Assembly (NCBI GenBank): GCA_026707585.1
Contig: JAPOWQ010000041.1
Location: 62,001-126,000 of the forward strand
Direction: 5' to 3'
DNA: 64,000 nt
Source of the DNA: Chloroflexota bacterium
Lineage (GTDB): Bacteria; Chloroflexota; UBA11872
Under the pieces are notes generated by a model, which saw only the letters and a list, made by a program, of their open reading frames with translations, was not told where the DNA came from and ran no database searches. Positions 1 through 64,000 of this stretch are shown here, piece by piece; within the stretch, counting starts at the first letter, position 1, and the number at the start of each line of letters is the position of its first letter. A program made the position numbers and the translations under genes.

Positions 1-1
1 G

Positions 2-619
2 GATGGCGATTTCGAGACGCTGGCGGCGATCCACACGGCGCGGTCGCTGGGCGGCGTGCGGTCGGCGGACTTGCTGCGGTCGATGTGGTCACCGAAGCCG
101 CGAGCGGCGGTATGGGTTGCGCTTCGTGACGGGGAAGTCGGGGCCTACCTGCGGGTGCGCGGAACGTCGGTGACGGAGTACGGGGGACCCGCCAAGCTTG
201 TGCTGCCGATGCTGGCGCGTCTGCTGGAGTCTTGGGACGACCCCGCGGTTCCTACCTCCACGCGCTCGATCGAGGAGCGGCAGGTCAACACCAAGCCAAC
301 GGTGCACGCCAGCCTGGACGCGCCGTGGCGACCCGACGACGTGACCGAGGCCCTGGACGCGATGGGGATCCTGCGGTCAGCGGGTTACGTGCGGATGATT
401 CGGATCGAGGATCCGCAGGGGCTGCTGCGGGCGTACGGGCGCACGGACCTGAACGCGCGGGCCGATGGCGACCGGATCGTGGTGGAGACGGGAGACCGGA
501 CGCTGCGGCTGAGTCGCACCGATGCGGTGAAGCTGTTCTTTGGCCCGGAGCGGCCGGTCCAGCCGGACGTGGCGGGGTTGCCGTTCGTGTTTCACGTGTG
601 GTTGGCGGACCGGGTGTAG
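2..619 (+). CDS. GNAT-family N-acetyltransferase, C-terminal part (cut by window edge)
   Basis: The reading frame is open from the first bases of the window, so the start lies upstream. The visible 205 residues align along their whole length with the C-terminal half of the protein at 5613-6716 (shared YGGPA, WDDPAV, PTVHA, MIRIEDP and NDAVKL/TDAVKL-type blocks). In that paralogue an N-terminal GNAT acetyl-CoA-binding domain precedes this region, so this is probably the second GNAT-like and sterol-carrier-like half of an Eis-type acetyltransferase. The substrate is unknown. It ends about 118 bases before an HigA-like gene on the same strand. Confidence 0.7.
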   Translation, partial: DGDFETLAAIHTARSLGGVRSADLLRSMWSPKPRAAVWVALRDGEVGAYLRVRGTSVTEYGGPAKLVLPMLARLLESWDDPAVPTSTRSIEERQVNTKPTVHASLDAPWRPDDVTEALDAMGILRSAGYVRMIRIEDPQGLLRAYGRTDLNARADGDRIVVETGDRTLRLSRTDAVKLFFGPERPVQPDVAGLPFVFHVWLADRV

Positions 620-736
620 GCACCGGAGGGACCGCGAACTCGTCTGCTAGGTTGCTGACTGAGGGAGCGCGGCCCTCGCCCCGGGGCGGACGGGTAAACG
701 TTGAATGAACCCACCGCCGACGAGGAGGGCGAGGTC

Positions 737-1021
737 ATGGCCAGCATCGAATCGATACATCCCGGAACGCATCTGGCGGAGATGCTTGAGGAGCTTGAGG
801 TCTCGCAGTACCGCCTGGCGCGGACGGTGGGCGTGCCGCCGCGGAGGATCAACGAGATCGTTCACGGACGGCGGTCGGTTACGGCGGATACGGCGCTGCG
901 GCTGGGTAAGGCGTTGGGGATGACGCCGGAGTTCTGGCTGAATCTGCAGCGGATGTACGACCTGGAGGTTGCGCGGGCCACGACGGACCTGAGTTCGATC
1001 GAGCCGCTGGTGGCGACGTAG
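737..1021 (+). CDS. higA: HigA-like XRE-family antitoxin/regulator (no HigB partner)
   Basis: Small DNA-binding protein of about 94 residues. After a short lead (HPGTHLAEMLEEL) comes a helix-turn-helix: SQYRLARTVGVPPRRINEIV, then GRRSVTADTALRLGKALG and TPEFWLNLQ. This is the HigA addiction-antidote pattern. The ATG at 737 is preferred because a purine-rich GAGGAGGGCGAGG run lies just upstream; a start at 701 would add 12 residues. HigB toxins normally precede higA, but only about 118 bases separate this gene from the upstream acetyltransferase and no toxin frame is visible on either side. It is therefore either a solitary regulator or what is left of a decayed toxin-antitoxin pair. Confidence 0.8.
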   Translation: MASIESIHPGTHLAEMLEELEVSQYRLARTVGVPPRRINEIVHGRRSVTADTALRLGKALGMTPEFWLNLQRMYDLEVARATTDLSSIEPLVAT

Positions 1022-1055
1022 TCGCGACCTCGTCAAACACGCCGCGGCGATGCCT

Positions 1056-1826
1056 CTAGCCGTCGGACTTGCGGGCGACGAGGAGGAAGGAACCGAGGAG
1101 GCGGCGGATGGTGGGGAGGTCGTCGCCAAAGCGCCAGGTGGCGGTGCTGGGGAACTCCTGGAGGCTCTCGATGCGAAGGCCGGCGCCAGCGACGCTGGTC
1201 ACGATGTCGCCGAGAGTCCGGCTGAACTCCCACCTGGGTTCCGGGGCGTCTTCGGCGCCGGCGAAATGCCGCCAGCCGGAGGTGCGGCGGGGCTGGCGGT
1301 CGAAGTAGTCGCCGACGATGGCGATGGAGCCGTCGTGAACCTCGAGGTTGCCGAGCTGTGGGTGCTCCTCATTGAGAATCAGGCGGCCGGAGGGTTTAAG
1401 CAGCTCATGGATCGACGCGGCCCAGCTTTCGAGATCGGGTAGCCATACGAGCGCGCCGCCGCCGGTATAGACGATGTCGAAGGTCCCGGGGGATAGTCGC
1501 TCCGGGCGAGTGCTGACGTCGGCGGCCAGGAAGTCGGCCCGGATTCCGGCCGCCTGGGCCTTGCGCCTGGCCAGGCCGATCTGCCTGGGGCTGATGTCGA
1601 CGCCCGTGACGTGAGCGCCCGCGTTGGCCCAGGAGAGCGTTTCTTCGCCGCTGCCGCACTGGAGGTGGCAGAGGCGCAGGCCGCGAACGTCGCCGGCCGC
1701 CTCCAACTCATGCTCCCGCAGCAGCGATCCGCCCCTCGCAAAGAAGTCGGCCGCCGGCCAGATGTCGTGTCGCCGTTCGGCTATGGCGTCCCAGGCGTCG
1801 CGGTTGGCGGCCGAGTACTTGTTCAC
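1056..1826 (-). CDS. Class I SAM-dependent methyltransferase
   Basis: About 256 residues with a Rossmann methyltransferase core: motif I CHLQCGSGEETLSWA, motif II VTGVDISPRQIGLARRKA, an acidic ADV at the end of strand 4, FDIVYTGGGALVWL and LKPSGRLILNEEHP. This resembles the UbiE-type Methyltransf_25 group; the substrate cannot be told. The GTG at 1826 (VNKYSAANRDAW) is chosen because family members begin with a similar (M)NKYN.ANR.LWDE stretch; a start at 1886 would add 20 residues. The first 23 codons and the upstream region occur again, diverged, at 5402-5572. Confidence 0.82.
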   Translation of the reverse strand: MNKYSAANRDAWDAIAERRHDIWPAADFFARGGSLLREHELEAAGDVRGLRLCHLQCGSGEETLSWANAGAHVTGVDISPRQIGLARRKAQAAGIRADFLAADVSTRPERLSPGTFDIVYTGGGALVWLPDLESWAASIHELLKPSGRLILNEEHPQLGNLEVHDGSIAIVGDYFDRQPRRTSGWRHFAGAEDAPEPRWEFSRTLGDIVTSVAGAGLRIESLQEFPSTATWRFGDDLPTIRRLLGSFLLVARKSDG

Positions 1827-1925
1827 GAGATTCTCGAGTCGCGGTGGATGGGCGGCGACGCTCCATTGTGACCGTTTGTGCACCACGGCTGGACGGCTTG
1901 ACGCCAGCGATTCAGGCTAGGGTGA
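1757..1925. repeat. Direct repeat copy A: methyltransferase 5' end plus its upstream region
   Basis: This stretch recurs in the same orientation at 5402-5572. Only one mismatch is seen in the first 54 bases, with more divergence in the upstream part. It covers the first codons of the intact methyltransferase and the non-coding region in front of it. Both copies end at a shared GATTCAGGCTAGGGTGA block. Confidence 0.85.
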
Positions 1926-1990
1926 AACCTTTGCATAACGTTCCGCGTCCTCCAAGCTGTGGCCGCTCTCTCCCTCCTCTCCCCATGGGA

Positions 1991-2041
1991 GTGTCCAGAC
2001 CGGACACATGGTGGACAGATGTTCGGAGACATGGTGGACAC
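1991..2041. mobile_element. Solo terminal inverted repeat of an IS481/IS3-like element
   Basis: Read on the minus strand this segment has the form TGTCCACCATGTCTCCGAAC...CTGTCCACCATGTGTCCGGTCTGGACAC. The repeated CCACCATGT units and the closing CCGGTCTGGACA are what I recall of IS481-type ends. No transposase reading frame of that family is present nearby, so this is a single-end scar. The family assignment is from memory and should be checked against an IS collection. Confidence 0.5.
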
Positions 2042-2046
2042 CTAGG

Positions 2047-2165
2047 CGGGCTCACCGCCGACTGCGCAAGCTGCTCGTCCTCTGCAACGCCCTTTGCCAG
2101 AAGCAAACCATCTGGAACCCCACCATGCCCAAACCCTTGACACCCCAACACAGGTGCTCTTCCCT
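2047..2165 (+). mobile_element. 3' relic of an IS110-family transposase gene
   Basis: The forward frame from 2047 reads RRLRKLLVLCNAL followed by WNPTMPKPLTPQHRC. This resembles the extreme C-terminus of IS110-family transposases (RKLLxxLNAM....PWNP). The bases CTTGACACCCCAACACAGG also look like the typical 3' end of those elements. Everything upstream of this tail is missing. It abuts the IS481-like scar and ends about 20 bases before the 3' end of the large LRR gene. Confidence 0.5.
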
Positions 2166-2187
2166 CGCCACTCTCCCCTTCCCCGTC

Positions 2188-5100
2188 TCACACCCCCGCC
2201 CGTAAACACCCCGCCTGCTCCAGACGAAACTTCAGTCTCGGTGAAATGCAGCCCGTCAGATCGTTCTCCGTGAGACGTATCCACTCGAGACTCGTCAGGC
2301 CGTCGAGTTCAGGTGGAATCGGTCCGGTCAGCTGGTTCGTGTGCAGGCCAAGCCCTCGTAGTGCTGCCAACCGCCCAAGCTCCGGCGGGATGGATCCCGT
2401 CAACTGGTTGCCGGATAGGCCCAGCAATCGCAACTGCGCCAGCCGCCCCAGCGCTGGCGGGATCGAACCCGTCAATCGGTTGTACGAAAGGCTGAGCTCC
2501 TCCAACGTGGTGAGCTGTCCCAGCCCGGTCGGAACCGGACCCTCGAACTCGTTCCCGGCAAGGTCGAGTCGCCGCAAGTTGGCTAGCTGGCTCACCTCAG
2601 CTGGTATCGGTCCGCTCAGCGCGTTCCGGCTCAGGTCCAGCGTGCTCAGGTTCGCTAGGCGGCTCAGTTCCGGAGGGGCTGGACCGGTCAAAGCGTTGCC
2701 GGACAGGTCGAGGTGTGCCAATCGCCTCAGGTCCATTAGCTGGCGAGGGATTGGTCCCACAAACGCCCCGTTCGCCAGACCCAGCGATTGCAGGTGCGTC
2801 AGCGCGCTTAGGTTCGACGGAATCGACCTTCGTGGATAGGAAATCGACCGGTCTTGCGGCAACTCCAACGCCGTCACCCGCGGTACGTCCCCCTCCACGG
2901 TCACGCCGACCCAATGTGCGATCGGCGTACCCGAATGCCAGTTCGACACTTCCTCACCAAATAACCAGTCGCGTAGTCCCAGCAGCACGTCGCAGTCCCG
3001 CACCAGGCCTGGGTTTGCCTCCGGCTCGGGCACCACATAGCCGGCGGCGCATGCCGCACGACTCTCCGCCACGCTTAGTCGCCACGCTTTGGAGGCGACC
3101 GCCTGGATACCGGCCTCCACCAGCACCTGCATGTCGCTTCCGTCCGGCGCCATCGTGTACAGCAGCGGACCCCGGCTCACCACCGACCCAAACTCCTCGG
3201 GCGCGCCCGGAGCCACGGCGATGCGCCCGCCGTCCGGCGACCACGCCGCAACACCACCTACGTACCCCCAGTCGATCGGCGACTGGCCCACCGGCGTGCC
3301 GTCCGACCTCACGACGCAGACCCGCCATCCGCACGTGTACAGCAGCTGATCGCCCGTCGGCGACCATTCCAGCGTCGGGATCCAGTTGGCCCAGGAGAGA
3401 CTGGAATGGACTCCCTCGTACCCTGGCGTCCAGTCGTCCGCAAGCGGCACCTCCCGCATCTGCGTCCCATCGGGCGCCACCGTCACCAGGATCCGGTCGT
3501 CACCCGTGGCTTCGTCTGTCGTCACGAAGGCCAGGCGCGTGCCGTCGGGCGACCAGGCCGGCCCGCTCGCTGCTCGACCCAGCCGTCGAAAGTTCGCGCC
3601 GTCCGCGTCGAGCGTGTCCACCGTGAGATCAAGGCTGTCCCTGTCAGTTCCTACGAAGGCCAACTGCCGGCCGTGAGGCGACCACTGCGGGGGATGCAGA
3701 ACCGCCGAACGCCCGTCGGTGCTCACCGGTTGACGGCCCGCGCCGTCGGCTCCCACCACCACCAGCTTTGTGTTGCGCACCCCGCCCCGGCTGGCAGCGG
3801 AGTCGTCCAGGAACGCAATGCGCATTCCGTCCGGCGACCATGACGGGTAGTTCTCAAACGTCTCGTTGTCAGAAAGCCGCTGGACGCCTCCACGCGCAAG
3901 ATCCACAACGGCAATGTCGTATGTGTGGCCATACCCGTAGAGTCCCATCGGTTCCCGCCGGTAGGCACAAGTGGCGTAGACCAGGCGATCACCCGTCGGG
4001 GAGAGGTCAAAGGATGTCATCAAGGTGTCATTCGAGGACCAGCTCGTCGTGGCGGGCGCAATCGAGTCGGCCACCTGCTCCACCCGCGAGCCGTCAACCG
4101 CCGCTGCGTACACCAACGGCCCCTGGCTGAAGAACACTGTCGAGCCGTCGGGATGCCACCGCACCTGGTTCTCCCAGAACCACAACCAGATCCCGAGTGA
4201 CCGGCCCGGATTGCAGAGACGCTCAGGGTGAGAGATTTCGATGTCGATGACCTCACGCAACCTGGGGCTCTCCCCCGTCAAACCGTTCCCATCGAGCTCC
4301 AGCTTGGTCAGACCGGGCAGCGACCCCAACTCGTGCGGAATCCGTCCGATCAATTGGTTGTTCGCGAGAAACAAGCCTCGCAGGCGGACCAGGCGGCCAA
4401 ACTCCACCGGAACCTGTCCCGTCAACTGGTTGTCGGTCAGGTCGAGAAACGTCAGGTTCGACAGATGCCCCAGCTCGGCTGGAATCGAACCGCTGAGCCG
4501 GTTGCTGCCCAGGGTGAGATACGTCAGGAGCGGCAACCGCCCAAGTTCCGGTGGAATGGGTCCGCTCAGTCGGTTGACGGCCAGGTTGAGGCGGAACAGC
4601 GTTTGGAGATCGCCCAGTTCGGCCGGTATAGGGCCGCTGAGTTCGTTGTTGAACAGGCTCAGGCGCCTGAGTGCCGTCAGCCGCCCCAGCGCTGGCGGAA
4701 TCTCACCACCTAGATCGCGATTTGCCAGGTCAATTTCGTGAACCCGCGGCGGCGACCCGCCCAGCGTCACGCCCTCCCATTCGCTGATTGGGCGTTCGGC
4801 GCTCCAATTCAGGGCCCAACCCTCGATCGAATCCTCCCAAACTTCCAGCAGAGCAGCGCAGTCCTCCACCAGCCCCGGCTTCGTCTCCGCTTCGGGGACC
4901 AGGGTCCCGGCCCGGCACGTGGCCAGATCCGCCGCTCGCGCCGCGTCGTCCGCTCCGGACGCTCGTGAGCTCTCCACCCGGCTCGCGACGTCGCGCCTCG
5001 CACTTTCCGCCAGGGTCGTTAGAGCCCGCGCGGGAGCTGGTGCCTCGCGCGCCCCTGGTGGAGGTCCCGTCGCCGGCCTCGTCTCGGGTGTGCCGACTCG

Positions 5101-5310
5101 GCTGCCCACGCCTGGGGTCACCACCGGCCTGGAAGCAGTCGGAGCCAAAGCAGCGGTCGGCTCCGAGGCCATCGTCACCGGCGACGGACCGGGCGTCACC
5201 TCCGGTCCAGCCCCCGCCGCACGCGCCCCCTCCCCATCAACCCCCACCGGCGCCTCGCATCCCGCCAACGCCGCCATCACCACCACCACGCCCACCAGGA
5301 GCCGCCTCAC
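2188..5310 (-). CDS. Large lipoprotein: LRR, TolB-like beta-propeller, LRR
   Basis: About 1040 residues. The GTG at 5310 gives a lipoprotein signal peptide (VRRLLVGVVVVMAALAGC) with lipobox LAGC; a TTG at 5325 would add five residues. A Pro/Ala/Thr-rich linker (about 25-120) follows. Then comes an LRR cap (C..GTLVPE....PGLVEDC...LL...W....PISEWEGVT) and about seven plant-like repeats (GxIPxELGxLxxLxxLxLxxNxLSG; about 195-355). Next are PD40/TolB-like blades (PSWSPDGMRIAF, PAWSPDGTRLAFV, LEWSPTGDQLLYT; about 380-735). A second copy of the cap (about 755-825) and a second LRR array run to the end. It is probably surface-anchored and involved in binding or adhesion; no catalytic motif is seen. 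Confidence 0.8.
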   Translation of the reverse strand: MRRLLVGVVVVMAALAGCEAPVGVDGEGARAAGAGPEVTPGPSPVTMASEPTAALAPTASRPVVTPGVGSRVGTPETRPATGPPPGAREAPAPARALTTLAESARRDVASRVESSRASGADDAARAADLATCRAGTLVPEAETKPGLVEDCAALLEVWEDSIEGWALNWSAERPISEWEGVTLGGSPPRVHEIDLANRDLGGEIPPALGRLTALRRLSLFNNELSGPIPAELGDLQTLFRLNLAVNRLSGPIPPELGRLPLLTYLTLGSNRLSGSIPAELGHLSNLTFLDLTDNQLTGQVPVEFGRLVRLRGLFLANNQLIGRIPHELGSLPGLTKLELDGNGLTGESPRLREVIDIEISHPERLCNPGRSLGIWLWFWENQVRWHPDGSTVFFSQGPLVYAAAVDGSRVEQVADSIAPATTSWSSNDTLMTSFDLSPTGDRLVYATCAYRREPMGLYGYGHTYDIAVVDLARGGVQRLSDNETFENYPSWSPDGMRIAFLDDSAASRGGVRNTKLVVVGADGAGRQPVSTDGRSAVLHPPQWSPHGRQLAFVGTDRDSLDLTVDTLDADGANFRRLGRAASGPAWSPDGTRLAFVTTDEATGDDRILVTVAPDGTQMREVPLADDWTPGYEGVHSSLSWANWIPTLEWSPTGDQLLYTCGWRVCVVRSDGTPVGQSPIDWGYVGGVAAWSPDGGRIAVAPGAPEEFGSVVSRGPLLYTMAPDGSDMQVLVEAGIQAVASKAWRLSVAESRAACAAGYVVPEPEANPGLVRDCDVLLGLRDWLFGEEVSNWHSGTPIAHWVGVTVEGDVPRVTALELPQDRSISYPRRSIPSNLSALTHLQSLGLANGAFVGPIPRQLMDLRRLAHLDLSGNALTGPAPPELSRLANLSTLDLSRNALSGPIPAEVSQLANLRRLDLAGNEFEGPVPTGLGQLTTLEELSLSYNRLTGSIPPALGRLAQLRLLGLSGNQLTGSIPPELGRLAALRGLGLHTNQLTGPIPPELDGLTSLEWIRLTENDLTGCISPRLKFRLEQAGCLRAGV

Positions 5311-5471
5311 GCCCCCGCCCCACAATCCGGCAACCCCAGCTCAGCCCAGTTCCCCACCACCAACCCCACCGGCACACACCCCGTCAACCCATTCCCCACC
5401 AGCCAGATGTCGTGTCGCCGTTCGGCAATGGCGTCCCAGGCGTCGCGGTTGGCGGCGGTGTACTTGTTCAC
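5307..5471 (-). pseudogene. Chimeric remnant: methyltransferase start fused in frame to an LRR-protein C-terminus
   Basis: From a GTG at 5471 the frame encodes 54 residues. Residues 1-23 (VNKYTAANRDAW...RRHDIW) match the first 23 residues of the methyltransferase at 1056-1826 with one visible substitution. The rest (NGLTGC, then NWAELGLPDC) matches the end of an LRR protein; the gene at 13882-16500 ends LTGCYPANF...LAELGLPFC. The fusion point is near 5400. Its TGA (5309-5307) overlaps the GTG start of the large LRR lipoprotein. It is most likely a recombination scar, but it could still be translated and couple translation to the next gene. Confidence 0.75.
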
Positions 5472-5572
5472 GGGGTTTTCGGATTGCGATGGATGGGAAG
5501 CGACGGTCCATTGTGACCGGTTGCGCGGCGTGGCTGGACGAGTTGGCGGCGGGGATTCAGGCTAGGGTGAGA
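5402..5572. repeat. Direct repeat copy B: truncated methyltransferase 5' end and upstream region
   Basis: Second copy of the segment at 1757-1925. Here the upstream part leads into the intact acetyltransferase at 5613, so the ancestral arrangement was probably a methyltransferase and an acetyltransferase transcribed divergently. Homology stops abruptly at about 5401, where LRR-coding sequence begins. Confidence 0.85.
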
Positions 5573-5612
5573 GGTCGCGCGGGGAATCCACGATGAGGGA
5601 CGAGGGTCTGAC

Positions 5613-6716
5613 ATGAGCGTGGAGGGGCCGCGGGTGATGCGGCTGGACGAGCGGCAGGACCTGATCGACCACGTCAACCGGGTCATGCGCGAGGAGGTGG
5701 GCAGCGATCCCACCTACGGCGAGGACTGGCCGCACGTGCATCAGCCAGAGAACGTGCCGAACATCTTCGTGGTCCGGGAAGACGACCAGATCGTGGCGTC
5801 CACGGCGATCTATCCGCACGACACGCGGCTGGGCGATGTGGAGTTGCGGATCGGCGGGATCAACGGGGTCTCGACAGACGTGCCGTACCGCCGACGCGGC
5901 TACGCCACGCGGGTGCTGGATGCCTGCATCGAGCGCATGGGGGAATTGGGGAGTCACGTCAGCCTGCTGTCGACGGGCGTGCCCAGCTGGTACCGCAAGC
6001 AGGGCTGGGAATACGGCGGGACGGTGCGGGTGTATCGGTTCGACCGGGGGAACCGGCTGTTTCTGCCGAGCGAGCCGGTGCCTGAGATACGGCAGGCGAC
6101 GGACGATGACTTCGAGGCCCTTTCGGAAATCAACGAGGCCCGGGCCTGGGGCGCGGTGCGGCCGCCGGATCACATGCGGGCGATGCTGGTGCGACGCAAC
6201 TCGACGGTGTGGGTGGCGGAGCGCGACGGCCGGGCGGGGGCCTATGTGTTTGCGCGCGGGACGGCGATGCCGGAATACGGCGGGCCGGCCGACCTGGTCG
6301 TGCCGATGATCGCGCGCCTGCTGGCGGAGTGGGACGACCCGGCGGTGAAGACATCGACGCAGTCGGTGGCCGAGCGCCAGGCCGGGCGCAGTCCAACGGT
6401 CCACGCCACGCTGTCCGCGCCGGCGCGAGGCGACGACGTGACGGACACGCTGGACGCGGTTGGAGTCATGCGGTCGGCCGACTACATCGGAATGATCCGA
6501 ATCGAGGACCCGGTGGGTCTGGTGCGGGCCTACGGACGCGAGGACCTGGATCCGGCGGACGAGGGCGACACGATTGCGATGACCGTGGGCGGCCAGCGCG
6601 TGCGCTTGAACCGAAACGATGCCGTGAAGCTGCTGTTTGGACCGGAGAGGCCGCCGGGCGTGAGCGATCCGGGGTTGCCGCTGGCGTTTCATGAGTGGTC
6701 GGCCGATCGGGTCTAA
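5613..6716 (+). CDS. Eis-like GNAT N-acetyltransferase
   Basis: 367 residues starting at an ATG preceded by GAGGGACGAGGG. The N-terminal GNAT domain (about 1-150) has the acetyl-CoA pyrophosphate loop YRRRGYATRVLDACIERM, followed by VPSWYRKQGWEYGG. A second GNAT-like and C-terminal sterol-carrier-like region makes up the remainder (ARAWGAVRPPDHM, then YVFARGTAMPEYGG). This layout and length fit the Eis / GNAT_acetyltransf_4 group, which acetylates amines including some antibiotics; the substrate here is unknown. It is paralogous to the partial gene at 2-619. Confidence 0.8.
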   Translation: MSVEGPRVMRLDERQDLIDHVNRVMREEVGSDPTYGEDWPHVHQPENVPNIFVVREDDQIVASTAIYPHDTRLGDVELRIGGINGVSTDVPYRRRGYATRVLDACIERMGELGSHVSLLSTGVPSWYRKQGWEYGGTVRVYRFDRGNRLFLPSEPVPEIRQATDDDFEALSEINEARAWGAVRPPDHMRAMLVRRNSTVWVAERDGRAGAYVFARGTAMPEYGGPADLVVPMIARLLAEWDDPAVKTSTQSVAERQAGRSPTVHATLSAPARGDDVTDTLDAVGVMRSADYIGMIRIEDPVGLVRAYGREDLDPADEGDTIAMTVGGQRVRLNRNDAVKLLFGPERPPGVSDPGLPLAFHEWSADRV

Positions 6717-6826
6717 TTCGGGTGGCGCGCGGCTGCCGATTCTTCATAGAATCAGCGCACCTACCTGCGCGGGGAGTCCAGGTGGGCTCATAACCCGGCC
6801 GCCAGGGCGGCGCGTGGAGGCCAGGC

Positions 6827-8608
6827 ATGGCAGTTACTGAGCGAAAAGACACGGCAGGGCACGTGATCGAGATCCTCGATGAGGAATTCGAGGACTTCAC
6901 CACCGAGGCCCGGGCCTACCTGGCCGGTCAGCGCGTCGAAGAGAAGTTCATCGGCTACCGGCTGAAGCAGGGCGTCTACGGCCAGCGCCAGCCCAACGTG
7001 CAGATGTTGCGCGTAAAGCTGCCGATGGGCGGCGTCACGGCTGACCAGTTGGACGCCTTTGCCGAGGTGGCCGAGCGGTTCGCTCCGCTGAAGAAGGGCC
7101 ACATCACCACGCGCGAGAACATCCAGCTGCACCACATCCCGCTGCCGCTGGCGTGGGAAGCGCTGCGGGTGCTGGGTCGCGCCGGGCTGTCGACCCGGGA
7201 AGCCTGTGGCAACACCGTGCGCAACGTGACCGGCGACCCCTGGGCGGGCGTGGCCGACGACGAGACATTCGACGCGACGCCGTACGCGGGGGCCTTCGTG
7301 CGCTACTTCGTGCGCAACCCATTGACGCAGTTGCTGCCGCGGAAATTCAAGGTCTCGTTCAGCGGATCCGATACCGACCGAACGATCGGCGAGATTCACG
7401 ACCTGGCGTTCTTCTCGACCATCCGCGAAGTGGACGGCAAGGAAGAGCGCGGGTTCCGGATGCTGACCGGCGGCGGGCTGTCGATCATGCCCAAGCACGC
7501 CTTCGAGCTGTACGACTTCGTGCCGCTCAGCGACTACCTGCGGGTATCCGAGGCCGTGCTGCGAATCTTCAACCGGTCCGACGAATTGCGCCGCAACCGG
7601 GCCAAGGCGCGGATCAAGTTCCTGGTGCACCGGGTCGGTATCGAGAGATTCCGCGAGATGGTCGAGGCCGAGTTGACCGGCGCCTGGGCGCAGCGCGACT
7701 ACGACCTGGACGACCTGGTGTTCATCGACAACGAGGAAGCGGACGCGCCGGAGATGCCGGCCGAGGCGCCGGTGATCGCCGAGGAAGACGCCGACCTCTT
7801 TGAGCGGTTCTGCTCCACGAACGTGGCGCGGCAGGTGCAGGCCGGCTACTCCACCATGGAAGTCAAGGTCAACCAGGGCGACCTGAGTCCCGAACAGTTC
7901 CGTGGTCTGGCCGACATCCTGCGCCGCTACGGCGCCAGTCGCGCGCGCACCACCCACTGGCAGAACATTGTGCTGCGGTGGATTCCGGACAACAGCGTGT
8001 ACCCCGTCTGGCGCGAACTGCGCGCGCTGGGCCTCGGCAATCCGGGCGCCTACGAGGTCAACGACGTGGTGGCCTGCCCCGGCACCGACAGCTGCAAGCT
8101 GGGGATTACTTCCTCGATGGGCCTCAACAAGGCCATCCAGGCGAAGGTCGAGGAAATGCACATCCAGGATCCGCTGACGCGACAGATCCTGATCAACATG
8201 AGCGGCTGCCCCAACTCCTGCGGCATGCACCACGTGGGCAACATCGGCTTCCACGGCGCGGCCATCAGGACCGGCGGGCGCCAGGTTCCGGCCTACCACA
8301 CCTTCATCGGCGGCAACCGCCGCTACGGATCCCCCATGCGGCTGGGCATGCTCCTGCGCACCCGGGTGCCCGCCAAGCGCGCGCCGACGGTGGTCGAGCG
8401 GCTGATCCTGGACTACGAGGAAAACCGCGAAAGCGACGACGAGTCCTTCAACGAGTACGTGGACCGTTACGACCGGCTCTACTTCGACGGTCTCCTGAAG
8501 GACCTGGCGCTGCCGCCCGAATACGACGACGAGCCCGAGCACTTTGTGGACTGGGACCGCGACCGGCTGTACGTGCTGGAACGCGGCGAGGGCGAATGCG
8601 CGGTCTGA
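6827..8608 (+). CDS. sir: Siroheme [4Fe-4S] sulfite reductase (ferredoxin-type)
   Basis: 593 residues, ATG behind a GGAGG. It has the duplicated nitrite/sulfite reductase architecture: FGVYGQRQP..QMLRVK-type ferredoxin-like half-domains, the GHITTRENIQLHHI substrate-site region and REACGNTVRNVTGDP. Siroheme/[4Fe-4S] ligands are CPGTDSC (C-x5-C) and SGCPNSCG (C-x3-C). It reduces sulfite to sulfide with six electrons in the cytoplasm. Ferredoxin-dependent nitrite reductases look alike; the sulfite assignment rests on the neighbouring sulfate-activation and siroheme genes. A small Cys-rich reading frame starts inside its last codons. Confidence 0.85.
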   Translation: MAVTERKDTAGHVIEILDEEFEDFTTEARAYLAGQRVEEKFIGYRLKQGVYGQRQPNVQMLRVKLPMGGVTADQLDAFAEVAERFAPLKKGHITTRENIQLHHIPLPLAWEALRVLGRAGLSTREACGNTVRNVTGDPWAGVADDETFDATPYAGAFVRYFVRNPLTQLLPRKFKVSFSGSDTDRTIGEIHDLAFFSTIREVDGKEERGFRMLTGGGLSIMPKHAFELYDFVPLSDYLRVSEAVLRIFNRSDELRRNRAKARIKFLVHRVGIERFREMVEAELTGAWAQRDYDLDDLVFIDNEEADAPEMPAEAPVIAEEDADLFERFCSTNVARQVQAGYSTMEVKVNQGDLSPEQFRGLADILRRYGASRARTTHWQNIVLRWIPDNSVYPVWRELRALGLGNPGAYEVNDVVACPGTDSCKLGITSSMGLNKAIQAKVEEMHIQDPLTRQILINMSGCPNSCGMHHVGNIGFHGAAIRTGGRQVPAYHTFIGGNRRYGSPMRLGMLLRTRVPAKRAPTVVERLILDYEENRESDDESFNEYVDRYDRLYFDGLLKDLALPPEYDDEPEHFVDWDRDRLYVLERGEGECAV

Positions 8609-8757
8609 CTCCAGACATACCGTCCGACCTATCGCCGACGCAGCGCGGCCAGCGGCTGCATGCGTCGGCGGTTATTGTCGCGACTATTCTCGAGCGTGGC
8701 AGCGCGTCCTGTTGTTGCCACTGCACCTGCGCCTGTATACGGGGCGTGGTGGTCTAG
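8596..8757 (+). CDS. Cys-rich small ORF, candidate cysteine attenuator leader peptide
   Basis: A 53-codon frame starts at ATG 8596, overlapping the last four codons and stop of the sulfite reductase gene, behind GGCGAGGGCGA. It ends at TAG 8755-8757 with a tail reading SASCCCHCTCACIRGVVV. Six Cys codons fall in nine positions (8710-8736). Cys is rare elsewhere in the window, and the next genes are cysH, cysC and sat. Poly-Cys upstream ORFs that act as cysteine-responsive attenuators are known in mycobacteria. A hairpin starts about six bases after the last Cys codon. No homologue is known to me; translation is unproven. Confidence 0.6.
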   Translation: MRGLTPDIPSDLSPTQRGQRLHASAVIVATILERGSASCCCHCTCACIRGVVV

Positions 8758-8872
8758 GCCTCTCACGCCCGCCAAGTCCTGGTCATGCCAGGCACGTCTC
8801 GACGCCGGCCGGGCGTTCGCGCCCAGGCCGCGTGATCGGCTCCACCTGACCACGCCGTAGAGCGGCGTCGAG
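8742..8872 (+). promoter_or_regulatory. Structured leader between the Cys-rich ORF and cysH
   Basis: The 323-base gap 8609-8931 holds the small ORF and, after it, several inverted repeats: GGGCGTG 8742-8748 with CACGCCC 8764-8770 (spanning the small ORF's stop); CCTGG with CCAGG around 8779-8793; GGCCGGGCG-TTCG-CGCCC-A-GGCC at 8807-8829, with a stable TTCG tetraloop; and CTCGACGCC 8798-8806 with GGCGTCGAG 8864-8872, enclosing the tetraloop hairpin. No U-tract follows, so a translational or Rho-type mechanism is more likely than an intrinsic terminator. Confidence 0.5.
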
Positions 8873-8931
8873 CACCTGAAATCGACCTGCGACGCGAAGG
8901 CCCCCGGCTGCAGGGCCTGCCGGCCGAGAAT

Positions 8932-9573
8932 GTGCTGCGCGAAGTCGTGCGCGCCTACGCGCCGGACGTGGCGCTGTCGTGCTCCTTCGGCGGCCCCAGC
9001 GGCATGGTGCTGGTGGACATGCTGGCGCGGCAGGACCTGCTGGACGACGTCGAGGTGTATTACCTGGACACCGGCCTGCTCTTTCAGGCCGCGCACGAGG
9101 TGCGCGAAGAGATCGAGCAGCGCTACGGATTCGAGGCCGCGGCGTATCTGCCGGACTTGTCGGTGGCCGAACAGGCGGAGCTATACGGCGACGCGCTGTG
9201 GGACCGCGACCCCGACACCTGTTGCGGGATCCGCAAGGTCGGGCCGAACGCGCGGGCGCTGGCCGACAAGCGGGCCTGGATTACGGGCGTGCGGCGCGAC
9301 CAGTCGGCGGGGCGGGCGGCGACGCCGGTGATCGAGTGGAACGCGAAGTTCGGGCTGGTCAAGGTCGCGCCGCTGAGCGGCTGGACCGAAACCGAAATCT
9401 GGGACTACATCCGGCGCCACGACGTGCCGTACAACCGGCTGCACGACGAGGGCTACCCGAGCCTGGGCTGCAATACGCGCTGCACCTCGCGCCCGCTGCC
9501 GGGCGAGTCGCTGCGGAGCGGTCGCTGGCGAGGCCTCGACAAGACCGAATGCGGTCTGCACGGAAACACCTAG
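8932..9573 (+). CDS. cysH: Phosphoadenylyl/adenylyl-sulfate reductase (CysH type)
   Basis: 213 residues from GTG 8932. It has the nucleotide-binding region [25 protein letters not shown], the CCGIRKVGP cysteine pair, ITGVRRDQS, the second cysteine pair GCNTRC and the C-terminal ECGLH with the catalytic cysteine. Four cluster cysteines imply a [4Fe-4S] enzyme, normally APS-specific. The second pair is C-x3-C rather than the usual C-x2-C. Coding similarity seems to extend upstream of the GTG ([15 protein letters not shown]), but no ATG, GTG or TTG lies there; the frame is open only back to TGA 8833-8835, so a CTG at 8887 is possible. The next gene starts two bases after its stop. Confidence 0.8.
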
Positions 9574-9575
9574 GG

Positions 9576-10178
9576 ATGGTCAAGTCGATGGACTGCAATG
9601 GATTTGCCGCCTACGGGCGGCCGGAGCCGGCCGGGCTCACGATCTGGCTGACGGGCCTGTCGGGCGCGGGCAAGACCACGCTGGCGGAGCGGCTGACGCC
9701 GGAGCTGGCGTGTCGAGGGCACCGCGTGGAGTCGCTGGACGGCGACGTGGTGCGCACACACCTGAGCAAGGGCCTGGGGTTCACGCGCGAAGACCGCGAC
9801 GAGAACATCCGGCGAATTGCGTGGGTGGCGGCGCTGGGAACGCGACACGGCGCCACGATGCTGGTGTCGGCAATCTCGCCTTATGCGGCGGGTCGACGCG
9901 AAGCGCGGGAGCAGATCGGCCAATTCGTCGAGGTCTACGTGAAGTGCTCGCTTGACGAGTTGATCGAGCGCGACCCCAAGGGGCTCTATGCACGCGCCCT
10001 GGCCGGTGAGATCGAGAACTTCACCGGGGTTAGCGATCCCTACGAAGCGCCGGTGAGACCGGAGATCGTGGTGGAAACGGACATGGAGTCGGTGGAGCAA
10101 AGCGCGGCCAAGATCCTGGAAGGCCTGGAACGCCTGGGGCACCTGGCGCCGGTGACCGACTGCGTGGCGGCGGCCTGA
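9576..10178 (+). CDS. cysC: Adenylylsulfate kinase
   Basis: 200 residues. P-loop [17 protein letters not shown], then [32 protein letters not shown], and [25 protein letters not shown], the standard APS kinase signature. It phosphorylates APS to PAPS with ATP. An ATG at 9588 is an alternative start. Its TGA shares one base with the ATG of sat. Having APS kinase next to a [4Fe-4S] reductase suggests that PAPS also serves sulfotransferases, or that the reductase takes PAPS. Confidence 0.9.
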
Positions 10179-11263
10179 TGGCGGCCGTGGCAGCGCCCGC
10201 GGCGATCAGGCTCTCGCCGCGGCAACTGGCTGACCTGGAGCTGTTTCGGGTGGGCGGCTATCGCCCGCTCACCGGGTTTATGACGCAGCCGGAGTACGCG
10301 GCTGTTCTGAAGGACATGCACCTGCCGGACGGTCAGCCCTGGCCACTGCCGATCACGCTGGCCGTGGATGCGGAGACGGCGGCGCTGGTGCGCGAGGGGG
10401 ACCGGCTGGACCTGCTGGACGGCGCCGGGCACCGTCGCGCTGCGCTGGAAGTGCGACAGCGCTTCCACTACGACAAGACGGCGGAGGCGCAAGCCGTATA
10501 CCGAACGACCGACGCCGAACATCCCGGCGTGGCCGCGCTCTACGCCCAGGGCGAGGTGCTGCTGGGCGGGCCGGTGACGTGTTTCGGCGACTCGCCCGAC
10601 CGGGCGGAGGATCCGCGGCACCTGACGCCGGCGCAGCTGCGTGAACGGTTTGATGCGCTGGGTTGGCGGACGGTCGTCGGATTTCAGACTCGGAATCCGA
10701 TTCACCGGGCGCACGAGTACATCCAGAAGGCCGCGCTGGAGATGGTGGACGGGCTGCTGGTGCATCCGCTGGTGGGCGTGACCAAGGAAGACGACGTGCC
10801 GGCAGACGTGCGCTGGCGCTGCTACGAGGTGCTGCTGGACGGCTACTTCCCGCGCGACCGGGTGGTGCTGGCGGCGTTGCCGGCGGCCATGCGCTACGCG
10901 GGGCCGCGCGAGGCGGTGTTTCACGCGCTGGTGCGGCGGAACTATGGCTGCACACACTTCATCGTGGGCCGCGACCACGCGGGCGTGGGGGATTACTACG
11001 GCCCGCACGACGCGCAGCACATCTTTCACGAGTTTGACGCCGGTGAACTGGGCATAACGCCGCTCTTCTTCGAGCACGCGTTCTGGTGCACGGAATGCGC
11101 GGGGATGGGGTCGGCGAAGACCTGTCCGCACGACGGGGCCAACCACGTGTTCCTGAGCGGGACGCGGCTGCGGGGGCTGCTGAGCGAAGGGCAGCGACCG
11201 CCGGCGGAGTTCACGCGTCCGGAGGTCGCAGCCGTGCTGGCGGAGGCCTACGCCCAGCGCTGA
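10178..11263 (+). CDS. sat: Sulfate adenylyltransferase (ATP sulfurylase)
   Basis: 361 residues. It contains VVGFQTRNPIHRAHEYIQK (the QTRNP and HRAH ATP/sulfate-site motifs), VHPLVGVTKEDDVP, the GRDHAGVGDYYGPHDAQ loop and CSE-type C-terminal SGTRLRGLLSEGQRPPAEF. It makes APS from ATP and sulfate, the first step of assimilation. It is monomeric-type, with no fused kinase domain. Its start overlaps the cysC stop, so the two are translationally coupled. Confidence 0.92.
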   Translation: MAAVAAPAAIRLSPRQLADLELFRVGGYRPLTGFMTQPEYAAVLKDMHLPDGQPWPLPITLAVDAETAALVREGDRLDLLDGAGHRRAALEVRQRFHYDKTAEAQAVYRTTDAEHPGVAALYAQGEVLLGGPVTCFGDSPDRAEDPRHLTPAQLRERFDALGWRTVVGFQTRNPIHRAHEYIQKAALEMVDGLLVHPLVGVTKEDDVPADVRWRCYEVLLDGYFPRDRVVLAALPAAMRYAGPREAVFHALVRRNYGCTHFIVGRDHAGVGDYYGPHDAQHIFHEFDAGELGITPLFFEHAFWCTECAGMGSAKTCPHDGANHVFLSGTRLRGLLSEGQRPPAEFTRPEVAAVLAEAYAQR

Positions 11264-11318
11264 GCGACGGGGCGTAGGCTTTAGCGGCTGGCGCAAGCGG
11301 CGGGATCGAGGTGCGGCG

Positions 11319-12215
11319 GTGAAGGCTCGCATCGCGACACGCCGATCCCCGCTGGCTCGCGCACAGGCGGCCCTGGTGGCCGATCTGCTTATTGCGGCCA
11401 ATCCCGGGCTGGGCGTCGAGTTCGTATTGGTGGACACGGCCGGCGACCTGGACCGCAGCCGGCCGATCGAGACGCTGGGCGAGCGGGGCGTGTTTAGCCG
11501 CGGTGTGCAGGCAGCGCTGCTCGACGGACGCGCCGATATCGCGGTGCATAGCTATAAGGACTTGCCGACGGAGCCGCTGGCTGGCCTGCGGATTGCGGCC
11601 GTGCCGGTGAGAGCCGATCCGCGGGATGCGCTGGTCAGCCAGGGCGGCAAGGGCCTGGCGGAGCTTCCCGAGGGCGCCACGATTGGCACCGGCAGCGCGC
11701 GACGGTCCGCGCAGGTGCTGACCGTGCGCCCTGACGTGGCGGTGCAACCGCTGCGGGGAAACGTGGGCACGCGCGTTGGACGCGTGACAGCCGGACAGCT
11801 CGACGCCGCGATATTGGCGGTAGCGGGACTGGAACGGGCAGGTCTGGCCGGGGACATCGCCGAGATCCTGGAACCGCCGGAGTTCCTGCCGGCCCCAGCC
11901 CAGGGCGCGCTGGCGGTTGAAGTGCGGGCGGATCGATCCGACATGCAGCAGTTGCTGGAGCGAATTGACGACGCGACGTCGCGGGCGGCGGTGACGGCCG
12001 AGCGGGCTTTTTTGCGCGACTTGCGCGGCGGATGCACTGTGCCGGCGGGGGCGCTGGCGACCGTGAATAAGTCTGATCTGACACTGACGGTGGGGCTGTT
12101 CGGTGATGGCGAAGCACAGCCGCTGACGCTTCGAGGGCGCGTGAGCGACGCCGATGCGCTGGGCCGGCAGGCGGCCGCCCGCGTGCTGGCGGCGCGGGAT
12201 CAGGCGACGCAGTGA
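11319..12215 (+). CDS. hemC: Porphobilinogen deaminase (hydroxymethylbilane synthase)
   Basis: 298 residues from GTG 11319. IATRRSPLARAQA, FSRGVQAALLDGRADIAVHSYKDLPTE, IGTGSARRSAQV, LRGNVGTRV and APAQGALAVEVR are all standard. The dipyrromethane-cofactor cysteine is in LRGGCTVPAGA. It polymerises four porphobilinogens to hydroxymethylbilane. It starts the hemC-cobA-hemD unit, which supplies uroporphyrinogen III for siroheme used by the sulfite reductase upstream. Confidence 0.93.
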   Translation: MKARIATRRSPLARAQAALVADLLIAANPGLGVEFVLVDTAGDLDRSRPIETLGERGVFSRGVQAALLDGRADIAVHSYKDLPTEPLAGLRIAAVPVRADPRDALVSQGGKGLAELPEGATIGTGSARRSAQVLTVRPDVAVQPLRGNVGTRVGRVTAGQLDAAILAVAGLERAGLAGDIAEILEPPEFLPAPAQGALAVEVRADRSDMQQLLERIDDATSRAAVTAERAFLRDLRGGCTVPAGALATVNKSDLTLTVGLFGDGEAQPLTLRGRVSDADALGRQAAARVLAARDQATQ

Positions 12216-12961
12216 CAGCGCGGGCCGGAACCATCTACCTGGTCGGTGCGGGTCCGGGCGATCCGAAGCTGATTACCGTGCACGGCCGCGAAGTCCTGGA
12301 GACGGCGGACGCCGTGGTGCACGACCGGCTGATCTCGCCTGAGCTGTTGAAGCTGGCGCGGCGCGAGGCGCGGATCGAGGACGCCGGCAAGACGCCGGGT
12401 CGCGCTTCGCGGAGCCAGGCAGAGATCAATGAATTGCTCATTGAACTGGCGCGAGAGCGGCTCTCGGTGTGCCGGCTCAAGGGCGGGGACCCCTTCGTCT
12501 TCGGCCGCGGCGGCGAGGAAGTGCTGGCGGCGCGGGCGGCCGGAATCCCGGTTGTCGTGGTGCCTGGAATCTCGTCGGCGCTGGCCGGACCGGCCGCGGC
12601 GGGCGTGCCTGTGACGCATCGGGGCGTGGAGTCAAGCTTCACCGTGGTGACCGGTCACGACGCGCAATCGGCCGCGGGCGCCGGGGTGGATTGGGAACGC
12701 GTTGCGGCGACACCGGGGTCCATCGTGGTGCTGATGGGGGTTGGGAACCTGGAGACGATTGCCCGCAAGCTGATCCAGGGCGGGCGCCGGCCCGACGAGC
12801 CGGTGCGTGTGGTGGAACGCGCCACCTTGCCGGAGCAGCGGGTGGTCTCCGGGACGTTGGCGACCATTGGCGCGATTGCTGAGGAATCCGACGTGGAGGC
12901 ACCGGCGGTGATCGTGGTGGGCGCCGTCGTGGGCGTGTTGGAGCAGGGCGCGGCGACGTGA
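12212..12961 (+). CDS. cobA: Uroporphyrinogen-III C-methyltransferase
   Basis: 249 residues, GTG overlapping the hemC TGA. It has YLVGAGPGDPKLITVHG, VVHDRLIS, CRLKGGDPFVFGRGGEE, VPGISSALAGPAAAGVPVTHRG and FTVVTGHD, typical of SUMT. It transfers two methyls from SAM to give precorrin-2. The oxidation and ferrochelation steps to siroheme are not encoded in this window, and no CysG-type dehydrogenase domain is fused. Confidence 0.92.
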   Translation: MTARAGTIYLVGAGPGDPKLITVHGREVLETADAVVHDRLISPELLKLARREARIEDAGKTPGRASRSQAEINELLIELARERLSVCRLKGGDPFVFGRGGEEVLAARAAGIPVVVVPGISSALAGPAAAGVPVTHRGVESSFTVVTGHDAQSAAGAGVDWERVAATPGSIVVLMGVGNLETIARKLIQGGRRPDEPVRVVERATLPEQRVVSGTLATIGAIAEESDVEAPAVIVVGAVVGVLEQGAAT

Positions 12962-13743
12962 CGCAACCTCGCGTGGTCGTGACGCGACCGGCCGATGGCC
13001 GGGATCGGCTCACAGAGCGTCTGCAGGAGTTGGGTTGCGAGGTCGTCGCGGCGCCGGCCATCCGAATCGGCCCGCCGCGCAGCTACGAAGCCTTGGACAC
13101 CCTGGTGCGCGCGCCGGGCCAGTACGACTATCTGCTGTTCATGAGCCGCAATGCCGTGCGCTACTACGTACAGCGCGCGCGTCGCTTTCGGCGCGGCGGT
13201 CCGCCGGTGCCAGCCGGCGCTCAGGTCGGCGTGGTCGGATCGGCCACCGGCGCCGTGGCCGAACGAGCGGGCATTGATGTGACCGTTCGATCGAACGGTC
13301 GAACCGGGGTTGACCTTGCGGACGCCGTGGCTACCGCGGCCGCGGCGGGGGCGCGGGTGGCCGTGGTCCAGGCCGAGGATGGACTTGCGGAGGCGGCCGA
13401 GCGCTTGCAGGCGTCGGGGCTGGCGGTGACCCGTGTTCCGGCGTACCGCACGCGTCCGGCGGCGGTGCCGCGTGAGATTGTGGCCGCCGTGCGGAACGGC
13501 CAGGTTGACGCACTGGCGTTTGCGAGTCCCTCCAGCGCGGTGAGCTATGCGGTGGCGCTGGGTGGGTTGGGGGCGATTCCAGAGAGCGTCGCGGTGGCGG
13601 CGATCGGGCCGACGACGGCGGCGGCCTGCGCACGGGCCGGGCGGGCCCCGGACGTGGTGGCGGAGGAGTCAGACGCGACGGCGTTGGGCGAGGCGGTCGT
13701 GCGGTATCTGGAGAACCGGTCGAGCGAACCGCTCGCCTATTGA
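12958..13743 (+). CDS. hemD: Uroporphyrinogen-III synthase
   Basis: 261 residues, GTG overlapping the cobA TGA. The family is weakly conserved, but RVVVTRPADGRDRLTERLQELGCEVVAAPAIRI, YDYLLFMSRNAV, VQAEDGLAEAAERLQASGLAVTRVPAYRT and ALAFASPSSAVSYAVALGG fit HemD closely. It cyclises hydroxymethylbilane with inversion of ring D. It is the last gene of the coupled trio; a convergent LRR gene separates it from hemB. Confidence 0.88.
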   Translation: MTQPRVVVTRPADGRDRLTERLQELGCEVVAAPAIRIGPPRSYEALDTLVRAPGQYDYLLFMSRNAVRYYVQRARRFRRGGPPVPAGAQVGVVGSATGAVAERAGIDVTVRSNGRTGVDLADAVATAAAAGARVAVVQAEDGLAEAAERLQASGLAVTRVPAYRTRPAAVPREIVAAVRNGQVDALAFASPSSAVSYAVALGGLGAIPESVAVAAIGPTTAAACARAGRAPDVVAEESDATALGEAVVRYLENRSSEPLAY

Positions 13744-13881
13744 GCCTTTCGCCGCAACGTACCTGGTTGAGTGGGCTGCGGCGCGCCTGGACATTAGCGA
13801 TGCCGCCGAAGACAGGCAGCTTCGACGGCCCGGCGCACTGAGGTGCATGGGGCCAAGGCCACGGCCCGCAGGCGCGCCTGG

Positions 13882-16500
13882 TTATTGGCAGAACGGCAAG
13901 CCAAGTTCGGCGAGATCGTGGTGCACGAGATTGCGAAAGTTTGCCGGGTAGCAGCCGGTCAGTGCGTTGCCGGCGATTTCCAGCCGCAGGAGGTTGGGCA
14001 GCTGGCCCAGTTCTGGGGGAATGTCGCCACGCAGCCGGTTGAGTCGAAGGCTGATCCTGTTCAGGTTGGTGAGCCTGCCCAGGAAGGAAGGAATCTCTCC
14101 CTCCAGCCGGTTGCGAGCCAGCCCCAGGTCTCGCAGGTTGGCGAGATTGGCGAGTTCGGGTGGAATCGCGCCCTGAAGATTGTTATCGGCGAGGCTGATC
14201 GCCTCGAGGCTTGACATCCTGCCCAGCTCCGGGGGGATGGGTCCCCGCACTTGATTCCCGCGGGCGTTGAGCTGCTTCAGGCGTGTGAGGTCGCCCAGAG
14301 CGGCTGGGATCGTTCCAGTCAATTGGTTGGACGTGAGGTCCAGGTAAGTGAGATTGGATAGGCGGCCAAGTTCGGCGGGAATGGATCCCCCAAACTGATT
14401 TACGCCCAGATCCAGGATTCGAAGACGCCTCATCTCGCCAATCCAGGCCGGGATCTTGCCGTGCAGCTTGTTGTTGTAGAACTCCATGATCGTGAGCCAC
14501 TCGAGGCTGCCCAGCGACTGCGGAAGTTCTCCCTGCAGCTGGTTTTGGTTCATATGCAGGTATTGCAGGGAGGCAAGATGACCGATGGCGGGCGGGAGTA
14601 TCCCCCGCAGGTTGTTGGCAGTAAGACTGAGAACGATTACGCGGTCATTGCGGTTCGCGGTAACGCCATGCCATTCGGACAAGGGTCGATCGCTCAGCCA
14701 GTTGGCGTTGTTGCGCCAGCTGGGCCCGCCCGTGGCGTTGTAGAGAATCTCCAGGGCCTCTCGATCCGATGCCGGCGTCCTGGCTGCGTCGCAGAACGAC
14801 AATCCCAGTTCCAGCGCATCGTTCTGGCCGACGTTGCGCAGCCATTCGGGGATGCAGCCAACCAATTGATTGTTGGCGAGCCGCAGCACTTGCAGATTGA
14901 CCAGATCGCCAAGGCCCGTCGGGACTGTCCCCTGTAGCAGATTGGCGCTGAGGTTGAGAACGGTGAGGTTGGAAAGCCGGCGCAGTTCGCCGGGAATCGC
15001 TCCGCTGAGTTGGTTGGCGCCGAGGTCGAGCCAGGTGAGGGCGGCGAGATCGCCGAGAGTGGCGGGAATCGAGCCGTGCAGCCGGTTCCCGCTGAGATGC
15101 AACGTGTTGAGACGGGACAGACGTCCGAGGTCGGCGGGGATGCGTCCGGTGAGGTGGTTGGAGCCGAGGTTGAGGACGGTGAGATGCGAGAGGCGACTGA
15201 GTTCGGTGGGAATGGGATCCGTCAGACGGTTGGAGCCGAGGTTGAGCACCCTGAGGTTCGAGAGACGACCGAGGTCGCCGGGAATGGAGCCATAGAGGAG
15301 ATTGGCGCTGAGGTCCAGCCACATGAGAGCCGCGAGGTCGCCAAGTCTAGAGGGGATCTGACCGCTGAGTTGATTGCCGCCGATATAGAGGGACTGGAGG
15401 CTTCGGAGCAGGCTGAACTCGTCGGGGATGTGCCCGCGAAGGCCATTGCCCAGAAGAAACAGGTGCACCAGGCGTGACAGGCCGCCGAGCTGAGTTGGAA
15501 GTTCGCCCCGCAGCCTGTTGTCGGCGAGGTCGATCTCAACCACGCGGCCGTCGGCGGCCGACGTCACACCGTGCCAATGGCCCAGCGGGGCGTCGGTGAG
15601 CCAGTTTGAGTTGTTCGTCCAGTTTGGGCCGTCGGTGGCGTGAAAGAGCGCGGTCAGGGCGGCGCGTTCCGAAGTTCCGCCAGGTCTGAAGATCTGGCCG
15701 GGCGTGAGCGGACCGGCCGGACCAAAGCTGGGGAAGGCCTGGTGGCTGTTGGCGGGGTAGACGATGTTGCGGACGTCGTCGCCGAGGAGACGGAGTTTCA
15801 CGGGTTGGGTGGTGCCGGGGTGGTATTCGAGAACGGCGGCCTGAAAGTACTGGCGGATGAAGCCTGGGGTGGCGCCGGGGATGCGGAGGACGGCGCGGGA
15901 ATCGTCGTCGGGGCGGGCGTCGGTCTTGGGGAAACCAAAGGCTGTGACGCTGCCGAGCGCGTTAAAGAAGTCCAAGAAGCCGATAGGGGTGCCGTCGAAG
16001 GCGAAGTTCGAGACGCGATGTCCCCAGGGACCGAGTTCGAGGCCGGGTTGCTGGCTCAGGAGGTGCGGTTCGACGCCGAGATCGACTGAGCCGGCAATGC
16101 CGCCGCCGAGATAGTCCCAGGCGAGGCGGCGCTCGAGTAGCCAGACGCCGTTGCGCTGGTGACAATCGACCACCCCGCGCTGGTAGTACTGCGTGAGGGC
16201 GCCGGGGCGTTCTTCGAGGACCTCGGAGGTCGGGAAGCCCCAGCGGATCAGGGCGCCGGTGGACTCGTAGTGGGTCAGGAAGCCACACGACACGACGTCG
16301 TCCCCGATAGTGAGCTGGAGGTCGGGGACGTTGTGGGTGAGACGGTCGTCAGGCTTGGTGAAGCTGTTACGGAGTACGGTGGCGGCGAACTGGGAGGTGG
16401 GGGGCGGGTCGTCCGCAAGGGCGGGCGCGGGGACAGCCAAAAGCGCCGCAATGAGACTGAGCAGGATGAGCCGAAGCTGGAAGACGTGGGTGGCTTTCAC
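13882..16500 (-). CDS. Secreted LRR protein with N-terminal LGFP-like repeats
   Basis: 872 residues from a GTG. A signal peptide (LRLILLSLIAALLAVPAPALA; cut after about residue 29) comes first. Residues 30-270 hold two copies of a repeat (GALIRWGFPTSEV...ALTQYYQRGVVD and VTAFGFPKTDA..GFIRQYFQAAVLEYHP) like the GYPISEEF/VQYFERARFEYHPE domain common in Chloroflexota exported proteins. About twenty LRRs of the plant-like GxIPxxLGxLxxLxxLxLxxN type follow in two blocks, each after a cap (ALFHATDGPNW...LGHWHGVT and ILYNATGGPSW...LSEWHGVT). It lies between hemD and hemB, transcribed against them. It is probably a cell-surface binding protein. Confidence 0.8.
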   Translation of the reverse strand: MKATHVFQLRLILLSLIAALLAVPAPALADDPPPTSQFAATVLRNSFTKPDDRLTHNVPDLQLTIGDDVVSCGFLTHYESTGALIRWGFPTSEVLEERPGALTQYYQRGVVDCHQRNGVWLLERRLAWDYLGGGIAGSVDLGVEPHLLSQQPGLELGPWGHRVSNFAFDGTPIGFLDFFNALGSVTAFGFPKTDARPDDDSRAVLRIPGATPGFIRQYFQAAVLEYHPGTTQPVKLRLLGDDVRNIVYPANSHQAFPSFGPAGPLTPGQIFRPGGTSERAALTALFHATDGPNWTNNSNWLTDAPLGHWHGVTSAADGRVVEIDLADNRLRGELPTQLGGLSRLVHLFLLGNGLRGHIPDEFSLLRSLQSLYIGGNQLSGQIPSRLGDLAALMWLDLSANLLYGSIPGDLGRLSNLRVLNLGSNRLTDPIPTELSRLSHLTVLNLGSNHLTGRIPADLGRLSRLNTLHLSGNRLHGSIPATLGDLAALTWLDLGANQLSGAIPGELRRLSNLTVLNLSANLLQGTVPTGLGDLVNLQVLRLANNQLVGCIPEWLRNVGQNDALELGLSFCDAARTPASDREALEILYNATGGPSWRNNANWLSDRPLSEWHGVTANRNDRVIVLSLTANNLRGILPPAIGHLASLQYLHMNQNQLQGELPQSLGSLEWLTIMEFYNNKLHGKIPAWIGEMRRLRILDLGVNQFGGSIPAELGRLSNLTYLDLTSNQLTGTIPAALGDLTRLKQLNARGNQVRGPIPPELGRMSSLEAISLADNNLQGAIPPELANLANLRDLGLARNRLEGEIPSFLGRLTNLNRISLRLNRLRGDIPPELGQLPNLLRLEIAGNALTGCYPANFRNLVHHDLAELGLPFCQ

Positions 16501-16701
16501 TACCAGATGACTCTCAAGCCCACGAGCATCGATAACCGTACGAAGGATACGGCGCAGGCCCTTGGTGAGCGGCGAGTGTAGTCCGAGGAGTCGGCGGCCT
16601 ATAGCAACGGGGATGGCGCGTCCGCCCGCGTGGGTGCGCGGATGCCATGCATTGGTATTGCGGCCTTAGAATTGCTCCCGGCGGCTGGTAGATCTGAAGA
16701 A

Positions 16702-17724
16702 ATGCGCGAGCACCTGATTGGGCCGGTAACGGCGGCTGACGAGGTGGGTGCGCTGCGGCCGCGACGGTTGCGGCGGACAGCCGGCCTGCGGCGATTGGTT
16801 CGGGAGACGCGGCTGTCGGTGGACCAGTTGCTGTACCCAATGTTCGTGGTGCCGGGCGAAGGCCTGGAGACCGAGATCGGATCGCTACCGGGGCAGATGC
16901 AGCGATCCGCGGACCGGATTGGCGCGGCGGCTCGCGAGGTGGCAGACGCAGGGATTCAAGGCGTGCTGCTGTTCGGTCAGGCGGCGGTGAAGTCGCCGGA
17001 GGGTGATGAGGCGTCCGCGCCCGATGGGGCGGTGCAACGGGCGATTGGGGCAATCAAGGAGGCGAGCCCGGAGCTGGTGGTCTTCACGGACGTGTGCCTG
17101 TGCGCCTATACGGATCACGGGCATTGTGGGGTGCTGGACGGCCGGACCATCGATAACGACGCGTCGGTGGCGCGGATTGCGGAGGTGGCGCTTTCGCAGG
17201 CGCGGGCCGGCGCGGACGTGGTGGCGCCCTCGGACATGATGGATGGGCGCGTGGGCGCGATCCGGTCGGTGCTGGACGCGGAGGGTCTAACCGAGACCGC
17301 AATCATGGCGTACGCCGCCAAGTACGCGAGCGCGTTCTATGGGCCGTTCCGGGAAGCCTCCGGCTCGGCCCCGGCGTTCGGGGATCGGCGCGGGTACCAG
17401 ATGGACCCCGCCAATGCGCGCGAGGCGCTGCGGGAGGTTGGGCTGGACCTTGAGGAAGGCGCGGACATCGTGATGGTGAAGCCCGCGCTCACCTATTTGG
17501 ACGTGGTGGCGCGGGTTCGCGCCGAGTATGACACGCCGCTGGCGGCCTACCTGGTGAGCGGCGAGTTCGCGGCAATCAAGGCGGCCGCCGAGCGCGGCTG
17601 GCTCAACGAACGCGCGGCGGCGCTGGAGGCGCTAACGGCGGTGGCGCGGGCGGGCGCCGACATCATCATCACCTACTGGGCGCCGGAGGCGGCGGGCTGG
17701 CTGGCCGAGGGGCCAACGCACTGA
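16702..17724 (+). CDS. hemB: Delta-aminolevulinic acid dehydratase (porphobilinogen synthase)
   Basis: 340 residues from ATG 16702; a start at 16630 would add 24 unconserved residues. It has RPRRLRRTAGLRRLVRET, YPMFVVPG, the zinc-binding DVCLCAYTDHGHCG three-cysteine site, APSDMMDGRVGAIR, AYAAKYASAFYGPFREA and the Schiff-base lysine in VMVKPALTYLD. It condenses two ALA to porphobilinogen. The Cys-rich metal site marks the zinc-dependent type. An EamA exporter begins at or just after its stop. Confidence 0.93.
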   Translation: MREHLIGPVTAADEVGALRPRRLRRTAGLRRLVRETRLSVDQLLYPMFVVPGEGLETEIGSLPGQMQRSADRIGAAAREVADAGIQGVLLFGQAAVKSPEGDEASAPDGAVQRAIGAIKEASPELVVFTDVCLCAYTDHGHCGVLDGRTIDNDASVARIAEVALSQARAGADVVAPSDMMDGRVGAIRSVLDAEGLTETAIMAYAAKYASAFYGPFREASGSAPAFGDRRGYQMDPANAREALREVGLDLEEGADIVMVKPALTYLDVVARVRAEYDTPLAAYLVSGEFAAIKAAAERGWLNERAAALEALTAVARAGADIIITYWAPEAAGWLAEGPTH

Positions 17725-17744
17725 CGTCCAGCACCCGTACCGCC

Positions 17745-18605
17745 GTGGTCTTGAGCGCGGCGGCCGCGGCGGCGTTCTCGTTGGGTGCGCCGCTGTCGCG
17801 GTTGGCCGTACCGGTGAGCGCCGCGGAAGTGACGCTGTGGCGGCTCGGGCTGGCGACGCTGGTGGCGTACGGGCTGGCCCGGATGTCCGGCGTCTCGCTG
17901 GCGCACATTCGCGAGCGGCGAACGGCGCTATTGGGCGCCACGCTCTACGCGCATTTTCTGCTGTTCACGCTGGCGGCGCAGACGACGACGACGGCGCATA
18001 CCCTGGCGCTGGTGTACGGCTCGCCGGCGCTGGTGGCGCTGGGTTCGGCGCTGATCCTGCGAGAGCCGCCGCGGGGCATGCAGATCGTCGGCGTGCTGGC
18101 AGCGGTGGCCGGAATCGCGGTCCTGGTTGGGTTTGAGCCGGCCGAAAGTGGTGCGACCCTGGGTGGAGACTTGGCGGCCGCCGGGTCCGGCGCGGCTTTG
18201 GCGGCGTACGTACTGGCGGGGCGCTACTACCGCGGCGCAATGCCGCTATCGGCCTATGTGTTTGCGGTCTACGGATGGGCGGCGCTGCTGGCGCTGCCGT
18301 ACGCGGCGTTCTCTTTTGACCCGGGGGCGTACGACGGGGGGCGCATCCTCGTTCTCGTGATCCTGGGCGTCGTGCCGCTTGGGCTAGGGCATACGCTGCT
18401 CAACGCGGCGCTGCGGCGGGCTCGGGCGACGATTCCCAACGTGATCACCACGCAGGAGGTCACCGGCGGCGTGATCCTGGGAGCGCTGCTTTACGGCGAA
18501 ATTCCGGGGCCGAGCGCCGTGCTGGGGGCGCTGCTGGCGCTGGCCGGGGTGATCGCCGTGGTGGTATTCGGGCGAGGCGAGCGCCAGGTGGAGGTGGGTT
18601 CCTAG
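17745..18605 (+). CDS. EamA/DMT-superfamily transporter
   Basis: About 286 residues with some ten hydrophobic segments in two EamA repeats (AAAAFSLGAPLSRLAVPVSA, LYGEIPGPSAVLGALLALAG). The family exports small metabolites, so this is an inner-membrane permease of unknown substrate. GTG 17745 falls inside the first membrane helix. A CTG at 17721 overlaps the hemB TGA as CTGA and would supply a fuller N-terminus (LTSSTRTAVVLSAAA). The gene ends convergent with, and overlapping by four bases, the kinase gene that follows. Confidence 0.82.
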   Translation: MVLSAAAAAAFSLGAPLSRLAVPVSAAEVTLWRLGLATLVAYGLARMSGVSLAHIRERRTALLGATLYAHFLLFTLAAQTTTTAHTLALVYGSPALVALGSALILREPPRGMQIVGVLAAVAGIAVLVGFEPAESGATLGGDLAAAGSGAALAAYVLAGRYYRGAMPLSAYVFAVYGWAALLALPYAAFSFDPGAYDGGRILVLVILGVVPLGLGHTLLNAALRRARATIPNVITTQEVTGGVILGALLYGEIPGPSAVLGALLALAGVIAVVVFGRGERQVEVGS

Positions 18606-20632
18606 GGGCGAAAGCGCATGGTTGCGACCGCGCCGGGCGCGTCCTGCCGCGGGGCGATGTCGAAGTCGCCATCCAGATTGCGCTCCACCAGGTTGCGAAC
18701 GATCGTGAGGCCCAGCCCCTGATCGCGCATCAGGCTGAAGCCTTCGGGCAGCCCGATGCCGTCATCCTCGATCGAAATGGCCAGCCGGCCGTTGTGCGCG
18801 GAGGCGTCAACGTGAATGCGGCCGGTGGTTCGTCCGGCCATGCCGTGCTCCACGGCGTTCCAGAGCAATTCATTGATAACCAGGGCAAAGACCGTGGCCT
18901 TTTCGGATTGGATGCGGCCGGGTCGGGCCTCCACCGTGATTTCGATGCGGCGTCCGCTGGCATTCAGGTCGCCGCGCAGCATGTCGGCCATCGAGTCGAT
19001 GATCTGGTGCACCGTGGTCTGCCCGATGGCGTCCTGCGACAGCAAGTCGTGAACGCGGGCCATGCCGCCGATGCGGCCGGCGCTGAGCTTGAGCAGGGTG
19101 GAGGCTTCCTGGGTTTCGGTGCGGCGGGCCTGCATTTCCAGCAGGGACGCGATGGTCTGCATGTTGTTCTTGACGCGGTGATGCATCTCCTGGAGCAGGA
19201 TCGACTTGGTTTCAAGCCCCTGCCGCACCTCCTCGAAGAGGCGAGCGTTCTCGATTGCGATGGCCGCGTGGTTGGCGAAGGTGAAGGCCAGGTCCACCTG
19301 TTCCTGGGTGTACTCGTGTGGCGCGGGGCTGTAGAGGCTGATGGCGCCGACCGCGCGGTCCCGCAAGATCAGCGGCACGCTGAACAGGGCGCCGTAGCCT
19401 TCGGTGGCGATCAGTTCGCGGGTCGCGACCAGGCGCGCGTCGTTCATGGCATCGTTGACGACTACCGGCGCGCGGGTGGCAACGGCCCGTCCGACCACGC
19501 CGTCGCCAATGCCCAGGCTGTGCCGACGGTAGGCGTCGCCCAGGTTGTAGGAGGCCACGATGCGCATGCGCCGCCCGTCCTCGTCCACCTGCCAGATCGC
19601 CGCCTTGTCAACCCCAATGAGTTGCGCGGCGGATTGGGCGATCTGCGCCAACACGGACTCCGGTTCCAGGTCCGTGGTAAGCGTTCGGGCGAGATTCTGG
19701 ACGGTGGTGAGCTGCTCAATCTTGCCGTGCAGAGCGTCGTCCGTCTGCCCGTGGAGGCGGGCGTTCTCAACGGCGATGGCCAACTGGCCGGCCGTGATCT
19801 CGGCGAAGCGGACTTCCTCGTCCGTAAAGTCGCGGAACTCCGGGCTGGCCATGCTCAGGACGCCGATCAGGCGCTCGACCGTGAAGAGCACGATGGGGAC
19901 GACGAGGAAACTGCGCAGATCCTCCTCGCCCAGGCCGGGGACGTATTTGAAGCGGGGGTCGCTCCAGGCGTCACGCACGGCCACGGGCTGGCCGACCTGG
20001 GCCGCCCAGCCGATGATGCCTTCGCCCAGGGCCAGGGTTGTTTGGCCCACGGCTTCCGGATTGAAGGCACGGGTAGCGCTGAGGATCAGGCGGCCGATGG
20101 CCTCGTCGTAGAGGTAGATGGTCACCTCCGAGACGCCCAGGTGGTCGGAGACGGACTCGACGGTGGCCAGCAGGACCTCGTTCAACTCCAGGGAGGAGTT
20201 GATCACGCTGTTGATCCGGTCGAGGGCACGGACCGTGTTGTCGAGCAGCCGCTCGCGTTCGGTCGGTGTGGCGTTGATGGGGACAATGGCGTCATACCCG
20301 CGCACGAGCGCCTGCACGGCGGCCGTCTGCAACTGGACGAGTTCGTCGACCATGGCCTCGTGCTGTGACGGCGCTGCGGTGCGCAGCACTGCGGCGCCCA
20401 GGGCGCCCATGCGTTCAAGGGCTGTGGCCAGCAGGCCCGAGAGGGAGCCTCCGCGCTCGGCCACCGTAGTGCCGGCATTCTCGATGTGGCGCAGAAAGGC
20501 GCGGTTCGCGCGCAGCTGCAACAGCAGCCGGCCGGCGTCCACCATGGAGGCGTCCAGCTCGGCATCGGCCTGGTCGGCCAGCCAGCGGGCGAACTGCCGG
20601 CCCTGGTCAGTCCCGTCTCGAACCTGGGTCAC
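18602..20632 (-). CDS. GAF-domain sensor histidine kinase (HisKA_2 type)
   Basis: 676 residues, soluble. An alpha-helical N-terminal region (about 1-150) is followed by two GAF domains (about 155-300, LGEGIIGWAAQVGQPVAVRDAWSDPRF; about 325-475, GIGDGVVGRAVATRAPVVVNDA). Next are a HisKA_2 phosphoacceptor (LLQEMHHRVKNNMQTIASLLEMQ, His near residue 500) and a HATPase domain (VINELLWNAVEHG, DDGIGLPEG, GLGLTIVRNLVE). There is no membrane segment, so it senses a cytoplasmic ligand or partner. It sits 54 bases downstream of ftsZ on the same strand. No response regulator lies in the window. Confidence 0.88.
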   Translation of the reverse strand: MTQVRDGTDQGRQFARWLADQADAELDASMVDAGRLLLQLRANRAFLRHIENAGTTVAERGGSLSGLLATALERMGALGAAVLRTAAPSQHEAMVDELVQLQTAAVQALVRGYDAIVPINATPTERERLLDNTVRALDRINSVINSSLELNEVLLATVESVSDHLGVSEVTIYLYDEAIGRLILSATRAFNPEAVGQTTLALGEGIIGWAAQVGQPVAVRDAWSDPRFKYVPGLGEEDLRSFLVVPIVLFTVERLIGVLSMASPEFRDFTDEEVRFAEITAGQLAIAVENARLHGQTDDALHGKIEQLTTVQNLARTLTTDLEPESVLAQIAQSAAQLIGVDKAAIWQVDEDGRRMRIVASYNLGDAYRRHSLGIGDGVVGRAVATRAPVVVNDAMNDARLVATRELIATEGYGALFSVPLILRDRAVGAISLYSPAPHEYTQEQVDLAFTFANHAAIAIENARLFEEVRQGLETKSILLQEMHHRVKNNMQTIASLLEMQARRTETQEASTLLKLSAGRIGGMARVHDLLSQDAIGQTTVHQIIDSMADMLRGDLNASGRRIEITVEARPGRIQSEKATVFALVINELLWNAVEHGMAGRTTGRIHVDASAHNGRLAISIEDDGIGLPEGFSLMRDQGLGLTIVRNLVERNLDGDFDIAPRQDAPGAVATMRFRP

Positions 20633-20686
20633 GCGTCGGACCTTCCGTCAGCCGCGGTCAGCCCGCGGCGCCCCTGCCTGACGAGC

Positions 20687-21856
20687 TTAGGACGGCGAAC
20701 GGCGCCGCAGAAAGGCCGGCACGTCGACCTGATCGTCCGCCAGGCCTTCGCGTCGCGCCGCGCGCGTGGCGCGGCCACGCCCGTGCCGGGCAACGTCCGG
20801 GGAACCGGCGGCCTCGAACCCCGTCGCGATCAGCGTGACCCGGATCGCCTGGCCCATGCGCGGGTCGACCACCGTACCGAAGATGATGTTGGCATCCGCC
20901 GCGGCGACCGCGGTCACGTGCTCGGCCGCAGCGTTGATCTCGGCAATCGCCACGTCGTCCGAGGCGGTGATGTTGATCAGCACGCCGCGGGCGTCGTCGA
21001 TGGAAGTGTCGAGCAGCGGGCTCTCCATCGCCTGGCGGACCGCTCGCAGCGCACGCTCTTCGCCCGCGGCTTCGCCCACGCCCATCATGGCGGTGCCCGA
21101 GTCGCGCATAACCGAGCGAACGTCGGCAAAGTCCACGTTGACCAGGCCGGTGGAGGTGATCAGGTCGGTGACGCCCTGCACGCCGCGATGCAACATCTCG
21201 TCAGCCATCACGAAGGCATCGGAGAAGGCGGTGCCGGCGCTGGCGTGTTCCAGCAGCTTGTCGTTGTGGAGCGCGATGCTGGCGTCCACCCGGCTTTCGA
21301 TTTCGGCCAGGCCCTGCCGCGCGACCTGGACGCGGCGCGTGCCTTCGAAGGCGAAGGGCACCGTGACGACGGCGACGGTCAGGGCCCCGGCCTGCATGGC
21401 GCGGTCGGCCAGAATCGGGGTGGCGCCGGTGCCGGTACCGCCGCCCATGCCGGCGGTGATGAACACCATGTCGGCGCCATCGACCAGGTCGGCCAACTCG
21501 TCGCTGCTCTCGCTGGCCGCGCGCTCGCCGAGGCGGGGATCGCCGCCCGAGCCCAGGTGGTCCGTGGCCCGGCTGCCGATCAGGAGTCGGCGGTGCGCGT
21601 TGGATGAGGCCAGATCCTGGGCGTCGGTGTTGACGGCAATGAACTCCACGCCGTCGAGCTCGGCGGCGACCATGCGGTTGACCGCGTTGTTGCCCGCGCC
21701 GCCAACGCCAATGACGCGTATGTCCGTGAGGCCGGGTACCGACTCCCTCGACTCGGGATCCAGGTTGTGGTGCAGGATTCGCGGTACCAGGTTGTCCGGC
21801 CGCCGCAGGTCGTCCAGCCGGTCGGGGTCGAACCCGCCGCGGTCCCTAGGCGGCAC
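20687..21856 (-). CDS. ftsZ: Cell division protein FtsZ
   Basis: 389 residues from a GTG. GTP-binding IRVIGVGGAGNNAVNRM, FIAVNTDAQ, AGMGGGTGTGATPILAD and the T7 synergy loop NVDFADVRSVM are all intact, and the tail ends with the DVPAFLRRR peptide that contacts FtsA or SepF-type partners. A Pro/Arg-rich N-terminal extension of about 45 residues precedes the core. It polymerises into the division ring. Its start overlaps the end of the parA-like gene by 11 bases, so the two are expected to be co-expressed. Confidence 0.95.
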   Translation of the reverse strand: MPPRDRGGFDPDRLDDLRRPDNLVPRILHHNLDPESRESVPGLTDIRVIGVGGAGNNAVNRMVAAELDGVEFIAVNTDAQDLASSNAHRRLLIGSRATDHLGSGGDPRLGERAASESSDELADLVDGADMVFITAGMGGGTGTGATPILADRAMQAGALTVAVVTVPFAFEGTRRVQVARQGLAEIESRVDASIALHNDKLLEHASAGTAFSDAFVMADEMLHRGVQGVTDLITSTGLVNVDFADVRSVMRDSGTAMMGVGEAAGEERALRAVRQAMESPLLDTSIDDARGVLINITASDDVAIAEINAAAEHVTAVAAADANIIFGTVVDPRMGQAIRVTLIATGFEAAGSPDVARHGRGRATRAARREGLADDQVDVPAFLRRRSPS

Positions 21857-22622
21857 GTGACCGCACCTCCGCCGCCAGGGTCTCGTAGGCCTTCACCGCC
21901 CGGCGGGCGCCGCGATTGGCGCTGCCGGCGGCGAAGATTGAGACACCGGTGCTGGCCGCTTCCAGGATCTTGCTGTTGGTCGGGATGTCGGACTCGAAGA
22001 CGCTGGCCCCCCAGCGCTCGCGCAGGTATTCGGCTACGGTCTTCTCTTCGCGCAGCCGGCGGTCGAACTTGCTGAGGACTATGCCGAGAACCTTCAGACG
22101 CGGGTTGAGGAAGGTCACCTCCTCAATGCTCTCATTCAGCATCTGCAGCCCTTGCAAGGAGAAGAATCTGGCTTCCGTAGGAATGATGACCCATTCGGCC
22201 GCGACGAGCGCGTTGATGGTCAGCACACCCAGCGACGGCGGGGTGTCAAAGAGGATGTAGTCGTAGTCCGTGTCCACGCGCAGCACGTGCTCGCGCAGGC
22301 GCAGTTCGCGTCCCAGCTTGGTCTGCAACGTGGTCTCAACGCGGGCCAGTTCTGGTGAGGCCGGTACGACATCCACAATGCCCCCGGCCGGGTCGTTGAC
22401 TCGATAGCGGGGCAGTTCAACGTCGCGATTCAGCAGGGCGTCGGCCAGAGTGGCGTCCATCACGCGTTCAACGCCGAACGAGGCGGTGAGATTGGACTGC
22501 GGATCGCAGTCGATGACAAGCAGCCGAGAGCCGGCCCGCGCCAGGGTGGACGCCAGGTTGGATGTGGTGGTCGTCTTGCCAACGCCGCCCTTCTGGTTGG
22601 CGATGGCGATAGTCACGGCCAT
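21846..22622 (-). CDS. parA: ParA/Soj-family ATPase
   Basis: 258 residues. The ATG at 22622, behind GGAGG, starts the family directly with the deviant Walker A motif (MAVTIAIANQKGGVGKTTTTSN). Other signatures are VIDCDPQSNLT, YDYILFDTPPSLGVLT, PTEARFFSLQGLQML and GIVLSKFD. Family members position chromosomes or division sites. No parB gene or parS-like site is seen here, and it is coupled to ftsZ, so a MinD-like role in placing the Z ring is possible (inference). Confidence 0.88.
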   Translation of the reverse strand: MAVTIAIANQKGGVGKTTTTSNLASTLARAGSRLLVIDCDPQSNLTASFGVERVMDATLADALLNRDVELPRYRVNDPAGGIVDVVPASPELARVETTLQTKLGRELRLREHVLRVDTDYDYILFDTPPSLGVLTINALVAAEWVIIPTEARFFSLQGLQMLNESIEEVTFLNPRLKVLGIVLSKFDRRLREEKTVAEYLRERWGASVFESDIPTNSKILEAASTGVSIFAAGSANRGARRAVKAYETLAAEVRSRAA

Positions 22623-22772
22623 GGGGAGCCTCCACGGAAGCGTCGCCCACCGGCCCCCACGGCGACGAACTGAAGCGGATGCTATGCCAGACAGTTCCTG
22701 GCAGTCAACATAAGTTTGGTCGGCTGACACGCCGATGCCTCATGCTAGCCTCGGTTTCGTGCGGCCGGACGC

Positions 22773-23744
22773 GTGAGGGCGATGGCTTCGATGGGCACGA
22801 CGGCGGTGCCATCGCTGGCTGTGAATCTGGCCCCCGGCCATCCGCGCGGGCTGTGGCTCCGGGCGCCCGTGCTCACCGCCTCTGGCACGTTTGGCTTCGG
22901 CGACGAGTACCGGGACATCGTGAACCTGGCCGCACTTGGCGCCATCATCACGAAAACGGTGACGCCCGAGCCTCGCGAGGGCAACCCGACCCCGCGCACG
23001 ATTGAGACGCCCTCCGGCATGTTGAATTCAATCGGCCTGCCGAACCCGGGCGGTGCGGGCGCGGTGCGGGAGAAGGCGCCGATCTGGCGGGATTTACCGT
23101 GCCCGGTCGTTGTCAGCATCGCGGCCCACGATCCCGAGCGTTGGACCTCGCTCGCGGCCCGATTCGATGGCCTGGACAACGTGGTGGCCATCGAGGCCAA
23201 TCTGTCCTGCCCCAACGTGGCCGGCGGGCTGGACTACTCCACCGATCCGACCACGACCGCCGCGACGGTCAACGCTGTGCGCCGGGGCGTCTCCCTGCCG
23301 GTCATTGCAAAGCTCTCGCCTAACGTGACGGACTTGCGGCCAATCGCCCGCGCCGCCGAGGACGCCGGAGCCGACGCCCTGTCCCTGATCAACACCCTGC
23401 TGGGCATGGTGATCGATACGAAGGCGGCACTGCCGTTCCTGGGGGCGGGTGTTGGCGGGCTGTCAGGCCCGGCCATCCGGCCGCTGGCGGTGCGGTGCGT
23501 ATATGACGTGGCGGGGATGGTTTCGATTCCGGTTATTGGCATGGGCGGGGTGGCGACCACGGACGACGCGCTGCAGTTCCTGATGGCCGGCGCCTCCGCG
23601 GTGCAGGTCGGCACCATGACGTTTCGCGAACCGCGCACGGCGGAGCGCATCGTTGATGGCCTGGGCGCATACCTGGAGAACCGCGGCTTTGCATCCGTTT
23701 CCGACGTCGTCGGGCTGGCGCGGCCGGAACGGTTCAGCGGCTGA
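22773..23744 (+). CDS. pyrD: Dihydroorotate dehydrogenase, class 1B-like
   Basis: About 323 residues; ATGs at 22782 and 22791 are equally plausible starts. LRAPVLTASGTFGFGDEY, LGAIITKTVTPEPREGNPTP, SGMLNSIGLPNPG, IEANLSCPNV, VIAKLSPNVTD and SLINTLLGM are PyrD-B features. The C-terminal FMN-binding part reads PVIGMGGVATTDDALQFLMAGASAVQVGT. It oxidises dihydroorotate to orotate in pyrimidine synthesis. Its usual electron-transfer partner PyrK is not in the window. Its 3' end overlaps the convergent YchF-like gene. Confidence 0.9.
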   Translation: MRAMASMGTTAVPSLAVNLAPGHPRGLWLRAPVLTASGTFGFGDEYRDIVNLAALGAIITKTVTPEPREGNPTPRTIETPSGMLNSIGLPNPGGAGAVREKAPIWRDLPCPVVVSIAAHDPERWTSLAARFDGLDNVVAIEANLSCPNVAGGLDYSTDPTTTAATVNAVRRGVSLPVIAKLSPNVTDLRPIARAAEDAGADALSLINTLLGMVIDTKAALPFLGAGVGGLSGPAIRPLAVRCVYDVAGMVSIPVIGMGGVATTDDALQFLMAGASAVQVGTMTFREPRTAERIVDGLGAYLENRGFASVSDVVGLARPERFSG

Positions 23745-24780
23745 AATGGACCTGGATTACCTCGGCGTCTGAGACCTCGTAGTCGCGACCGACGCGGCGC
23801 AGGTGCCCGCGCTCGCGCAGGGCGGCCATTGAGCCAGCCGCGATGAGGTCGTCCGCCGCCACGGCGTCGGCCCGAATAAAGCCCGCGGCCAGGTCCGTGT
23901 GGATGGCGGCCGCGGCGTCCAGCGCGGTTGCGCCGCGCGGGAGCAGCCAGGCATTCACCGAGCGGGAGTTGCCGGTGTAGAAGGTTACGTGGTCGAGCGC
24001 GCACCTGAGCGCCCGGCCCAGGCGCTGCGAAGCCACGCCCGGCAGATCCAGGTCGGCCCTGAATTCGGCGGCGTCTTCCACTGAGAGATCGTCAAGTTCA
24101 GCTTCGGTGGCGGCCGCGATCACGCACCAGTCGTCCTGGTGCGCCGCGGCACGCTGTGCGTCAGTGGCGGCGGCTTCGTCGTCGGGGGCGTTGCAGGCCA
24201 CGGCGCAGGGTTTGGCGCCCAGCAGCCCGAAACCGCGCAGGCTGGCCGCTTCGCGCGTCGAGAGCCCCTCGAGGAGCGGGCGTTCCGCTTCCAGGGACTC
24301 GCGGGCGCGGGTCACAACGTCCAGCTGCTCGCCTGCCTCGCGGCGCTCGACGCGCGGACCGCTGGTCACCCGCGCTTCGAGTCGCTGCTGCGCGGGTTCG
24401 AGGATCGCCAGGTCCAGTACGGCCAGTTCGATCCGGAGAGCGGAGGCACGTTGGGCGGCGGCTTTGAGGCCACCCTGACCGGAGACGACCAGCAGGAGTG
24501 CGTCGGCGGTGCGCAGGCGGCCGATCCACTCGGCGTTCGGCGCGTCGCCGGCAGCCAGCGCGTGGCCCGGCGCGTGCCAGAGCGTGAAAGAAGCCGGAAC
24601 CGTCTGCGCCGCGCGAAAGACCCGCCGCAGGTCTGGAAGGCGCGAATCTGGCAGGGCCATGACGCCGGTCTCGACGCCCAGACGCCCCTGCGGCGAGCCG
24701 ATGACGTGCCGGCCCACGGCGGCGGCGAAGGCGGTATCGACGCCGGCTTCGTAGTCGCCGGCAAGCGCAACGTCGGGCAC
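23734..24780 (-). CDS. YchF-like protein with degenerate GTPase domain and TGS domain
   Basis: 348 residues. The C-terminal 85 residues are a clear YchF TGS domain (HVTFYTGNSRSVNAWLLPRGATALDAAAAIHTDLAAGFIRADAVAADDLI). The order of elements before it also follows YchF, including a helical hairpin (about 120-190). The nucleotide-binding motifs are lost: the P-loop position reads GDYEAGVDTAF where YchF has GLPNVGKSTLF, the G3 region reads HAPGHA instead of DIAGL, and the G4 region reads CNAPDD. YchF/OLA1 proteins bind ribosomes and hydrolyse ATP; this one probably cannot. It may be a pseudo-enzyme paralogue that keeps ribosome or RNA binding. Confidence 0.75.
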   Translation of the reverse strand: MPDVALAGDYEAGVDTAFAAAVGRHVIGSPQGRLGVETGVMALPDSRLPDLRRVFRAAQTVPASFTLWHAPGHALAAGDAPNAEWIGRLRTADALLLVVSGQGGLKAAAQRASALRIELAVLDLAILEPAQQRLEARVTSGPRVERREAGEQLDVVTRARESLEAERPLLEGLSTREAASLRGFGLLGAKPCAVACNAPDDEAAATDAQRAAAHQDDWCVIAAATEAELDDLSVEDAAEFRADLDLPGVASQRLGRALRCALDHVTFYTGNSRSVNAWLLPRGATALDAAAAIHTDLAAGFIRADAVAADDLIAAGSMAALRERGHLRRVGRDYEVSDAEVIQVHFSR

Positions 24781-24929
24781 GTCAGGCGGCGCCCCGGGGC
24801 ACTCTCATCAGACGCTCATGTGGCAGGCCCGCAAGGCGAAGTTTCGCGCCAATTCGTCCTGGCAACGGCCATACGGTCGAAGTGACTCCGGAACGGGCGG
24901 AGTGGCCCACGGGACAAAGGAGTTCCAGG

Positions 24930-26534
24930 ATGACGAGGAGTCTGCGCATCGTTGCGCTGGCTATTGCACTGTTCGCCATTTTCGTCGGCGGCGCGTCCGC
25001 GCGCGAGCGTTGCGATGGAGCGAATCTACAGTTCGCTGCGGAGTTCGCCGAGCTCACGTCGAGGCTCGGCGACGCGATGGGCGAGCCTCTGGACTGCCGC
25101 GAGCATGCGGCAAACGGCGACATCATCCAGCACACCACAACCGGAACGGCCTTTCTCCGGCCGAGCGTGGGCATTCCCACGTTCACGGACGGTTGGCGGC
25201 ACTGGGAACTCACGAATGACGGCATTCGCATGTGGTCCAAGACCACGGCCTACGACGTCACCATTAAAAGCCTGACCAGCGCGCAGCCGTTCACACCGGC
25301 GGTTATTGCCACCCATCGGTCAAACGTGCAGCTGTTCGCGACCGGCCAACCAGCCAGTCCCGAGATTCAAGACGTGGCCGAGAACGGGGCCGTCCCCGGT
25401 CTCGTTCAGTGGTGGCATGACAACCCCGACGCCTCGCACGTGGCGGTGGCGTTTGGCGGGGGCGAACATCCGCCCATCATGCCGGGGGCGTCGTCGACGA
25501 TCACCATCGTCGCGGATCGGGGCGCGGACCAGCTGTCGGTGGCCTCGATGTTGATCTGCACGAATGACGGCTTCACCGGCGGGGCCGGGCTGGCACTGCC
25601 GGAAGCGTTTGGTCAGACTGCGAACTATATGGCGCGCGCCTACGACGCCGGGACGGAGCGGAACACCGAGGACTTTGCGGACCTGGTTCCGCCCTGTCAG
25701 CCGCTAGGCGGCGTGTCGTCCGACGACGCGGGCACGGGCATGAGCAACCCGGACCTGGCGGAGGACGGGGTGATTGCGCGCCACGGCGGTGTGCATGGTG
25801 ACCTGCCGACGAGCGACCTGAAGGTGGAAGCCCACGGTTGGGACATCGACGCACCGGTGATGCAGATCACGGTGACGCAGGTTGGCCTGGTTCCGACCTA
25901 CGAAGTCGCGATCGAGAACCTGACCGGCACGCAACCGTTGACTCCGGCGGTTGTGGCGACGCACGGAAGCTCGCTCAAGCTCTTCGGGCGCGGCGAAGCG
26001 GTAAGCCCGGAACTGCAGGACCTGGCCGAGAACGGCGGGGTTCCCGGTCTGCACGCGGCGCTGAGCGACGACGCGGACGTGGTTGACGTGGCAGTGGCCG
26101 CGGCCGGCGGTCCGCCTCCGATCATGCCGGGCGCCTCCGTGACCGCCACGGTGACGGGCGGGCCTGGCGCCACGTATCTGTCCGCGGCCGCGATGTTGAT
26201 CTGCACCAACGATGGGTTTAGCGGCGTGGCCAGCCTGGCGTTGCCGACGATGATCGGTGAGGCCGTCACGCCTTCGGCGGTCGCGTACGACGCGGGCACC
26301 GAGCGCAACACCGAGGACTTTGCGGACCTGGTTCCGCCTTGCCAGGGGCTGCGCGGCGTGTCGTCCAACGACGCCGGCACGGGGATGAGCGACCCCGAAT
26401 TGGCCGAGGGCGGCGTGGTTGCGCATCACAGGGGCATCGACGGCGCCCTGCCGACCAGCGACCTCACGATTGAGGCGCACGGATGGGACACCGACGCGCC
26501 CGTGGTAAAGATCACGGTGACGCGCATTCGCTAA
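24930..26534 (+). CDS. Secreted protein with two spondin-N-like domains
   Basis: 534 residues. The ATG at 24930 follows AAAGGAG and gives a signal peptide (SLRIVALAIALFAIFVGGASA). Two homologous domains of about 190 residues follow a Cys-containing N-terminal part. Each runs YDVTIKSLTSAQPFTPAVIATH / YEVAIENLTGTQPLTPAVVATH, then PPIMPGA, MLICTNDGF and AYDAGTERNTEDFADLVPPC. This is the spondin_N pattern found in bacterial exported proteins. A third partial repeat unit ends the protein (AHGWDTDAPVVKITVTRI). It is probably extracellular with an adhesive or structural role. A strong hairpin follows the stop. Confidence 0.8.
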   Translation: MTRSLRIVALAIALFAIFVGGASARERCDGANLQFAAEFAELTSRLGDAMGEPLDCREHAANGDIIQHTTTGTAFLRPSVGIPTFTDGWRHWELTNDGIRMWSKTTAYDVTIKSLTSAQPFTPAVIATHRSNVQLFATGQPASPEIQDVAENGAVPGLVQWWHDNPDASHVAVAFGGGEHPPIMPGASSTITIVADRGADQLSVASMLICTNDGFTGGAGLALPEAFGQTANYMARAYDAGTERNTEDFADLVPPCQPLGGVSSDDAGTGMSNPDLAEDGVIARHGGVHGDLPTSDLKVEAHGWDIDAPVMQITVTQVGLVPTYEVAIENLTGTQPLTPAVVATHGSSLKLFGRGEAVSPELQDLAENGGVPGLHAALSDDADVVDVAVAAAGGPPPIMPGASVTATVTGGPGATYLSAAAMLICTNDGFSGVASLALPTMIGEAVTPSAVAYDAGTERNTEDFADLVPPCQGLRGVSSNDAGTGMSDPELAEGGVVAHHRGIDGALPTSDLTIEAHGWDTDAPVVKITVTRIR

Positions 26535-26548
26535 CGCAGCGAATCCGT

Positions 26549-26576
26549 GGAGGGCGGCCGGCTTGCGCCAGCCGCC
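26549..26576 (+). terminator. GC-rich hairpin after the spondin-domain gene
   Basis: AGGGCGGC at 26549-26556 pairs with GCCGCCCT at 26569-26576, and an inner GGC/GCC pair closes a TTGC loop, giving an eleven-pair stem with one mismatch. It starts 15 bases after the stop codon. No T-run follows, so termination efficiency is uncertain. Confidence 0.55.
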
Positions 26577-26724
26577 CTATGGGCTTAATCGAGGTCGGTC
26601 GGACTCGAACAGCGAGCGTGCGGTCGCGGTCAGCGGATTGCGAGGCTTGCCCTGGCGAACTCCGGCCGTTGCGAGCCGCCGGTGCTATGCTCAAGTCTAC
26701 CCGCGACCGGAACCTCGTTGAACC

Positions 26725-27012
26725 GTGCCTTCACCAAAAGAAGTCGTCCGTCAGCATCGCCGCGCCAAGGGAGTGCGCCGACAGCGTCTTCTGCGCGCCC
26801 GCAACGTGAGCGCCCGCTCGTCGGTGCGTACCTTCGTCAGGCGCGCCCGCGAGGCGATCGAGGCCGGCGATTCGGAAGCGGCCGAGGCGGCGATCCGCGA
26901 CGCGCAGAGCCGCCTGGATAGCGCCGCGCGCAAGGGCGTCATCCACCGCCGCAAGGCGGCGCGCAGTGTTGCGCGCCTGGTCCGGCAACTGCGGGCGGTG
27001 AACGCCGCTTAA
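26725..27012 (+). CDS. rpsT: 30S ribosomal protein S20
   Basis: 95 residues from GTG 26725, very rich in Arg, Lys and Ala. VVRQHRRAKGVRRQRLLRARNVSARSSVRTF, AAEAAIRDAQSRLDSAARKGVIHRRKAARSVARL and the RL..QL end match S20, which binds 16S rRNA early in 30S assembly. Its 3' end overlaps the convergent holA gene by four bases; rpsT beside holA is a common pairing in bacteria. Confidence 0.92.
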   Translation: MPSPKEVVRQHRRAKGVRRQRLLRARNVSARSSVRTFVRRAREAIEAGDSEAAEAAIRDAQSRLDSAARKGVIHRRKAARSVARLVRQLRAVNAA

Positions 27013-28007
27013 GCGCGCGCGTCGGCCGGCCGCGTGGCCAGCCGGGCGGTCAGGATCTCCAGCAGCGCGTCCTTGTCGCCGCCGGTTGACTTGAGGGCGC
27101 CGTCGGTGCGCACGACCTCGGAATACATGCGGGCGATCAGGCGGTCGGACAGGCGACGCGCCTGCTGGGCGAGGTATCGACCCCGGCCCGGCGGGGCGCC
27201 GGCGGCCCGAGCTACCTCCTGGTAGCTACCGCCTTCCACGACGACCTGGCGGGCTGCCGCCAGTTGCCGCAGCGACCGGGTCACGTCGGCCAGGATCATC
27301 TCGTGGGGCGTGCGCAGCGCCAGCATGTCGTGAAGCACGGCCAGCGCGTCCGAGCCGCGCCGGTCGGCCAGTGCGTTCACGTAGTCCCAGCGCGCGTGTT
27401 CGCCAATCGTGGCGCAGGCGGCGTTCACGTCGCGCTCAGTGATCTCGCCGTTGAAACCAACGTACGCTGCCAGTTTCTCAATCTCGCTGGCGAGCAGGCC
27501 GGCGTCGGCGGTCATGAGTTCCACGAGGCGCGCGGCGGCGTCTTCGGACATGGTCACGCCGGCGCGGCGGGCCTCGGCGCGCACAAATCTGACGGCTTCG
27601 GCGTCCCGCAGCGGCCCAAACTGCTGAACCCGCGCGCCGTGCTGGATCAGCGCGTTGAACGCCTTGACCCGCGCGGCGGTGCGTCGGTCGCCCAAGTCCA
27701 GGTAGACCGCAACGGCCAAGTCGGCGGTGTCGGCGCTGGGATCGTTGCGCTGGGCGTCGCTGAACGCGGCCAGCCATCGGATGAGCTTGCGAGCCGGCGG
27801 CCCGCTGGACGCTGCGCCGTCCAGGAAGACCTTGCGCCGCTCGCCGAACATGGACACGGCGCCGCAGGCGGCGTTGAGTTCGTCCGGCCCCGCCCGCGCG
27901 CCGTCCAGATACGTATAGGCCAGGTCATCCGGAGCCGGATGGCCCAGGACCGCTTCGACGGCGTTGCGCAAGCGCGGGTCGCGTCCGCCCAGGAAAATAG
28001 AAAGCAT
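27009..28007 (-). CDS. holA: DNA polymerase III subunit delta
   Basis: 332 residues from ATG 28007 (MLSIFLGGRDPRL); 26 further upstream residues are possible but unconserved. YTYLDGARAGPDELNAACGAVSMFGERRKVFLDG is the delta N-terminal AAA+ fold. It is followed by GVTMSEDAAARLVELMTADAGLLASEIEKLAAYVG and the C-terminal collar domain (DALAVLHDMLALRTPHEMILADVTRSLRQLAAARQV). It loads the beta clamp as part of the clamp loader. As usual for delta, there is no Walker A motif. Confidence 0.85.
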   Translation of the reverse strand: MLSIFLGGRDPRLRNAVEAVLGHPAPDDLAYTYLDGARAGPDELNAACGAVSMFGERRKVFLDGAASSGPPARKLIRWLAAFSDAQRNDPSADTADLAVAVYLDLGDRRTAARVKAFNALIQHGARVQQFGPLRDAEAVRFVRAEARRAGVTMSEDAAARLVELMTADAGLLASEIEKLAAYVGFNGEITERDVNAACATIGEHARWDYVNALADRRGSDALAVLHDMLALRTPHEMILADVTRSLRQLAAARQVVVEGGSYQEVARAAGAPPGRGRYLAQQARRLSDRLIARMYSEVVRTDGALKSTGGDKDALLEILTARLATRPADARA

Positions 28008-28151
28008 GGCGTCAGCGTACGAGGGGCGCCGTGCGGCCGCGAATCCAGCCGAAAGCCGACGCGTTGACACGGCGGACTGGCACACTCACCCTGTTATCCA
28101 GCATGAGCGCCCGCGACAGCGGGTTCCGTCTTTTCTAACTGGAGGTTCGCT

Positions 28152-29477
28152 ATGGGCGGCGACTCCGCCAACGGCGCGATCGAGCAGTCGTTTACGTCAC
28201 AGCACGCCGGTTCGGGCGCGCTGCGCGCGCGGGCGTGCGAGGCGCTGGCCGGCGGCGTGGCGCACGACACCCGCATCCAGGCGCCCTTCCCCATCATGAC
28301 CGCCCGCGCCAAGGGCGCTCGCAAGTGGGACGTGGACGGCAACGAATTCGTGGACTACACCATGGGTCACGGCGCCTTGATCCTGGGGCACGGGCACCCG
28401 GTGGCCGTGGACGCGGCGCGGGAGCAATTGGAAATCGGCACCCACTATGGGGCCGGCCACGAGCTCGAGATTCGCTGGGCGGAGCAGATCAAGCGCCTCG
28501 TGCCCAGCATTGAGCGCGTGCGCTTCCACTCCTCCGGCACCGAGGCCACGCACATGGCCATGCGCCTGGCGCGCGCCCACACCGGCCGCGACCGGATCCT
28601 CAAGTTCCAGGGCCACTTCCACGGCTGGCACGACTACGCGACGGTCGGTGTCGAAGATCCCTACGACATCCCGACCTCCGCCGGCGTTCCGGCCGCAACC
28701 CAGGGAACCATCACGGCGCTGCCCACGAACCTGGAGTGCGTGCGCGAGGAACTGGCGAAGGGCGACGTGGCGGCGGTGATCGTGGAGCCCAGCGGCGCCA
28801 GCTGGGGCGCCCTGCCCATCGACCCGCCGTTCATTCACGGCCTGCGAGACCTGACAACCGAGCACGACACCGTGTTGATCCTGGACGAGGTCGTTACCGG
28901 CTTCCGCATGTCACCCGGCGGCTTCCAGGTAATGGCCGGCGTGGCCCCGGACCTGACCACCATGGCCAAGATCGTCGCCGGTGGCCTCCCCGGCGCTGCC
29001 GTGGGCGGTCGCGCCGACATCATGGACCGGCTGGAAAAGCGCGGCGACCCGGCCTGGGACCGCGGCCAGCGCATCGCCCATCCCGGGACCTATAACGCCA
29101 ATCCCGTTTCGGCGGCGGCCGGGGCGGCGGTGCTGGACTTCCTGGCCGACGGCCATGTGCATGCGCACATCGACGCGCTGGGCGAGACGCTACGGCAGGG
29201 ACTACAGGCCGTCTTCGACCGGCATGACGTCGGCGCGCTGGTCTACGGCGAAACCTCGTACTTCCACATCAGTCTGAGCGGCCAGCCGGCCAGGAGCGGC
29301 GTCGGCGGGGCCGCCGGCGACGCGCTGGGCCAGGCTCTGATCAACGAGGGCGTGCACCTTATCTCCGGCGGCGGGTTTACCAGCGCGACGCACACTGAAG
29401 CCGACATCGAGCAGACGGTGGCGGCCTTCGACGCGGCCATCGGAGCCGTGGTCGCCGAAGGCTTGTTCGGCGACTGA
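28152..29477 (+). CDS. Class III PLP aminotransferase, glutamate-1-semialdehyde aminomutase-like
   Basis: 441 residues, ATG behind CTGGAGG. It has KWDVDGNEFVDYTMGHGALILGHGHP, RFHSSGTEATHMAMRLARAHTGR, KFQGHFHGWHD, LILDEVVTGFR and the PLP lysine in MAKIVAGGLPGAAVGG. The fold and motifs are HemL-like, but the hem genes lie elsewhere and the partner gene is a RidA protein. An aminotransferase acting on an amino acid or amine is therefore as likely as true glutamate-1-semialdehyde aminomutase. Confidence 0.8.
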   Translation: MGGDSANGAIEQSFTSQHAGSGALRARACEALAGGVAHDTRIQAPFPIMTARAKGARKWDVDGNEFVDYTMGHGALILGHGHPVAVDAAREQLEIGTHYGAGHELEIRWAEQIKRLVPSIERVRFHSSGTEATHMAMRLARAHTGRDRILKFQGHFHGWHDYATVGVEDPYDIPTSAGVPAATQGTITALPTNLECVREELAKGDVAAVIVEPSGASWGALPIDPPFIHGLRDLTTEHDTVLILDEVVTGFRMSPGGFQVMAGVAPDLTTMAKIVAGGLPGAAVGGRADIMDRLEKRGDPAWDRGQRIAHPGTYNANPVSAAAGAAVLDFLADGHVHAHIDALGETLRQGLQAVFDRHDVGALVYGETSYFHISLSGQPARSGVGGAAGDALGQALINEGVHLISGGGFTSATHTEADIEQTVAAFDAAIGAVVAEGLFGD

Positions 29478-29499
29478 GCCTGAAAGGGAACCCTGACGC

Positions 29500-29961
29500 A
29501 TGAAGATCGAAGGCAAGCTGGCGGATCTGGGGATCGAGCTTCCGGCTCCGAGCATTCCGCCGACGGCGCCGCTGAAGCCGTGGAACATCAGCGGCAACCT
29601 TGTGTACCTGTCGGGGGCGGGGCCGGTGGACGCCTCGGGCGCGACGCCGATCGGGAAAGTCGGGCGCGATTTCGACACCGCCCAGGCCGCCGAGTTCGCC
29701 CGCTCGATCGCGGTCGCCCATCTCGGCGCGCTCAAGGACGCGCTCGGCGACCTGGACCGCGTGCTACAGGTCGTCAAGGTGCTCGGCATGGTGAACTGCA
29801 CCGACGACTACACCGACCAGCCGGCCGTAATCAACGGCTATTCGGAGCTGTTCGTGGAGCTCTGGGGCGAAAACGGTCGCCACGCCCGCTCGGCCGTTGG
29901 CATGGCGCAACTCCCCGGCGGCATGCCGGTCGAAATCGAGGCGATCCTCGAGTTCATGTAG
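29500..29961 (+). CDS. RidA/YjgF-family protein
   Basis: 153 residues. VYLSGAGPVDASGATPIGKVG, AVAHLGALKDALGDLDRVLQVVKVLGMVNCTDDYTDQPAVINGYSELF and the catalytic arginine block HARSAVGMAQLPGGMPVEIEAILEF fit the family. RidA proteins hydrolyse reactive enamine/imine intermediates made by PLP enzymes. The gene follows the aminotransferase by 22 bases, consistent with clean-up of that enzyme's side products. Confidence 0.88.
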   Translation: MKIEGKLADLGIELPAPSIPPTAPLKPWNISGNLVYLSGAGPVDASGATPIGKVGRDFDTAQAAEFARSIAVAHLGALKDALGDLDRVLQVVKVLGMVNCTDDYTDQPAVINGYSELFVELWGENGRHARSAVGMAQLPGGMPVEIEAILEFM

Positions 29962-30004
29962 AGCCTGACGCCCGCGGCTCGAGGTTGAGAGGCTGGTCGG
30001 GCGG

Positions 30005-30637
30005 CTAGCGAGGGCCGCGCGTGAACGCGTCGTCACGGGCCCAGTCCACCGGCACTTCTGCTGGTAGTTGCGAGCGTCCGCGGCGCAAGTTCGGCACCGG
30101 CACCAGCACGTAACCGTTGTCGACGCCGAACTCCAGGATGCGCTTGGTCAGTTCCACGTCGCGCGCGCAGTAGTCGATAACCCGCCGGCGATCATCCGGC
30201 CGCCCGGTGCGCCACAGATGCACCGCCTCGGTCCCATCGCTCAACGACTTGGCCTCGCCGAACATCGCGCCGGCGATGTCCTGTAGCCGCATGCCCTTGC
30301 GACGGCCCGTCACCGACTGCAATTCCAGCAGCACGTCGAACGACCGCTCGCGCAGCACCGACACGTCGCCGTAGGCCGACAACACCGTGAGATCGAAGCG
30401 CCGCGAGTTAAACCCGACCACGCGGGGATGCGATGCCAGGTAGTCAATCAGGTCCTGCGCGTCCGGCTCCTGCCAGACGTGCTGCCGGCCGTGTTCGTCG
30501 ATCGTGACCCCCACGGCCAGCCCAAAGTCCCTGATATTCCGCCAGCCGCCCCGCACCTCATGGCTCAGATACAGCGTCTCCAGGTCAAAGACCACATAGC
30601 GGCCGTCGGGCGAAGACTGATCGGGTCGGCTGGGCAT
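30005..30637 (-). CDS. DEDD-family 3'-5' exonuclease-like (RNase H fold) protein
   Basis: 210 residues. Exo I VVFDLET, Exo II VVGFNSRRFDLTVL and Exo III YCARDVELTKRIL supply the four acidic metal ligands of a DEDD nuclease. The long spacer with GGWRNIRDFGLAVGV places it in a small stand-alone group related to the exonuclease domain of family B DNA polymerases. It may act on DNA or RNA. It lies convergent to ridA and divergent from the T-box operon. Confidence 0.78.
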   Translation of the reverse strand: MPSRPDQSSPDGRYVVFDLETLYLSHEVRGGWRNIRDFGLAVGVTIDEHGRQHVWQEPDAQDLIDYLASHPRVVGFNSRRFDLTVLSAYGDVSVLRERSFDVLLELQSVTGRRKGMRLQDIAGAMFGEAKSLSDGTEAVHLWRTGRPDDRRRVIDYCARDVELTKRILEFGVDNGYVLVPVPNLRRGRSQLPAEVPVDWARDDAFTRGPR

Positions 30638-30719
30638 CGCGCATTATGCGCAGGCGGCCGCGGCTACGCGCCAATCGCCGTCGGCATACAGGAAAACCCG
30701 AACCTGGAATTCCCTTGCC

Positions 30720-30746
30720 GCAACCGTGGTCCGTTGTTACGGTTGC
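30720..30746. promoter_or_regulatory. 8-bp inverted repeat in front of the T-box leader
   Basis: GCAACCGT (30720-30727) and ACGGTTGC (30739-30746) flank an 11-base spacer. It lies in the non-coding stretch 30638-30820 between the exonuclease start and the T-box leader, which must also hold the operon promoter. No convincing -35/-10 pair was found there. It could be an operator or a chance hairpin. Confidence 0.3.
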
Positions 30747-30820
30747 CGTGTGCGCATTGCGCGCTCGGTCAGTCACGCCTGTCGCGACTCCGAGGCACAA
30801 TGCTCTCGACGCAAAGGCGT

Positions 30821-31048
30821 TGACGGGGAGGAGTAGGCCTCCCGAGAACCCCGAGCGAGCCGGAAATGGTGTGAGCCGGCGGGTTCTCGCAGCCGAAGGT
30901 CGCCCCCGAGCCGACCGGTTGAAGGAAGTTTCTGGTAGGCCGGTCCGGTGCCGGCCGTAATCGGGTAACGAAGCGGTTCGGCCAACCGGCCGGGCAAGCG
31001 GGGTGGTACCGCGGGTTACAGCCCGTCCCTGTGAGGGACGGGTTTTTT
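30821..31048 (+). promoter_or_regulatory. T-box riboswitch controlling the ilv-leu operon
   Basis: The T-box core GGGTGGTACCGCGG is at 31001-31014, just before an intrinsic terminator. Upstream, GAGAACC (30844-30850) pairs with GGTTCTC (30882-30888) as part of stem I, and lower GGGG/CCCC pairing (near 30824 and 30902) closes a loop. In that loop the sequence GAAG-GTC-GC (GTC at 30899-30901) resembles the usual specifier context, pointing to tRNA-Val; CTC at 30886-30888 (Leu) is the alternative. Uncharged tRNA should stabilise the antiterminator and switch on ilvB and the genes after it. Confidence 0.88.
31022..31048 (+). terminator. T-box intrinsic terminator
   Basis: CCCGTCCCT (31022-31030) and AGGGACGGG (31034-31042) form a perfect nine-pair stem with a GTG loop, followed by six T residues (31043-31048). 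The 5' arm lies just after the T-box core, as expected for mutually exclusive terminator and antiterminator structures. Confidence 0.9.
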
Positions 31049-31237
31049 GTTGCCGGAGAGCCGGCCGACGCGAAGGATACGGAGCGATGAGACGCAACAC
31101 GCACAGGCGTGAGGTTGCGCGCGCTCAGGCTTACGCGGTCGCGGTACCCGACGGAGACGCCGCCTAGCCGCCGTCTCCGCGTTTCCACGGCAGATACGAC
31201 GACACCTTCTTCCACGACTCTTCAGGAGACCCACGAC

Positions 31238-32968
31238 ATGTCCGCGACCAACGGCCAATCCACCAACGGTTCCACCGCCGCGCCCAAGACACCGCGTACC
31301 GGCGGCGAGGTGGTGTGCGACGCCATGCTCGCCGCGGGCGTGGACGTCATCTTCGGGATGCCCGGCGGGGCCTCGCTGCCGTTCTACGACTCCCTCTACC
31401 ACTACCAGGACCGCATCCGCCACGTGCTGATCAGGCACGAGCAGGCCGCCGGCTTCGCCGCCAACGGCTACGCGCGGGCCACCGGGAAGGTCGGCGTGGC
31501 TACCAGCACCTCCGGGCCCGGCGCCACCAACATGGTCACCTGCATGGCCAACGACATCATGGATTCGGTCGGTGTGGTCTACATCACCGGCCAGGTGGCC
31601 CGTCCGGCCATCGGCTCCGACGCCTTCCAGGAAGCCGACGTCACCGGCATTTCCATCCCTATCACCAAGCACAGCTACCTGGTGATGGACGTGGACGACT
31701 TGCCGCGCGTGATGTCGGAAGCCTTCCACCTGGCCTCCACCGGCCGCCCGGGTCCGGTCCACGTGGACATTCCCAAGGACGTATTCCTGGAAACTACCAC
31801 CGAGACAGCGCCGGATCAGGTGAACCTGCGCGGCTACCGGCCGTCCAAGGTCGGCAACGCGCGCATGGTCCGCAAGGCGGCCGAGGTCATCAACGCGTCC
31901 GAGCGCCCAATCATCATGGCCGGCCACGGCATCGACATCTCCGGCGCCGCCGAGGAGCTGTTGCAGCTGGCCACGCGCGGCAGCATCCCCGTCGTCAGCA
32001 CGCTGCACGGCGTGGGCACATTCCCCGAGACCCATCCGCTCTCCTTCGGAATGCTGGGCATGCACGGCCTGGCCTACGCGAACTTCTCGATGCGCCAGAC
32101 CGACTGCATCATCGGCCTGGGCACCCGCTTCGACGACCGGGCCGTGGGCAAGGAGGACGAGTTCGGGCCGGGCGCCAAGGTCGTGCACATCGACATCGAC
32201 CCGGCCGAGATCGGCAAGGTCCTGGAGACCGACGTGCCGATCGTCGGCGACCTGAAACTCACCCTGCAGAAACTGTTGCCCCTGATCGAATCGCGCGACC
32301 GTACGCCCTGGCTGGACCAGATGAACGGCTGGCGGCGCGACCACCCCTCCCTCAAGATTCCCGACAGCCCCGACTCCGTGCTGCCGCAGGAAGTCGTGCG
32401 GGCGATCTACGACATCTCGGGCGGCGAAGCGCGCGTCATCGCCGACGTGGGCCAGAACCAGATGTGGGCATCGCAGCACTTCTGGTACGAGCGCCCGCGC
32501 ATGTTCTTCAGCGCCGGCGGACTGGGGCCGATGGGCTATGCCCTGCCGGCCGCCATGGGCGTCAAGCTGGCGGACGAGTCGCAAGACGTCTGGTGCGTCA
32601 CCGGCGACGGCGGCTTGCTGATCAACATCCAGGAGTTCAACACGCTGGCGGCCGAGGGCATCAACGTAAAGGTCGCGGTGCTCAACAACGCGCACCTGGG
32701 CATGATCCGCCAGTGGCAGGAGTTCTTCTACGAAGGCCGCTACATGGGCGCGTTCCTGGACAACCCGGACTTCGCCAAGGTCGCCCAGGCGTTCGGACTG
32801 CACGGCGTGGGCACGAGTTCGCGTGACGAAATGAAGGACGCCATCGCCATGGCCCACGAGTACGACGGTCCGGTCGTGCTGGACCTGCACGTGGACCGGG
32901 TGGAGAACGTCTACCCGATGATCGTGCCGGGCACCGGCGTCAACAGCGTGATCGAGGACCCGCGATGA
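31238..32968 (+). CDS. ilvB: Acetolactate synthase large subunit
   Basis: 576 residues; the ATG at 31238 follows CAGGAGA. TPP-enzyme signatures: GMPGGASLPFYDSL, IRHEQAAGFAANGYARATGKVGVATSTSGPGATN, GVKLADESQDVWCVTGDGGLLINIQEFNT (TPP/Mg site) and LNNAHLGMIRQWQEFFYEGRY. It condenses two pyruvates, or pyruvate with 2-oxobutyrate, in the first common step of Val/Leu/Ile synthesis. It is the first gene of the T-box operon; its TGA overlaps the ilvN ATG. Confidence 0.95.
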   Translation: MSATNGQSTNGSTAAPKTPRTGGEVVCDAMLAAGVDVIFGMPGGASLPFYDSLYHYQDRIRHVLIRHEQAAGFAANGYARATGKVGVATSTSGPGATNMVTCMANDIMDSVGVVYITGQVARPAIGSDAFQEADVTGISIPITKHSYLVMDVDDLPRVMSEAFHLASTGRPGPVHVDIPKDVFLETTTETAPDQVNLRGYRPSKVGNARMVRKAAEVINASERPIIMAGHGIDISGAAEELLQLATRGSIPVVSTLHGVGTFPETHPLSFGMLGMHGLAYANFSMRQTDCIIGLGTRFDDRAVGKEDEFGPGAKVVHIDIDPAEIGKVLETDVPIVGDLKLTLQKLLPLIESRDRTPWLDQMNGWRRDHPSLKIPDSPDSVLPQEVVRAIYDISGGEARVIADVGQNQMWASQHFWYERPRMFFSAGGLGPMGYALPAAMGVKLADESQDVWCVTGDGGLLINIQEFNTLAAEGINVKVAVLNNAHLGMIRQWQEFFYEGRYMGAFLDNPDFAKVAQAFGLHGVGTSSRDEMKDAIAMAHEYDGPVVLDLHVDRVENVYPMIVPGTGVNSVIEDPR

Positions 32969-33483
32969 ACGGGACCGAAACCCACACGCTGGTCGCCACC
33001 GTGGCCGACCATCCGGGTGTCCTGACCCGCGTGGCCAGCCTCTTTCGTCGGCGCGGCTTCAACATCGCCAGCCTGGCCGTTGGGCACTCCGAGGAGCCGG
33101 GTTACTCGCGCATGACGATCGCCGTCGAAGGCTCGGCGGAAGAAGTCAAGCAGTGCGAGAAGCAGCTCTATAAGCTGGTCGAGGTCGTCTCGGTCCGGAA
33201 TCTGACCGGCGCTCCCGCCGTCAGTCGCGAACTCGCCATGATCAAGGTGCGCGTCAGGGCCACCGAGCGGCCGGGTCTGGCCGAGATCACCGATATCTTC
33301 CGCGGCGAGATCGTGGACGTGAGCAAGACCTCCATGATCGTGCAAATGACCGGCGCTCAGTCCAAGATCGACCGGTTTCTGGACGTGATTACCGAGTATC
33401 CGATCGAGGAAATCTCCCGAACCGGCGTGATCGCCATCGCGCGCGACGACGTCGGCCCCCGGAATGGACGTGCGCGTGGATAG
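32965..33483 (+). CDS. ilvN: Acetolactate synthase small (regulatory) subunit
   Basis: 172 residues. The N-terminal ACT domain ([34 protein letters not shown]) is followed by the ALS_ss C-terminal domain ([32 protein letters not shown], then [19 protein letters not shown]). It activates the large subunit and gives valine feedback. It starts with ATGA coupling to ilvB and ends overlapping ilvC by 20 bases. Confidence 0.93.
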
Positions 33484-34480
33484 CAAGGTTCTCTACGAGG
33501 CCGACATCACGGCCGACGAGTTGCAGGGCAAGCGGGTCGCGGTCCTGGGCTACGGCAGCCAGGGTCACGCGCACGCGCTGAACCTGCGCGACTCCGACGC
33601 CGACGTGGTCGTCGGCCTTCGCCCGGGCAGCCCCTCGCGCGCCCGCGCCGAGTCGGAGGACCTGCTGGTCCTCGACGTATCCGAAGCCGTGGACGCGTCC
33701 GAAGCCGTGATGCTGGCGCTGCCGGACCAGGATCAGCCGCAGGTCTACGAGGAGCAGATCGTGCCAGTCCTGCGCCCCGGTCACATGATTCTGTTTGCGC
33801 ACGGATTCAACATCCACTACGGACAGATCAATCCGCCCGCCGAGGTGGACGTGGCCATGGTGGCGCCCAAGGGTCCGGGGCACGTCCTGCGCGACTTGTT
33901 CGTCGAGGGCGTAGGGGTTCCGGGCCTGGTGGCGATCCACCAGGACGCCACCGGCCGCGCGCGTGACGTGGCGCTGTCCTACGCCAAGAGCATCGGCTGC
34001 GCCAAGGCCGGCCTGATTGAAACCACCTTCAAGGACGAGACCGAAACCGACCTGTTCGGCGAACAGGCCGTGTTGTGCGGCGGCACCACCGCGCTCATCA
34101 AGACTGCCTTCGAGACCCTGGTGGACGCCGGGTACGACCCGCGCCTCGCCTACTTCGAGTGCCTGCACGAGCTCAAGCTGATCGTCGACCTCATCTACCA
34201 GGGTGGGATCAGCTACATGCGCTACTCGATCAGCGACACGGCCGAGTTCGGCGACCTGGTCTCGGGTCCGCGCGTGGTCGACGACAACTCGCGGAAAGCC
34301 ATGCAGGGCATCCTGGAGGATGTCCAGAACGGCGAGTTCGCGCGCCGCTGGATTCTCGAGAACCAGGCCGGGCGTCCCGCGTATAATGCGCTTCGGAACC
34401 GCGACCTCGAACACCCGGTTGAAGTGGTGGGCCGCGAGCTCCGCAGCATGATGGACTGGCTCCCCAAGACGCGCGAATGA
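33464..34480 (+). CDS. ilvC: Ketol-acid reductoisomerase, class I
   Basis: 338 residues, the usual class I length. Rossmann NADPH site [24 protein letters not shown]-loop [23 protein letters not shown] and the metal/substrate residues in [19 protein letters not shown] and [20 protein letters not shown] are present. It isomerises and reduces acetohydroxy acids in the branched-chain pathway. The next gene, leuA, follows after a 147-base gap with two hairpins. Confidence 0.95.
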
Positions 34481-34542
34481 ACGGCAGGTAACGCACGACC
34501 GATGCGCATTTCCCTGGTGACATTCCGGCTCGCGCTTCCCGG

Positions 34543-34599
34543 CCCCTCCCACTAGCGGAGGGGAATCCCGGGATATCCCGCGGCCGCATCCGCGGCCGC
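34543..34599. promoter_or_regulatory. Two palindromic hairpins between ilvC and leuA
   Basis: CCCCTCC (34543-34549) pairs with GGAGGGG (34557-34563) around CACTAGC-type loop bases. GCGGCCGC (34580-34587) repeats as its own complement at 34592-34599 around ATCC. There is no T-tract, so they may stabilise the upstream mRNA or be a REP-like dispersed repeat; a related CTCCCC-TA-GGAG hairpin is at 60278-60295. Confidence 0.4.
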
Positions 34600-34627
34600 C
34601 CATGACCTAGCTGAGGAAGCTGTCACC

Positions 34628-36205
34628 ATGCGGAACGTCCGCATCTTCGACACCACCCTGCGCGACGGCGAGCAAGCTGCCGGCGGCGCGCTGACCATCG
34701 ACGAGAAGCTGGAAATCGGGCGTCAATTGGCCCGATTGAATGTTGACGTCATCGAGGCCGGGTTTCCGTTCACCTCGCCCGGCGACTTCAGGGCCGTCGA
34801 CCTGCTGGCCCGCGAACTTCGCAACGTCGAAGTCGCCGGGCTGAGCGGTTTCAAGCGCGAGCAGATCGACACGACCTGGGACGCGCTGAAAGCCGCCGCG
34901 CGGCCCCTGCTGCACATCGTCATCTCCACCAGCGACATCCACCTGCAACATCAGCTGCATGAGCGTCGCGAGGTCGTGCTGGACCTGACGCGCGACTCCG
35001 TGGGCCACGCGCGCACCCTGACCGATCACATCGAATTTTCGGCCATGGACGCCACCCGGTCCGACTTGGATTTCGTGAGCGAAGTCTTCAGTGCCGCCAT
35101 CGAATCGGGTGCCACGGTCGTGAACTTCCCCGACACGGTCGGCTACGCCCAGCCCGCCGAGTTCGCGGAAATGGTCAGGTACGTCATGGACCAGACGCGC
35201 GGCATCGAGGATGTCGTGCTGTCCGTCCACTGCCACGACGACCTGGGCCAGGCCGTGGCCAACTCGCTGGCGGCCGTCAAGGAAGGCGCGGCACAGGTCG
35301 AATGCACGATCAACGGCGTGGGCGAGCGCGCCGGCAACGCCTCGCTGGAAGAAATCGTAATGGCGCTGCGCACCCGCGGCGACTACTTCGAGGCCGACAC
35401 GCGACTGGTCAGTACCGAACTGGCGCGCAGCAGCCGCCTGGTGTCCAACTACATGGGGATGGTAGTACCGCCCAACAAGGCCGTCATCGGCGCCAACGCC
35501 TTTGCGCATGCGTCCGGCCTGCACCAGGACGGGATGCTGAAGGAACGCACCACCTACGAAATCATGGATCCGTCCGACGTCGGCTTGGACGAGAGCAGCA
35601 TCGTCCTGGGCAAGACCTCGGGCCGCCACGCGTTCCGCGACCGCTTGAAGCGGATGGGATACCGGCTGGCCGACGACGAGTTCCAGGCCGCCTTCCAGGC
35701 GTTCAAGGAAATTGCCGACCGCAAGAAGACGATCACGGATCGAGATCTCGAAGCGATCGTGCAGAACGAACAGCGCCGCGCGTTCCACCAGACGTTCGAG
35801 CTGCTGCACGTGCAGGTCAGCACCGGCACGGGCGCCATGCCGACCGCGACGGTGCAGTTGCGGTCGGATGACGGGGAGGAGCACGTTGATGCCGGTATCG
35901 GCACCGGTCCCGTGGATGCGATCTATCAGGCGATCAACCGCCTGGTGAAGGTGCCGAACCAGCTCACCGAGTTTTCGATCAACTCCGTGACCGAAGGCAT
36001 CGACGCCATCGGCGAGGTGACGATCCGCATCGAGAGCAACGGCAAGACCTTCAGCGGGCACGGCGCCGACACCGACATCCTGGTCGCCAGCGCCCAGGCC
36101 TACGTCAACGCGTTGAACCGCCTGATGGCCGGACTCGGCAAGGGCTGGTCGACGACTCCCGAGGCCACCTTGCTGGCCGACGCTTCGGGCGTTCCCGGAA
36201 TCTAG
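34628..36205 (+). CDS. leuA: 2-isopropylmalate synthase
   Basis: 525 residues. HMGL-like barrel: [67 protein letters not shown] and [23 protein letters not shown]. Then GLHQDGMLK and a C-terminal LeuA allosteric domain (about 400-515, [30 protein letters not shown]) that normally binds leucine. It condenses acetyl-CoA with 2-ketoisovalerate. It is paralogous to cimA at the end of the operon. Confidence 0.93.
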
Positions 36206-36213
36206 GAGGCGAC

Positions 36214-37638
36214 ATGGGCCAAACGCTGCTCGACAAGGTCTGGGGCGCCCACACGGTGCGCGAGTTGCCGAATGGGCAGACCCAGCTGTTCATCGGTCTC
36301 CACCTGGTGCACGAGGTCACCAGTCCGCAGGCGTTCCAGATGCTCGCGGAGCGCGGCCTGTCCGTGCGTTACCCCGGCCTCACCTTCGCCACCGTCGACC
36401 ACATCATCCCCACGGACGGGTCAACCCGGCCCTACGTGGACGGGATGGCCGAGCAGATGTTCGTGGCGATCGAACAGAACATTGAGCGGACCGGAATCCC
36501 GTTCTTCGACCGCTCCACCGGCCGCCAGGGCATCGTGCACGTCATTGGGCCGGAACTCGGGCTGACCCAGCCGGGCATGACGATTGCCTGCGGCGACAGC
36601 CACACCAGCACCCACGGCGCCTTTGGGGCCATTGCCTTCGGCATCGGCACGTCGCAGGTGCGCGACGTGCTGGCCACCCAGACCATTTCCGTGGCCAAGC
36701 CTCAGTGCCGGCGCATCACGGTTAACGGGAAACTCGCCGACGGCGTGTTCGCCAAGGACGTGATCCTGGCCATCATCGGCCGGCTGGGCGTACAGGGCGG
36801 GGTCGGCTATGCCTACGAATACGCCGGCGACGTCTTCGACGCCATGTCCATGGATGAGCGCATGACCGTCTGCAATATGTCCATCGAGGGCGGCGCGCGC
36901 GTGGGCTACGTCAACCCCGACGAGACCGCCTACGCCTACCTGCAAGGCCGCGAATACGCCCCGAAAGGCGACGACTTCGACAGCGCCCGCCAGTGGTGGA
37001 GCGGCGTGGCATCGGACGCGGACGCCGCCTTCGACGACAAGGTCGACATCGAAGGCGAGTCCATCGCACCGATGGTCACCTGGGGCGTGAACCCGGGCCA
37101 GGTCCTGGGCGTGGACGAATTGATCCCATCGCCCGAGGCGGTGGAGGGGCTGGAACGCCGTTCCATCGAGGACGCGCTTGACCACATGAAGCTCACGCCG
37201 GGCGCGCCGATTGCCGGCACGCCGATCGACGTGGCTTTCGTCGGCTCCTGCACCAACAGCCGCATCTCCGACCTGCGCGAAGCCGCGCGGGTCGCCGAGG
37301 GTGGTCAGGTGCCCGCACACGTGAAGGCACTGGTGGTCCCGGGGTCGCAGCAGGTGAAGGTAGAGGCCGAGGCCGAGGGCCTGGACGACATCTTCCGCTC
37401 CGCCGGGTTCGAATGGCGCGACGCCGGCTGTTCCATGTGCCTGGCCATGAACCCGGACAAGCTGGTCAACGACCAGGTTTGCGCCTCGTCCAGCAACCGC
37501 AACTTCAAGGGTCGCCAGGGCAGCCCCCTGGGCCGGACCCTGCTGATGAGCCCGGCCATGGTGGCCGCCGCCGCGGTGGCCGGCGAGGTGACCGACGTGC
37601 GCGCGCTGGCCGCGGGCAAAGGGGCGACCAATGTCTGA
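36214..37638 (+). CDS. leuC: 3-isopropylmalate dehydratase large subunit
   Basis: 474 residues, ATG behind AGGAGG. Aconitase-type: [56 protein letters not shown], and [4Fe-4S] ligands in [11 protein letters not shown] and [13 protein letters not shown], then [11 protein letters not shown]. With LeuD it isomerises 2- to 3-isopropylmalate. Its end overlaps the leuD start by eight bases. Confidence 0.95.
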
Positions 37639-38239
37639 CGACGGACGCATCACCCACGTCGCCGGAACCGGCGTTCCCGTGCGCGGCAACGACATCGACA
37701 CCGACCGGATCATTCCCGCCCGCTACCTGCGCGAGATCACCTTCGAGACGCTCGGTCCCCACGCCTTCGAGGACGACCGCAAGCAACTCAACGGCAAGCA
37801 CCCGTTCGACGACGCCCGCTTTACCGGCGCCAGCGTCCTGGTGGTCAACCGCAACTTCGGTTCGGGCTCCAGCCGCGAGCACGCGCCGCAGGCGCTCATG
37901 CGTCGCGGCATCAAGGCCATCGTCGGCGAGAGCTTTGCCGAGATCTTCTTCGGCAACTGCACCACCATCGGCATTCCCTGCCTGACCCTGCCCGCCACCC
38001 AGATCGAGTCGCTCCAGAGCCTGATCGAGGAAGCGCCCGAGACGGCGCTTCAGATCGACGTTGGCAGCGGAGCGATCACGGCCGGGCAGGCCACCTACCA
38101 GGCCGAGCTACCAGCCTCGGTCCGGGAGGCCTTTGTCAGCGGGGAGTGGGATGCGCTCTCGTCACTTCTCGAATCCGACGACGCAATCGCCGCCGTCCAC
38201 GACCGCCTGCCCTACATCAGCGGCTGGCCCGCTCGGTGA
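37631..38239 (+). CDS. leuD: 3-isopropylmalate dehydratase small subunit
   Basis: 202 residues. The swivelling domain of an aconitase-type enzyme: [69 protein letters not shown]. It forms the active dehydratase with LeuC. Its TGA overlaps the GTG of leuB. Confidence 0.95.
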
Positions 38240-39327
38240 AGAACTGGCGCATCGTCGTCACTCCCGGCGACGGTATTGGGCCGGAGGTGATGGCGGCCGG
38301 CGCCGAGGTGCTGGACCACACCGCCTCACGCTTCGGTGTTGGTGTCACGCAGTTGGAGCGCCCGCTCGGCGGCAACAGCATCGACCGCTTCGGCGAGCCC
38401 TGTACCGACGAGGTGTTTCAGGACGCCCTTGACGCGGACGCCGTGTTGCTCGCGGCGGTCGGAGGTCCGAAGTGGGAGGACCCGCACGCCGAGTTCACCC
38501 CGGAGGAAGGCGTGTTGCGGCTGCGCAAGGGTCTGGAACTCTACGCCAACGTTCGACCCATTCGGGTGTACGACGCGCTGGTCGACCAGTCGCCCCTTCG
38601 CCCCGAGGTGGTTCGCGGGACCGACATGGTCATCCTGCGCGAGCTCATCGGTGGGCTGTACTTCGGCCAGCCCAAGGAGATGCGCTTTATCGGCGGCGAG
38701 CGCGGCGCCGTGGACACCCTGGCCTATCGCGAGAGCGAAGTCCGCCGCATCGTCGAGCGCGCCTTCGAATGGGCGGCCGGCCGGCGACGCAAGGTGCTGT
38801 CGGTGGACAAGTTCAACGTACTGGTTACCGGACGCTTCTGGCGCGAGATTGCCAACGACGTGGCGGCTCAGCACCCGGACATCGAGTACGACACCATGCT
38901 GGCCGACGCCTTCGCCGCGGCCCTGGTGCGCCAGCCGACCGAATACGACGTCATCGTGACCGAAAACACCTTCGGAGACCTGCTCAGCGATGAGGCCGGC
39001 GTCTTCACCGGCTCGCTCGGCATGCTGCCTTCGGCCAGCCTTGGCGACGAAGGTCGCGCGCTCTACGAACCGGTGCACGGCAGCGCGCCGGACATCGCGG
39101 GCCAGGGCATTGCCAACCCGTTGGGTACAATCCTCAGCGTGGCGATGCTGTTTCGCCACACGTTCGACCAGCCGCAGGCGGCCGCGGCAATCGAGTCGGC
39201 CGTCGAACACACGCTCAACGACGGGTTCCGAACGCCCGATATCGGCGAGGAGGGTGCGCGCCTCGTGGACACAACGTCCATGACCGCGGCGGTCATTGCC
39301 CGCATCGAGGGCCCCGCCGCCGGCTGA
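38236..39327 (+). CDS. leuB: 3-isopropylmalate dehydrogenase
   Basis: 363 residues. The GTG at 38236 ([22 protein letters not shown]) is preferred because it makes a GTGA overlap with leuD and starts at the conserved N-terminus. LRLRKGLELYANVRPIRV, RELIGGLYFG, VDKFNVLVTGRFWREI, DTMLADAFAAALVRQP, TENTFGDLLSDEAG and HGSAPDIAGQGIANP are family hallmarks. It oxidatively decarboxylates 3-isopropylmalate with NAD. Confidence 0.95.
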   Translation: MKNWRIVVTPGDGIGPEVMAAGAEVLDHTASRFGVGVTQLERPLGGNSIDRFGEPCTDEVFQDALDADAVLLAAVGGPKWEDPHAEFTPEEGVLRLRKGLELYANVRPIRVYDALVDQSPLRPEVVRGTDMVILRELIGGLYFGQPKEMRFIGGERGAVDTLAYRESEVRRIVERAFEWAAGRRRKVLSVDKFNVLVTGRFWREIANDVAAQHPDIEYDTMLADAFAAALVRQPTEYDVIVTENTFGDLLSDEAGVFTGSLGMLPSASLGDEGRALYEPVHGSAPDIAGQGIANPLGTILSVAMLFRHTFDQPQAAAAIESAVEHTLNDGFRTPDIGEEGARLVDTTSMTAAVIARIEGPAAG

Positions 39328-39412
39328 CAGCCATTTTCATCGTCTCGCGGGAGGCCGGCGAGCCGACCCGCGCGTAACCGAACCAGTTCCCGCAGACACC
39401 TGGCCGATTCCC

Positions 39413-40981
39413 ATGCAACTTTCGCTGTACGACACGACCCTGCGCGACGGCGCGCAGACCGAAGGCATCTCGTTCTCGACCGAGGACAAGCTGCGCATCG
39501 CCCAGCGGCTGGACGCCTATGGCGTCCACTACATCGAGGGTGGATTCCCGGGATCCAACCCCAGGGACCGCGAGTTCTTCCGTCGCGCCGCCGAAATCCC
39601 CTGGCGCCAGGCCCGCATCACCGCCTTCGGCGCCACGCGCTACAAGGACCGCGACGTGGCCGACGATCCCACCGTGGCTGCGCTCCTGGCCTGCGAGACC
39701 CCCGCCGTCACCATCGTGGCCAAGTTCTCGCGCTTCCAGGTTGAGACGGTGCTGGAAACCAGTACCGACGAGAACCTGGCCATGATCCGCGATACGGTCG
39801 CCCACCTGAAGGCTGCCGGGCGCGAGGTAATCGTCGACGCCGAGCACTTCTACGACGGTTTCAAACAGGATCCGATCTACTCGCACGCCTGCGTGGAGGC
39901 CGCTGCCGGGGCGGGTGCCGACTGGATCATCTGCTGCGACACCAACGGCGGAGCCCTGCCGGCCGAGGTCAGTGAAGCGACGCGAGCGGCCCGCGCCTGG
40001 ACGACCGTCCCCATCGGCGTCCACATGCACAACGACGCCGACCTGGCCGCCGCCAATACGCTCGCCGGCGTGGCGGCGGGCGCCCTTCAGATTCAGGGCA
40101 CCGTCAACGGCTTCGGCGAGCGCTGCGGCAATGCCAACCTCACCACCCTCATTCCCACCCTGCAACTCAAGCTCGGCCACCAGTGCGTGACGGAAGAGCA
40201 ACTCCGGCAAACCACCGAGCTTTCCCGCTACGTCGGCGAACTGGCCAACACCCCGCCCAGCGCCTTCATGCCCTATGTCGGCCTCAGCGCCTTCGCCCAC
40301 AAGGCCGGCTACCACGGCAGCGGTATGCGCAAGCACGCCCAGGCCTACCAGCACATCGACCCGGCCACCGTTGGCAACGAGCGCCGCATCCTCATTTCCG
40401 AACTGGCCGGCCGCAGCAACATCGCCGAACGGGCGCGCGGCCTGGGCTTGAGCACCGACGACGCCGGCGTCAGCGAGGCGCTGGCCAAGGTCAAGGACCT
40501 CGAGGAGCGCGGCTACCAGTTCGAGGGCGCCGAGGCTTCCTTCGAGCTTCTCCTGCGCCGCCTGCGCGCCAATTACCGCTCGCCGTTCGAGTTCGTGGAC
40601 TTCCTGGTGCTGGCCGAAACCCGCGGCGGCCGGGAGATGCTCTCCGAGGCCATGGTCAAAATCCGCGTCGGCGAAGAGATGTTCCACACCGCCGCCGAAG
40701 GCAACGGCCCCGTCAGCGCACTGGACCACGCCGCCCGCAAGGCCCTGGAACGCTTCTTTCCGGCGCTGCAGGAAGTGCACCTGGTCGACTACAAGGTCCG
40801 CATCCTCGACTCCGCCTCGGCCACCGACGCCAGCGTGCGCGTGCTCATCCAGTCCACCGACGGCTCGCGCGAATGGGGCACCGTGGGCAGCTCCACCAAC
40901 ATCATCGAAGCCTCCTGGCTGGCCCTGAAGGACAGCTACGAGTACGCCCTGCTGGAGAACGGCACAGGCGATTCGGCCTAG
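39413..40981 (+). CDS. cimA: Citramalate synthase
   Basis: 522 residues from ATG 39413 (MQLSLYDTTLRDGAQTEGIS). The barrel differs from LeuA in the CimA manner: HYIEGGFPGSNPRD, VDAEHFYDGFKQDP, ICCDTNGGALPAEV, VHMHNDADLAAANTLAGV and TVNGFGERCGNANLTTLIP, with a LeuA-type C-terminal domain. It condenses pyruvate with acetyl-CoA to citramalate, giving isoleucine from pyruvate without threonine deaminase via LeuCD and LeuB. It ends the operon; ilvD and ilvE are not in the window. Confidence 0.92.
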   Translation: MQLSLYDTTLRDGAQTEGISFSTEDKLRIAQRLDAYGVHYIEGGFPGSNPRDREFFRRAAEIPWRQARITAFGATRYKDRDVADDPTVAALLACETPAVTIVAKFSRFQVETVLETSTDENLAMIRDTVAHLKAAGREVIVDAEHFYDGFKQDPIYSHACVEAAAGAGADWIICCDTNGGALPAEVSEATRAARAWTTVPIGVHMHNDADLAAANTLAGVAAGALQIQGTVNGFGERCGNANLTTLIPTLQLKLGHQCVTEEQLRQTTELSRYVGELANTPPSAFMPYVGLSAFAHKAGYHGSGMRKHAQAYQHIDPATVGNERRILISELAGRSNIAERARGLGLSTDDAGVSEALAKVKDLEERGYQFEGAEASFELLLRRLRANYRSPFEFVDFLVLAETRGGREMLSEAMVKIRVGEEMFHTAAEGNGPVSALDHAARKALERFFPALQEVHLVDYKVRILDSASATDASVRVLIQSTDGSREWGTVGSSTNIIEASWLALKDSYEYALLENGTGDSA

Positions 40982-41016
40982 CGCGCTTCCGCTTCTTTAG
41001 TCCGACCTGGCCGCCG

Positions 41017-42129
41017 TTAGGCCAGCCGGATCAACTCCGTTGTCACCTGCGTAATCGCCCGCAGCTGATCATGCGGCATGTACTCGCGCACCGAGTGCAC
41101 GTCGATGTACCCCATGCCCAGGCAGACCGAGGTGATGCCCTTCTCGTTGAACTCGTGCGCGTCGCTGCCGCCGCCCGTGCTCACGTGTTGCGGCTCGATT
41201 CCGGCGGCTGCAATCGCGGCGTCCGCCAGTTCCACCGCTGGAATTCCTTCGTCCAGCTGGTACGCCGTGTAAAACGTGTGCGTCTCGATATCCACCTCGC
41301 CGCCGAAGTCCGCCGCCGCCTGCTCCGCCGCGCCCACGATGTCCGCCACCTGCAGCTCCAGCCGTTCCTCGGAGAGGCTGCGCGTCTCCACCGTCACCTC
41401 GGCCTCCGGCGCCACGATGTTGTACGCCTCGCCGCCGGAGATGATTCCCACGTTGGCCGTGGTGATCTCATCCACCCGGCCCAGTGGCATCCGATCGATC
41501 GCCCGCGCCGCCATCCCGATCGCGCTCACGCCCAACTCCGGCTCCACCCCGGCGTGCGCCGCCTTGCCTCGAAACGTGAAGTTGAAGCGCCGCTGCCCCG
41601 GCGCCCGCATCACCACGTTGCCCACCGGCCCGCCCGCGTCCAGCACGTAACAGCGACGCCCAACCACGTCATTCGCGTCAAACGCCTTCGAACCGATGTG
41701 ACCGACGTCTTCGCCCGTGGTGAACAGCAGTTCCACCGGCCCATGCGGCTCGCCCGACTCGTGGTAGGCCCGCACCGCTTCCATGATCGCGGCCACCCCC
41801 GCCTTGTCGTCCGCGCCCAGGACCGACGAGCCGTCCGAGTACACCCCGTCGTCCTTCACCACCGGCGTCATCTCCGGCGTCGGCCGCACCGTGTCCATGT
41901 GCGCGTTCAGGATGATCGGCTCGCCGTCCCTCCCCCGCGCCGGCCACTCGCCGATCAGGTTCCCGTGCGGATCCGACCGCCACGCAATCCCCAGCCCCTC
42001 CATCCGCGGCTTGATAACCGCCACCACGCGCTCTTCGTCCCCGTAGTAGCTGTCGACGGAGAGGAGGGCGACGAAGGTGTCGAGGAGACGGTCAAAGTTG
42101 ATTTTGATTGGCGGTGTGGCGGTGGTCAT
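41017..42129 (-). CDS. M20-family metallopeptidase (peptidase T-like)
   Basis: 370 residues from ATG 42129; longer upstream extensions look non-coding. Metal and catalytic motifs: LNAHMDTV (H-x-D), GADDKAGVAAIMEAV, LLFTTGEDVGHIGSKAFDAN (GED where many relatives have GEE), LDAGG and SDAHEFNEKG with the last ligand. A dimerisation domain sits in the middle (about 170-270, GKAAHAGVEPELGVSAIGMAARAID). It probably hydrolyses small peptides in the cytoplasm; some relatives are desuccinylases or carboxypeptidases. Confidence 0.85.
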   Translation of the reverse strand: MTTATPPIKINFDRLLDTFVALLSVDSYYGDEERVVAVIKPRMEGLGIAWRSDPHGNLIGEWPARGRDGEPIILNAHMDTVRPTPEMTPVVKDDGVYSDGSSVLGADDKAGVAAIMEAVRAYHESGEPHGPVELLFTTGEDVGHIGSKAFDANDVVGRRCYVLDAGGPVGNVVMRAPGQRRFNFTFRGKAAHAGVEPELGVSAIGMAARAIDRMPLGRVDEITTANVGIISGGEAYNIVAPEAEVTVETRSLSEERLELQVADIVGAAEQAAADFGGEVDIETHTFYTAYQLDEGIPAVELADAAIAAAGIEPQHVSTGGGSDAHEFNEKGITSVCLGMGYIDVHSVREYMPHDQLRAITQVTTELIRLA

Positions 42130-42244
42130 CGTCGAGTTGGTCTCCGGGTACGCGAGTTGGGCGCATTGTGGCGCACTTGGGCCGAAGTTTGCGGAACAAG
42201 CGAAGCAATGATGCCGGCCCTTGCCGGTACGTCCGTGACGCCGT

Positions 42245-43030
42245 TCAAACTCGTGGCGCGACGTGCGCGCGGTGGGCGGCGTAGGTCCAGTCGGCATCGG
42301 CCTCAATCCAGCCGCTGACGTTGGGATGGCTGCTAAACGCATCGCGAAGAGCATTGAGCTGTTCGGTCTCCGCCTTGTCAGTGGCGGTGAGTGCGGGCCA
42401 GAGGCAGGCGGTCGGAGGCGCGGATTTGCGGCCGGCGCGCGGGTCCAGGAGCAGGGTCAGCACGTGATCGATGGTCAGCGGGGTATCGAGAGCAGCGCCC
42501 AGGATCGCGGCGACGAGCTCTGACCGATGCACGTGCCGCTCGGCGAGGGGACGGCCGACGGCGGCAAGGCAGGCGACCGGGATGACCAGGGTTGCGCTGG
42601 GGGGCATGGCGGGTTCGTGACTGGCCGGCGCTTTGAGCAGGCGGCGGCGGGCGCCGTCGGCTTCCACCATCAGGACGTCGGCGCCTGACGATTCCAACAG
42701 TTCGGGCGCGAGATCAGGCGGGATGCCGTTGTAGCGCCGCGGCGTAGGCGCGGCGGTGACAACGGTAATGACGGGGTGCGCGTCCAGCGCTGGCGGCAGC
42801 TCGGCGCGCCAGCGGTCGGGCGGTGAGATCAGCAGCCGGGGCGCGCGGGCCATCGAGGGCCGGTGGATGGTGGTGGACTTGGTTGTGACGACTCGCAGGC
42901 CGCGCTCCGCCAACGCGTTGGCCAGGGCGAACATGGTTGTGGTTTTGCCGCCAGCGCCCACGATGGCGACGATGTCGCCAGGCCCGGCGATTTCCGCCAG
43001 CGAGCAGTTGGAGGCGCCCTGCGAGGTCAC
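42245..43030 (-). CDS. yqeC: YqeC-like selenium-dependent hydroxylase accessory protein
   Basis: 261 residues from a GTG. P-loop [56 protein letters not shown] and [27 protein letters not shown] are the YqeC signature. The family occurs in organisms with selenium-dependent molybdenum hydroxylases and is thought to serve their maturation. No xanthine dehydrogenase, yqeB or selD is nearby, so its gene context here is orphaned. It is diverged from the GDP-mannose dehydratase gene. Confidence 0.78.
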
Positions 43031-43138
43031 GAGCCCGATCTCATCAGTATGCTCCCGGCGTCACGCCGAGCACCGGGCGACTGTTGTACAAGCGCCGCGC
43101 GTACACTGCGGGCGGGTTTCCATGAACAGGGGTTGTGC

Positions 43139-44140
43139 ATGCCCTGCGCGTTGATTACGGGCATTACCGGCCAGGATGGCTCATATCTAGCGGAGTTCCT
43201 GCTGGAGAAGGGATACAGAGTCGTCGGCGTCGTCCGTCGCACAAGTACCGAGAACAACGGTCGAATCCAGCATCTGCAGGACGAACTGGTGCTCGAACCG
43301 GGCGATCTGCACGATCAGTACTCGCTGATCGAGATCATGCAACGGCACCGGCCGGACGAGGTGTACAACCTGGCGGCCCAGTCGTTCGTGGCCGCCTCGT
43401 GGCGGCAGCCCGTGCTCACCGGCGAGGTCTCGGCGCTGGGCGCGACCCGGGTGCTGGAAGCCATTCGTGCGGTGGATCCGACGATCAAGTTTTACCAGGC
43501 CTCAAGCAGCGAGATGTTCGGCCAGGTGCAGGAATGGCCGCAGAGCGAATCCACGCCGTTCTACCCGCGCAGCCCCTATGGGGTGGCCAAGCTCTACGCT
43601 CACTGGATTACGGTCAACTATCGGGAAAGCTACGGGATGTTCGCCTGCTCGGGCATTTGCTTCAACCACGAGTCCCCGCGGCGCGGGCTTGAGTTCGTAA
43701 CACGGAAACTCAGCTATTCGGCGGCGCGGGTGTATCACGAGGTGGTGCAGTCGGTGCCGTTTGGCGATTTGTCGACCCGCCGCGACTGGGGATACGCGCC
43801 GGACTTCGTGCGGGGCATGTGGTTGATGCTCCAGCAGGACGAGCCGCGCGACTATGTGCTGGCCACAGGCGAGACCCACTCGGGCCACGAGTTTGCCGAG
43901 TTGGCGTTCGGTCACCTTGGATTGAACGCCCAGGACCACATCACCGTCAGCGAGGACCTGTTGCGGCCGGCGGAAGTGCATCGGCTGATCGGTGATCCCT
44001 CGGCGATCCGCCGGGACCTGGGCTGGCAACCGTCAGTCACGTTCGAGGAACTGGTCCGCATCATGGTGGACGCCGACATGGACCTCGTGGCCAACGAGAT
44101 CGCGCATGCGGAAATAGCCGCCAGCCGCAGCGCGGGTTAG
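43139..44140 (+). CDS. gmd: GDP-mannose 4,6-dehydratase
   Basis: 334 residues from ATG 43139. Extended [83 protein letters not shown], the active-site [12 protein letters not shown] tyrosine/lysine and [16 protein letters not shown]. It converts GDP-D-mannose to GDP-4-keto-6-deoxymannose. It starts a run of nucleotide-sugar genes for a deoxyhexose in a surface polysaccharide. Confidence 0.92.
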
Positions 44141-44154
44141 GTCCGGCGCGAAGG

Positions 44155-45093
44155 GTGACGGGTTTGGTCCTCGTTACCGGAGCGACCGGCTTCATAGGTT
44201 CGTACGCGGTGGCGGCATTTCAAGACGCCGGACGCGAAGTGGTAGGGACCTCGTTCTGCGGTGACGTCGAACGAGGCCTCGTGGCGCTCGATCTGCGAAA
44301 TGCAGGGCAGGTTGAGAGCGCGGTGGCGCGCATTCGTCCGTCTGTTGTCGTGCATCTGGCGGCCATGGCCAATCCGGGCGCAGCGCAGGCGGATCCGGCG
44401 CGGGCGTACGACGTGAACGTGCTTGGGCAGCTGCGACTGATCCAGGCGCTGCTGCGGCACGCGCCCGAGGCTCGCCTCGTGGCCATGAGCAGCGCCGAAA
44501 TCTACGGCCGGATTGAGACTGGCGAGCTCGTCGACGAGGAAGCGCCGTTGCGGCCGGCCTCCGTGTATGCGGCCACCAAGGCGGCGGCGGATCTGCAGGC
44601 GCTGCAATACCATCTGTCCGATGGATTGGACGTGGTGAGGTTGCGCTTGTTCGGAAGTGTGGGGCCGGGACGTTCGGCCGACTATTTTCCGGGCCGCCAG
44701 GTGCATGCCGTGGCGGCCATTCTGGACGGACGGGCCGAGCCGGTTGTGCCGACCTTCAGCCTGGCGGGGGCCCGCGACTACGTGGACGTGCGCGATGTCG
44801 CGCAAGCCATCGTGGCGGCGGCCGAGCGGGGACGAACCGGCGCCGTCTATAACGTGGCGACGGGACGCGCCTGGCCGCTTCGACAGATCGTGGAGCGCTT
44901 GATTGCGATCGGCGGCATCCACGCCGAGATCCACGAAGAGCGCCAATTGCCGCCCGGACGCCAAGGCGCCGTTGTGGCCGGCGACGCCACCCGGCTGCGA
45001 ACCGACATTGGCTGGCAACCGCGAATCACCATGGACCAATCTCTGCGCGACGCATTGGCCCACGCTCGCCAAGCAGCGGCGGCGGAGGCCTAG
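44155..45093 (+). CDS. rmd: NAD-dependent epimerase/reductase, probable GDP-4-keto-6-deoxymannose reductase
   Basis: 312 residues from GTG 44155, 14 bases after gmd. LVLVTGATGFIGSYAVAAF, VVVHLAAMANPGAAQADPARAYDVNVLGQLRLIQALL, MSSAEIYG, SVYAATKAAADLQAL (YxxxK) and ARDYVDVRDVAQAIVAA are present. Next to gmd, the likely product is GDP-D-rhamnose, or a related GDP-deoxyhexose. The reductase identity comes from context; other 4-ketosugar reductases or epimerases are possible. Confidence 0.78.
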   Translation: MTGLVLVTGATGFIGSYAVAAFQDAGREVVGTSFCGDVERGLVALDLRNAGQVESAVARIRPSVVVHLAAMANPGAAQADPARAYDVNVLGQLRLIQALLRHAPEARLVAMSSAEIYGRIETGELVDEEAPLRPASVYAATKAAADLQALQYHLSDGLDVVRLRLFGSVGPGRSADYFPGRQVHAVAAILDGRAEPVVPTFSLAGARDYVDVRDVAQAIVAAAERGRTGAVYNVATGRAWPLRQIVERLIAIGGIHAEIHEERQLPPGRQGAVVAGDATRLRTDIGWQPRITMDQSLRDALAHARQAAAAEA

Positions 45094-45094
45094 G

Positions 45095-46549
45095 ATGCCG
45101 GCTCCGACCGAAACACCCATCAAGTTCGGTACTGACGGCTGGCGCGCTGTGATCGGCGGCGACTACACATTCCGCAACGTCGGCCGCGTAGCGCAGGGGT
45201 TTGCCACGTTCGTGCGCCGCAACTGGCGCTGGGAAAACGGGATCGTGGTCGGCTATGACCGCCGCTTCGGTTCCGAGCGCTTTGCTCCGCACGTGGCGTC
45301 CGTGCTGGCCGGGAACAGTATTCCCGTGCATCTTGTCGACGCACCATGCCCGACGCCGGTGGCGGCGTTCAGTACCGCCGACCTGCGAGCGGCCGGTGCG
45401 GTGATGATTACCGCCAGCCACAATCCGCCGGCGGACAACGGGTTCAAGGTCCGCACGGCCACGGGGGCGGCCGTGGACCCGGATGCCCTGGCCCAGATCG
45501 AGGAAGCCGTGGCGGCCGTCGACGGCGATGCCGTCGGCTACCTGGACTCGGCCACGGCCGAGCGGGCCGGCCTGCTGCGCGAGTTCAGTCCGGATTCCGC
45601 TTATCTCGACCACGTGGCCAACCTGGTGGACCTGCACGCCCTGCGCGCCCGCGACATGCGTGTGGTGGTGGACGCCATGTACGGCTCGGCTGCCGGCTGG
45701 CTGCCTCGCATCCTGGCGGGCGGTCGCCTCGACGTCACCGAAATCCACAGCGAGTGGAATCCACGCTTCCCCGGTCTTGCTCGCCCCGAACCAATCCCCC
45801 CGCAGACGGACCAAGCCGCCTCCGCGGTTTGCGACACGTCGGCCGCGGTGGGCATCGTGACCGACGGCGACGGCGACCGGCTGGGCGTCGTGGACGAACA
45901 CGGCGAATTCGTTGATCAACTGCGCACGATCGGCCTGCTGGCCTACTACTTCCTGGAGCACACAGGATCGCGGCAGCCGCTGGTGAAGACGCTGACGACT
46001 TCGTCGATGCTGGAGCGCCTGGGCCAGCAATACGACGTACACGTCGAGGAAGTCGGCGTCGGCATGAAATTCGTTGCGCCGGCAATGCGCGAGTTCAACG
46101 CCGTGATGGGCGGCGAAGAGAGCGGCGGGTACGTGTTCCAGCCGCACATGCCGGAGCGGGACGGCGTCGTGGCCGGGCTCTATTTCCTGGACCTGATGGC
46201 GCGCGAAGGCAAGACACCGGCCGAATTGGTGGCGCTGCTATTTGAAAAGCTGGGACGCGAATATCACTACGCCCGGCACGACCTGGAGTTCCCCGCCGAG
46301 GCCCGAGCGGAAATCGAGGCCCGGGTGCAGGCGTGGCTGCCGGACGCCATTGACGGATCGCGCGTCTTGCGGCGCAACGAGATGGACGGCTTCAAGTACT
46401 GCCTGGCGGATGAGAGCTGGCTACTGATTCGCTTCTCAGGCACCGAGCCATTGCTGCGGATCTACACGGAAACCACGTCGCCGGAGCGCGTGGCCACGCT
46501 GCTGGATATTGGCGCGCGCGCCGCCGGAGTCGAAGTCCCCGACGCATGA
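45095..46549 (+). CDS. manB: Phosphomannomutase/phosphoglucomutase
   Basis: 484 residues. Starts KFGTDGWRAVIGGDYT; the phosphoserine loop is VMITASHNPPADNGFK, the metal loop GIVTDGDGDRLGVVD, the sugar loop GGEESGGYVF and the phosphate-binding end RFSGTEPLLRIYTE. It interconverts hexose 6- and 1-phosphates, here presumably mannose for the GDP-mannose branch. Its TGA overlaps the next gene's ATG (ATGA). Confidence 0.88.
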   Translation: MPAPTETPIKFGTDGWRAVIGGDYTFRNVGRVAQGFATFVRRNWRWENGIVVGYDRRFGSERFAPHVASVLAGNSIPVHLVDAPCPTPVAAFSTADLRAAGAVMITASHNPPADNGFKVRTATGAAVDPDALAQIEEAVAAVDGDAVGYLDSATAERAGLLREFSPDSAYLDHVANLVDLHALRARDMRVVVDAMYGSAAGWLPRILAGGRLDVTEIHSEWNPRFPGLARPEPIPPQTDQAASAVCDTSAAVGIVTDGDGDRLGVVDEHGEFVDQLRTIGLLAYYFLEHTGSRQPLVKTLTTSSMLERLGQQYDVHVEEVGVGMKFVAPAMREFNAVMGGEESGGYVFQPHMPERDGVVAGLYFLDLMAREGKTPAELVALLFEKLGREYHYARHDLEFPAEARAEIEARVQAWLPDAIDGSRVLRRNEMDGFKYCLADESWLLIRFSGTEPLLRIYTETTSPERVATLLDIGARAAGVEVPDA

Positions 46550-46920
46550 CCGATCAGGCCGTGACCATCGTGAAAAAGCCCTGGGGCCGCGAGGTCATCT
46601 ACGCGTCCACCGAGCTGTACATCGGCAAGATCATCGAGATCAACGCCGGCGCGCGGTTGAGCCTGCAGTACCACGAAGCCAAGGACGAGACGATCTACGT
46701 GCTTGACGGGCAGCTGCGGCTAGTGATCGGCGACTCGGCCGATGCGCTGGAAACGCGCGACCTGGACGAGGGCGCCAGCGTGCGCGTGCAAACGGGCAAG
46801 GTGCACCGATACGAGGCGCCGCACGGGGACGTGCGCGTGCTGGAAGTCTCCACACCCCACCCTGACGACGTGGTGCGGCTGGTCGACGACTACGGGCGCG
46901 AGGGTACGTCGGCGCCCTGA
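46546..46920 (+). CDS. Cupin protein like the C-terminal domain of ManC (phosphomannose isomerase type II)
   Basis: 124 residues, one cupin: KKPWGREVIYASTELYIGKIIEINAGARLSLQYHEAKDETIYVLDGQLRLVIG and VHRYEAPHGDVRVLEVSTPH. This corresponds to the isomerase half of bifunctional ManC, without the guanylyltransferase half. It probably interconverts fructose 6-P and mannose 6-P, feeding manB and gmd. A guanylyltransferase for GDP-mannose is not in the window. Confidence 0.8.
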   Translation: MTDQAVTIVKKPWGREVIYASTELYIGKIIEINAGARLSLQYHEAKDETIYVLDGQLRLVIGDSADALETRDLDEGASVRVQTGKVHRYEAPHGDVRVLEVSTPHPDDVVRLVDDYGREGTSAP

Positions 46921-48233
46921 CGTTCGGCGCGGGCTGCCGCCGCGCGCCTGTGATGGGCTAGTGCGATCGCCTCCGCCACAAGGTAGACGGCGGCAACGGC
47001 CGTGCCGACCAGCAGTACGGTGAGGACGGAGCGCGGCGAGTCGTGCGCGAAGGCGTAGCCGGCGACCGTTGCGACCAAGATGACGGCCAGACCGATCCAG
47101 ACGCGCAGGTGTCCAGCGCCAATGTGCAGGCTGGCGGTTACCGCGGCGATGGCCAGAAGCGCGGCGGCCGCAACGTAGCGGGGAAGCAATTCGACGTAAG
47201 GCGGATAGCGGTCGCCGAAGATCAGGCCGTATACGCCTTCCGGCCAGACGAGGATGATGAGCGCGCACGCGCCGGAAACCGTGGCCATCAGCAGGAGGCT
47301 CGCCAGGTAGGCGCGGATGACGCCCGCGCCGGCGGCAGCTCGCCAGACGACGAACGGCAAGAGCACGATCCCAACCATCATGCCGCTCCAGAAGACGATG
47401 CGTCCGATTAGCGCGAGGGCCGCATAGGCGGCGGCTTCAGCCGGGCTGAAGTAGGCCTTCACGGCCAGCACATCCACATGCAGCAGGCCAGCCAGGGCAA
47501 AGAGGATCAGTGCGACACGAACATGATCCGAGATTCGCAGCGGCGACGATTCCTTCTCGGCGGGAACGTCAGGCTGATTCAAGACCCGTCGGGCACTCAG
47601 CCAGCCAAAGACGATGCCACCGAACGCGGACGCCGGGCTCGCCAGCAGGGCGCCGGTGGCCCCTCCGCCGGTCAGCACGGTGACGGCGCCAACGACCAGC
47701 CGCCCCAGCCCGTGCGCGGCCAGGGCGAAGCCGAGACCGACGAATTCACGCGCGCCCTGGGTTATGCCGCGCGCCACCGGCTCGAACGTCAGGGCGCCCG
47801 CGGCGACTCCGGCCACCACCACCGGCCATGGCGATGTCAGTTGCAGCGCGGACTGAATGAGCGGCGACAGCGCCCCGATACCGAGCATCAGGATGAGGGA
47901 AACGAGGCCGGTGCGGCGGACGATCGTTCGCGTGTCGGCACGCAATTCGTTCAGGCGGCCCAGCGCGACAAGTTCGGCAGCGCGGCGCGCCACCAGCGTC
48001 TGCACGACCTGGGCCGGGGTTACCAGCAGGGACAGCGCGCCGAGCACCGCAAAGGCCTCAGCGTAGGCGCGCGGCTCAAGTCCGCGGGCCATGATGAGTT
48101 GAAACGCAGAGGTTGCGGCGCTCCCGAGCAGGAGAAACGGCGCCAGTTGGCCGTTGTCGCGCAGGATCGTCCGAACGATGCGCGGGGCCGACGCCGAAGC
48201 GTCAACCCGAGAGGTGTCGAAGCTGGTGTTCAG
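46890..48233 (-). CDS. Polysaccharide flippase-like membrane protein
   Basis: About 447 residues with roughly twelve hydrophobic segments, consistent with a Wzx/MOP-type exporter of lipid-linked sugars and with the adjacent nucleotide-sugar genes. The first ATG (48092) would cut off an obvious first membrane helix (LAPFLLLGSAATSAFQLIMARG). The frame stays open upstream to a stop at 48267 with no ATG, GTG or TTG. CTG at 48233 overlaps the TGA of the preceding cupin gene as CTGA, matching the coupled overlaps seen throughout the window, so it is the proposed start. Its 3' end overlaps the convergent ManC-like gene. Confidence 0.72.
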   Translation of the reverse strand: MNTSFDTSRVDASASAPRIVRTILRDNGQLAPFLLLGSAATSAFQLIMARGLEPRAYAEAFAVLGALSLLVTPAQVVQTLVARRAAELVALGRLNELRADTRTIVRRTGLVSLILMLGIGALSPLIQSALQLTSPWPVVVAGVAAGALTFEPVARGITQGAREFVGLGFALAAHGLGRLVVGAVTVLTGGGATGALLASPASAFGGIVFGWLSARRVLNQPDVPAEKESSPLRISDHVRVALILFALAGLLHVDVLAVKAYFSPAEAAAYAALALIGRIVFWSGMMVGIVLLPFVVWRAAAGAGVIRAYLASLLLMATVSGACALIILVWPEGVYGLIFGDRYPPYVELLPRYVAAAALLAIAAVTASLHIGAGHLRVWIGLAVILVATVAGYAFAHDSPRSVLTVLLVGTAVAAVYLVAEAIALAHHRRAAAARAERQGADVPSRP

Positions 48234-48556
48234 TCCTTGTAGTCGTCCCGGGCCGGGCTCCAGGCCTCAATCAGAAAGCATCGGCTGGTGGCGGTTGCCT
48301 CGTGGGGTACGCCGGACGGAATACACCAGCAATCGCCGGGTTTGATGGAATGCACGCCCTCGCCAATTGTGAGGTCGAATGTGCCCTCGATGCAGTAGCC
48401 GACCTGTTCGTACACGTGGTCGTGCAAGGGCACCACGCCGCCTTCCTCGAGGAGAATCTCAGCCACCAGCATCGTCTCGCCCCAAAGCAGCGTGCGCCGG
48501 CGCACGCCCGGCATCATGTCGGCAAAGGGTCGGTCGGCATTCGAGACTATTGGCAT
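48230..48556 (-). CDS. Small cupin-domain protein
   Basis: 108 residues, single cupin_2 barrel: LLEEGGVVPLHDHVYEQVGYCIEGTFDLTIGEGVHSIKPGDCWCIPSGVPHEATA. The HDH and E then H provide a metal site. It could be a sugar- or dioxygenase-like enzyme or a ligand sensor. It precedes the flippase gene, with overlapping stop and start. Confidence 0.82.
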   Translation of the reverse strand: MPIVSNADRPFADMMPGVRRRTLLWGETMLVAEILLEEGGVVPLHDHVYEQVGYCIEGTFDLTIGEGVHSIKPGDCWCIPSGVPHEATATSRCFLIEAWSPARDDYKD

Positions 48557-48616
48557 GATCAGTCTCCCTGTCAGTCACAGCTGGCGCATTGTCGCAAGCC
48601 GCGCGGTTCCGGTGCG

Positions 48617-49840
48617 TCAATTGATTGGCGGGCGGCCGACGGCCTGACGAATCAACGCCAAGCTGGGTTCCTCGCCCCGCACCTGGAGTGGGGGCCAGTC
48701 ACCCTTGAGGCCGGTTTCGGACGAGATGCAGACGATTTCGGCGTCAGGGTCGATCAGACCCTCCTGCGCCAATCGAGCCGTGACGGCCAGGGGAACGGCG
48801 CCGGTCGGACCAACCCAGAGGCCCTCGACCTGCGCCAGCCGGCGCTGCATGTCAAGGGTCTCCTCGTCAGAGACGTCCCCGGCGAGCCCGTCCTGTTCGC
48901 GGATGCGGCGCAGGGTGAGCCGGCCCTTGGCGCCCATGTCGCCCACGGCGGTGCCTTCGGCCACGGTGTAGCCAATCGTTTTCGCCCGTAGCTCATCGTC
49001 GGTCCGCCAGGCTTCGGCGATGGTGTTGGCCTCGCTGGACTGCGCGGAGACCGGCCGCGGCGGCTTCTCGATGCGGCCCGTGGCGGCCAGCGCCGCCCAC
49101 GCGCGTTGCCCGGCCAGCAACGTTTCGCCCATCCCAACCGGATACACCATCAGGTCGGGCGCGCGCCCAAGCTGCTCATACGTCTCCAAGGCTATGGACT
49201 TCTTGCCCTCCTGCTTGAACGGGTTGCGGGTGGCGCCGCCGTCGAAGAACCAGCGACGATCCACGGCGGTGTCAAAGTGCCGGATCATGTCATCGTAGAC
49301 GCCCTCGTACCAGATCACGTCGCTGGCGACCCCCGCGATGTGGGCCATTTTGGCGGCGGTGCTCTGCGTGTAACAGCAGACCAGGCCGCGCAGGCCGGCC
49401 CGGGCGGCGTACGTGGCAATGGACGACGCGGCATTGCCCGTCGACACCACGCCAATGGTGTTGAATCCGTATTGGCGAGCGCAGGACACGGCCGTCTGGC
49501 TGGAGCGGTCCTTGACGGTTCCGGTGGGGTTGGAACCGTCGAACTTGATCCAGAGACGGTGAAGGCCGAGTTCGGCGCCCAGGCGTGGAATCGGGAACAG
49601 CGGCGACGGCTGTTCGCCCAGGGTTACGAAGTCTGCGGCGTCCTGCACGGGCATCCAGGCCGCGTAGCGCCAGACGCCGGTTCGCCGGGGCTGAACCAGC
49701 GGCTCCTCGGTCAGCCGCTGCAGGTCGTATTGGATCTCCAGCAGACCGCCGCAGGCCGCACAGCCCAGGCGGTATTCCAGCGCGTGGGACTGCCCACAGT
49801 CGACGCAGCGCAGGCTGGTTGCGGCGGATTCGGAGCGCAC
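48617..49840 (-). CDS. thrC: Threonine synthase-like PLP enzyme with N-terminal zinc ribbon
   Basis: 407 residues. The zinc ribbon (CVDCGQ...CAACGG) is followed by a fold-type II PLP domain: LWIKFDGSNPTGTVKDRSSQTAVSCA (PLP lysine), GVVSTGNAASSIATYAARAG, YPVGMGETLLAG and the C-terminal GPTGAVPLAVTARL. Such proteins convert O-phosphohomoserine to threonine. Divergent members exist, and there is no other Thr gene here, so the exact reaction is not certain. Confidence 0.82.
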   Translation of the reverse strand: MRSESAATSLRCVDCGQSHALEYRLGCAACGGLLEIQYDLQRLTEEPLVQPRRTGVWRYAAWMPVQDAADFVTLGEQPSPLFPIPRLGAELGLHRLWIKFDGSNPTGTVKDRSSQTAVSCARQYGFNTIGVVSTGNAASSIATYAARAGLRGLVCCYTQSTAAKMAHIAGVASDVIWYEGVYDDMIRHFDTAVDRRWFFDGGATRNPFKQEGKKSIALETYEQLGRAPDLMVYPVGMGETLLAGQRAWAALAATGRIEKPPRPVSAQSSEANTIAEAWRTDDELRAKTIGYTVAEGTAVGDMGAKGRLTLRRIREQDGLAGDVSDEETLDMQRRLAQVEGLWVGPTGAVPLAVTARLAQEGLIDPDAEIVCISSETGLKGDWPPLQVRGEEPSLALIRQAVGRPPIN

Positions 49841-49890
49841 GGGTCCGGTCGATGAAGTGCAAGAAGCGTCAGGGTACCGCCCCGGATATG

Positions 49891-49926
49891 TCCAACGCCT
49901 CGCCAGGGGACCGGCGAGGCGTTGGA
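49891..49926. terminator. Perfect 14-bp hairpin between the ThrC-like and zinc-finger genes
   Basis: TCCAACGCCTCGCC (49891-49904) and GGCGAGGCGTTGGA (49913-49926) are exact complements around an eight-base loop. It sits 21 bases after the stop of the minus-strand zinc-finger gene and about 50 bases before the ThrC-like start. It has no T-tract on either strand. Transcription pausing or termination, or mRNA 3'-end protection, are the likely roles. Confidence 0.6.
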
Positions 49927-49946
49927 ACCCGTGGGAGCGCCCCGGG

Positions 49947-50189
49947 TTAGTTCAGGCTGGGCGTCACAATCCCTGCACGCCGGCGGGCGCACGCGGCGCA
50001 TTGGCTGGTACCCGGCAAGAGATCGAGGCGCAGCGGCTCAATCTGGCCGCCGCAGTCCTGGCACTGGCCTGGGCTCGCGCCGCTTGGCAACGCTCCCAGC
50101 ACGTCCTGGATGGCCATGTGCAGGTCGCGAGCGGATGCCTCGTGCGCGCTATCGGCTAATCCGTCGATTTGTGTTTCGCTCATGGACAC
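49947..50189 (-). CDS. TraR/DksA-type C4 zinc-finger small protein
   Basis: 80 residues, ATG at 50189 or 50183. A helical N-terminus precedes GQCQDCGGQIEPLRLDLLPGTSQCAACARRRAG, a C-x2-C...C-x2-C finger of the DksA/TraR kind. Such proteins bind the RNA polymerase secondary channel, but many short relatives are uncharacterised. It lies downstream of hsp20 on the same strand after a 60-base gap. Confidence 0.8.
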   Translation of the reverse strand: MSMSETQIDGLADSAHEASARDLHMAIQDVLGALPSGASPGQCQDCGGQIEPLRLDLLPGTSQCAACARRRAGIVTPSLN

Positions 50190-50249
50190 ACCTGTGTGGC
50201 CGAGGGCGGGCGGGCCGATCGCGCGGCCCGCCCGCTCGGTCGCCGAGTC

Positions 50250-50705
50250 CTAGGCGGACTCGATGGCAATCGTGGCGGCCCGGGCCTCCTCGGCCTTCGG
50301 GATGCGCACCGTCAGAACGCCTTGCTCGTAACGAGCGTCCGCGCCGGCCGCCGTGGTGCGCACCGGCAGGGGGACGCGGCGGTAGAAGCGGCCCGCGCGC
50401 CGCTCACGCACGTGATACCGGCTGCCCTCGCTCGTGCTCGGCTGCGAACCGTCGTCCTGCGCGCCCTGGATGATCAGGTCGCCGTCGGCGGTCATCACCT
50501 CAATCTCGTCGGGCTGGAACCCCGGCACCGACGCCCGCACCACAACCGCCACGTCCGTCTCCTCAATGTCCACCGGCGGCAGCCAGCCGGGGCTGTCCTG
50601 GAAAGCCAGCCGGAACGGCCGGGCAAACCACTCGTCATCAAAGAAGCGGGGCGCGAACGCCTGGCGGCGAGCCTGCGGCCGCCAACTTCGAATGGCAAAG
50701 GTCAT
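50250..50705 (-). CDS. hsp20: Hsp20/alpha-crystallin small heat-shock protein
   Basis: 151 residues. The alpha-crystallin domain spans about 40-140: PPVDIEETDVAVVVRASVPGFQPDEIEVMTADGDLIIQGAQ, RYHVRERRAGRFYRRVPLP and ARYEQGVLTVRIPKAEE. It is an ATP-independent holdase. The ATG is behind GGAGG, with an unusually clear promoter and a HAIR-like operator 35-70 bases upstream, so it is probably heat-induced through HspR. Confidence 0.92.
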   Translation of the reverse strand: MTFAIRSWRPQARRQAFAPRFFDDEWFARPFRLAFQDSPGWLPPVDIEETDVAVVVRASVPGFQPDEIEVMTADGDLIIQGAQDDGSQPSTSEGSRYHVRERRAGRFYRRVPLPVRTTAAGADARYEQGVLTVRIPKAEEARAATIAIESA

Positions 50706-50746
50706 CTGTGAGCCTCCATAATGCTCAGTCCATTGCTGACGCTTGA

Positions 50747-50776
50747 ATCATAAGACTTGAGTCTATTCATGTCAAG
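50747..50776 (-). promoter_or_regulatory. hsp20 sigma-70 promoter overlapped by a HAIR-like HspR operator
   Basis: On the minus strand TTGACA (50775-50770), a 17-base spacer and TATGAT (50752-50747) form a near-consensus promoter. Overlapping it, on the plus strand, CTTGAGT (50756-50762), seven bases, TGTCAAG (50770-50776) matches the HAIR consensus CTTGAGT-N7-ACTCAAG at 12 of 14 positions. A bound repressor would cover the -35 and spacer. The hspR gene itself is not in the window. Confidence 0.72.
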
Positions 50777-50891
50777 TTCTAAGTGCAGAATATCTGCGTG
50801 TCGTTCGCGCAAGTCTGGCGGGCGGCGCGCGCAAGGCACTCGACGATCCGGGTAGCATCGCGACTGCGTCAGGCGGGAAGCGGAGCTTCGG

Positions 50892-51962
50892 TCAGAAGCC
50901 GGCGGGCGCGTCCAATCCCAGCCGATCCGCCATTCCGGCCAGCGGCTCGATCACGCTGGCCGGGTAGGCGATGCCGTTGGCGACCCGATCATCGAACAGC
51001 TCCCACTCGGGCTGCCCGGGCATCTGCACCATGTCGAAGCCGGCCGCGGGCGGAAGCGCGTTCACGGCCCGGCTCTGCGCGTCCATGGCCGTACGGAAGT
51101 CGTCCGGAGGCAGGAACGCACCGACGTCAATGGTCAGGAAGAACAGGCTCCCCCGCGGCACCCGACTCTCAGGATCGAGCGCGCCCTTTATCAGGGTGGC
51201 CCCGTCGCCGGAGAGCACGCCGGCCATCAGGTCATGAACCAGCCCGATGCCGTAGCCCTTCGGGCCGCCGGCAGGCAGCACGTAGGCAAGCTTGGAGGCG
51301 TCGGTGGTTGGATTGCCTTCGCTATCGGTCGCGACGCCCTCGGGCAGGGCGCCGGTGGTCGCTCCCACCATGTGCAGCTTGTTGAGGGCGTACGCGCCCG
51401 ACGCCATGTCGAGCACGACGGGATGCTCCCCGTGGGTGGGGAAAGCCCAGGCCAGGGGCGTGTTGCCGGTGGCGGGCTGCCGGCTGCCCGTAGCGAGCAT
51501 GCAGGGACCGGCCATGTTGCTGGCCGCATGTCCAATCAGACCGGCGGCCGCCGCCAGCAGCGCCCAGTAGGCGGCGGCTCCAAAGTGGCCGGTATTCGAC
51601 GCGACGGCCACGCCCACGCCGCGGTCATGCGCGATCTCAATGGCAGCCTGCATGCCAGCCCGGGCGCCCAGCTGTCCCAGGGAGCGGTCGCCGGTCACAC
51701 GGGCGGCGCCGTACGAGTGGTCGACGCGAATGTTGGGTTTCGGGTTGATCGCCCCGGCTTGCAGGCCCTCCGTGTAGGCGGCGAGCAATCGCGTCCCGTG
51801 GGAAAACACCCCACGCAGGTCGCAGTGAACCAGCGTCTCCACCACAAATGCCGCGTCGTCGCGTGGCACACCAGTTGCCGCGAGCGCGTTCGTTCCGAAG
51901 GCGCGCATCGTGCCAGCGGGCACCCGCACGTCACCGATGTCGTAGCGCAGCCGGTCGCTCAT
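50892..51962 (-). CDS. Ldh_2 family (malate/L-lactate/ureidoglycolate-type) dehydrogenase, copy A
   Basis: About 356 residues from ATG 51962, which overlaps the stop of copy B (ATGA). The family pattern is clear: FVVETLVHCDLRGVFSHGTRLLAAYTEGLQAGAINPKP, ARAGMQAAIEIAHDRGVGVAVASNTGHFGAAAYWA, PLAWAFPTHGEHPVVLDMASG and PAGGPKGYGIGLVHDLMAGVLSG. Members reduce 2-oxoacids with NAD(P)H using a non-Rossmann fold. The true substrate is unknown. Confidence 0.87.
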   Translation of the reverse strand: MSDRLRYDIGDVRVPAGTMRAFGTNALAATGVPRDDAAFVVETLVHCDLRGVFSHGTRLLAAYTEGLQAGAINPKPNIRVDHSYGAARVTGDRSLGQLGARAGMQAAIEIAHDRGVGVAVASNTGHFGAAAYWALLAAAAGLIGHAASNMAGPCMLATGSRQPATGNTPLAWAFPTHGEHPVVLDMASGAYALNKLHMVGATTGALPEGVATDSEGNPTTDASKLAYVLPAGGPKGYGIGLVHDLMAGVLSGDGATLIKGALDPESRVPRGSLFFLTIDVGAFLPPDDFRTAMDAQSRAVNALPPAAGFDMVQMPGQPEWELFDDRVANGIAYPASVIEPLAGMADRLGLDAPAGF

Positions 51963-53023
51963 GCGTCCCACTCCGGCTCGACGTCGTAGGCGCGACCGGT
52001 CTCGGCCACGGCGTCAAGCAGTCCGCTGGGATAGCCGATGCCGTGGTCATAGGCGTCGGCGCGCTTGAGCCACTCGGGTTCGCCGGGGACCAGCACCCGG
52101 TCGAATCCCTCCGCCGGGCGCAGCGCGTGAATCGCGTCAATCGTCTCATCCATGTCCGCCACGAATTCGGCCAGGGGACGAAAGGCCTCGACGCGAATGG
52201 CCACGAAGACCTGGCCAACCGTCCCCATGTGGTCGGGGGTCCGATTCACCGCGGCCGTGGCCCCGCCCAGGATGCCCGAGAGTGTCTCCATAACGATGCC
52301 GAGGCCGAAGCCCTTGGGTCCTGCAAAGGGGTTGAGCCAGACGAGCTGGTTTGGGTCGGTGGTGGGGTTGCCGTCGGCGTCCACGCCAACATCCGACGGA
52401 ATGGACTGGCCGGTGGCGGCCGCGACACGAACTTTGCCCAGGGCCGAAAACCCCACCGCCATATCGGCCACGACCGGGTAGTTCCTGCCGGCCGGGAGCG
52501 CCCAGGCGATGGGCCCGTTGGTCAGCGCCGGGGTGCGGCTCCCAAACGCCAGGACGCCGGAGGCGCCGCCGCCGCTGCTCGTGACGAAGGCAACGCAGCC
52601 GGCCGCCACGGCCTGCAACGCCCAATGCGCCGCCGGCCCGAAGTGACGACCGTTGTGAACGCAGACCATGCCGGCCGCGCCATCGTCTGCCAGGTCAATG
52701 GCTCGCTGCATCCCGGCCTGCGCCGACACGGCGCCGGGCGCGCCGCCGGCATCGAGTGCGGCTGTTGCCGGCCGCTCGTGAAGCGTCTTGATTTCCGCGT
52801 CAGGCAACACAAGTCCTGAGCGGATTTCAGCCGTGTAGGGCGTGACCCTGGTGACGCCGTGGGAAAACACGCCGCGGGCGTCGGCTTCCACCAGCACCTC
52901 GGCAATCAGGGTGGCCCGGTCCATCGGCACCCCGGCCGCATGCAACACGCTCGTCGTGAACGCGCGCATGCGGTCCACCGCAATCCGCTGACCAACGGCG
53001 GCCTGCGCGAAATCAGCGCTCAT
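51959..53023 (-). CDS. Ldh_2 family dehydrogenase, copy B
   Basis: 354 residues. Same family as copy A but well diverged: LIAEVLVEADARGVFSHGVTRVTPYTAEIRSG, MQRAIDLADDGAAGMVCVHNGRHFGPAAHWALQ, NGPIAWALPAGRNYPVVADMAVG and NPFAGPKGFGLGIVMETLSGILGG. The NGRHFG where others have N(T/S)(G/N)HFG keeps the catalytic histidine. It is coupled by ATGA to the aminotransferase upstream and by ATGA to copy A downstream, so the three genes form one transcription unit. Confidence 0.87.
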   Translation of the reverse strand: MSADFAQAAVGQRIAVDRMRAFTTSVLHAAGVPMDRATLIAEVLVEADARGVFSHGVTRVTPYTAEIRSGLVLPDAEIKTLHERPATAALDAGGAPGAVSAQAGMQRAIDLADDGAAGMVCVHNGRHFGPAAHWALQAVAAGCVAFVTSSGGGASGVLAFGSRTPALTNGPIAWALPAGRNYPVVADMAVGFSALGKVRVAAATGQSIPSDVGVDADGNPTTDPNQLVWLNPFAGPKGFGLGIVMETLSGILGGATAAVNRTPDHMGTVGQVFVAIRVEAFRPLAEFVADMDETIDAIHALRPAEGFDRVLVPGEPEWLKRADAYDHGIGYPSGLLDAVAETGRAYDVEPEWDA

Positions 53024-54216
53024 GGGTTGGCCGCGATGGACGCCCTGATCGATTCGCCCAGCACTCTCACGCCGGTGCGAATCTCGTCGTGCGGGGCATG
53101 GCTGAAGGCCAGTCGAATCGCGCCGAGGCCGTCGCCATCGACCCGGAATACCGACCCGCTGCGGACGAGCACGCGTGACTGCTCGCAGCGCTGCATCACG
53201 TCGTTCAGCAACTCGGGTCGTCGCAACGTGAGCCAGACGAAGAAGCCGCCGTTCGGCCGCTTCCAGGTCGCCAGGTCGCCCACCTGCGCATCCAGCGCCG
53301 CGAGCATGATGTCGCGCCGTTCGCGATAGATGTCCTGCAGGCGCGCAATCTGCTCTTCCATGTGCTCGCGCATGAACTCCGATGCCAGGGCGGACGCAAA
53401 CGGACTGGTGCCGCCGTCGGTCTTGAGCGGGAGGATTCGGTCCGTCAGCGGGGCTGCGGTGAGGATCCAGCCCAGCCGGATCCCCGCCCCGAGAATCTTG
53501 GAGAACGTGCCGGCGCGGGTGACCAGGCCGCTGCCGCCGTCCAGTTCGTACATGGACGCTGGCCGGTCGCCGTCGTAATGCAGTTCGTAGTAGGCGTCGT
53601 CTTCAAAGACCGGTACCCCGTGCCGGTGACAGATTTCCAGCACTTCCAGGCGCCGCTCGCGGGTGATGGTGTTGCCCATTGGGTTCTGGAAGGTGGGAAT
53701 CGTGTAGAAGATGGCCGGTTGCTGCGTCGCGAAGAGTTCGTCCAGCGCCTCCGGCTTCGGGCCCTGGGCGTCCCAGGCCACGTGCGCGCCGTGGTCGCTG
53801 ACGCGCCGCACGAACAGCGCCCCGAACGAGGCATGGTCCAGGGCAATGAGCTGATCGCGGTTGACGAACGTGCGCAGCACCATGTCGATGGCCTGGCCGG
53901 ACCCGTTGGTAATCACGATTTGGTCGCGGTCGACCTCAAGTCCCTCGAAGACCCGCAGCTTTTCGCGAACGACGTCAATCAGTTCCAGGCTGCCCTTCCG
54001 CCGGCCATAAAGGAGGGCCGGATAGTTCTCGGGCAGGGCGTTGCGGGCGGCCTCAACCATGTAGTCGAGCGGGAGGGCCTCGTTGGCGGGCTGGCCGACC
54101 AGCAGATCCGCCACGATGTCGTCAGGTGCGCCGGAAGCCGAGACCATCGTGCCCGGGGCGGCGCGCCGACGAGCCTCGTCACTCAGGCAGCATTCGAAGT
54201 CGAAAATGTCAGCCAC
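53020..54216 (-). CDS. PLP-dependent class I/II aminotransferase
   Basis: 398 residues. LLVGQPANEALPLDYMVEAA, YGRRKGSLELIDVVREKL, IVITNGSGQAIDMVLRTF, PTFQNPMGNTITRERRLEVLEICHRHGVPVFEDDAYYEL, the PLP lysine in AGTFSKILGAGIRLGWILT and NGGFFVWLTL. This is the MocR/LysN-like branch without a DNA-binding domain. It heads an operon with two Ldh_2 enzymes, suggesting amino acid to 2-oxoacid to 2-hydroxyacid conversion. Confidence 0.87.
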   Translation of the reverse strand: MADIFDFECCLSDEARRRAAPGTMVSASGAPDDIVADLLVGQPANEALPLDYMVEAARNALPENYPALLYGRRKGSLELIDVVREKLRVFEGLEVDRDQIVITNGSGQAIDMVLRTFVNRDQLIALDHASFGALFVRRVSDHGAHVAWDAQGPKPEALDELFATQQPAIFYTIPTFQNPMGNTITRERRLEVLEICHRHGVPVFEDDAYYELHYDGDRPASMYELDGGSGLVTRAGTFSKILGAGIRLGWILTAAPLTDRILPLKTDGGTSPFASALASEFMREHMEEQIARLQDIYRERRDIMLAALDAQVGDLATWKRPNGGFFVWLTLRRPELLNDVMQRCEQSRVLVRSGSVFRVDGDGLGAIRLAFSHAPHDEIRTGVRVLGESIRASIAANP

Positions 54217-54241
54217 GGCGCCGTCGCAGTGCGAGGGGCGG

Positions 54242-55927
<1,686 letters not shown>

Positions 55928-55936
55928 GGCGGCTCG

Positions 55937-56239
55937 CTAGCTGATGATGGCGAGGACGTCGCGCTCGCTGACGATCAGGTAGTCCTCGTCGTCCAAGCGC
56001 AACTCGGTTCCGGCGTACTTGGCGTAGAGAACCTTGTCGCCTTCCTTGATTTCCAGCGGAATCGTCGTGCCCTCGTCGTTCACTCGACCGGACCCAACAG
56101 CCAGCACGGTGCCTTCCTGCGGCTTTTCCTTCGCCGTGTCGGGCAACACCAATCCGCTCGCGGTGGTGGTTTCTCGGTCTTCCGGCTGAATCAGCACGCG
56201 GTCGCCCAGCGGCTTGACCTTGGTCGCAACCGTGGCCAT
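55937..56239 (-). CDS. groES: Co-chaperonin GroES
   Basis: 100 residues. [81 protein letters not shown] covers the mobile loop and the roof. It caps the GroEL ring. It starts behind GGAGGAG and is followed after nine bases by groEL. The 230-base divergent region 56240-56469 should hold its promoter; no HAIR or CIRCE motif is visible in it. Confidence 0.95.
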
Positions 56240-56469
56240 GCAATCTCCTCCGTGGCAGTCCGACGCGAGACTGAACGTCTGCGTCGAGGATAGGTGGTAG
56301 CTGCCGAGTCGTCAGGGGCAGCAACAAGACATGATAGCCGATGCCGTCGCTAGCGCCGCATCGGACGCGCACGCTCGGCTGGCCGATAGTACCCTACCGC
56401 CGCTCCTGCCGCAGCGGGTTCGCGTAGCATGCGGCGTACCTTCCAGCCACGCGTGCCCGGGGAGTTGGT

Positions 56470-57705
56470 GTGATCGCTACGCATGACTCGACCACCCCGC
56501 CCACCCCCTTCCACCTGCTCATTCGCGGCGGCACCGTCATCGATCCGCAAGCGGGGCCTCCGCATACGGCCGACGTTGGCGTCAAGGACGGCCGCATCGC
56601 GGCCGTTGGCCCGGACTTGCGCGGGGACGCCGACGAAATTGTCGACGCCCGTGGCGCTTACGTCGTGCCCGGCCTCGTCGACTTTCACGTTCACGTGTAC
56701 TGGGGCGCGACGATCTGGGGCCTGGAGGCTGACAAGATCGGCGCCGCCGGCGGAACCACCGCGTTCCTCGACACCGGTAGCGCCGGCGCCACCACCCTGG
56801 CGGGACTGCGCCGCTATGTGATCGAGCCCTCACAAACCCGCATCCGCGCGCTTGTGCACATCTGTACCGCCGGACTCGTGACAACTCTGGGCGAACTGCG
56901 CGACCCGCGCTACCTGGACGTTGATGGCACCGTCCGTGCAATTGATCAGAATCGGGACATCGCGCCGGGCGTCAAGATTCGGTACTCCGACACGATCGTC
57001 GGCCAGGGCGACCAGGCCAGGGCCGCGCTCGACGCGGCCATCGAGGCCGCGGCACAGGCCGGCGTCTGGCTGATGGTGCATATCGGCTTCACGCCGGAAC
57101 CCATCCCGGACATCCTGGGTCGCCTTCGGCCCGGCGATGTCATCACCCACAGCTACACCCCCTTGGCCGGCGGGCTGGTGGACCTGAGCGCCCGACAAAT
57201 GCTGCCGGCCGTGATCGCGGCACGGGACGCCGGCATCGAGTTCGACATCGGCCACGGCAAGAGCAGTTTTGGCTGGCACACGGCCCAGGCCGCCCTGGAC
57301 TCGGGCTTCCCCCCGGACTACATCAGTTCGGACCTGCACCGCGGCTGCGTGCACGGCCCCGCCTTCAGCCTCCCCAATGTGATGACCAAGTTCTGGCTGC
57401 TGGGGATGCCCCTGGAAGAGATCGTCGCGCGCTGCACCATCGCGCCGGCCAGCAAGCTCGGCCTCGACGCCGGCACCCTGCGCGTCGGCGCTGAGGCTGA
57501 CATCGCGGTACTGGCGGTTGACGAAGGTCCGGTCACGCTGGTTGATTGCACGGGCGAGAAACGAACCTGGGACCGCCAGTTGCGGGCCGCCCACACCTTC
57601 CGCGCTGGGGTTCGCTTGGATCCCAAGGTGCTTGGACCCTCGGAGGAGTTGCCGGTCGAACTCTCGTCGCGCCCGATGACAAGCAGTTCCGGCAATTCAA
57701 CCTAG
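56470..57705 (+). CDS. Amidohydrolase-superfamily enzyme (dihydroorotase/deacetylase-like)
   Basis: 411 residues from GTG 56470. LLIRGGTVIDPQAGPPHTADVGVKDGRIAAVG and GLVDFHVHVYWG (HxH metal ligands) start the barrel. GVKIRYSDTIVG supplies the likely bridging lysine, followed by LMVHIGFTPEP, DVITHSYTP and SSDLHRG. The end is the usual composite domain (LRVGAEADIAVLAVDEG). It belongs to the metallo-dependent deacetylase-like group; the substrate is unknown. The selenoprotein candidate follows 56 bases later. Confidence 0.83.
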   Translation: MIATHDSTTPPTPFHLLIRGGTVIDPQAGPPHTADVGVKDGRIAAVGPDLRGDADEIVDARGAYVVPGLVDFHVHVYWGATIWGLEADKIGAAGGTTAFLDTGSAGATTLAGLRRYVIEPSQTRIRALVHICTAGLVTTLGELRDPRYLDVDGTVRAIDQNRDIAPGVKIRYSDTIVGQGDQARAALDAAIEAAAQAGVWLMVHIGFTPEPIPDILGRLRPGDVITHSYTPLAGGLVDLSARQMLPAVIAARDAGIEFDIGHGKSSFGWHTAQAALDSGFPPDYISSDLHRGCVHGPAFSLPNVMTKFWLLGMPLEEIVARCTIAPASKLGLDAGTLRVGAEADIAVLAVDEGPVTLVDCTGEKRTWDRQLRAAHTFRAGVRLDPKVLGPSEELPVELSSRPMTSSSGNST

Positions 57706-57761
57706 ATCCTGCTCACACCGGCGCGCCGTGCCAGACTGGCCAAACCGCGATTGGAGCGCAC

Positions 57762-59234
57762 ATGTCAACGCAGCCACCGATCCCCGCGCCGGAGTTTCCC
57801 GCAGGACTGGAATGGGCCAATACGCGGCGGCCGGTTCGCATGGCGGACCTGCAGGGCCGGCTGGTGATCCTGGACTTCTGGACGTTCTGCTGAATTAACT
57901 GCCTGCAGCTATTTCCGCAGTTGCGGAAACTCGAGGAAAAGCACGGTCCGGCGCTGGCGGTGGTGGGAGTGCACACGCCGAAGTTCCCGGCGGAGCGCGA
58001 GACGTTCAACGTGCGCTACGCGGCGCGGCGGCACCGCCTGGAGCACCCGGTCGTGAACGACCGGGATTTCCAGATCTGGCAGACGTACGGGGTGCGGGCG
58101 TGGCCGACGATGGTGTTTGTGGATCCGCTGGGGCACGTGATCGGGTTTCATTCGGGCGAGGCGCCATTCGAGGCGCTGGACCGGGCCGTGACGCGCATCC
58201 TGAACGAGCATCGGCCGAACGGCGTGGTGACGGACGCGCCGCTGGACGTGATGGAACAGGCGCCGGACTCGGACACGGGGCTGGCGTTTCCAGGGAAGGT
58301 GCTGGCGACCGCGGACCGCCTGTTCATTGCGGATTCGGGGCATCACCGGGTTATCGAAACGGACCACGACGGCGCGGTGCGGCGGGTGTTTGGGTCGTCG
58401 GAGGAGGGGCATCGAGACGGAGCGGCCTCCGATGCGCGGTTTACGTATCCGCAGGGGGTGGCGGTGGTTGGCGACGACTTATATGTGGCCGATACGGAGA
58501 ACCATCGGATTCGGCGGATAGACCTTGGGTCGGGCGGGGTGTCGACGGTGGCGGGAACGGGGGCGCGCGGGTATCCGGCGCCGGGGTCGCATCCGGCGCT
58601 GGCGGCGGAGCTGGCCTCGCCGTGGGACCTGGCGTGGCACGAGGGGCGGCTGTTCATTGCGATGGCGGGGATGCACCAGGTGTGGGTGATGGATCCGCCG
58701 GACGGGGTGGTTGGGCCGTATGCGGGGTCGGGGATCGAGAACCTGCAGGACGGGCCGCTGGACACGGCGCAGCTGGCGCAACCGAGCGGGCTGGCGGTGC
58801 ACGGCGACCGGCTGCTGGTGGCGGATAGCGAAACGAGCGCGATTCGAACGCTGCCGCTGGACGGGCGCGGAGACGCGCGGACGATTGCGGGGGTTGGATT
58901 GTTCGACTTCGGGGATGAGGACGGGCAGGGGACATCGATTCGACTTCAGCACCCGTTGGGGGTGGCGGCGGGGACCGAGGGCGTGTTTATCGCGGATACG
59001 TACAACAACAAGATCAAGGTGGTGGATCCGGTCCAGCGGCTGATCACGTCGTTTGCCGGGGATACGGAGCACGGGGATGCGGACGGCGGGCTGGCAGAGG
59101 CGCGGTTTCATGAGCCGGGCGGGGTGTCGCTGGCGGACGGGGTGTTGTTTGTGGCGGATACGAACAATCACGTGGTGCGGCGGGTGGAGTTGGCTGCCCA
59201 GACCGTCAGCACGGTGGAGTTGAGCGGCCTCTAG
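57762..59234 (+). CDS. Thioredoxin-like/NHL-repeat protein, probable selenoprotein (TGA = Sec44)
   Basis: One frame of 490 residues from ATG 57762, interrupted only by TGA at 57891-57893. Before it the protein reads RLVILDFWTFC, after it INCLQLFPQLRKLEEKHG. Related thioredoxin/NHL (NHLRC2-like) proteins have DFWTxCCINC here, so TGA replaces the first Cys of the C-x2-C redox pair, giving C43-U44-I-N-C47. The frame continues intact for about 1340 bases: thioredoxin fold (VVGVHTPKFPAE, VRAWPTMVFVDPLGHVIG) to about 165, then NHL blades (ADSGHHRVIETDHDG, VADTENHRIRRIDLGSGGVSTVAGTG, VADTNNHVVRRVEL). A SECIS-like hairpin follows the TGA. A mutation or sequencing error is the alternative. Confidence 0.8.
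57912..57929 (+). promoter_or_regulatory. Bacterial SECIS-like hairpin downstream of the in-frame TGA
   Basis: TTTCCGC (57912-57918) and GCGGAAA (57923-57929) form a perfect seven-pair stem with loop AGTT (57919-57922). The loop begins 25 bases after the TGA and contains the GU expected in a SelB-binding apical loop; bacterial SECIS loops lie some 16-37 bases after the codon. An alternative AACTGC/GCAGTT pairing (57897-57902 with 57917-57922) competes with it. Confidence 0.7.
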
Positions 59235-59338
59235 ACAGATCAACCTGGGGCTCGCCAGCGGCCAAGAAGCTATCGCGTGTCGCCCCTGCTGCGTCTATTC
59301 TTGAGCGGTCGATGCCGACACCCTGAGGACTACTACGA

Positions 59339-60193
59339 ATGTTCGCGACGTTTGGACGGACGTGGCAGCTCACGAAGATGAGCTGGGGCGTGTTGCAGAG
59401 CGATCGGAAGCTGATCGCGTTTCCGATCATGTCGGGCGTGGCGCTGGTGATCCTGGCGGCGCTGTTGACGGGCGTGGGGGCCGGATTCGGCACGTTCGAG
59501 CGGCTGGGCGCGGCGGAGACAGCCGGTCTGGCCGAGGCCGACATCGTGCTGCTGGGGATTACGTACTTCCTGCTGGCCTTCGTGATCATCTACTTCAACG
59601 CGGCGCTGATTGGGGCCGCGATGGTACGGCTGGCCGGCGGGACGCCGACGCTGGGCGACGGATTCCGGCTGGCGAATTCGCGACTGCCGCAGATCGCCGG
59701 CTGGGCGCTGATTTCGGCGACCGTGGGCTTGATCCTGCAGATCCTGCGCAATCAGTCGCGCGATAACTTCCTGGGGCAGATCGCGCTGTCCATCGTCGGC
59801 GGCGTGTGGGCCTATTTGACGTTCTTCGTGGTGCCGGTGCTGGTGGCCGAAGAGACGGGGCCGATCACGGCGATCAAGCGCTCGAGCTCCTTGTTCAAGC
59901 GGACCTGGGGCGAGCAGGTGGTGGCCAACTTCGGTTTCGGCATCGTTGGATTCCTGGCCGCACTGGTCGGGCTGGTACCCGCAATCCTGATCGCCTCGCT
60001 GTCGCCCATGGCAGGCCTGGTGGTTGGTGTGGTGACGGTGGGACTGGCGATTGCCACGGTTTCGACGCTGGAGGCGATCTTCAAGGCTGCCCTGTACGGC
60101 TACGTGGCCGACGGACGCGTGGGCGAGGGCTTCGAGCGCTCCACGCTGGAGGGCGCGTACGGACCAGGTCACGGCATGCAGCGCGGCTTCTGA
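59339..60193 (+). CDS. DUF6159-like integral membrane protein
   Basis: 284 residues with about five or six membrane segments (FPIMSGVALVILAALLTGVGAGF, IVLLGITYFLLAFVIIYFNAALIGAAMVRLAGG, FLAALVGLVPAILIASLSPMAGLVVGVV). The start FGRTWQLTKMSWGVLQSDRKLI and middle AIKRSSSLFKRTWGEQVVANFGFG are shared by a widespread uncharacterised family. A glycerophosphoryl-type membrane-domain fold is likely. The function is unknown. Confidence 0.72.
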   Translation: MFATFGRTWQLTKMSWGVLQSDRKLIAFPIMSGVALVILAALLTGVGAGFGTFERLGAAETAGLAEADIVLLGITYFLLAFVIIYFNAALIGAAMVRLAGGTPTLGDGFRLANSRLPQIAGWALISATVGLILQILRNQSRDNFLGQIALSIVGGVWAYLTFFVVPVLVAEETGPITAIKRSSSLFKRTWGEQVVANFGFGIVGFLAALVGLVPAILIASLSPMAGLVVGVVTVGLAIATVSTLEAIFKAALYGYVADGRVGEGFERSTLEGAYGPGHGMQRGF

Positions 60194-60250
60194 GGGCCGA
60201 CGAGAGACGTTTGCATAACCCCAGCATGGGTGCCCGGAAGACCCCTCACC

Positions 60251-60295
60251 GGTTTCGGCCGGGGACGGCCGAACCTGCCTCTCCCCTAGGAGAGG
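60251..60295. repeat. Two adjacent hairpins (REP-like) between the membrane protein and SDR genes
   Basis: GGTT-t-CGGCCG (60251-60261) pairs with CGGCCGAACC (60266-60275). CCTCTCC (60278-60284) pairs with GGAGAGG (60289-60295) around CCTA. The second resembles the hairpin at 34543-34563, so this may be a dispersed palindromic element. A TTTGCATAAC motif just upstream also occurs at about 1929. Confidence 0.4.
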
Positions 60296-60347
60296 GTGAA
60301 GAGCCGCCACGCCTTCGAGCACGAGGGGCGTTGTTCAGAGGTCGCCG

Positions 60348-61082
60348 ATGAGCGGGAGTCACGCCGGAAAGCGTGCGGCGGTGTACGGCGCCAGCAGCGG
60401 CATGGGCCGGGCTACGGCCCTGGCGCTGGCGCGGGCCGGGGCGGACGTGGCGGTGCTGGCGCGGACCGAGGATGCGCTGGACGAGGTCGCGAGCGAGATT
60501 CGGGGTATCGGGCAAAAGGGTGTGGCGATTCCCGTCGATATCCAGGACGCGGCGGCGGCGCGGGCGTCCGTCGATGGCGTCGTGGAGGCGCTGGGCGGAA
60601 TTGACATCCTGGTGTACGCCACGGGCTGGAATATCCCGGGGCGGGCGCTGGAGTTGCTGAGTTCATCGGACTGGGAACTGATGCAGCGGACCAACCTGTG
60701 GGGGCTGTATGACGTGACGCAGGCGGCCCTGCCGGCGCTGCGGGAATCCCGGGCGCGGGTGGTGGTGATTTCCTCGGCGGCGGTGCAGATGCCCGACATG
60801 TCCGGGGTGGCGTACCAGAGCACGAAGCACGGGGAAGCCGGGTTCGTGTACGGGATGATGCACGAGGAAGCCGGGAACGGGATCCGGGCGACGATGATCT
60901 TCCCGGGGCTGACCGAGACGCCCATGATCGACCGGCGGCCGGCCCCGACGCCGCCGGAGATGATCGCGAACGCGCTGCAACCGGAAGACGTGGCGGAGGC
61001 GGTGCTGTTTGTGACGTCGCTGCCCTCGCGGGCCTACGTGCCTGAGCTGGTCTTGCTGCCGGCGGCGATCCAGCAGCGCTAG
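60348..61082 (+). CDS. SDR-family oxidoreductase
   Basis: 244 residues, classical short-chain dehydrogenase: AAVYGASSGMGRATALALARAGADVAVLART (nucleotide fold), VDIQDAAAARASVDGVVEALGGIDILVYATG, ISSAA and the YQSTK catalytic pair, then IFPGLTETPM. It reduces or oxidises an unknown carbonyl or alcohol. It precedes the propeller-enzyme pair on the same strand, so it may act on sugar-derived substrates (inference). Confidence 0.88.
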   Translation: MSGSHAGKRAAVYGASSGMGRATALALARAGADVAVLARTEDALDEVASEIRGIGQKGVAIPVDIQDAAAARASVDGVVEALGGIDILVYATGWNIPGRALELLSSSDWELMQRTNLWGLYDVTQAALPALRESRARVVVISSAAVQMPDMSGVAYQSTKHGEAGFVYGMMHEEAGNGIRATMIFPGLTETPMIDRRPAPTPPEMIANALQPEDVAEAVLFVTSLPSRAYVPELVLLPAAIQQR

Positions 61083-61085
61083 TCC

Positions 61086-61149
61086 GTGAGCGGCCGCCGA
61101 GCGGGGCTGCGTATGCTGGCCGGGCGGTCCGAGGTCGAGAGGTTCAGCC
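61086..61149. repeat. Upstream region shared with copy 2 (counterpart at about 62580-62644)
   Basis: The region before copy 1 and the one before copy 2 keep the same layout: AGTCCG, CGGCCG, GGCTGCGTATGCTGGC and GAGGTTCAGCC immediately before the ATG. The TATGCT in it could serve as a -10 element. The duplication therefore included the promoter and ribosome-binding region. Confidence 0.65.
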
Positions 61150-62532
61150 ATGCCGTACGACCCTTCGCTACACCTGTTTTGTCACCCCTGGGAACTGCAG
61201 ACGGTGGTGCATATGCGCCGGACCTGGAACCGGCCGGCGCGGGCGCAGATGGATCCGGTGCTGGCGCCGACCGAGCCGTGGGAGGGTACGTCGGTGGCCT
61301 GGAGTACGGCGTTCTACGACCAGGAGACGGGGGTCTTCAAGCTCTGGTATGAGGCGTGGAATCCGGATCGCCCGGAGCCGCTGGATACGCCGGTCTGCTA
61401 TGCCACGTCGACCGATGTCCTCACGTGGGACAAGCCGGAGCTAGGGGAGTTTGAGTGGGACGGGAGCCGGGCGAACAACATCTGCTGGATGATGCGGCGT
61501 GAGAGCGCGCCGTGGGACTACCTGGATAGTCCAAGGGTGTTCGTCGATCCGGACGCGCCGGAGGCGGAGCGTTACCGGATGGTCATTTACGCGCGGGTTC
61601 AGGCCATTCGGCGGCACGCATTCTTCACGCTTACCAGTGCGGACGGGATGCATTGGACGTGGCGTGACGAGCCGTTCCTGACCGAGAGCGGGGACCGATT
61701 TCACTGCATCTACGATGACCGGCGGGGCGAGTATTGGGTCACGTCAAGGCGCGCGCACATCGAACGGGACATCCGTTGGGACCCGCCCGTCCCGCGAATT
61801 CGCAGCGTGGAGCGCTGGCGCAGCCCGGACCTGCGTGAGTGGATCGGGCCGGAGATGCTGATGCGGCCGGACGACGCCGATCTGCCGGACACCGAGTTCT
61901 ACAGCATGTATCCGATGACGGCCGGGAACGGGTACCTAGGCTACCTGGAGTTCTATGACCGGTTCGTGGAGCGCCTGCATACGGAGTTGGTGGTTAGCCG
62001 CGACGGGGACCACTGGCAGCGGCTGGAGCGGACGCCGTGGCTGGACCGCGGGACCGAGGGCGCCTGGGATGACATGTGGATATTTCCGGCCAGCAACGAC
62101 CCGCTGGTGGTGGGGGACCGGATGCTGGTGCCGTTTTGCGGCCGTGGCACGGCGCACGGCGGCCGGCGATACCGGATGCAGCCGGCGCGGTGCCGGATTG
62201 GGCTGTTGGAGTTCCAGCGCGATCGCTGGGCGGCGCTGACGGCCGGGCAGGACGGTGGCGAGTTCGTGACCGAGCCGGCGGAAGTAACAGGCGACAGCCT
62301 GTGCCTGAACGTGGACGCGGAGTTCGGTGACGTGCGGGTGGCGGTGCTGGACGAGTATGGCGGGGTGCTGGAGGGGTTCGGCCACGCCGAGGCCGTGCCC
62401 ATTGAACGCGACGCGATCGAGGCATGGGTTTCGTGGGACACGGGCGACTCCCTGGCGGCGTTGCGTGGCCGTCGCGTGCGGCTCCATGTCACGGCGGCGC
62501 GGGCCAGTGTGTACGGGTACAGATTCGGCTGA
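61150..62532 (+). CDS. Glycosidase-like beta-propeller protein (GH32/43-like), copy 1
   Basis: 460 residues, no signal peptide. Repeated motifs are typical of five-bladed glycosidase propellers: VFKLWYEAWNPDRPEP, CYATSTDVLTWDKPELGEFEWDGSRANNICW, RYRMVIYARVQAIRRHAFFTLTSADGMHWTW, RFHCIYDDRRGEYWVTSRR, VERWRSPDLREW and GDHWQRLERTPWLDRGTEGAWDDMW. A small C-terminal domain follows (SLCLNVDAEFGDVRVAVLDEYGGVLEGF). The catalytic acids cannot be assigned by eye. A tandem paralogue follows. Confidence 0.75.
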   Translation: MPYDPSLHLFCHPWELQTVVHMRRTWNRPARAQMDPVLAPTEPWEGTSVAWSTAFYDQETGVFKLWYEAWNPDRPEPLDTPVCYATSTDVLTWDKPELGEFEWDGSRANNICWMMRRESAPWDYLDSPRVFVDPDAPEAERYRMVIYARVQAIRRHAFFTLTSADGMHWTWRDEPFLTESGDRFHCIYDDRRGEYWVTSRRAHIERDIRWDPPVPRIRSVERWRSPDLREWIGPEMLMRPDDADLPDTEFYSMYPMTAGNGYLGYLEFYDRFVERLHTELVVSRDGDHWQRLERTPWLDRGTEGAWDDMWIFPASNDPLVVGDRMLVPFCGRGTAHGGRRYRMQPARCRIGLLEFQRDRWAALTAGQDGGEFVTEPAEVTGDSLCLNVDAEFGDVRVAVLDEYGGVLEGFGHAEAVPIERDAIEAWVSWDTGDSLAALRGRRVRLHVTAARASVYGYRFG

Positions 62533-62644
62533 GGGCCTATTGACCAGCCGCCCACTTGCAAACGCCTGAGACAGCGCTAGTCCGCGGACGGCCGAGCGCG
62601 GCTGCGTATGCTGGCGGGGCGGTTCGCGGTCGCGAGGTTCAGCC

Positions 62645-64000
62645 ATGCCGTACGACCCTTCGCTGCATCTGTTCTGTCACCCGTGGGAACTGCAAACGGT
62701 GGTGCACATGCGCCGGACCTGGAACCGTCCGGCGCGGGTGCAAATGGCGCCGGTGCTGGCGCCGACCGAGCCCTGGGAAGGCACGTCGATCGTGACCTGG
62801 GGCACAGCCCACCGCGACCCGGAAACGGGGCTTTTCAAGCTCTGGTACGAGGCCTGGAATGCCGAGCGTCCGCATCCGCTGGTCTCGCTGGTCTGCTACG
62901 CGACGTCAACCGACGGCGTGACCTGGGACAAGCCGGACCTGGGGCTCTTCGAGTGGGAGGGCAGCCGCGCGAACAACATCTGTTGGATGATGCGAGAAAG
63001 CGCGCCCTGGGACTACCTGGACAGTCCGCAGGTGCTCGTCGATCCGCAGGCTCCGGAGTCGGAGCGCTATCGGATGGTGATTTATGCGCGGGTGGCGGCC
63101 ATTCGGCGGCACGCGTTCTTCGTATTGACGAGTTCCGACGGGATCCATTGGACGTGGCATGACGAGCCGTTTCTGACCGAGACGGGGGACCGGTTTCACT
63201 GCATCTATGACGACCGGCGCGGCGAGTACTGGTTGACCTCGCGACGCGCGGACCTGGACAAGGACTTTGCGGCGGACCCACCGATCCCTCGAATCCGCAG
63301 CGTGGAGCGCTGGCGCAGCCCGGACCTGCGCGACTGGTCGGGTCCCGAGATGCTCATGCGGCCGGACGACGCGGACCCGTTGGACACCGAGTTCTACAGC
63401 ATGTACCAGATGACGGCCGGGAACGGCTACCTGGGGTACCTGGAGTTCTACGACCGGTTCGTGGAGCGCCTGCACACGGAGCTGGTCGTGAGCCGCGACG
63501 GGGACCATTGGCAGCGGCTGGAACGGACGCCGTGGCTGGACCGGGGCACCGAGGGCGCCTGGGATGACATGTGGGTGTTCCCGTCCAGCAACGACCCGCT
63601 GGTGGTGGGGGACCGGATGCTGGTGCCGTTTGGCGGGCGCGGGACGGCGCACGCCGGACGGCGCTACCGGATGCGGCCGGCGCGCTGCAGCATTGGCCTG
63701 CTCGAGTTCGGGCGCGACCGCTGGGCGGCGCTGACGGCGGGGCAGGACGGCGGGGAGTTCGTCACCGAGCCGGCGGAGGTCACCGGCGACCACTTGTGCC
63801 TGAACGTGGACGCGGAGTTCGGCGACGTGCGGGTGGCCCTGCTGGGTGAGTATCGCGGGGCGCTGGAGGGATTCGGCCACGACGACGCTGTCCCGATCGA
63901 ATCCGATGCGATAGCGGCGCCGGTTCGGTGGACATCGGGCAACGCGCTGTCGTCTCTTCGTGGCCGTCGCGTGCGGCTGCACGTCACGGCGGCGCGGGCC
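62645..64000 (+). CDS. Glycosidase-like beta-propeller protein, copy 2 (runs off the window)
   Basis: The frame from ATG 62645 is open to the last base (452 codons) and parallels copy 1 throughout: the first 31 residues are identical, and RFHCIYDDRRGEYW, ERWRSPDLR, GNGYLGYLEFYDRFVERLHTELVVSRDGDHWQRLERTPWLDRGTEGAWDDMW recur. Differences cluster in loops (DLDKDFAADPPIP against HIERDIRWDPPVP) and in the C-terminal domain. Only about eight residues should be missing. The divergence suggests changed specificity rather than a recent copy. Confidence 0.78.
   Translation, partial: MPYDPSLHLFCHPWELQTVVHMRRTWNRPARVQMAPVLAPTEPWEGTSIVTWGTAHRDPETGLFKLWYEAWNAERPHPLVSLVCYATSTDGVTWDKPDLGLFEWEGSRANNICWMMRESAPWDYLDSPQVLVDPQAPESERYRMVIYARVAAIRRHAFFVLTSSDGIHWTWHDEPFLTETGDRFHCIYDDRRGEYWLTSRRADLDKDFAADPPIPRIRSVERWRSPDLRDWSGPEMLMRPDDADPLDTEFYSMYQMTAGNGYLGYLEFYDRFVERLHTELVVSRDGDHWQRLERTPWLDRGTEGAWDDMWVFPSSNDPLVVGDRMLVPFGGRGTAHAGRRYRMRPARCSIGLLEFGRDRWAALTAGQDGGEFVTEPAEVTGDHLCLNVDAEFGDVRVALLGEYRGALEGFGHDDAVPIESDAIAAPVRWTSGNALSSLRGRRVRLHVTAARA

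Follow-up and report, generated by a model that had tools for sequence, protein, structure and literature searches.

At the locus studied here, a short cysteine-rich open reading frame (uORF) followed by structured RNA lies between two genes of a sir-cysH-cysC-sat operon in a Chloroflexota genome (Table 1; the window is the whole 64,000-nt stretch of DNA analysed). The assignment of cysH, cysC and sat is supported by NCBIfam matches above cut-off. For sir, the matches to the NirA and CysI models of NCBIfam fall below cut-off, so that the 'sulfite' in its name rests on operon context. Further genes follow sat in the window: hemC, a uroporphyrinogen-III methyltransferase gene and a hemD-like gene. 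Upstream of sir, at 6743-6786, an TTCATAGAATC element occurs with, after it, a hairpin of the CCTACCTG...CAGGTAGG type; the arrangement is conserved in eight relatives and is probably the promoter and 5' leader of sir.

The uORF begins within the final codons of sir, with its ATG at 8596-8598 and the sir stop at 8606-8608, and translates as MRGLTPDIPSDLSPTQRGQRLHASAVIVATILERGSASCCCHCTCACIRGVVV up to its stop codon. The original prediction, which placed a cysteine attenuator before cysH, had described this 53-codon frame, its overlap with the sir stop and six Cys codons in nine, along with the hairpin here called S1, a hairpin with a TTCG loop and the closing pairing S3; each of these elements was recovered exactly where it had been placed.

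Table 1. Features of the operon and its leader (window coordinates).
Feature	Position	Strand	Description
sir	6827..8608	+	Siroheme-type nitrite/sulfite reductase, 5' of the leader; Pfam NIR_SIR and NIR_SIR_ferr
uORF	8596..8757	+	Leader peptide of 53 aa, from an ATG within the last sir codons to a TAG
Cys run	8710..8736	+	CCCHCTCAC, six Cys codons per nine
Invariant block	8720..8772	+	53 nt without change in 11 species; covers the last Cys codons, IRGVVV, the stop and S1
Hairpin S1	8742..8770	+	GGGCGTG 8742-8748 / CACGCCC 8764-8770, inward extension GGU/GCC; uORF stop in CUAG apical loop
Hairpin S2	8778..8792	+	CCTGG 8778-8782 / CCAGG 8788-8792
Closing stem S3	8798..8872	+	CTCGACGCC 8798-8806 / GGCGTCGAG 8864-8872; encloses S3a and S3b
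Hairpin S3a	8807..8829	+	TTCG loop in the window
Hairpin S3b	8830..8855	+	
Deletion junction	8876..8885	+	10-nt repeat CTGAAATCGA at the junction of a 73-nt deletion
cysH frame	8881..9573	+	(P)APS reductase; PRK02090, TIGR00434
cysC	9579..10178	+	APS kinase, start approximate; PRK00889, TIGR00455
sat	10178..11263	+	Sulfate adenylyltransferase; PRK04149, TIGR00339

The window itself holds an altered copy of this region. Between two copies of CTGAAATCGA it has lost the 73 nt in which a further hairpin (S4) lies along with the GGAGG ribosome site and the GTG start codon of cysH, all of which are present in the 10 other leader-bearing species. Measured between the end of the typed core and the IDL residues of cysH (or the equivalent residues), the spacing is 178-180 nt in these 10 species versus 105 in the window, where the first ATG, GTG or TTG in the cysH frame is the GTG at 8932. 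The window genome contains a single CysH match. The consequence may be that cysH translation is poor or takes another route in this genome; otherwise the deletion would be a minority variant or a product of the assembly. The mechanism should be judged on the intact relatives rather than on the window.

Distribution and conservation of the leader

Our genus sample comprised 13 genomes, that of the window and those of 12 other species. The leader precedes cysH in 11 of them, in one copy each, and the comparison with related genomes that had been proposed as a check of the Cys codons and their frame came out in favour of both. When a covariance model built from the 11 leaders (R1) was run over 400 Chloroflexota genomes, it returned the same 11 genomes, once each, and nothing else. 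The nearest named records with the leader are Chloroflexi or Chloroflexota metagenome-assembled genomes, for example SB0662_bin_61, RHO2_bin_72 and CO36386bin_13. Two genomes of the genus lack the leader, as do all six of the sister genus.

But what precedes cysH in other Chloroflexota? At the six CysH loci of the sister genus (L016-L020 and L023), a TTGATAAA...GATCAA palindrome overlaps a promoter-like site 5' of the gene, and this palindrome is absent where the Cys leader is present. In a Herpetosiphon-like genome, so labelled after the near-identical named loci L071, L073 and L076, a SAM riboswitch (RF00162, 78.7 bits) lies before cysH (L027:1200-1312). Among 100 further Chloroflexota CysH upstream regions, which are most but not all of the CysH matches of the wider search, two have a small ORF with four or more Cys in nine codons, compared with three of the reverse strands and 0.9 in shuffles; poly-Cys leaders are therefore not general in the phylum. 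Judging by these sequences, the Chloroflexota Cys leader is a local device. The pattern TGYTGYTGYNNNTGY, tried as a discriminator, was useless over ten genomes.

Within the 11 species, the uORF is kept in an uneven manner. Its length, start and TAG stop are identical in all of them, and each leader contains six to eight Cys codons, confined to the final 18 codons, with relatives having additional Cys at 8701 and/or 8707. The sir codon that forms the uORF ATG is GAA in the 11 leader-bearing genomes and GAG in six of six relatives without the leader. Within the Cys run of the 11-species alignment, codon 36 is TGC or AGC, codon 38 is TCC, TGC or TGT, and codon 40 is TGT and in one case TCT. This alignment spans 825 nt without a gap, and its longest invariant run is the 53-nt block of Table 1, followed by runs of 27 and 26 nt; 111 of the 540 positions in its sir part are variable. 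The front of the peptide is far less constrained: the first 37 residues are poorly conserved and the CCCHCTCAC-like tail is conserved, while the middle of the uORF is variable in 51 of 98 columns, mostly non-synonymously, with start and stop kept in the 11 leaders. The uORF is free of indels, but so is the RNA up to S4, so that this feature does not set the uORF apart. At the level of sequence, the constraint falls on each base of the Cys-rich end, the stop and S1, while the front of the peptide drifts, a pattern that resembles leader peptides in which the end alone would matter.

The Cys-rich uORF is not a product of chance, since an ORF that retains its start, its stop and six to eight Cys codons precedes cysH in 11 of the 13 genus genomes and 53 nt are identical in the 11. 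As a control, we used 69 named CysH loci without the Chloroflexota leader: a small ORF with at least four Cys in nine codons occurs on none of the 69 reverse strands, and shuffles yield 0.6 on average. Other frames across the leader have long open stretches, as this is high-G+C DNA, and none has both start and stop conserved. A further strong hairpin lies within the uORF, 5' of the Cys run, at 8633-8671 (CGCCGACGC / GCGTCGGCG); the folding z for 8600-8740 is -3.5.

RNA structure and models of control

The RNA following the Cys run is predicted to be highly structured. None of 200 dinucleotide shuffles folds as well as the segment 8742-8875 (z -3.2), and the leaders of three relatives, with z values of -4.1, -6.5 and -6.0, also outperform every dinucleotide shuffle. 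S2 is predicted weakly in the window when folded with the window's cysH start, and in ten species S4 forms an extra small hairpin that is followed by GGAGG and the GTG start. Across the 11 species, variable columns outside S1 number 12 of 70 at paired and 18 of 30 at unpaired positions (p 4e-5). Under the consensus structure, 99.0% of cells pair versus 34-43% for slid versions, although it was derived from the same sequences. The compensatory stem changes for which the original prediction recommended looking did not turn up: no pair changed on both sides in the 11 species, and covariation is no better than with the letters of the 3' arms shuffled. In the alignment, the support for the structure is spared stems, not compensatory change. 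Searches with Rfam 15, including T-box, SAM and other riboswitches, gave no match with E<=1 in the window between 5000 and 14000, and at the gathering threshold no match in the leaders of L005 and L012.

A cysteine leader read by ribosomes inside the sir-cysH-cysC-sat operon appears to be the best explanation of these features, and we consider it moderately probable, since frame, start and stop are conserved, cysH is always the gene that follows, and the downstream RNA has structure. Ribosomes leaving sir would initiate at the overlapping uORF and then meet the Cys codons. At plentiful Cys-tRNA, a ribosome would reach the stop codon in the tip of S1 and, given this position in the apical loop, would open the hairpin. 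At scarce Cys-tRNA, it would halt on meeting the first Cys codons, with about 20 bases left before S1, and the hairpin would stay closed. We assume footprint sizes that put the ribosome edge near 8722 when the A site is on the first Cys codon (8710-8712), and at about 8746, reaching the 5' arm of S1, when it is on the last (8734-8736). The original prediction had a stalled ribosome melting S1; with the assumed footprints this applies only to a stall at the last Cys codon, while one at the first leaves 8742-8770 intact. Since an early stall would leave S1 intact and a finishing ribosome would open it, we propose the opposite sign, in which the closed hairpin is the 'on' state and stalling would allow expression of cysH-cysC-sat relative to sir.

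How could the state of S1 reach the downstream genes? A switch in downstream folding, as originally proposed, finds no support in the folding results: ribosome position has hardly any effect on the predicted fold or on how accessible the cysH ribosome site is, and GGAGG keeps a mean unpaired probability of 0.11-0.27 across six ribosome settings in the 10 intact leaders (with pseudoknots outside the model). Nor was a conserved competing fold, as needed for a mutually exclusive antiterminator pairing, found at equilibrium. A long-range alternative pairing of GGGCGTGGT with ACCACGCCC falls short of the S1 fold by 1.3-11.8 kcal/mol in every one of the 11 species, is broken by a mismatch in L007 and L008 and has one end broken in L003. 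A short alternative hairpin, in which the last Cys codons pair with the S1 arm, is improbable in folds without a ribosome; the exceptions are the window (0.41) and L007 and L008 (0.16). An intrinsic terminator, that is, a G+C hairpin with a U-run, was found in none of the nine leaders examined (all of the 11 but L006 and L008); in the window, the scan gave nothing after the uORF, and its sole match past the sir start, at 8694-8707, lies inside the uORF. The original prediction is partly supported: 11 of the 13 genomes keep the Cys-rich frame together with both its ends, and the RNA that follows is structured.

For the output step, our first guess is that transcription ends in a Rho-dependent manner, or by a similar mechanism that needs no U-run, within the untranslated segment preceding cysH (some 165-190 bases in intact species). 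It is a tentative guess, which we consider less likely than not to be right. It draws on the lack of a U-run terminator, on the presence of a Rho gene in all 13 genus genomes and on the suggestion of Rho for terminator-less actinobacterial cys leaders, mycobacterial ones among them (PMC1262725). The leader is only mildly C-rich, and a conserved C-rich Rho site was not demonstrated in it.

Alternatively, the leader could act on translation: the S1 loop after the uORF stop (AGGCCUCU) would pair with the cysH ribosome site (GGAGGUUU) and hide it, and the position of the ribosome would free the loop. Such a pairing would account for the invariant S1 loop, which ranks within the top three partners of the ribosome site in nine of the 10 intact leaders and first in five. 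However, the other five contain better duplexes, part of the loop is already paired inside S1, and complementarity to GGAGG is common, the site having been chosen post hoc. The pairing also requires a pseudoknot, beyond the folding tools used, and overall we regard this form of control as unlikely.

The strong structure, and the fact that 8720-8772 is constrained at every base and not at its codons alone, would also suit an RNA that binds a ligand or protein without being read by ribosomes, its Cys codons being incidental. Yet ATG and stop are conserved, the Cys codons survive TGC/TGT changes, the run sits exactly before a cysteine operon and no Rfam family matches, all of which makes such an RNA quite improbable. 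We give still less credence to a DNA element in the invariant block, either an internal promoter or a regulator site for cysH. By eye, 8712-8741 can be taken for a weak TTGTTG-18-TATACG arrangement, and the sister genus has its promoter-like site before cysH, but a consensus scan finds no promoter, the first hexamer is altered in L011, and the pairing pattern of the downstream RNA speaks against it. A functional small Cys-rich protein, binding metal or serving redox, is likewise very improbable: the conserved tail would fit it, but the poorly conserved front and the lack of any Pfam or NCBIfam match do not, and the tail is conserved at the level of bases, including the stop and the bases beyond.

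Poly-Cys leaders in other phyla and known systems

The Chloroflexota leader is not the only candidate of its kind. Among the 69 control loci, 10 have an upstream small ORF that reaches the same Cys density on the forward strand. The set of 69 excludes L044-L052, which carry the leader itself, L054, and one locus with less than 300 nt upstream, so that 69 of 70 remained; L054 is a named record with the same 68% identity as G002, a genus member without the leader, and its four-Cys stretch is located in the sir region, some 548 nt before cysH. Six of the 10 are Acidobacteria records (L087, L090, L098, L102, L119 and L121, one titled Vicinamibacterales and one Luteitalea), and the others come from Eremiobacterota (L089), Bacteroidetes (L088), Anaerolineae (L109) and Chloroflexi (L122). 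A terminator-like hairpin with a U-run follows eight of the 12 ORF segments, at seven of the 10 loci, by a criterion that 0-2 of 100 shuffles per segment reach. L088 and L122 each have two poly-Cys ORFs in tandem before cysH, with a terminator-like hairpin after both in L088 and after the first in L122.

In the acidobacteriotal class of L098, a poly-Cys ORF occurs in 11 of 28 CysH upstream regions and on none of the 28 reverse strands, and eight of the 11 regions have a terminator-like hairpin. Two of 30 loci were dropped here for short upstream sequence, the three weakest of 33 matches had no locus, and three of the 28 genomes were already among the 69 loci. The Acidobacteria leaders (those above and L267-L287) contain runs such as AACRCCCCPEA, and most have, within about 25-45 nt downstream, a G+C-rich hairpin with a U-run. 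From their sequences, they look like candidate classical cysteine transcription attenuators. They share with the window's leader a poly-Cys uORF before cysH or its operon, but differ in their U-run terminator hairpins and are unrelated in sequence; the poly-Cys leaders elsewhere give the window's leader a functional context.

Finally, the leader can be placed beside systems on record. Candidate cys leader peptides with a proposed role for Rho were put forward in 2005 for Mycobacterium, P. acnes and B. longum (PMC1262725). Like the Chloroflexota leader, they have runs of Cys codons near the stop and no conserved terminator; unlike them, the Chloroflexota leader is strongly structured. Mycobacterial Cys-rich uORFs, described as leaderless in a 2015 study (PMC4633059; see also PMC9094748) and as polycysteine uORFs by Canestrari 2020 (as cited in PMC13236596 and PMC9031893), are likewise short ORFs with Cys codons near the stop, 5' of cysteine or sulfur genes. 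However, they are the first ORFs of their transcripts, whereas the Chloroflexota uORF starts inside sir, between two operon genes, and is followed by a conserved multi-hairpin RNA; a consensus scan gave no promoter from which it might be read as a leaderless ORF. The uORFC-8-2 motif of Rhodobacterales (PMC8632094) shares a uORF with conserved tandem Cys codons within structured RNA, but has two such codons, an intrinsic terminator and cysS downstream in place of cysH. In a flavobacterial transcriptome, leader-peptide attenuation is reported before amino-acid operons, with cysteine unnamed in the available text (PMC9723704). Compared with a classical ribosome-mediated attenuator, the leader has the peptide rich in the pathway amino acid and lacks the intrinsic terminator and antiterminator pairing; compared with a translational attenuator that masks a ribosome site, it lacks a change of accessibility with ribosome position, within a model that leaves out pseudoknots.

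On present evidence, and by analogy, the Chloroflexota leader may work like the actinobacterial, mycobacterial and uORFC-8-2 leaders. In the open PMC literature on cysteine leader peptides and attenuators, as far as its text was available, we recognised no paper on such leaders in Chloroflexota or Acidobacteriota; published cases of cysteine attenuation come from Actinobacteria, chiefly mycobacteria, and, with cysS downstream, from Rhodobacterales (PMC1262725, PMC4633059, PMC8632094). It is possible, although we stop short of calling it probable, that the leader is an intra-operon cysteine attenuator, with a conserved RNA of about 150 bases and no intrinsic terminator, that re-sets cysH-cysC-sat relative to sir and has replaced promoter control in one genus, and that together with the Acidobacteriota leaders it reflects repeated origin across phyla with different output devices. 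Chloroflexota would thereby join the groups with cysteine attenuation, in a variant that lies between cistrons, lacks a terminator and has exceptionally conserved RNA, next to the candidate terminator-type attenuators before cysH that the same search exposed in Acidobacteriota. If this is true, ribosome stalling would control sulfur assimilation in large uncultured groups.

Follow-up and report, generated by a model that had tools for sequence, protein, structure and literature searches.

The window analysed here, a stretch of 64,000 nucleotides from a Chloroflexota bacterium, carries a reading frame that begins at an ATG, contains a single TGA (codon 44) and is otherwise open to a TAG stop codon at 59232-59234 (Table 1). 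If the TGA is read as selenocysteine (Sec, U), the frame encodes a protein of 490 amino acids in which residues 39-47 are FWTFC-U-INC. An earlier note on this DNA had described FWTFC-TGA-INC followed by about 1340 intact bases; we count 1341 bases after the TGA, stop codon included, with no earlier stop among them. The note also expected automatic annotation to start the protein at 57921, and the output of an ORF finder does so, giving a product of 437 amino acids that begins at a TTG. Elsewhere in the window, inspection by eye identified a groES-groEL pair on the minus strand at 54242-56239 (with groEL called from a TTG by the ORF finder) and, upstream of the gene at 56470-57705, an amidohydrolase/dihydroorotase-like ORF that shows no sign of conserved adjacency to it.

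Table 1. Coordinates in the window of the gene and of its parts.
Feature	Position	Strand	Basis
Full selenoprotein gene, 490 aa with Sec44, NHLRC2/SOQ1-like, stop TAG	57762..59234	+	Frame translation, homologues, fold
GGAG, probable ribosome-binding site, 5 bases 5' of the ATG	57753..57756	+	Sequence reading (putative function)
Thioredoxin-like domain, residues ~7-155, TGA inside	57780..58226	+	Pfam Thioredoxin_8 and AhpC-TSA above cut-off; AlphaFold2 model
C43-U44-I45-N46-C47 motif (CCINC in Cys homologues)	57888..57902	+	Translation, alignment
In-frame TGA, read as selenocysteine 44	57891..57893	+	Translation, homologues
Bacterial SECIS-like hairpin, 7-bp stem UUUCCGC/GCGGAAA, loop AGUU	57912..57929	+	Folding, covariation
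Six-bladed NHL beta-propeller, residues ~174-488	58281..59225	+	Pfam NHL; model with six blades of four strands

Judged from its sequence and its modelled structure, the protein is a full-length bacterial orthologue of NHLRC2 and SOQ1, with the thioredoxin-like domain followed by a six-bladed NHL propeller that typifies this family. The AlphaFold2 model (mean pLDDT 95.3) has six propeller blades of four strands each and, in the thioredoxin-like domain, a strand at residues 34-40 and a helix at residues 45-64, with residue 44 lying directly before the first helix of the fold. In sequence searches the protein scored 371 bits against SOQ1 (7djj) and 346 bits against NHLRC2 (6gc1), and Foldseek gave TM scores of 0.95 to SOQ1 and 0.93 to NHLRC2 at 38-39% identity. 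Like human NHLRC2 (6gc1) and Arabidopsis SOQ1 (7djj/7djk), it has the same two domains over residues 7-488 and the CCINC motif at the same position. Unlike them, it has Sec in place of the second Cys of CCINC and, being only 490 amino acids long, lacks a C-terminal beta domain, an HAD domain and a transmembrane helix. The family motif CC(I/V)NC is thus present as C-U-I-N-C if Sec is counted as Cys; the Cys homologues have CCINC or sometimes GCINC. Our protein stops after the propeller, at residue 490, and a group of NHLRC2 homologues likewise lacks the C-terminal beta-stranded domain (PMC6107167), and this domain is therefore not required for the family. Because CCINC occupies residues 89-93 of human NHLRC2 (PMC6107167), U44 aligns with human Cys90. 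A related thioredoxin-like domain is found at the C-terminus of mycobacterial DipZ (2hyx, 5cyy; 83 bits), but that match covers residues 9-157 only, with no match to the NHL propeller, and DipZ has Cys rather than Sec, in the motif SCINC (PMC6107167). No NCBIfam model (June 2026) matched the protein above its cut-off. By eye, no signal peptide is evident and the protein looks cytoplasmic.

The existence of the 437-amino-acid ORF raises the alternative that translation truly stops at the TGA, and that the locus either makes a shorter NHL protein by restarting at TTG 57921 or is a decaying gene. Such a restart would, however, delete the strand, the motif and the start of the helix, and codons 1-43 form the first strands of a thioredoxin fold modelled with high confidence. 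Moreover, purifying selection acts on these codons as it does on the remainder of the gene: in comparisons among relatives that are 92-94% identical, dN/dS was 0.07-0.13 over codons 1-43 and 0.08-0.14 over codons 57-489, and not a single change was seen in the 12 codons that contain the downstream hairpin. (A dN/dS value of 1.12 3' of the TGA, obtained for the relative L032, was discarded as an artefact of an unaligned indel.) Frame decay, which the earlier note had named as a point against its reading, is thus not seen, with dN/dS near 0.1 both before and after the TGA. TTG 57921 itself is the invariant codon of Leu54 and lies within the loop and stem of the hairpin. Together with the retention of the TGA across the phylum (see below), these observations make a true stop very improbable.

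We compared the gene with its counterparts in other genome assemblies, many of which derive from metagenomes. The same TGA is present in 12 of the 12 genomes of the genus that have the gene, its own included (identities of 92-94%, and 77% for one), and no TGC or TGT, for which the earlier note had advised looking, replaces it at 57891-57893 in any of these. A search of 101 relatives also recovered the TGA in orthologues that belong to other orders and classes and are 46-55% identical, and at the level of the class it is present in 24 of 24 orthologues. A phylum sample of 400 genomes gave 80 matches, 57 with exactly one TGA, 20 with no stop and 3 to the propeller only; leaving out the last three, the TGA form accounts for 57 of the 77 informative genomes. 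(The position of the TGA at codon 44 and the bases following it were confirmed for 48 loci, and a further 13 genomes of the phylum search are included by their count of internal TGAs only.) Across many Chloroflexota families a stop at codon 44 is always TGA and never TAA or TAG. These comparisons of sequence indicate that the Sec form extends over much of Chloroflexota. One copy with both TGA and hairpin (L121) comes from a record labelled Actinomycetota, and a search of plasmids found no near relative.

The earlier note had placed the TGA at the first Cys of a CINC redox pair and had suggested looking for Cys/Sec pairs among homologues. Such pairs are found in a single alignment column, with TGA in 48 sequences and Cys in the other 79; in none of the 79 non-TGA homologues, which come from Planctomycetota, Acidobacteriota, Armatimonadota, Chloroflexota and other phyla, is the aligned residue Trp, Gly or anything else but Cys. 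Genomes derived from metagenomes can carry errors, and one might suppose that the TGA is an artefact of sequencing or assembly, or else a recently acquired nonsense mutation. The relatives refute this: the TGA recurs throughout the genus and in orthologues at 46-55% identity, next to a conserved, covarying hairpin, and we assign this explanation a vanishingly small probability.

In some bacteria UGA is reassigned, and it could be argued that the codon has another meaning here, or that a different tRNA, such as one for Trp or Gly, reads through it. This is ruled against by the uniform Cys of the homologues, and also by the genetic code and the genes of the host. Among 40 long ORFs of the window that do not overlap one another, 20 end in TGA, which is thus an ordinary stop here and has not been reassigned. 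The host genome (3.92 Mb in 75 contigs, 96% complete) contains selA (508 bits), selB (332 bits, cut-off 242), selD (370 bits) and a tRNA-Sec that scored 71 bits against its Rfam family and that ARAGORN calls as tRNA-SeC(tca), of 97 nt; all four genes that the earlier note proposed to search for are therefore present. With a tRNA of anticodon TCA and with selA and selB at hand, there is next to no likelihood of UGA being decoded as something other than Sec. The SelD of the host is of the Sec type and itself a selenoprotein (L010, about 1530): it has its own in-frame TGA in a GAG-U-ACKL motif, and a 7-bp hairpin, GGCGCAG-GUG-CUGCGCC, about 26 bases past that TGA. Among genomes with the TGA form of the NHLRC2-like gene, selB was above cut-off in 58 of 61 (27 of 29 and 31 of 32 in two sets); the three genomes without a match are 77-83% complete, and every near-complete TGA genome has selB. 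The use of Sec is common in these groups, as selB is also found in about two thirds (42 of 62) of the genomes with the Cys form.

Bacterial selenoprotein genes have a stem-loop just 3' of the UGA with a small apical loop that holds a G (PMC1088965), and a 7-bp stem with an AGUU loop is found here just 3' of the UGA. The perfect seven-pair hairpin with loop AGTT that the earlier note had placed 19 bases (start) and 25 bases (loop) past the TGA is borne out as TTTCCGC-AGTT-GCGGAAA, with gaps of 18 bases from TGA to stem and 25 from TGA to loop. Of the 1449 TGAs in the window, only seven (0.5%) have, at a suitable distance on their 3' side, a perfect hairpin of at least 7 bp with a G in the first two loop bases; this rate, combined with the recurrence of the arrangement in dozens of independent genomes, puts the TGA and its hairpin beyond chance. 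The AGUU hairpin is present in all 48 TGA copies of the codon-level alignment and absent from the 79 Cys copies. Codons 53-54, which supply the loop, are CAG-TTG in each of the 48, even though TTG makes up 10% of the Leu codons in these genes.

Among 28 representative distinct TGA sequences, 96.9% of stem cells are paired, and 17 cells, spread over four of the seven pairs, have changes on both sides of the stem, compared with 4.9 in shuffled controls (0 of 500 shuffles reached the observed number) and at most 10 in slid registers. Examples of compensated stems are CUUCCCC-AGUU-GGGGAAG (L037) and CUGGCGC-AGUU-GCGCCGG (L134). In the same register Cys homologues form on average 2.6 of the seven pairs, whereas Sec forms have 6.9, and the median fold energies are -3.7 and -10.9 kcal/mol, respectively. 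In dinucleotide shuffles of one sequence the z-score of the minimum free energy was unremarkable, between -0.9 and -1.8 depending on the stretch folded; because folding energy alone is not decisive, the case for the hairpin rests on conservation and covariation. Sec forms mostly have PQLR where Cys forms mostly have PDLK or PELK, and it seems that the hairpin dictates the protein sequence at this place. When run against the whole genome, a covariance model of the hairpin matched the site in the NHLRC2-like gene and nothing else, indicating that the other selenoproteins of this genome use different hairpins. (An Rfam search of the gene stretch returned chance matches only.)

In a careful maximum-likelihood tree of 48 representatives, made with residue 44 masked, all 22 Sec sequences fall in one branch (99/96 support) that includes only three Cys sequences, L036 and the pair L073/L084; branching order within this Sec clade is poorly resolved. 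(A fast tree had scattered some Cys rows among the Sec rows, and the careful tree cuts these to the three.) The simplest history would accordingly be a single gain of Sec followed by two apparent reversions to Cys. The three apparent revertants have lost the hairpin and kept traces of it in the protein (AQLR, PTLR). Outside the phylum of the window, in a genome of the same phylum as that of L121, an NHLRC2-like gene (L150; G484:C94:41662-41691) has a TGA at the same codon and a different downstream sequence without the AGUU hairpin; this genome has two copies of selB (370 and 308 bits). L150 may possibly represent an independent second gain of Sec with a different SECIS.

A related genus includes six genomes in which we found no full-length gene. 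Each has a short thioredoxin-like ORF (~200 amino acids) with one in-frame TGA (G025:C20:31826-32230, G027:C37:16757-17179, G029:C9:797171-797560, G031:C30:26412-26822, G033:C27:38048-38464 and G035:C337:12402-12818), likely a separate, stand-alone selenoprotein. Further thioredoxin-like frames of this genus have one or two TGAs and in some cases also a TAA (G031:C5:16207, G033:C30:128181, G029:C2:1054706, G025:C33:2024 and G027:C17:139524), and are selenoprotein candidates or mixed frames.

Taken together, the Cys/Sec column pairs, the covarying hairpin, the four sel genes and the lack of frame decay support the selenoprotein reading of the earlier note, and we are highly confident that the gene encodes a selenoprotein orthologue of NHLRC2 and SOQ1, with UGA44 decoded as Sec through SelB, tRNA-Sec and the AGUU hairpin, and with a redox centre at U44/C47. 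We infer both the incorporation of selenium and the redox chemistry at U44/C47, including its direction. SelB and tRNA-Sec would deliver Sec to UGA44 as directed by the 7-bp hairpin, and the U44-I-N-C47 pair would face the cleft between the thioredoxin-like and NHL domains as a selenol/thiol redox centre in which the selenolate of U44 attacks and C47 resolves. As substrate, a single specific protein or a small disulfide bound in the cleft would be most likely, more so than one that thioredoxins in general reduce. The family alignment shows no variation at residues 44 and 47, whereas several copies have Gly at residue 43; this points to U44/C47 as the likely redox pair and to the extra Cys43 as dispensable. 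The claim that Sec44 replaces the attacking Cys holds as regards its place at a Cys position of the CxxC motif, and the attacking role is probable.

A different reading of the selenoprotein, which we regard as improbable, is that Sec acts mainly as a selenium-dependent switch, such that the full-length protein is made only with selenium and the residue is non-catalytic. In its favour, insertion of Sec competes with termination. Human NHLRC2 was without activity in an insulin reduction assay, and the authors of that study concluded that thiol-disulfide exchange is probably not its function (PMC6107167). For the thioredoxin domain of SOQ1, redox activity "remains to be determined" (PMC10173003). 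Against a switch, Sec occupies the redox position that is best conserved in this fold, in a pair that does not vary, and the reversions go to Cys. For the catalytic reading, the presence of Sec at the position of human Cys90 suggests that this residue is the redox nucleophile, and argues for redox chemistry on a substrate narrower than those of the insulin assay. Extending this to the family, we lean towards a large and old Sec clade in which the residue at the Cys90 position would be the attacking nucleophile of the whole NHLRC2/SOQ1 family, acting on narrow substrates missed by the insulin assay, with Sec gained once in Chloroflexota, at least two reversions and maybe a second origin with a different hairpin (L150); we rate this as somewhat better than an even chance. 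Gene context offers no clue to the substrate, because the largest ORFs beside 12 TGA-bearing copies differ, by eye, from locus to locus; the context of bacterial NHLRC2 homologues elsewhere is likewise varied (PMC6107167).

No NHL-bearing selenoprotein is among the 119 prokaryotic families of a 2026 inventory (PMC13188914). The Sec thioredoxins and the TlpA-like, redoxin and Prx-like UxxC selenoproteins of that inventory share with our protein the thioredoxin fold, a UxxC motif, a bacterial SECIS and many Cys homologues, but none is listed with an NHL domain (the redoxin and Prx-like entries were compared by their descriptions in the inventory). In the open literature, subscription papers and preprints lying outside the scope, searches for NHL or NHLRC2 together with selenoprotein or selenocysteine gave nothing relevant, the earlier selenoproteome surveys consulted make no mention of an NHL/NHLRC2-type selenoprotein, and the selenoproteome papers searched do not mention Chloroflexota. 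Within that literature and the inventory, then, the earlier note was right that there is no established description of this family as a selenoprotein. As the Sec form of a known family, it counts by the usual reckoning as a new and, as a selenoprotein, well-supported family, with the redoxin and Prx-like UxxC entries compared by description.

The finding adds to the selenoproteins an architecture, a thioredoxin-like domain joined to an NHL propeller, that is common in Chloroflexota. Gene callers that treat TGA as a stop miss the active site of such proteins. The identity with NHLRC2/SOQ1, the span across Chloroflexota and the bearing on the disputed redox role of CCINC go beyond the earlier note. 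NHLRC2 is essential in mammals and is mutated in FINCA disease, and plant photoprotection is under the control of SOQ1. Of the three cysteines of CCINC, the one replaced by Sec would be marked as the nucleophile, which may offer a handle on the redox question in NHLRC2 and SOQ1.
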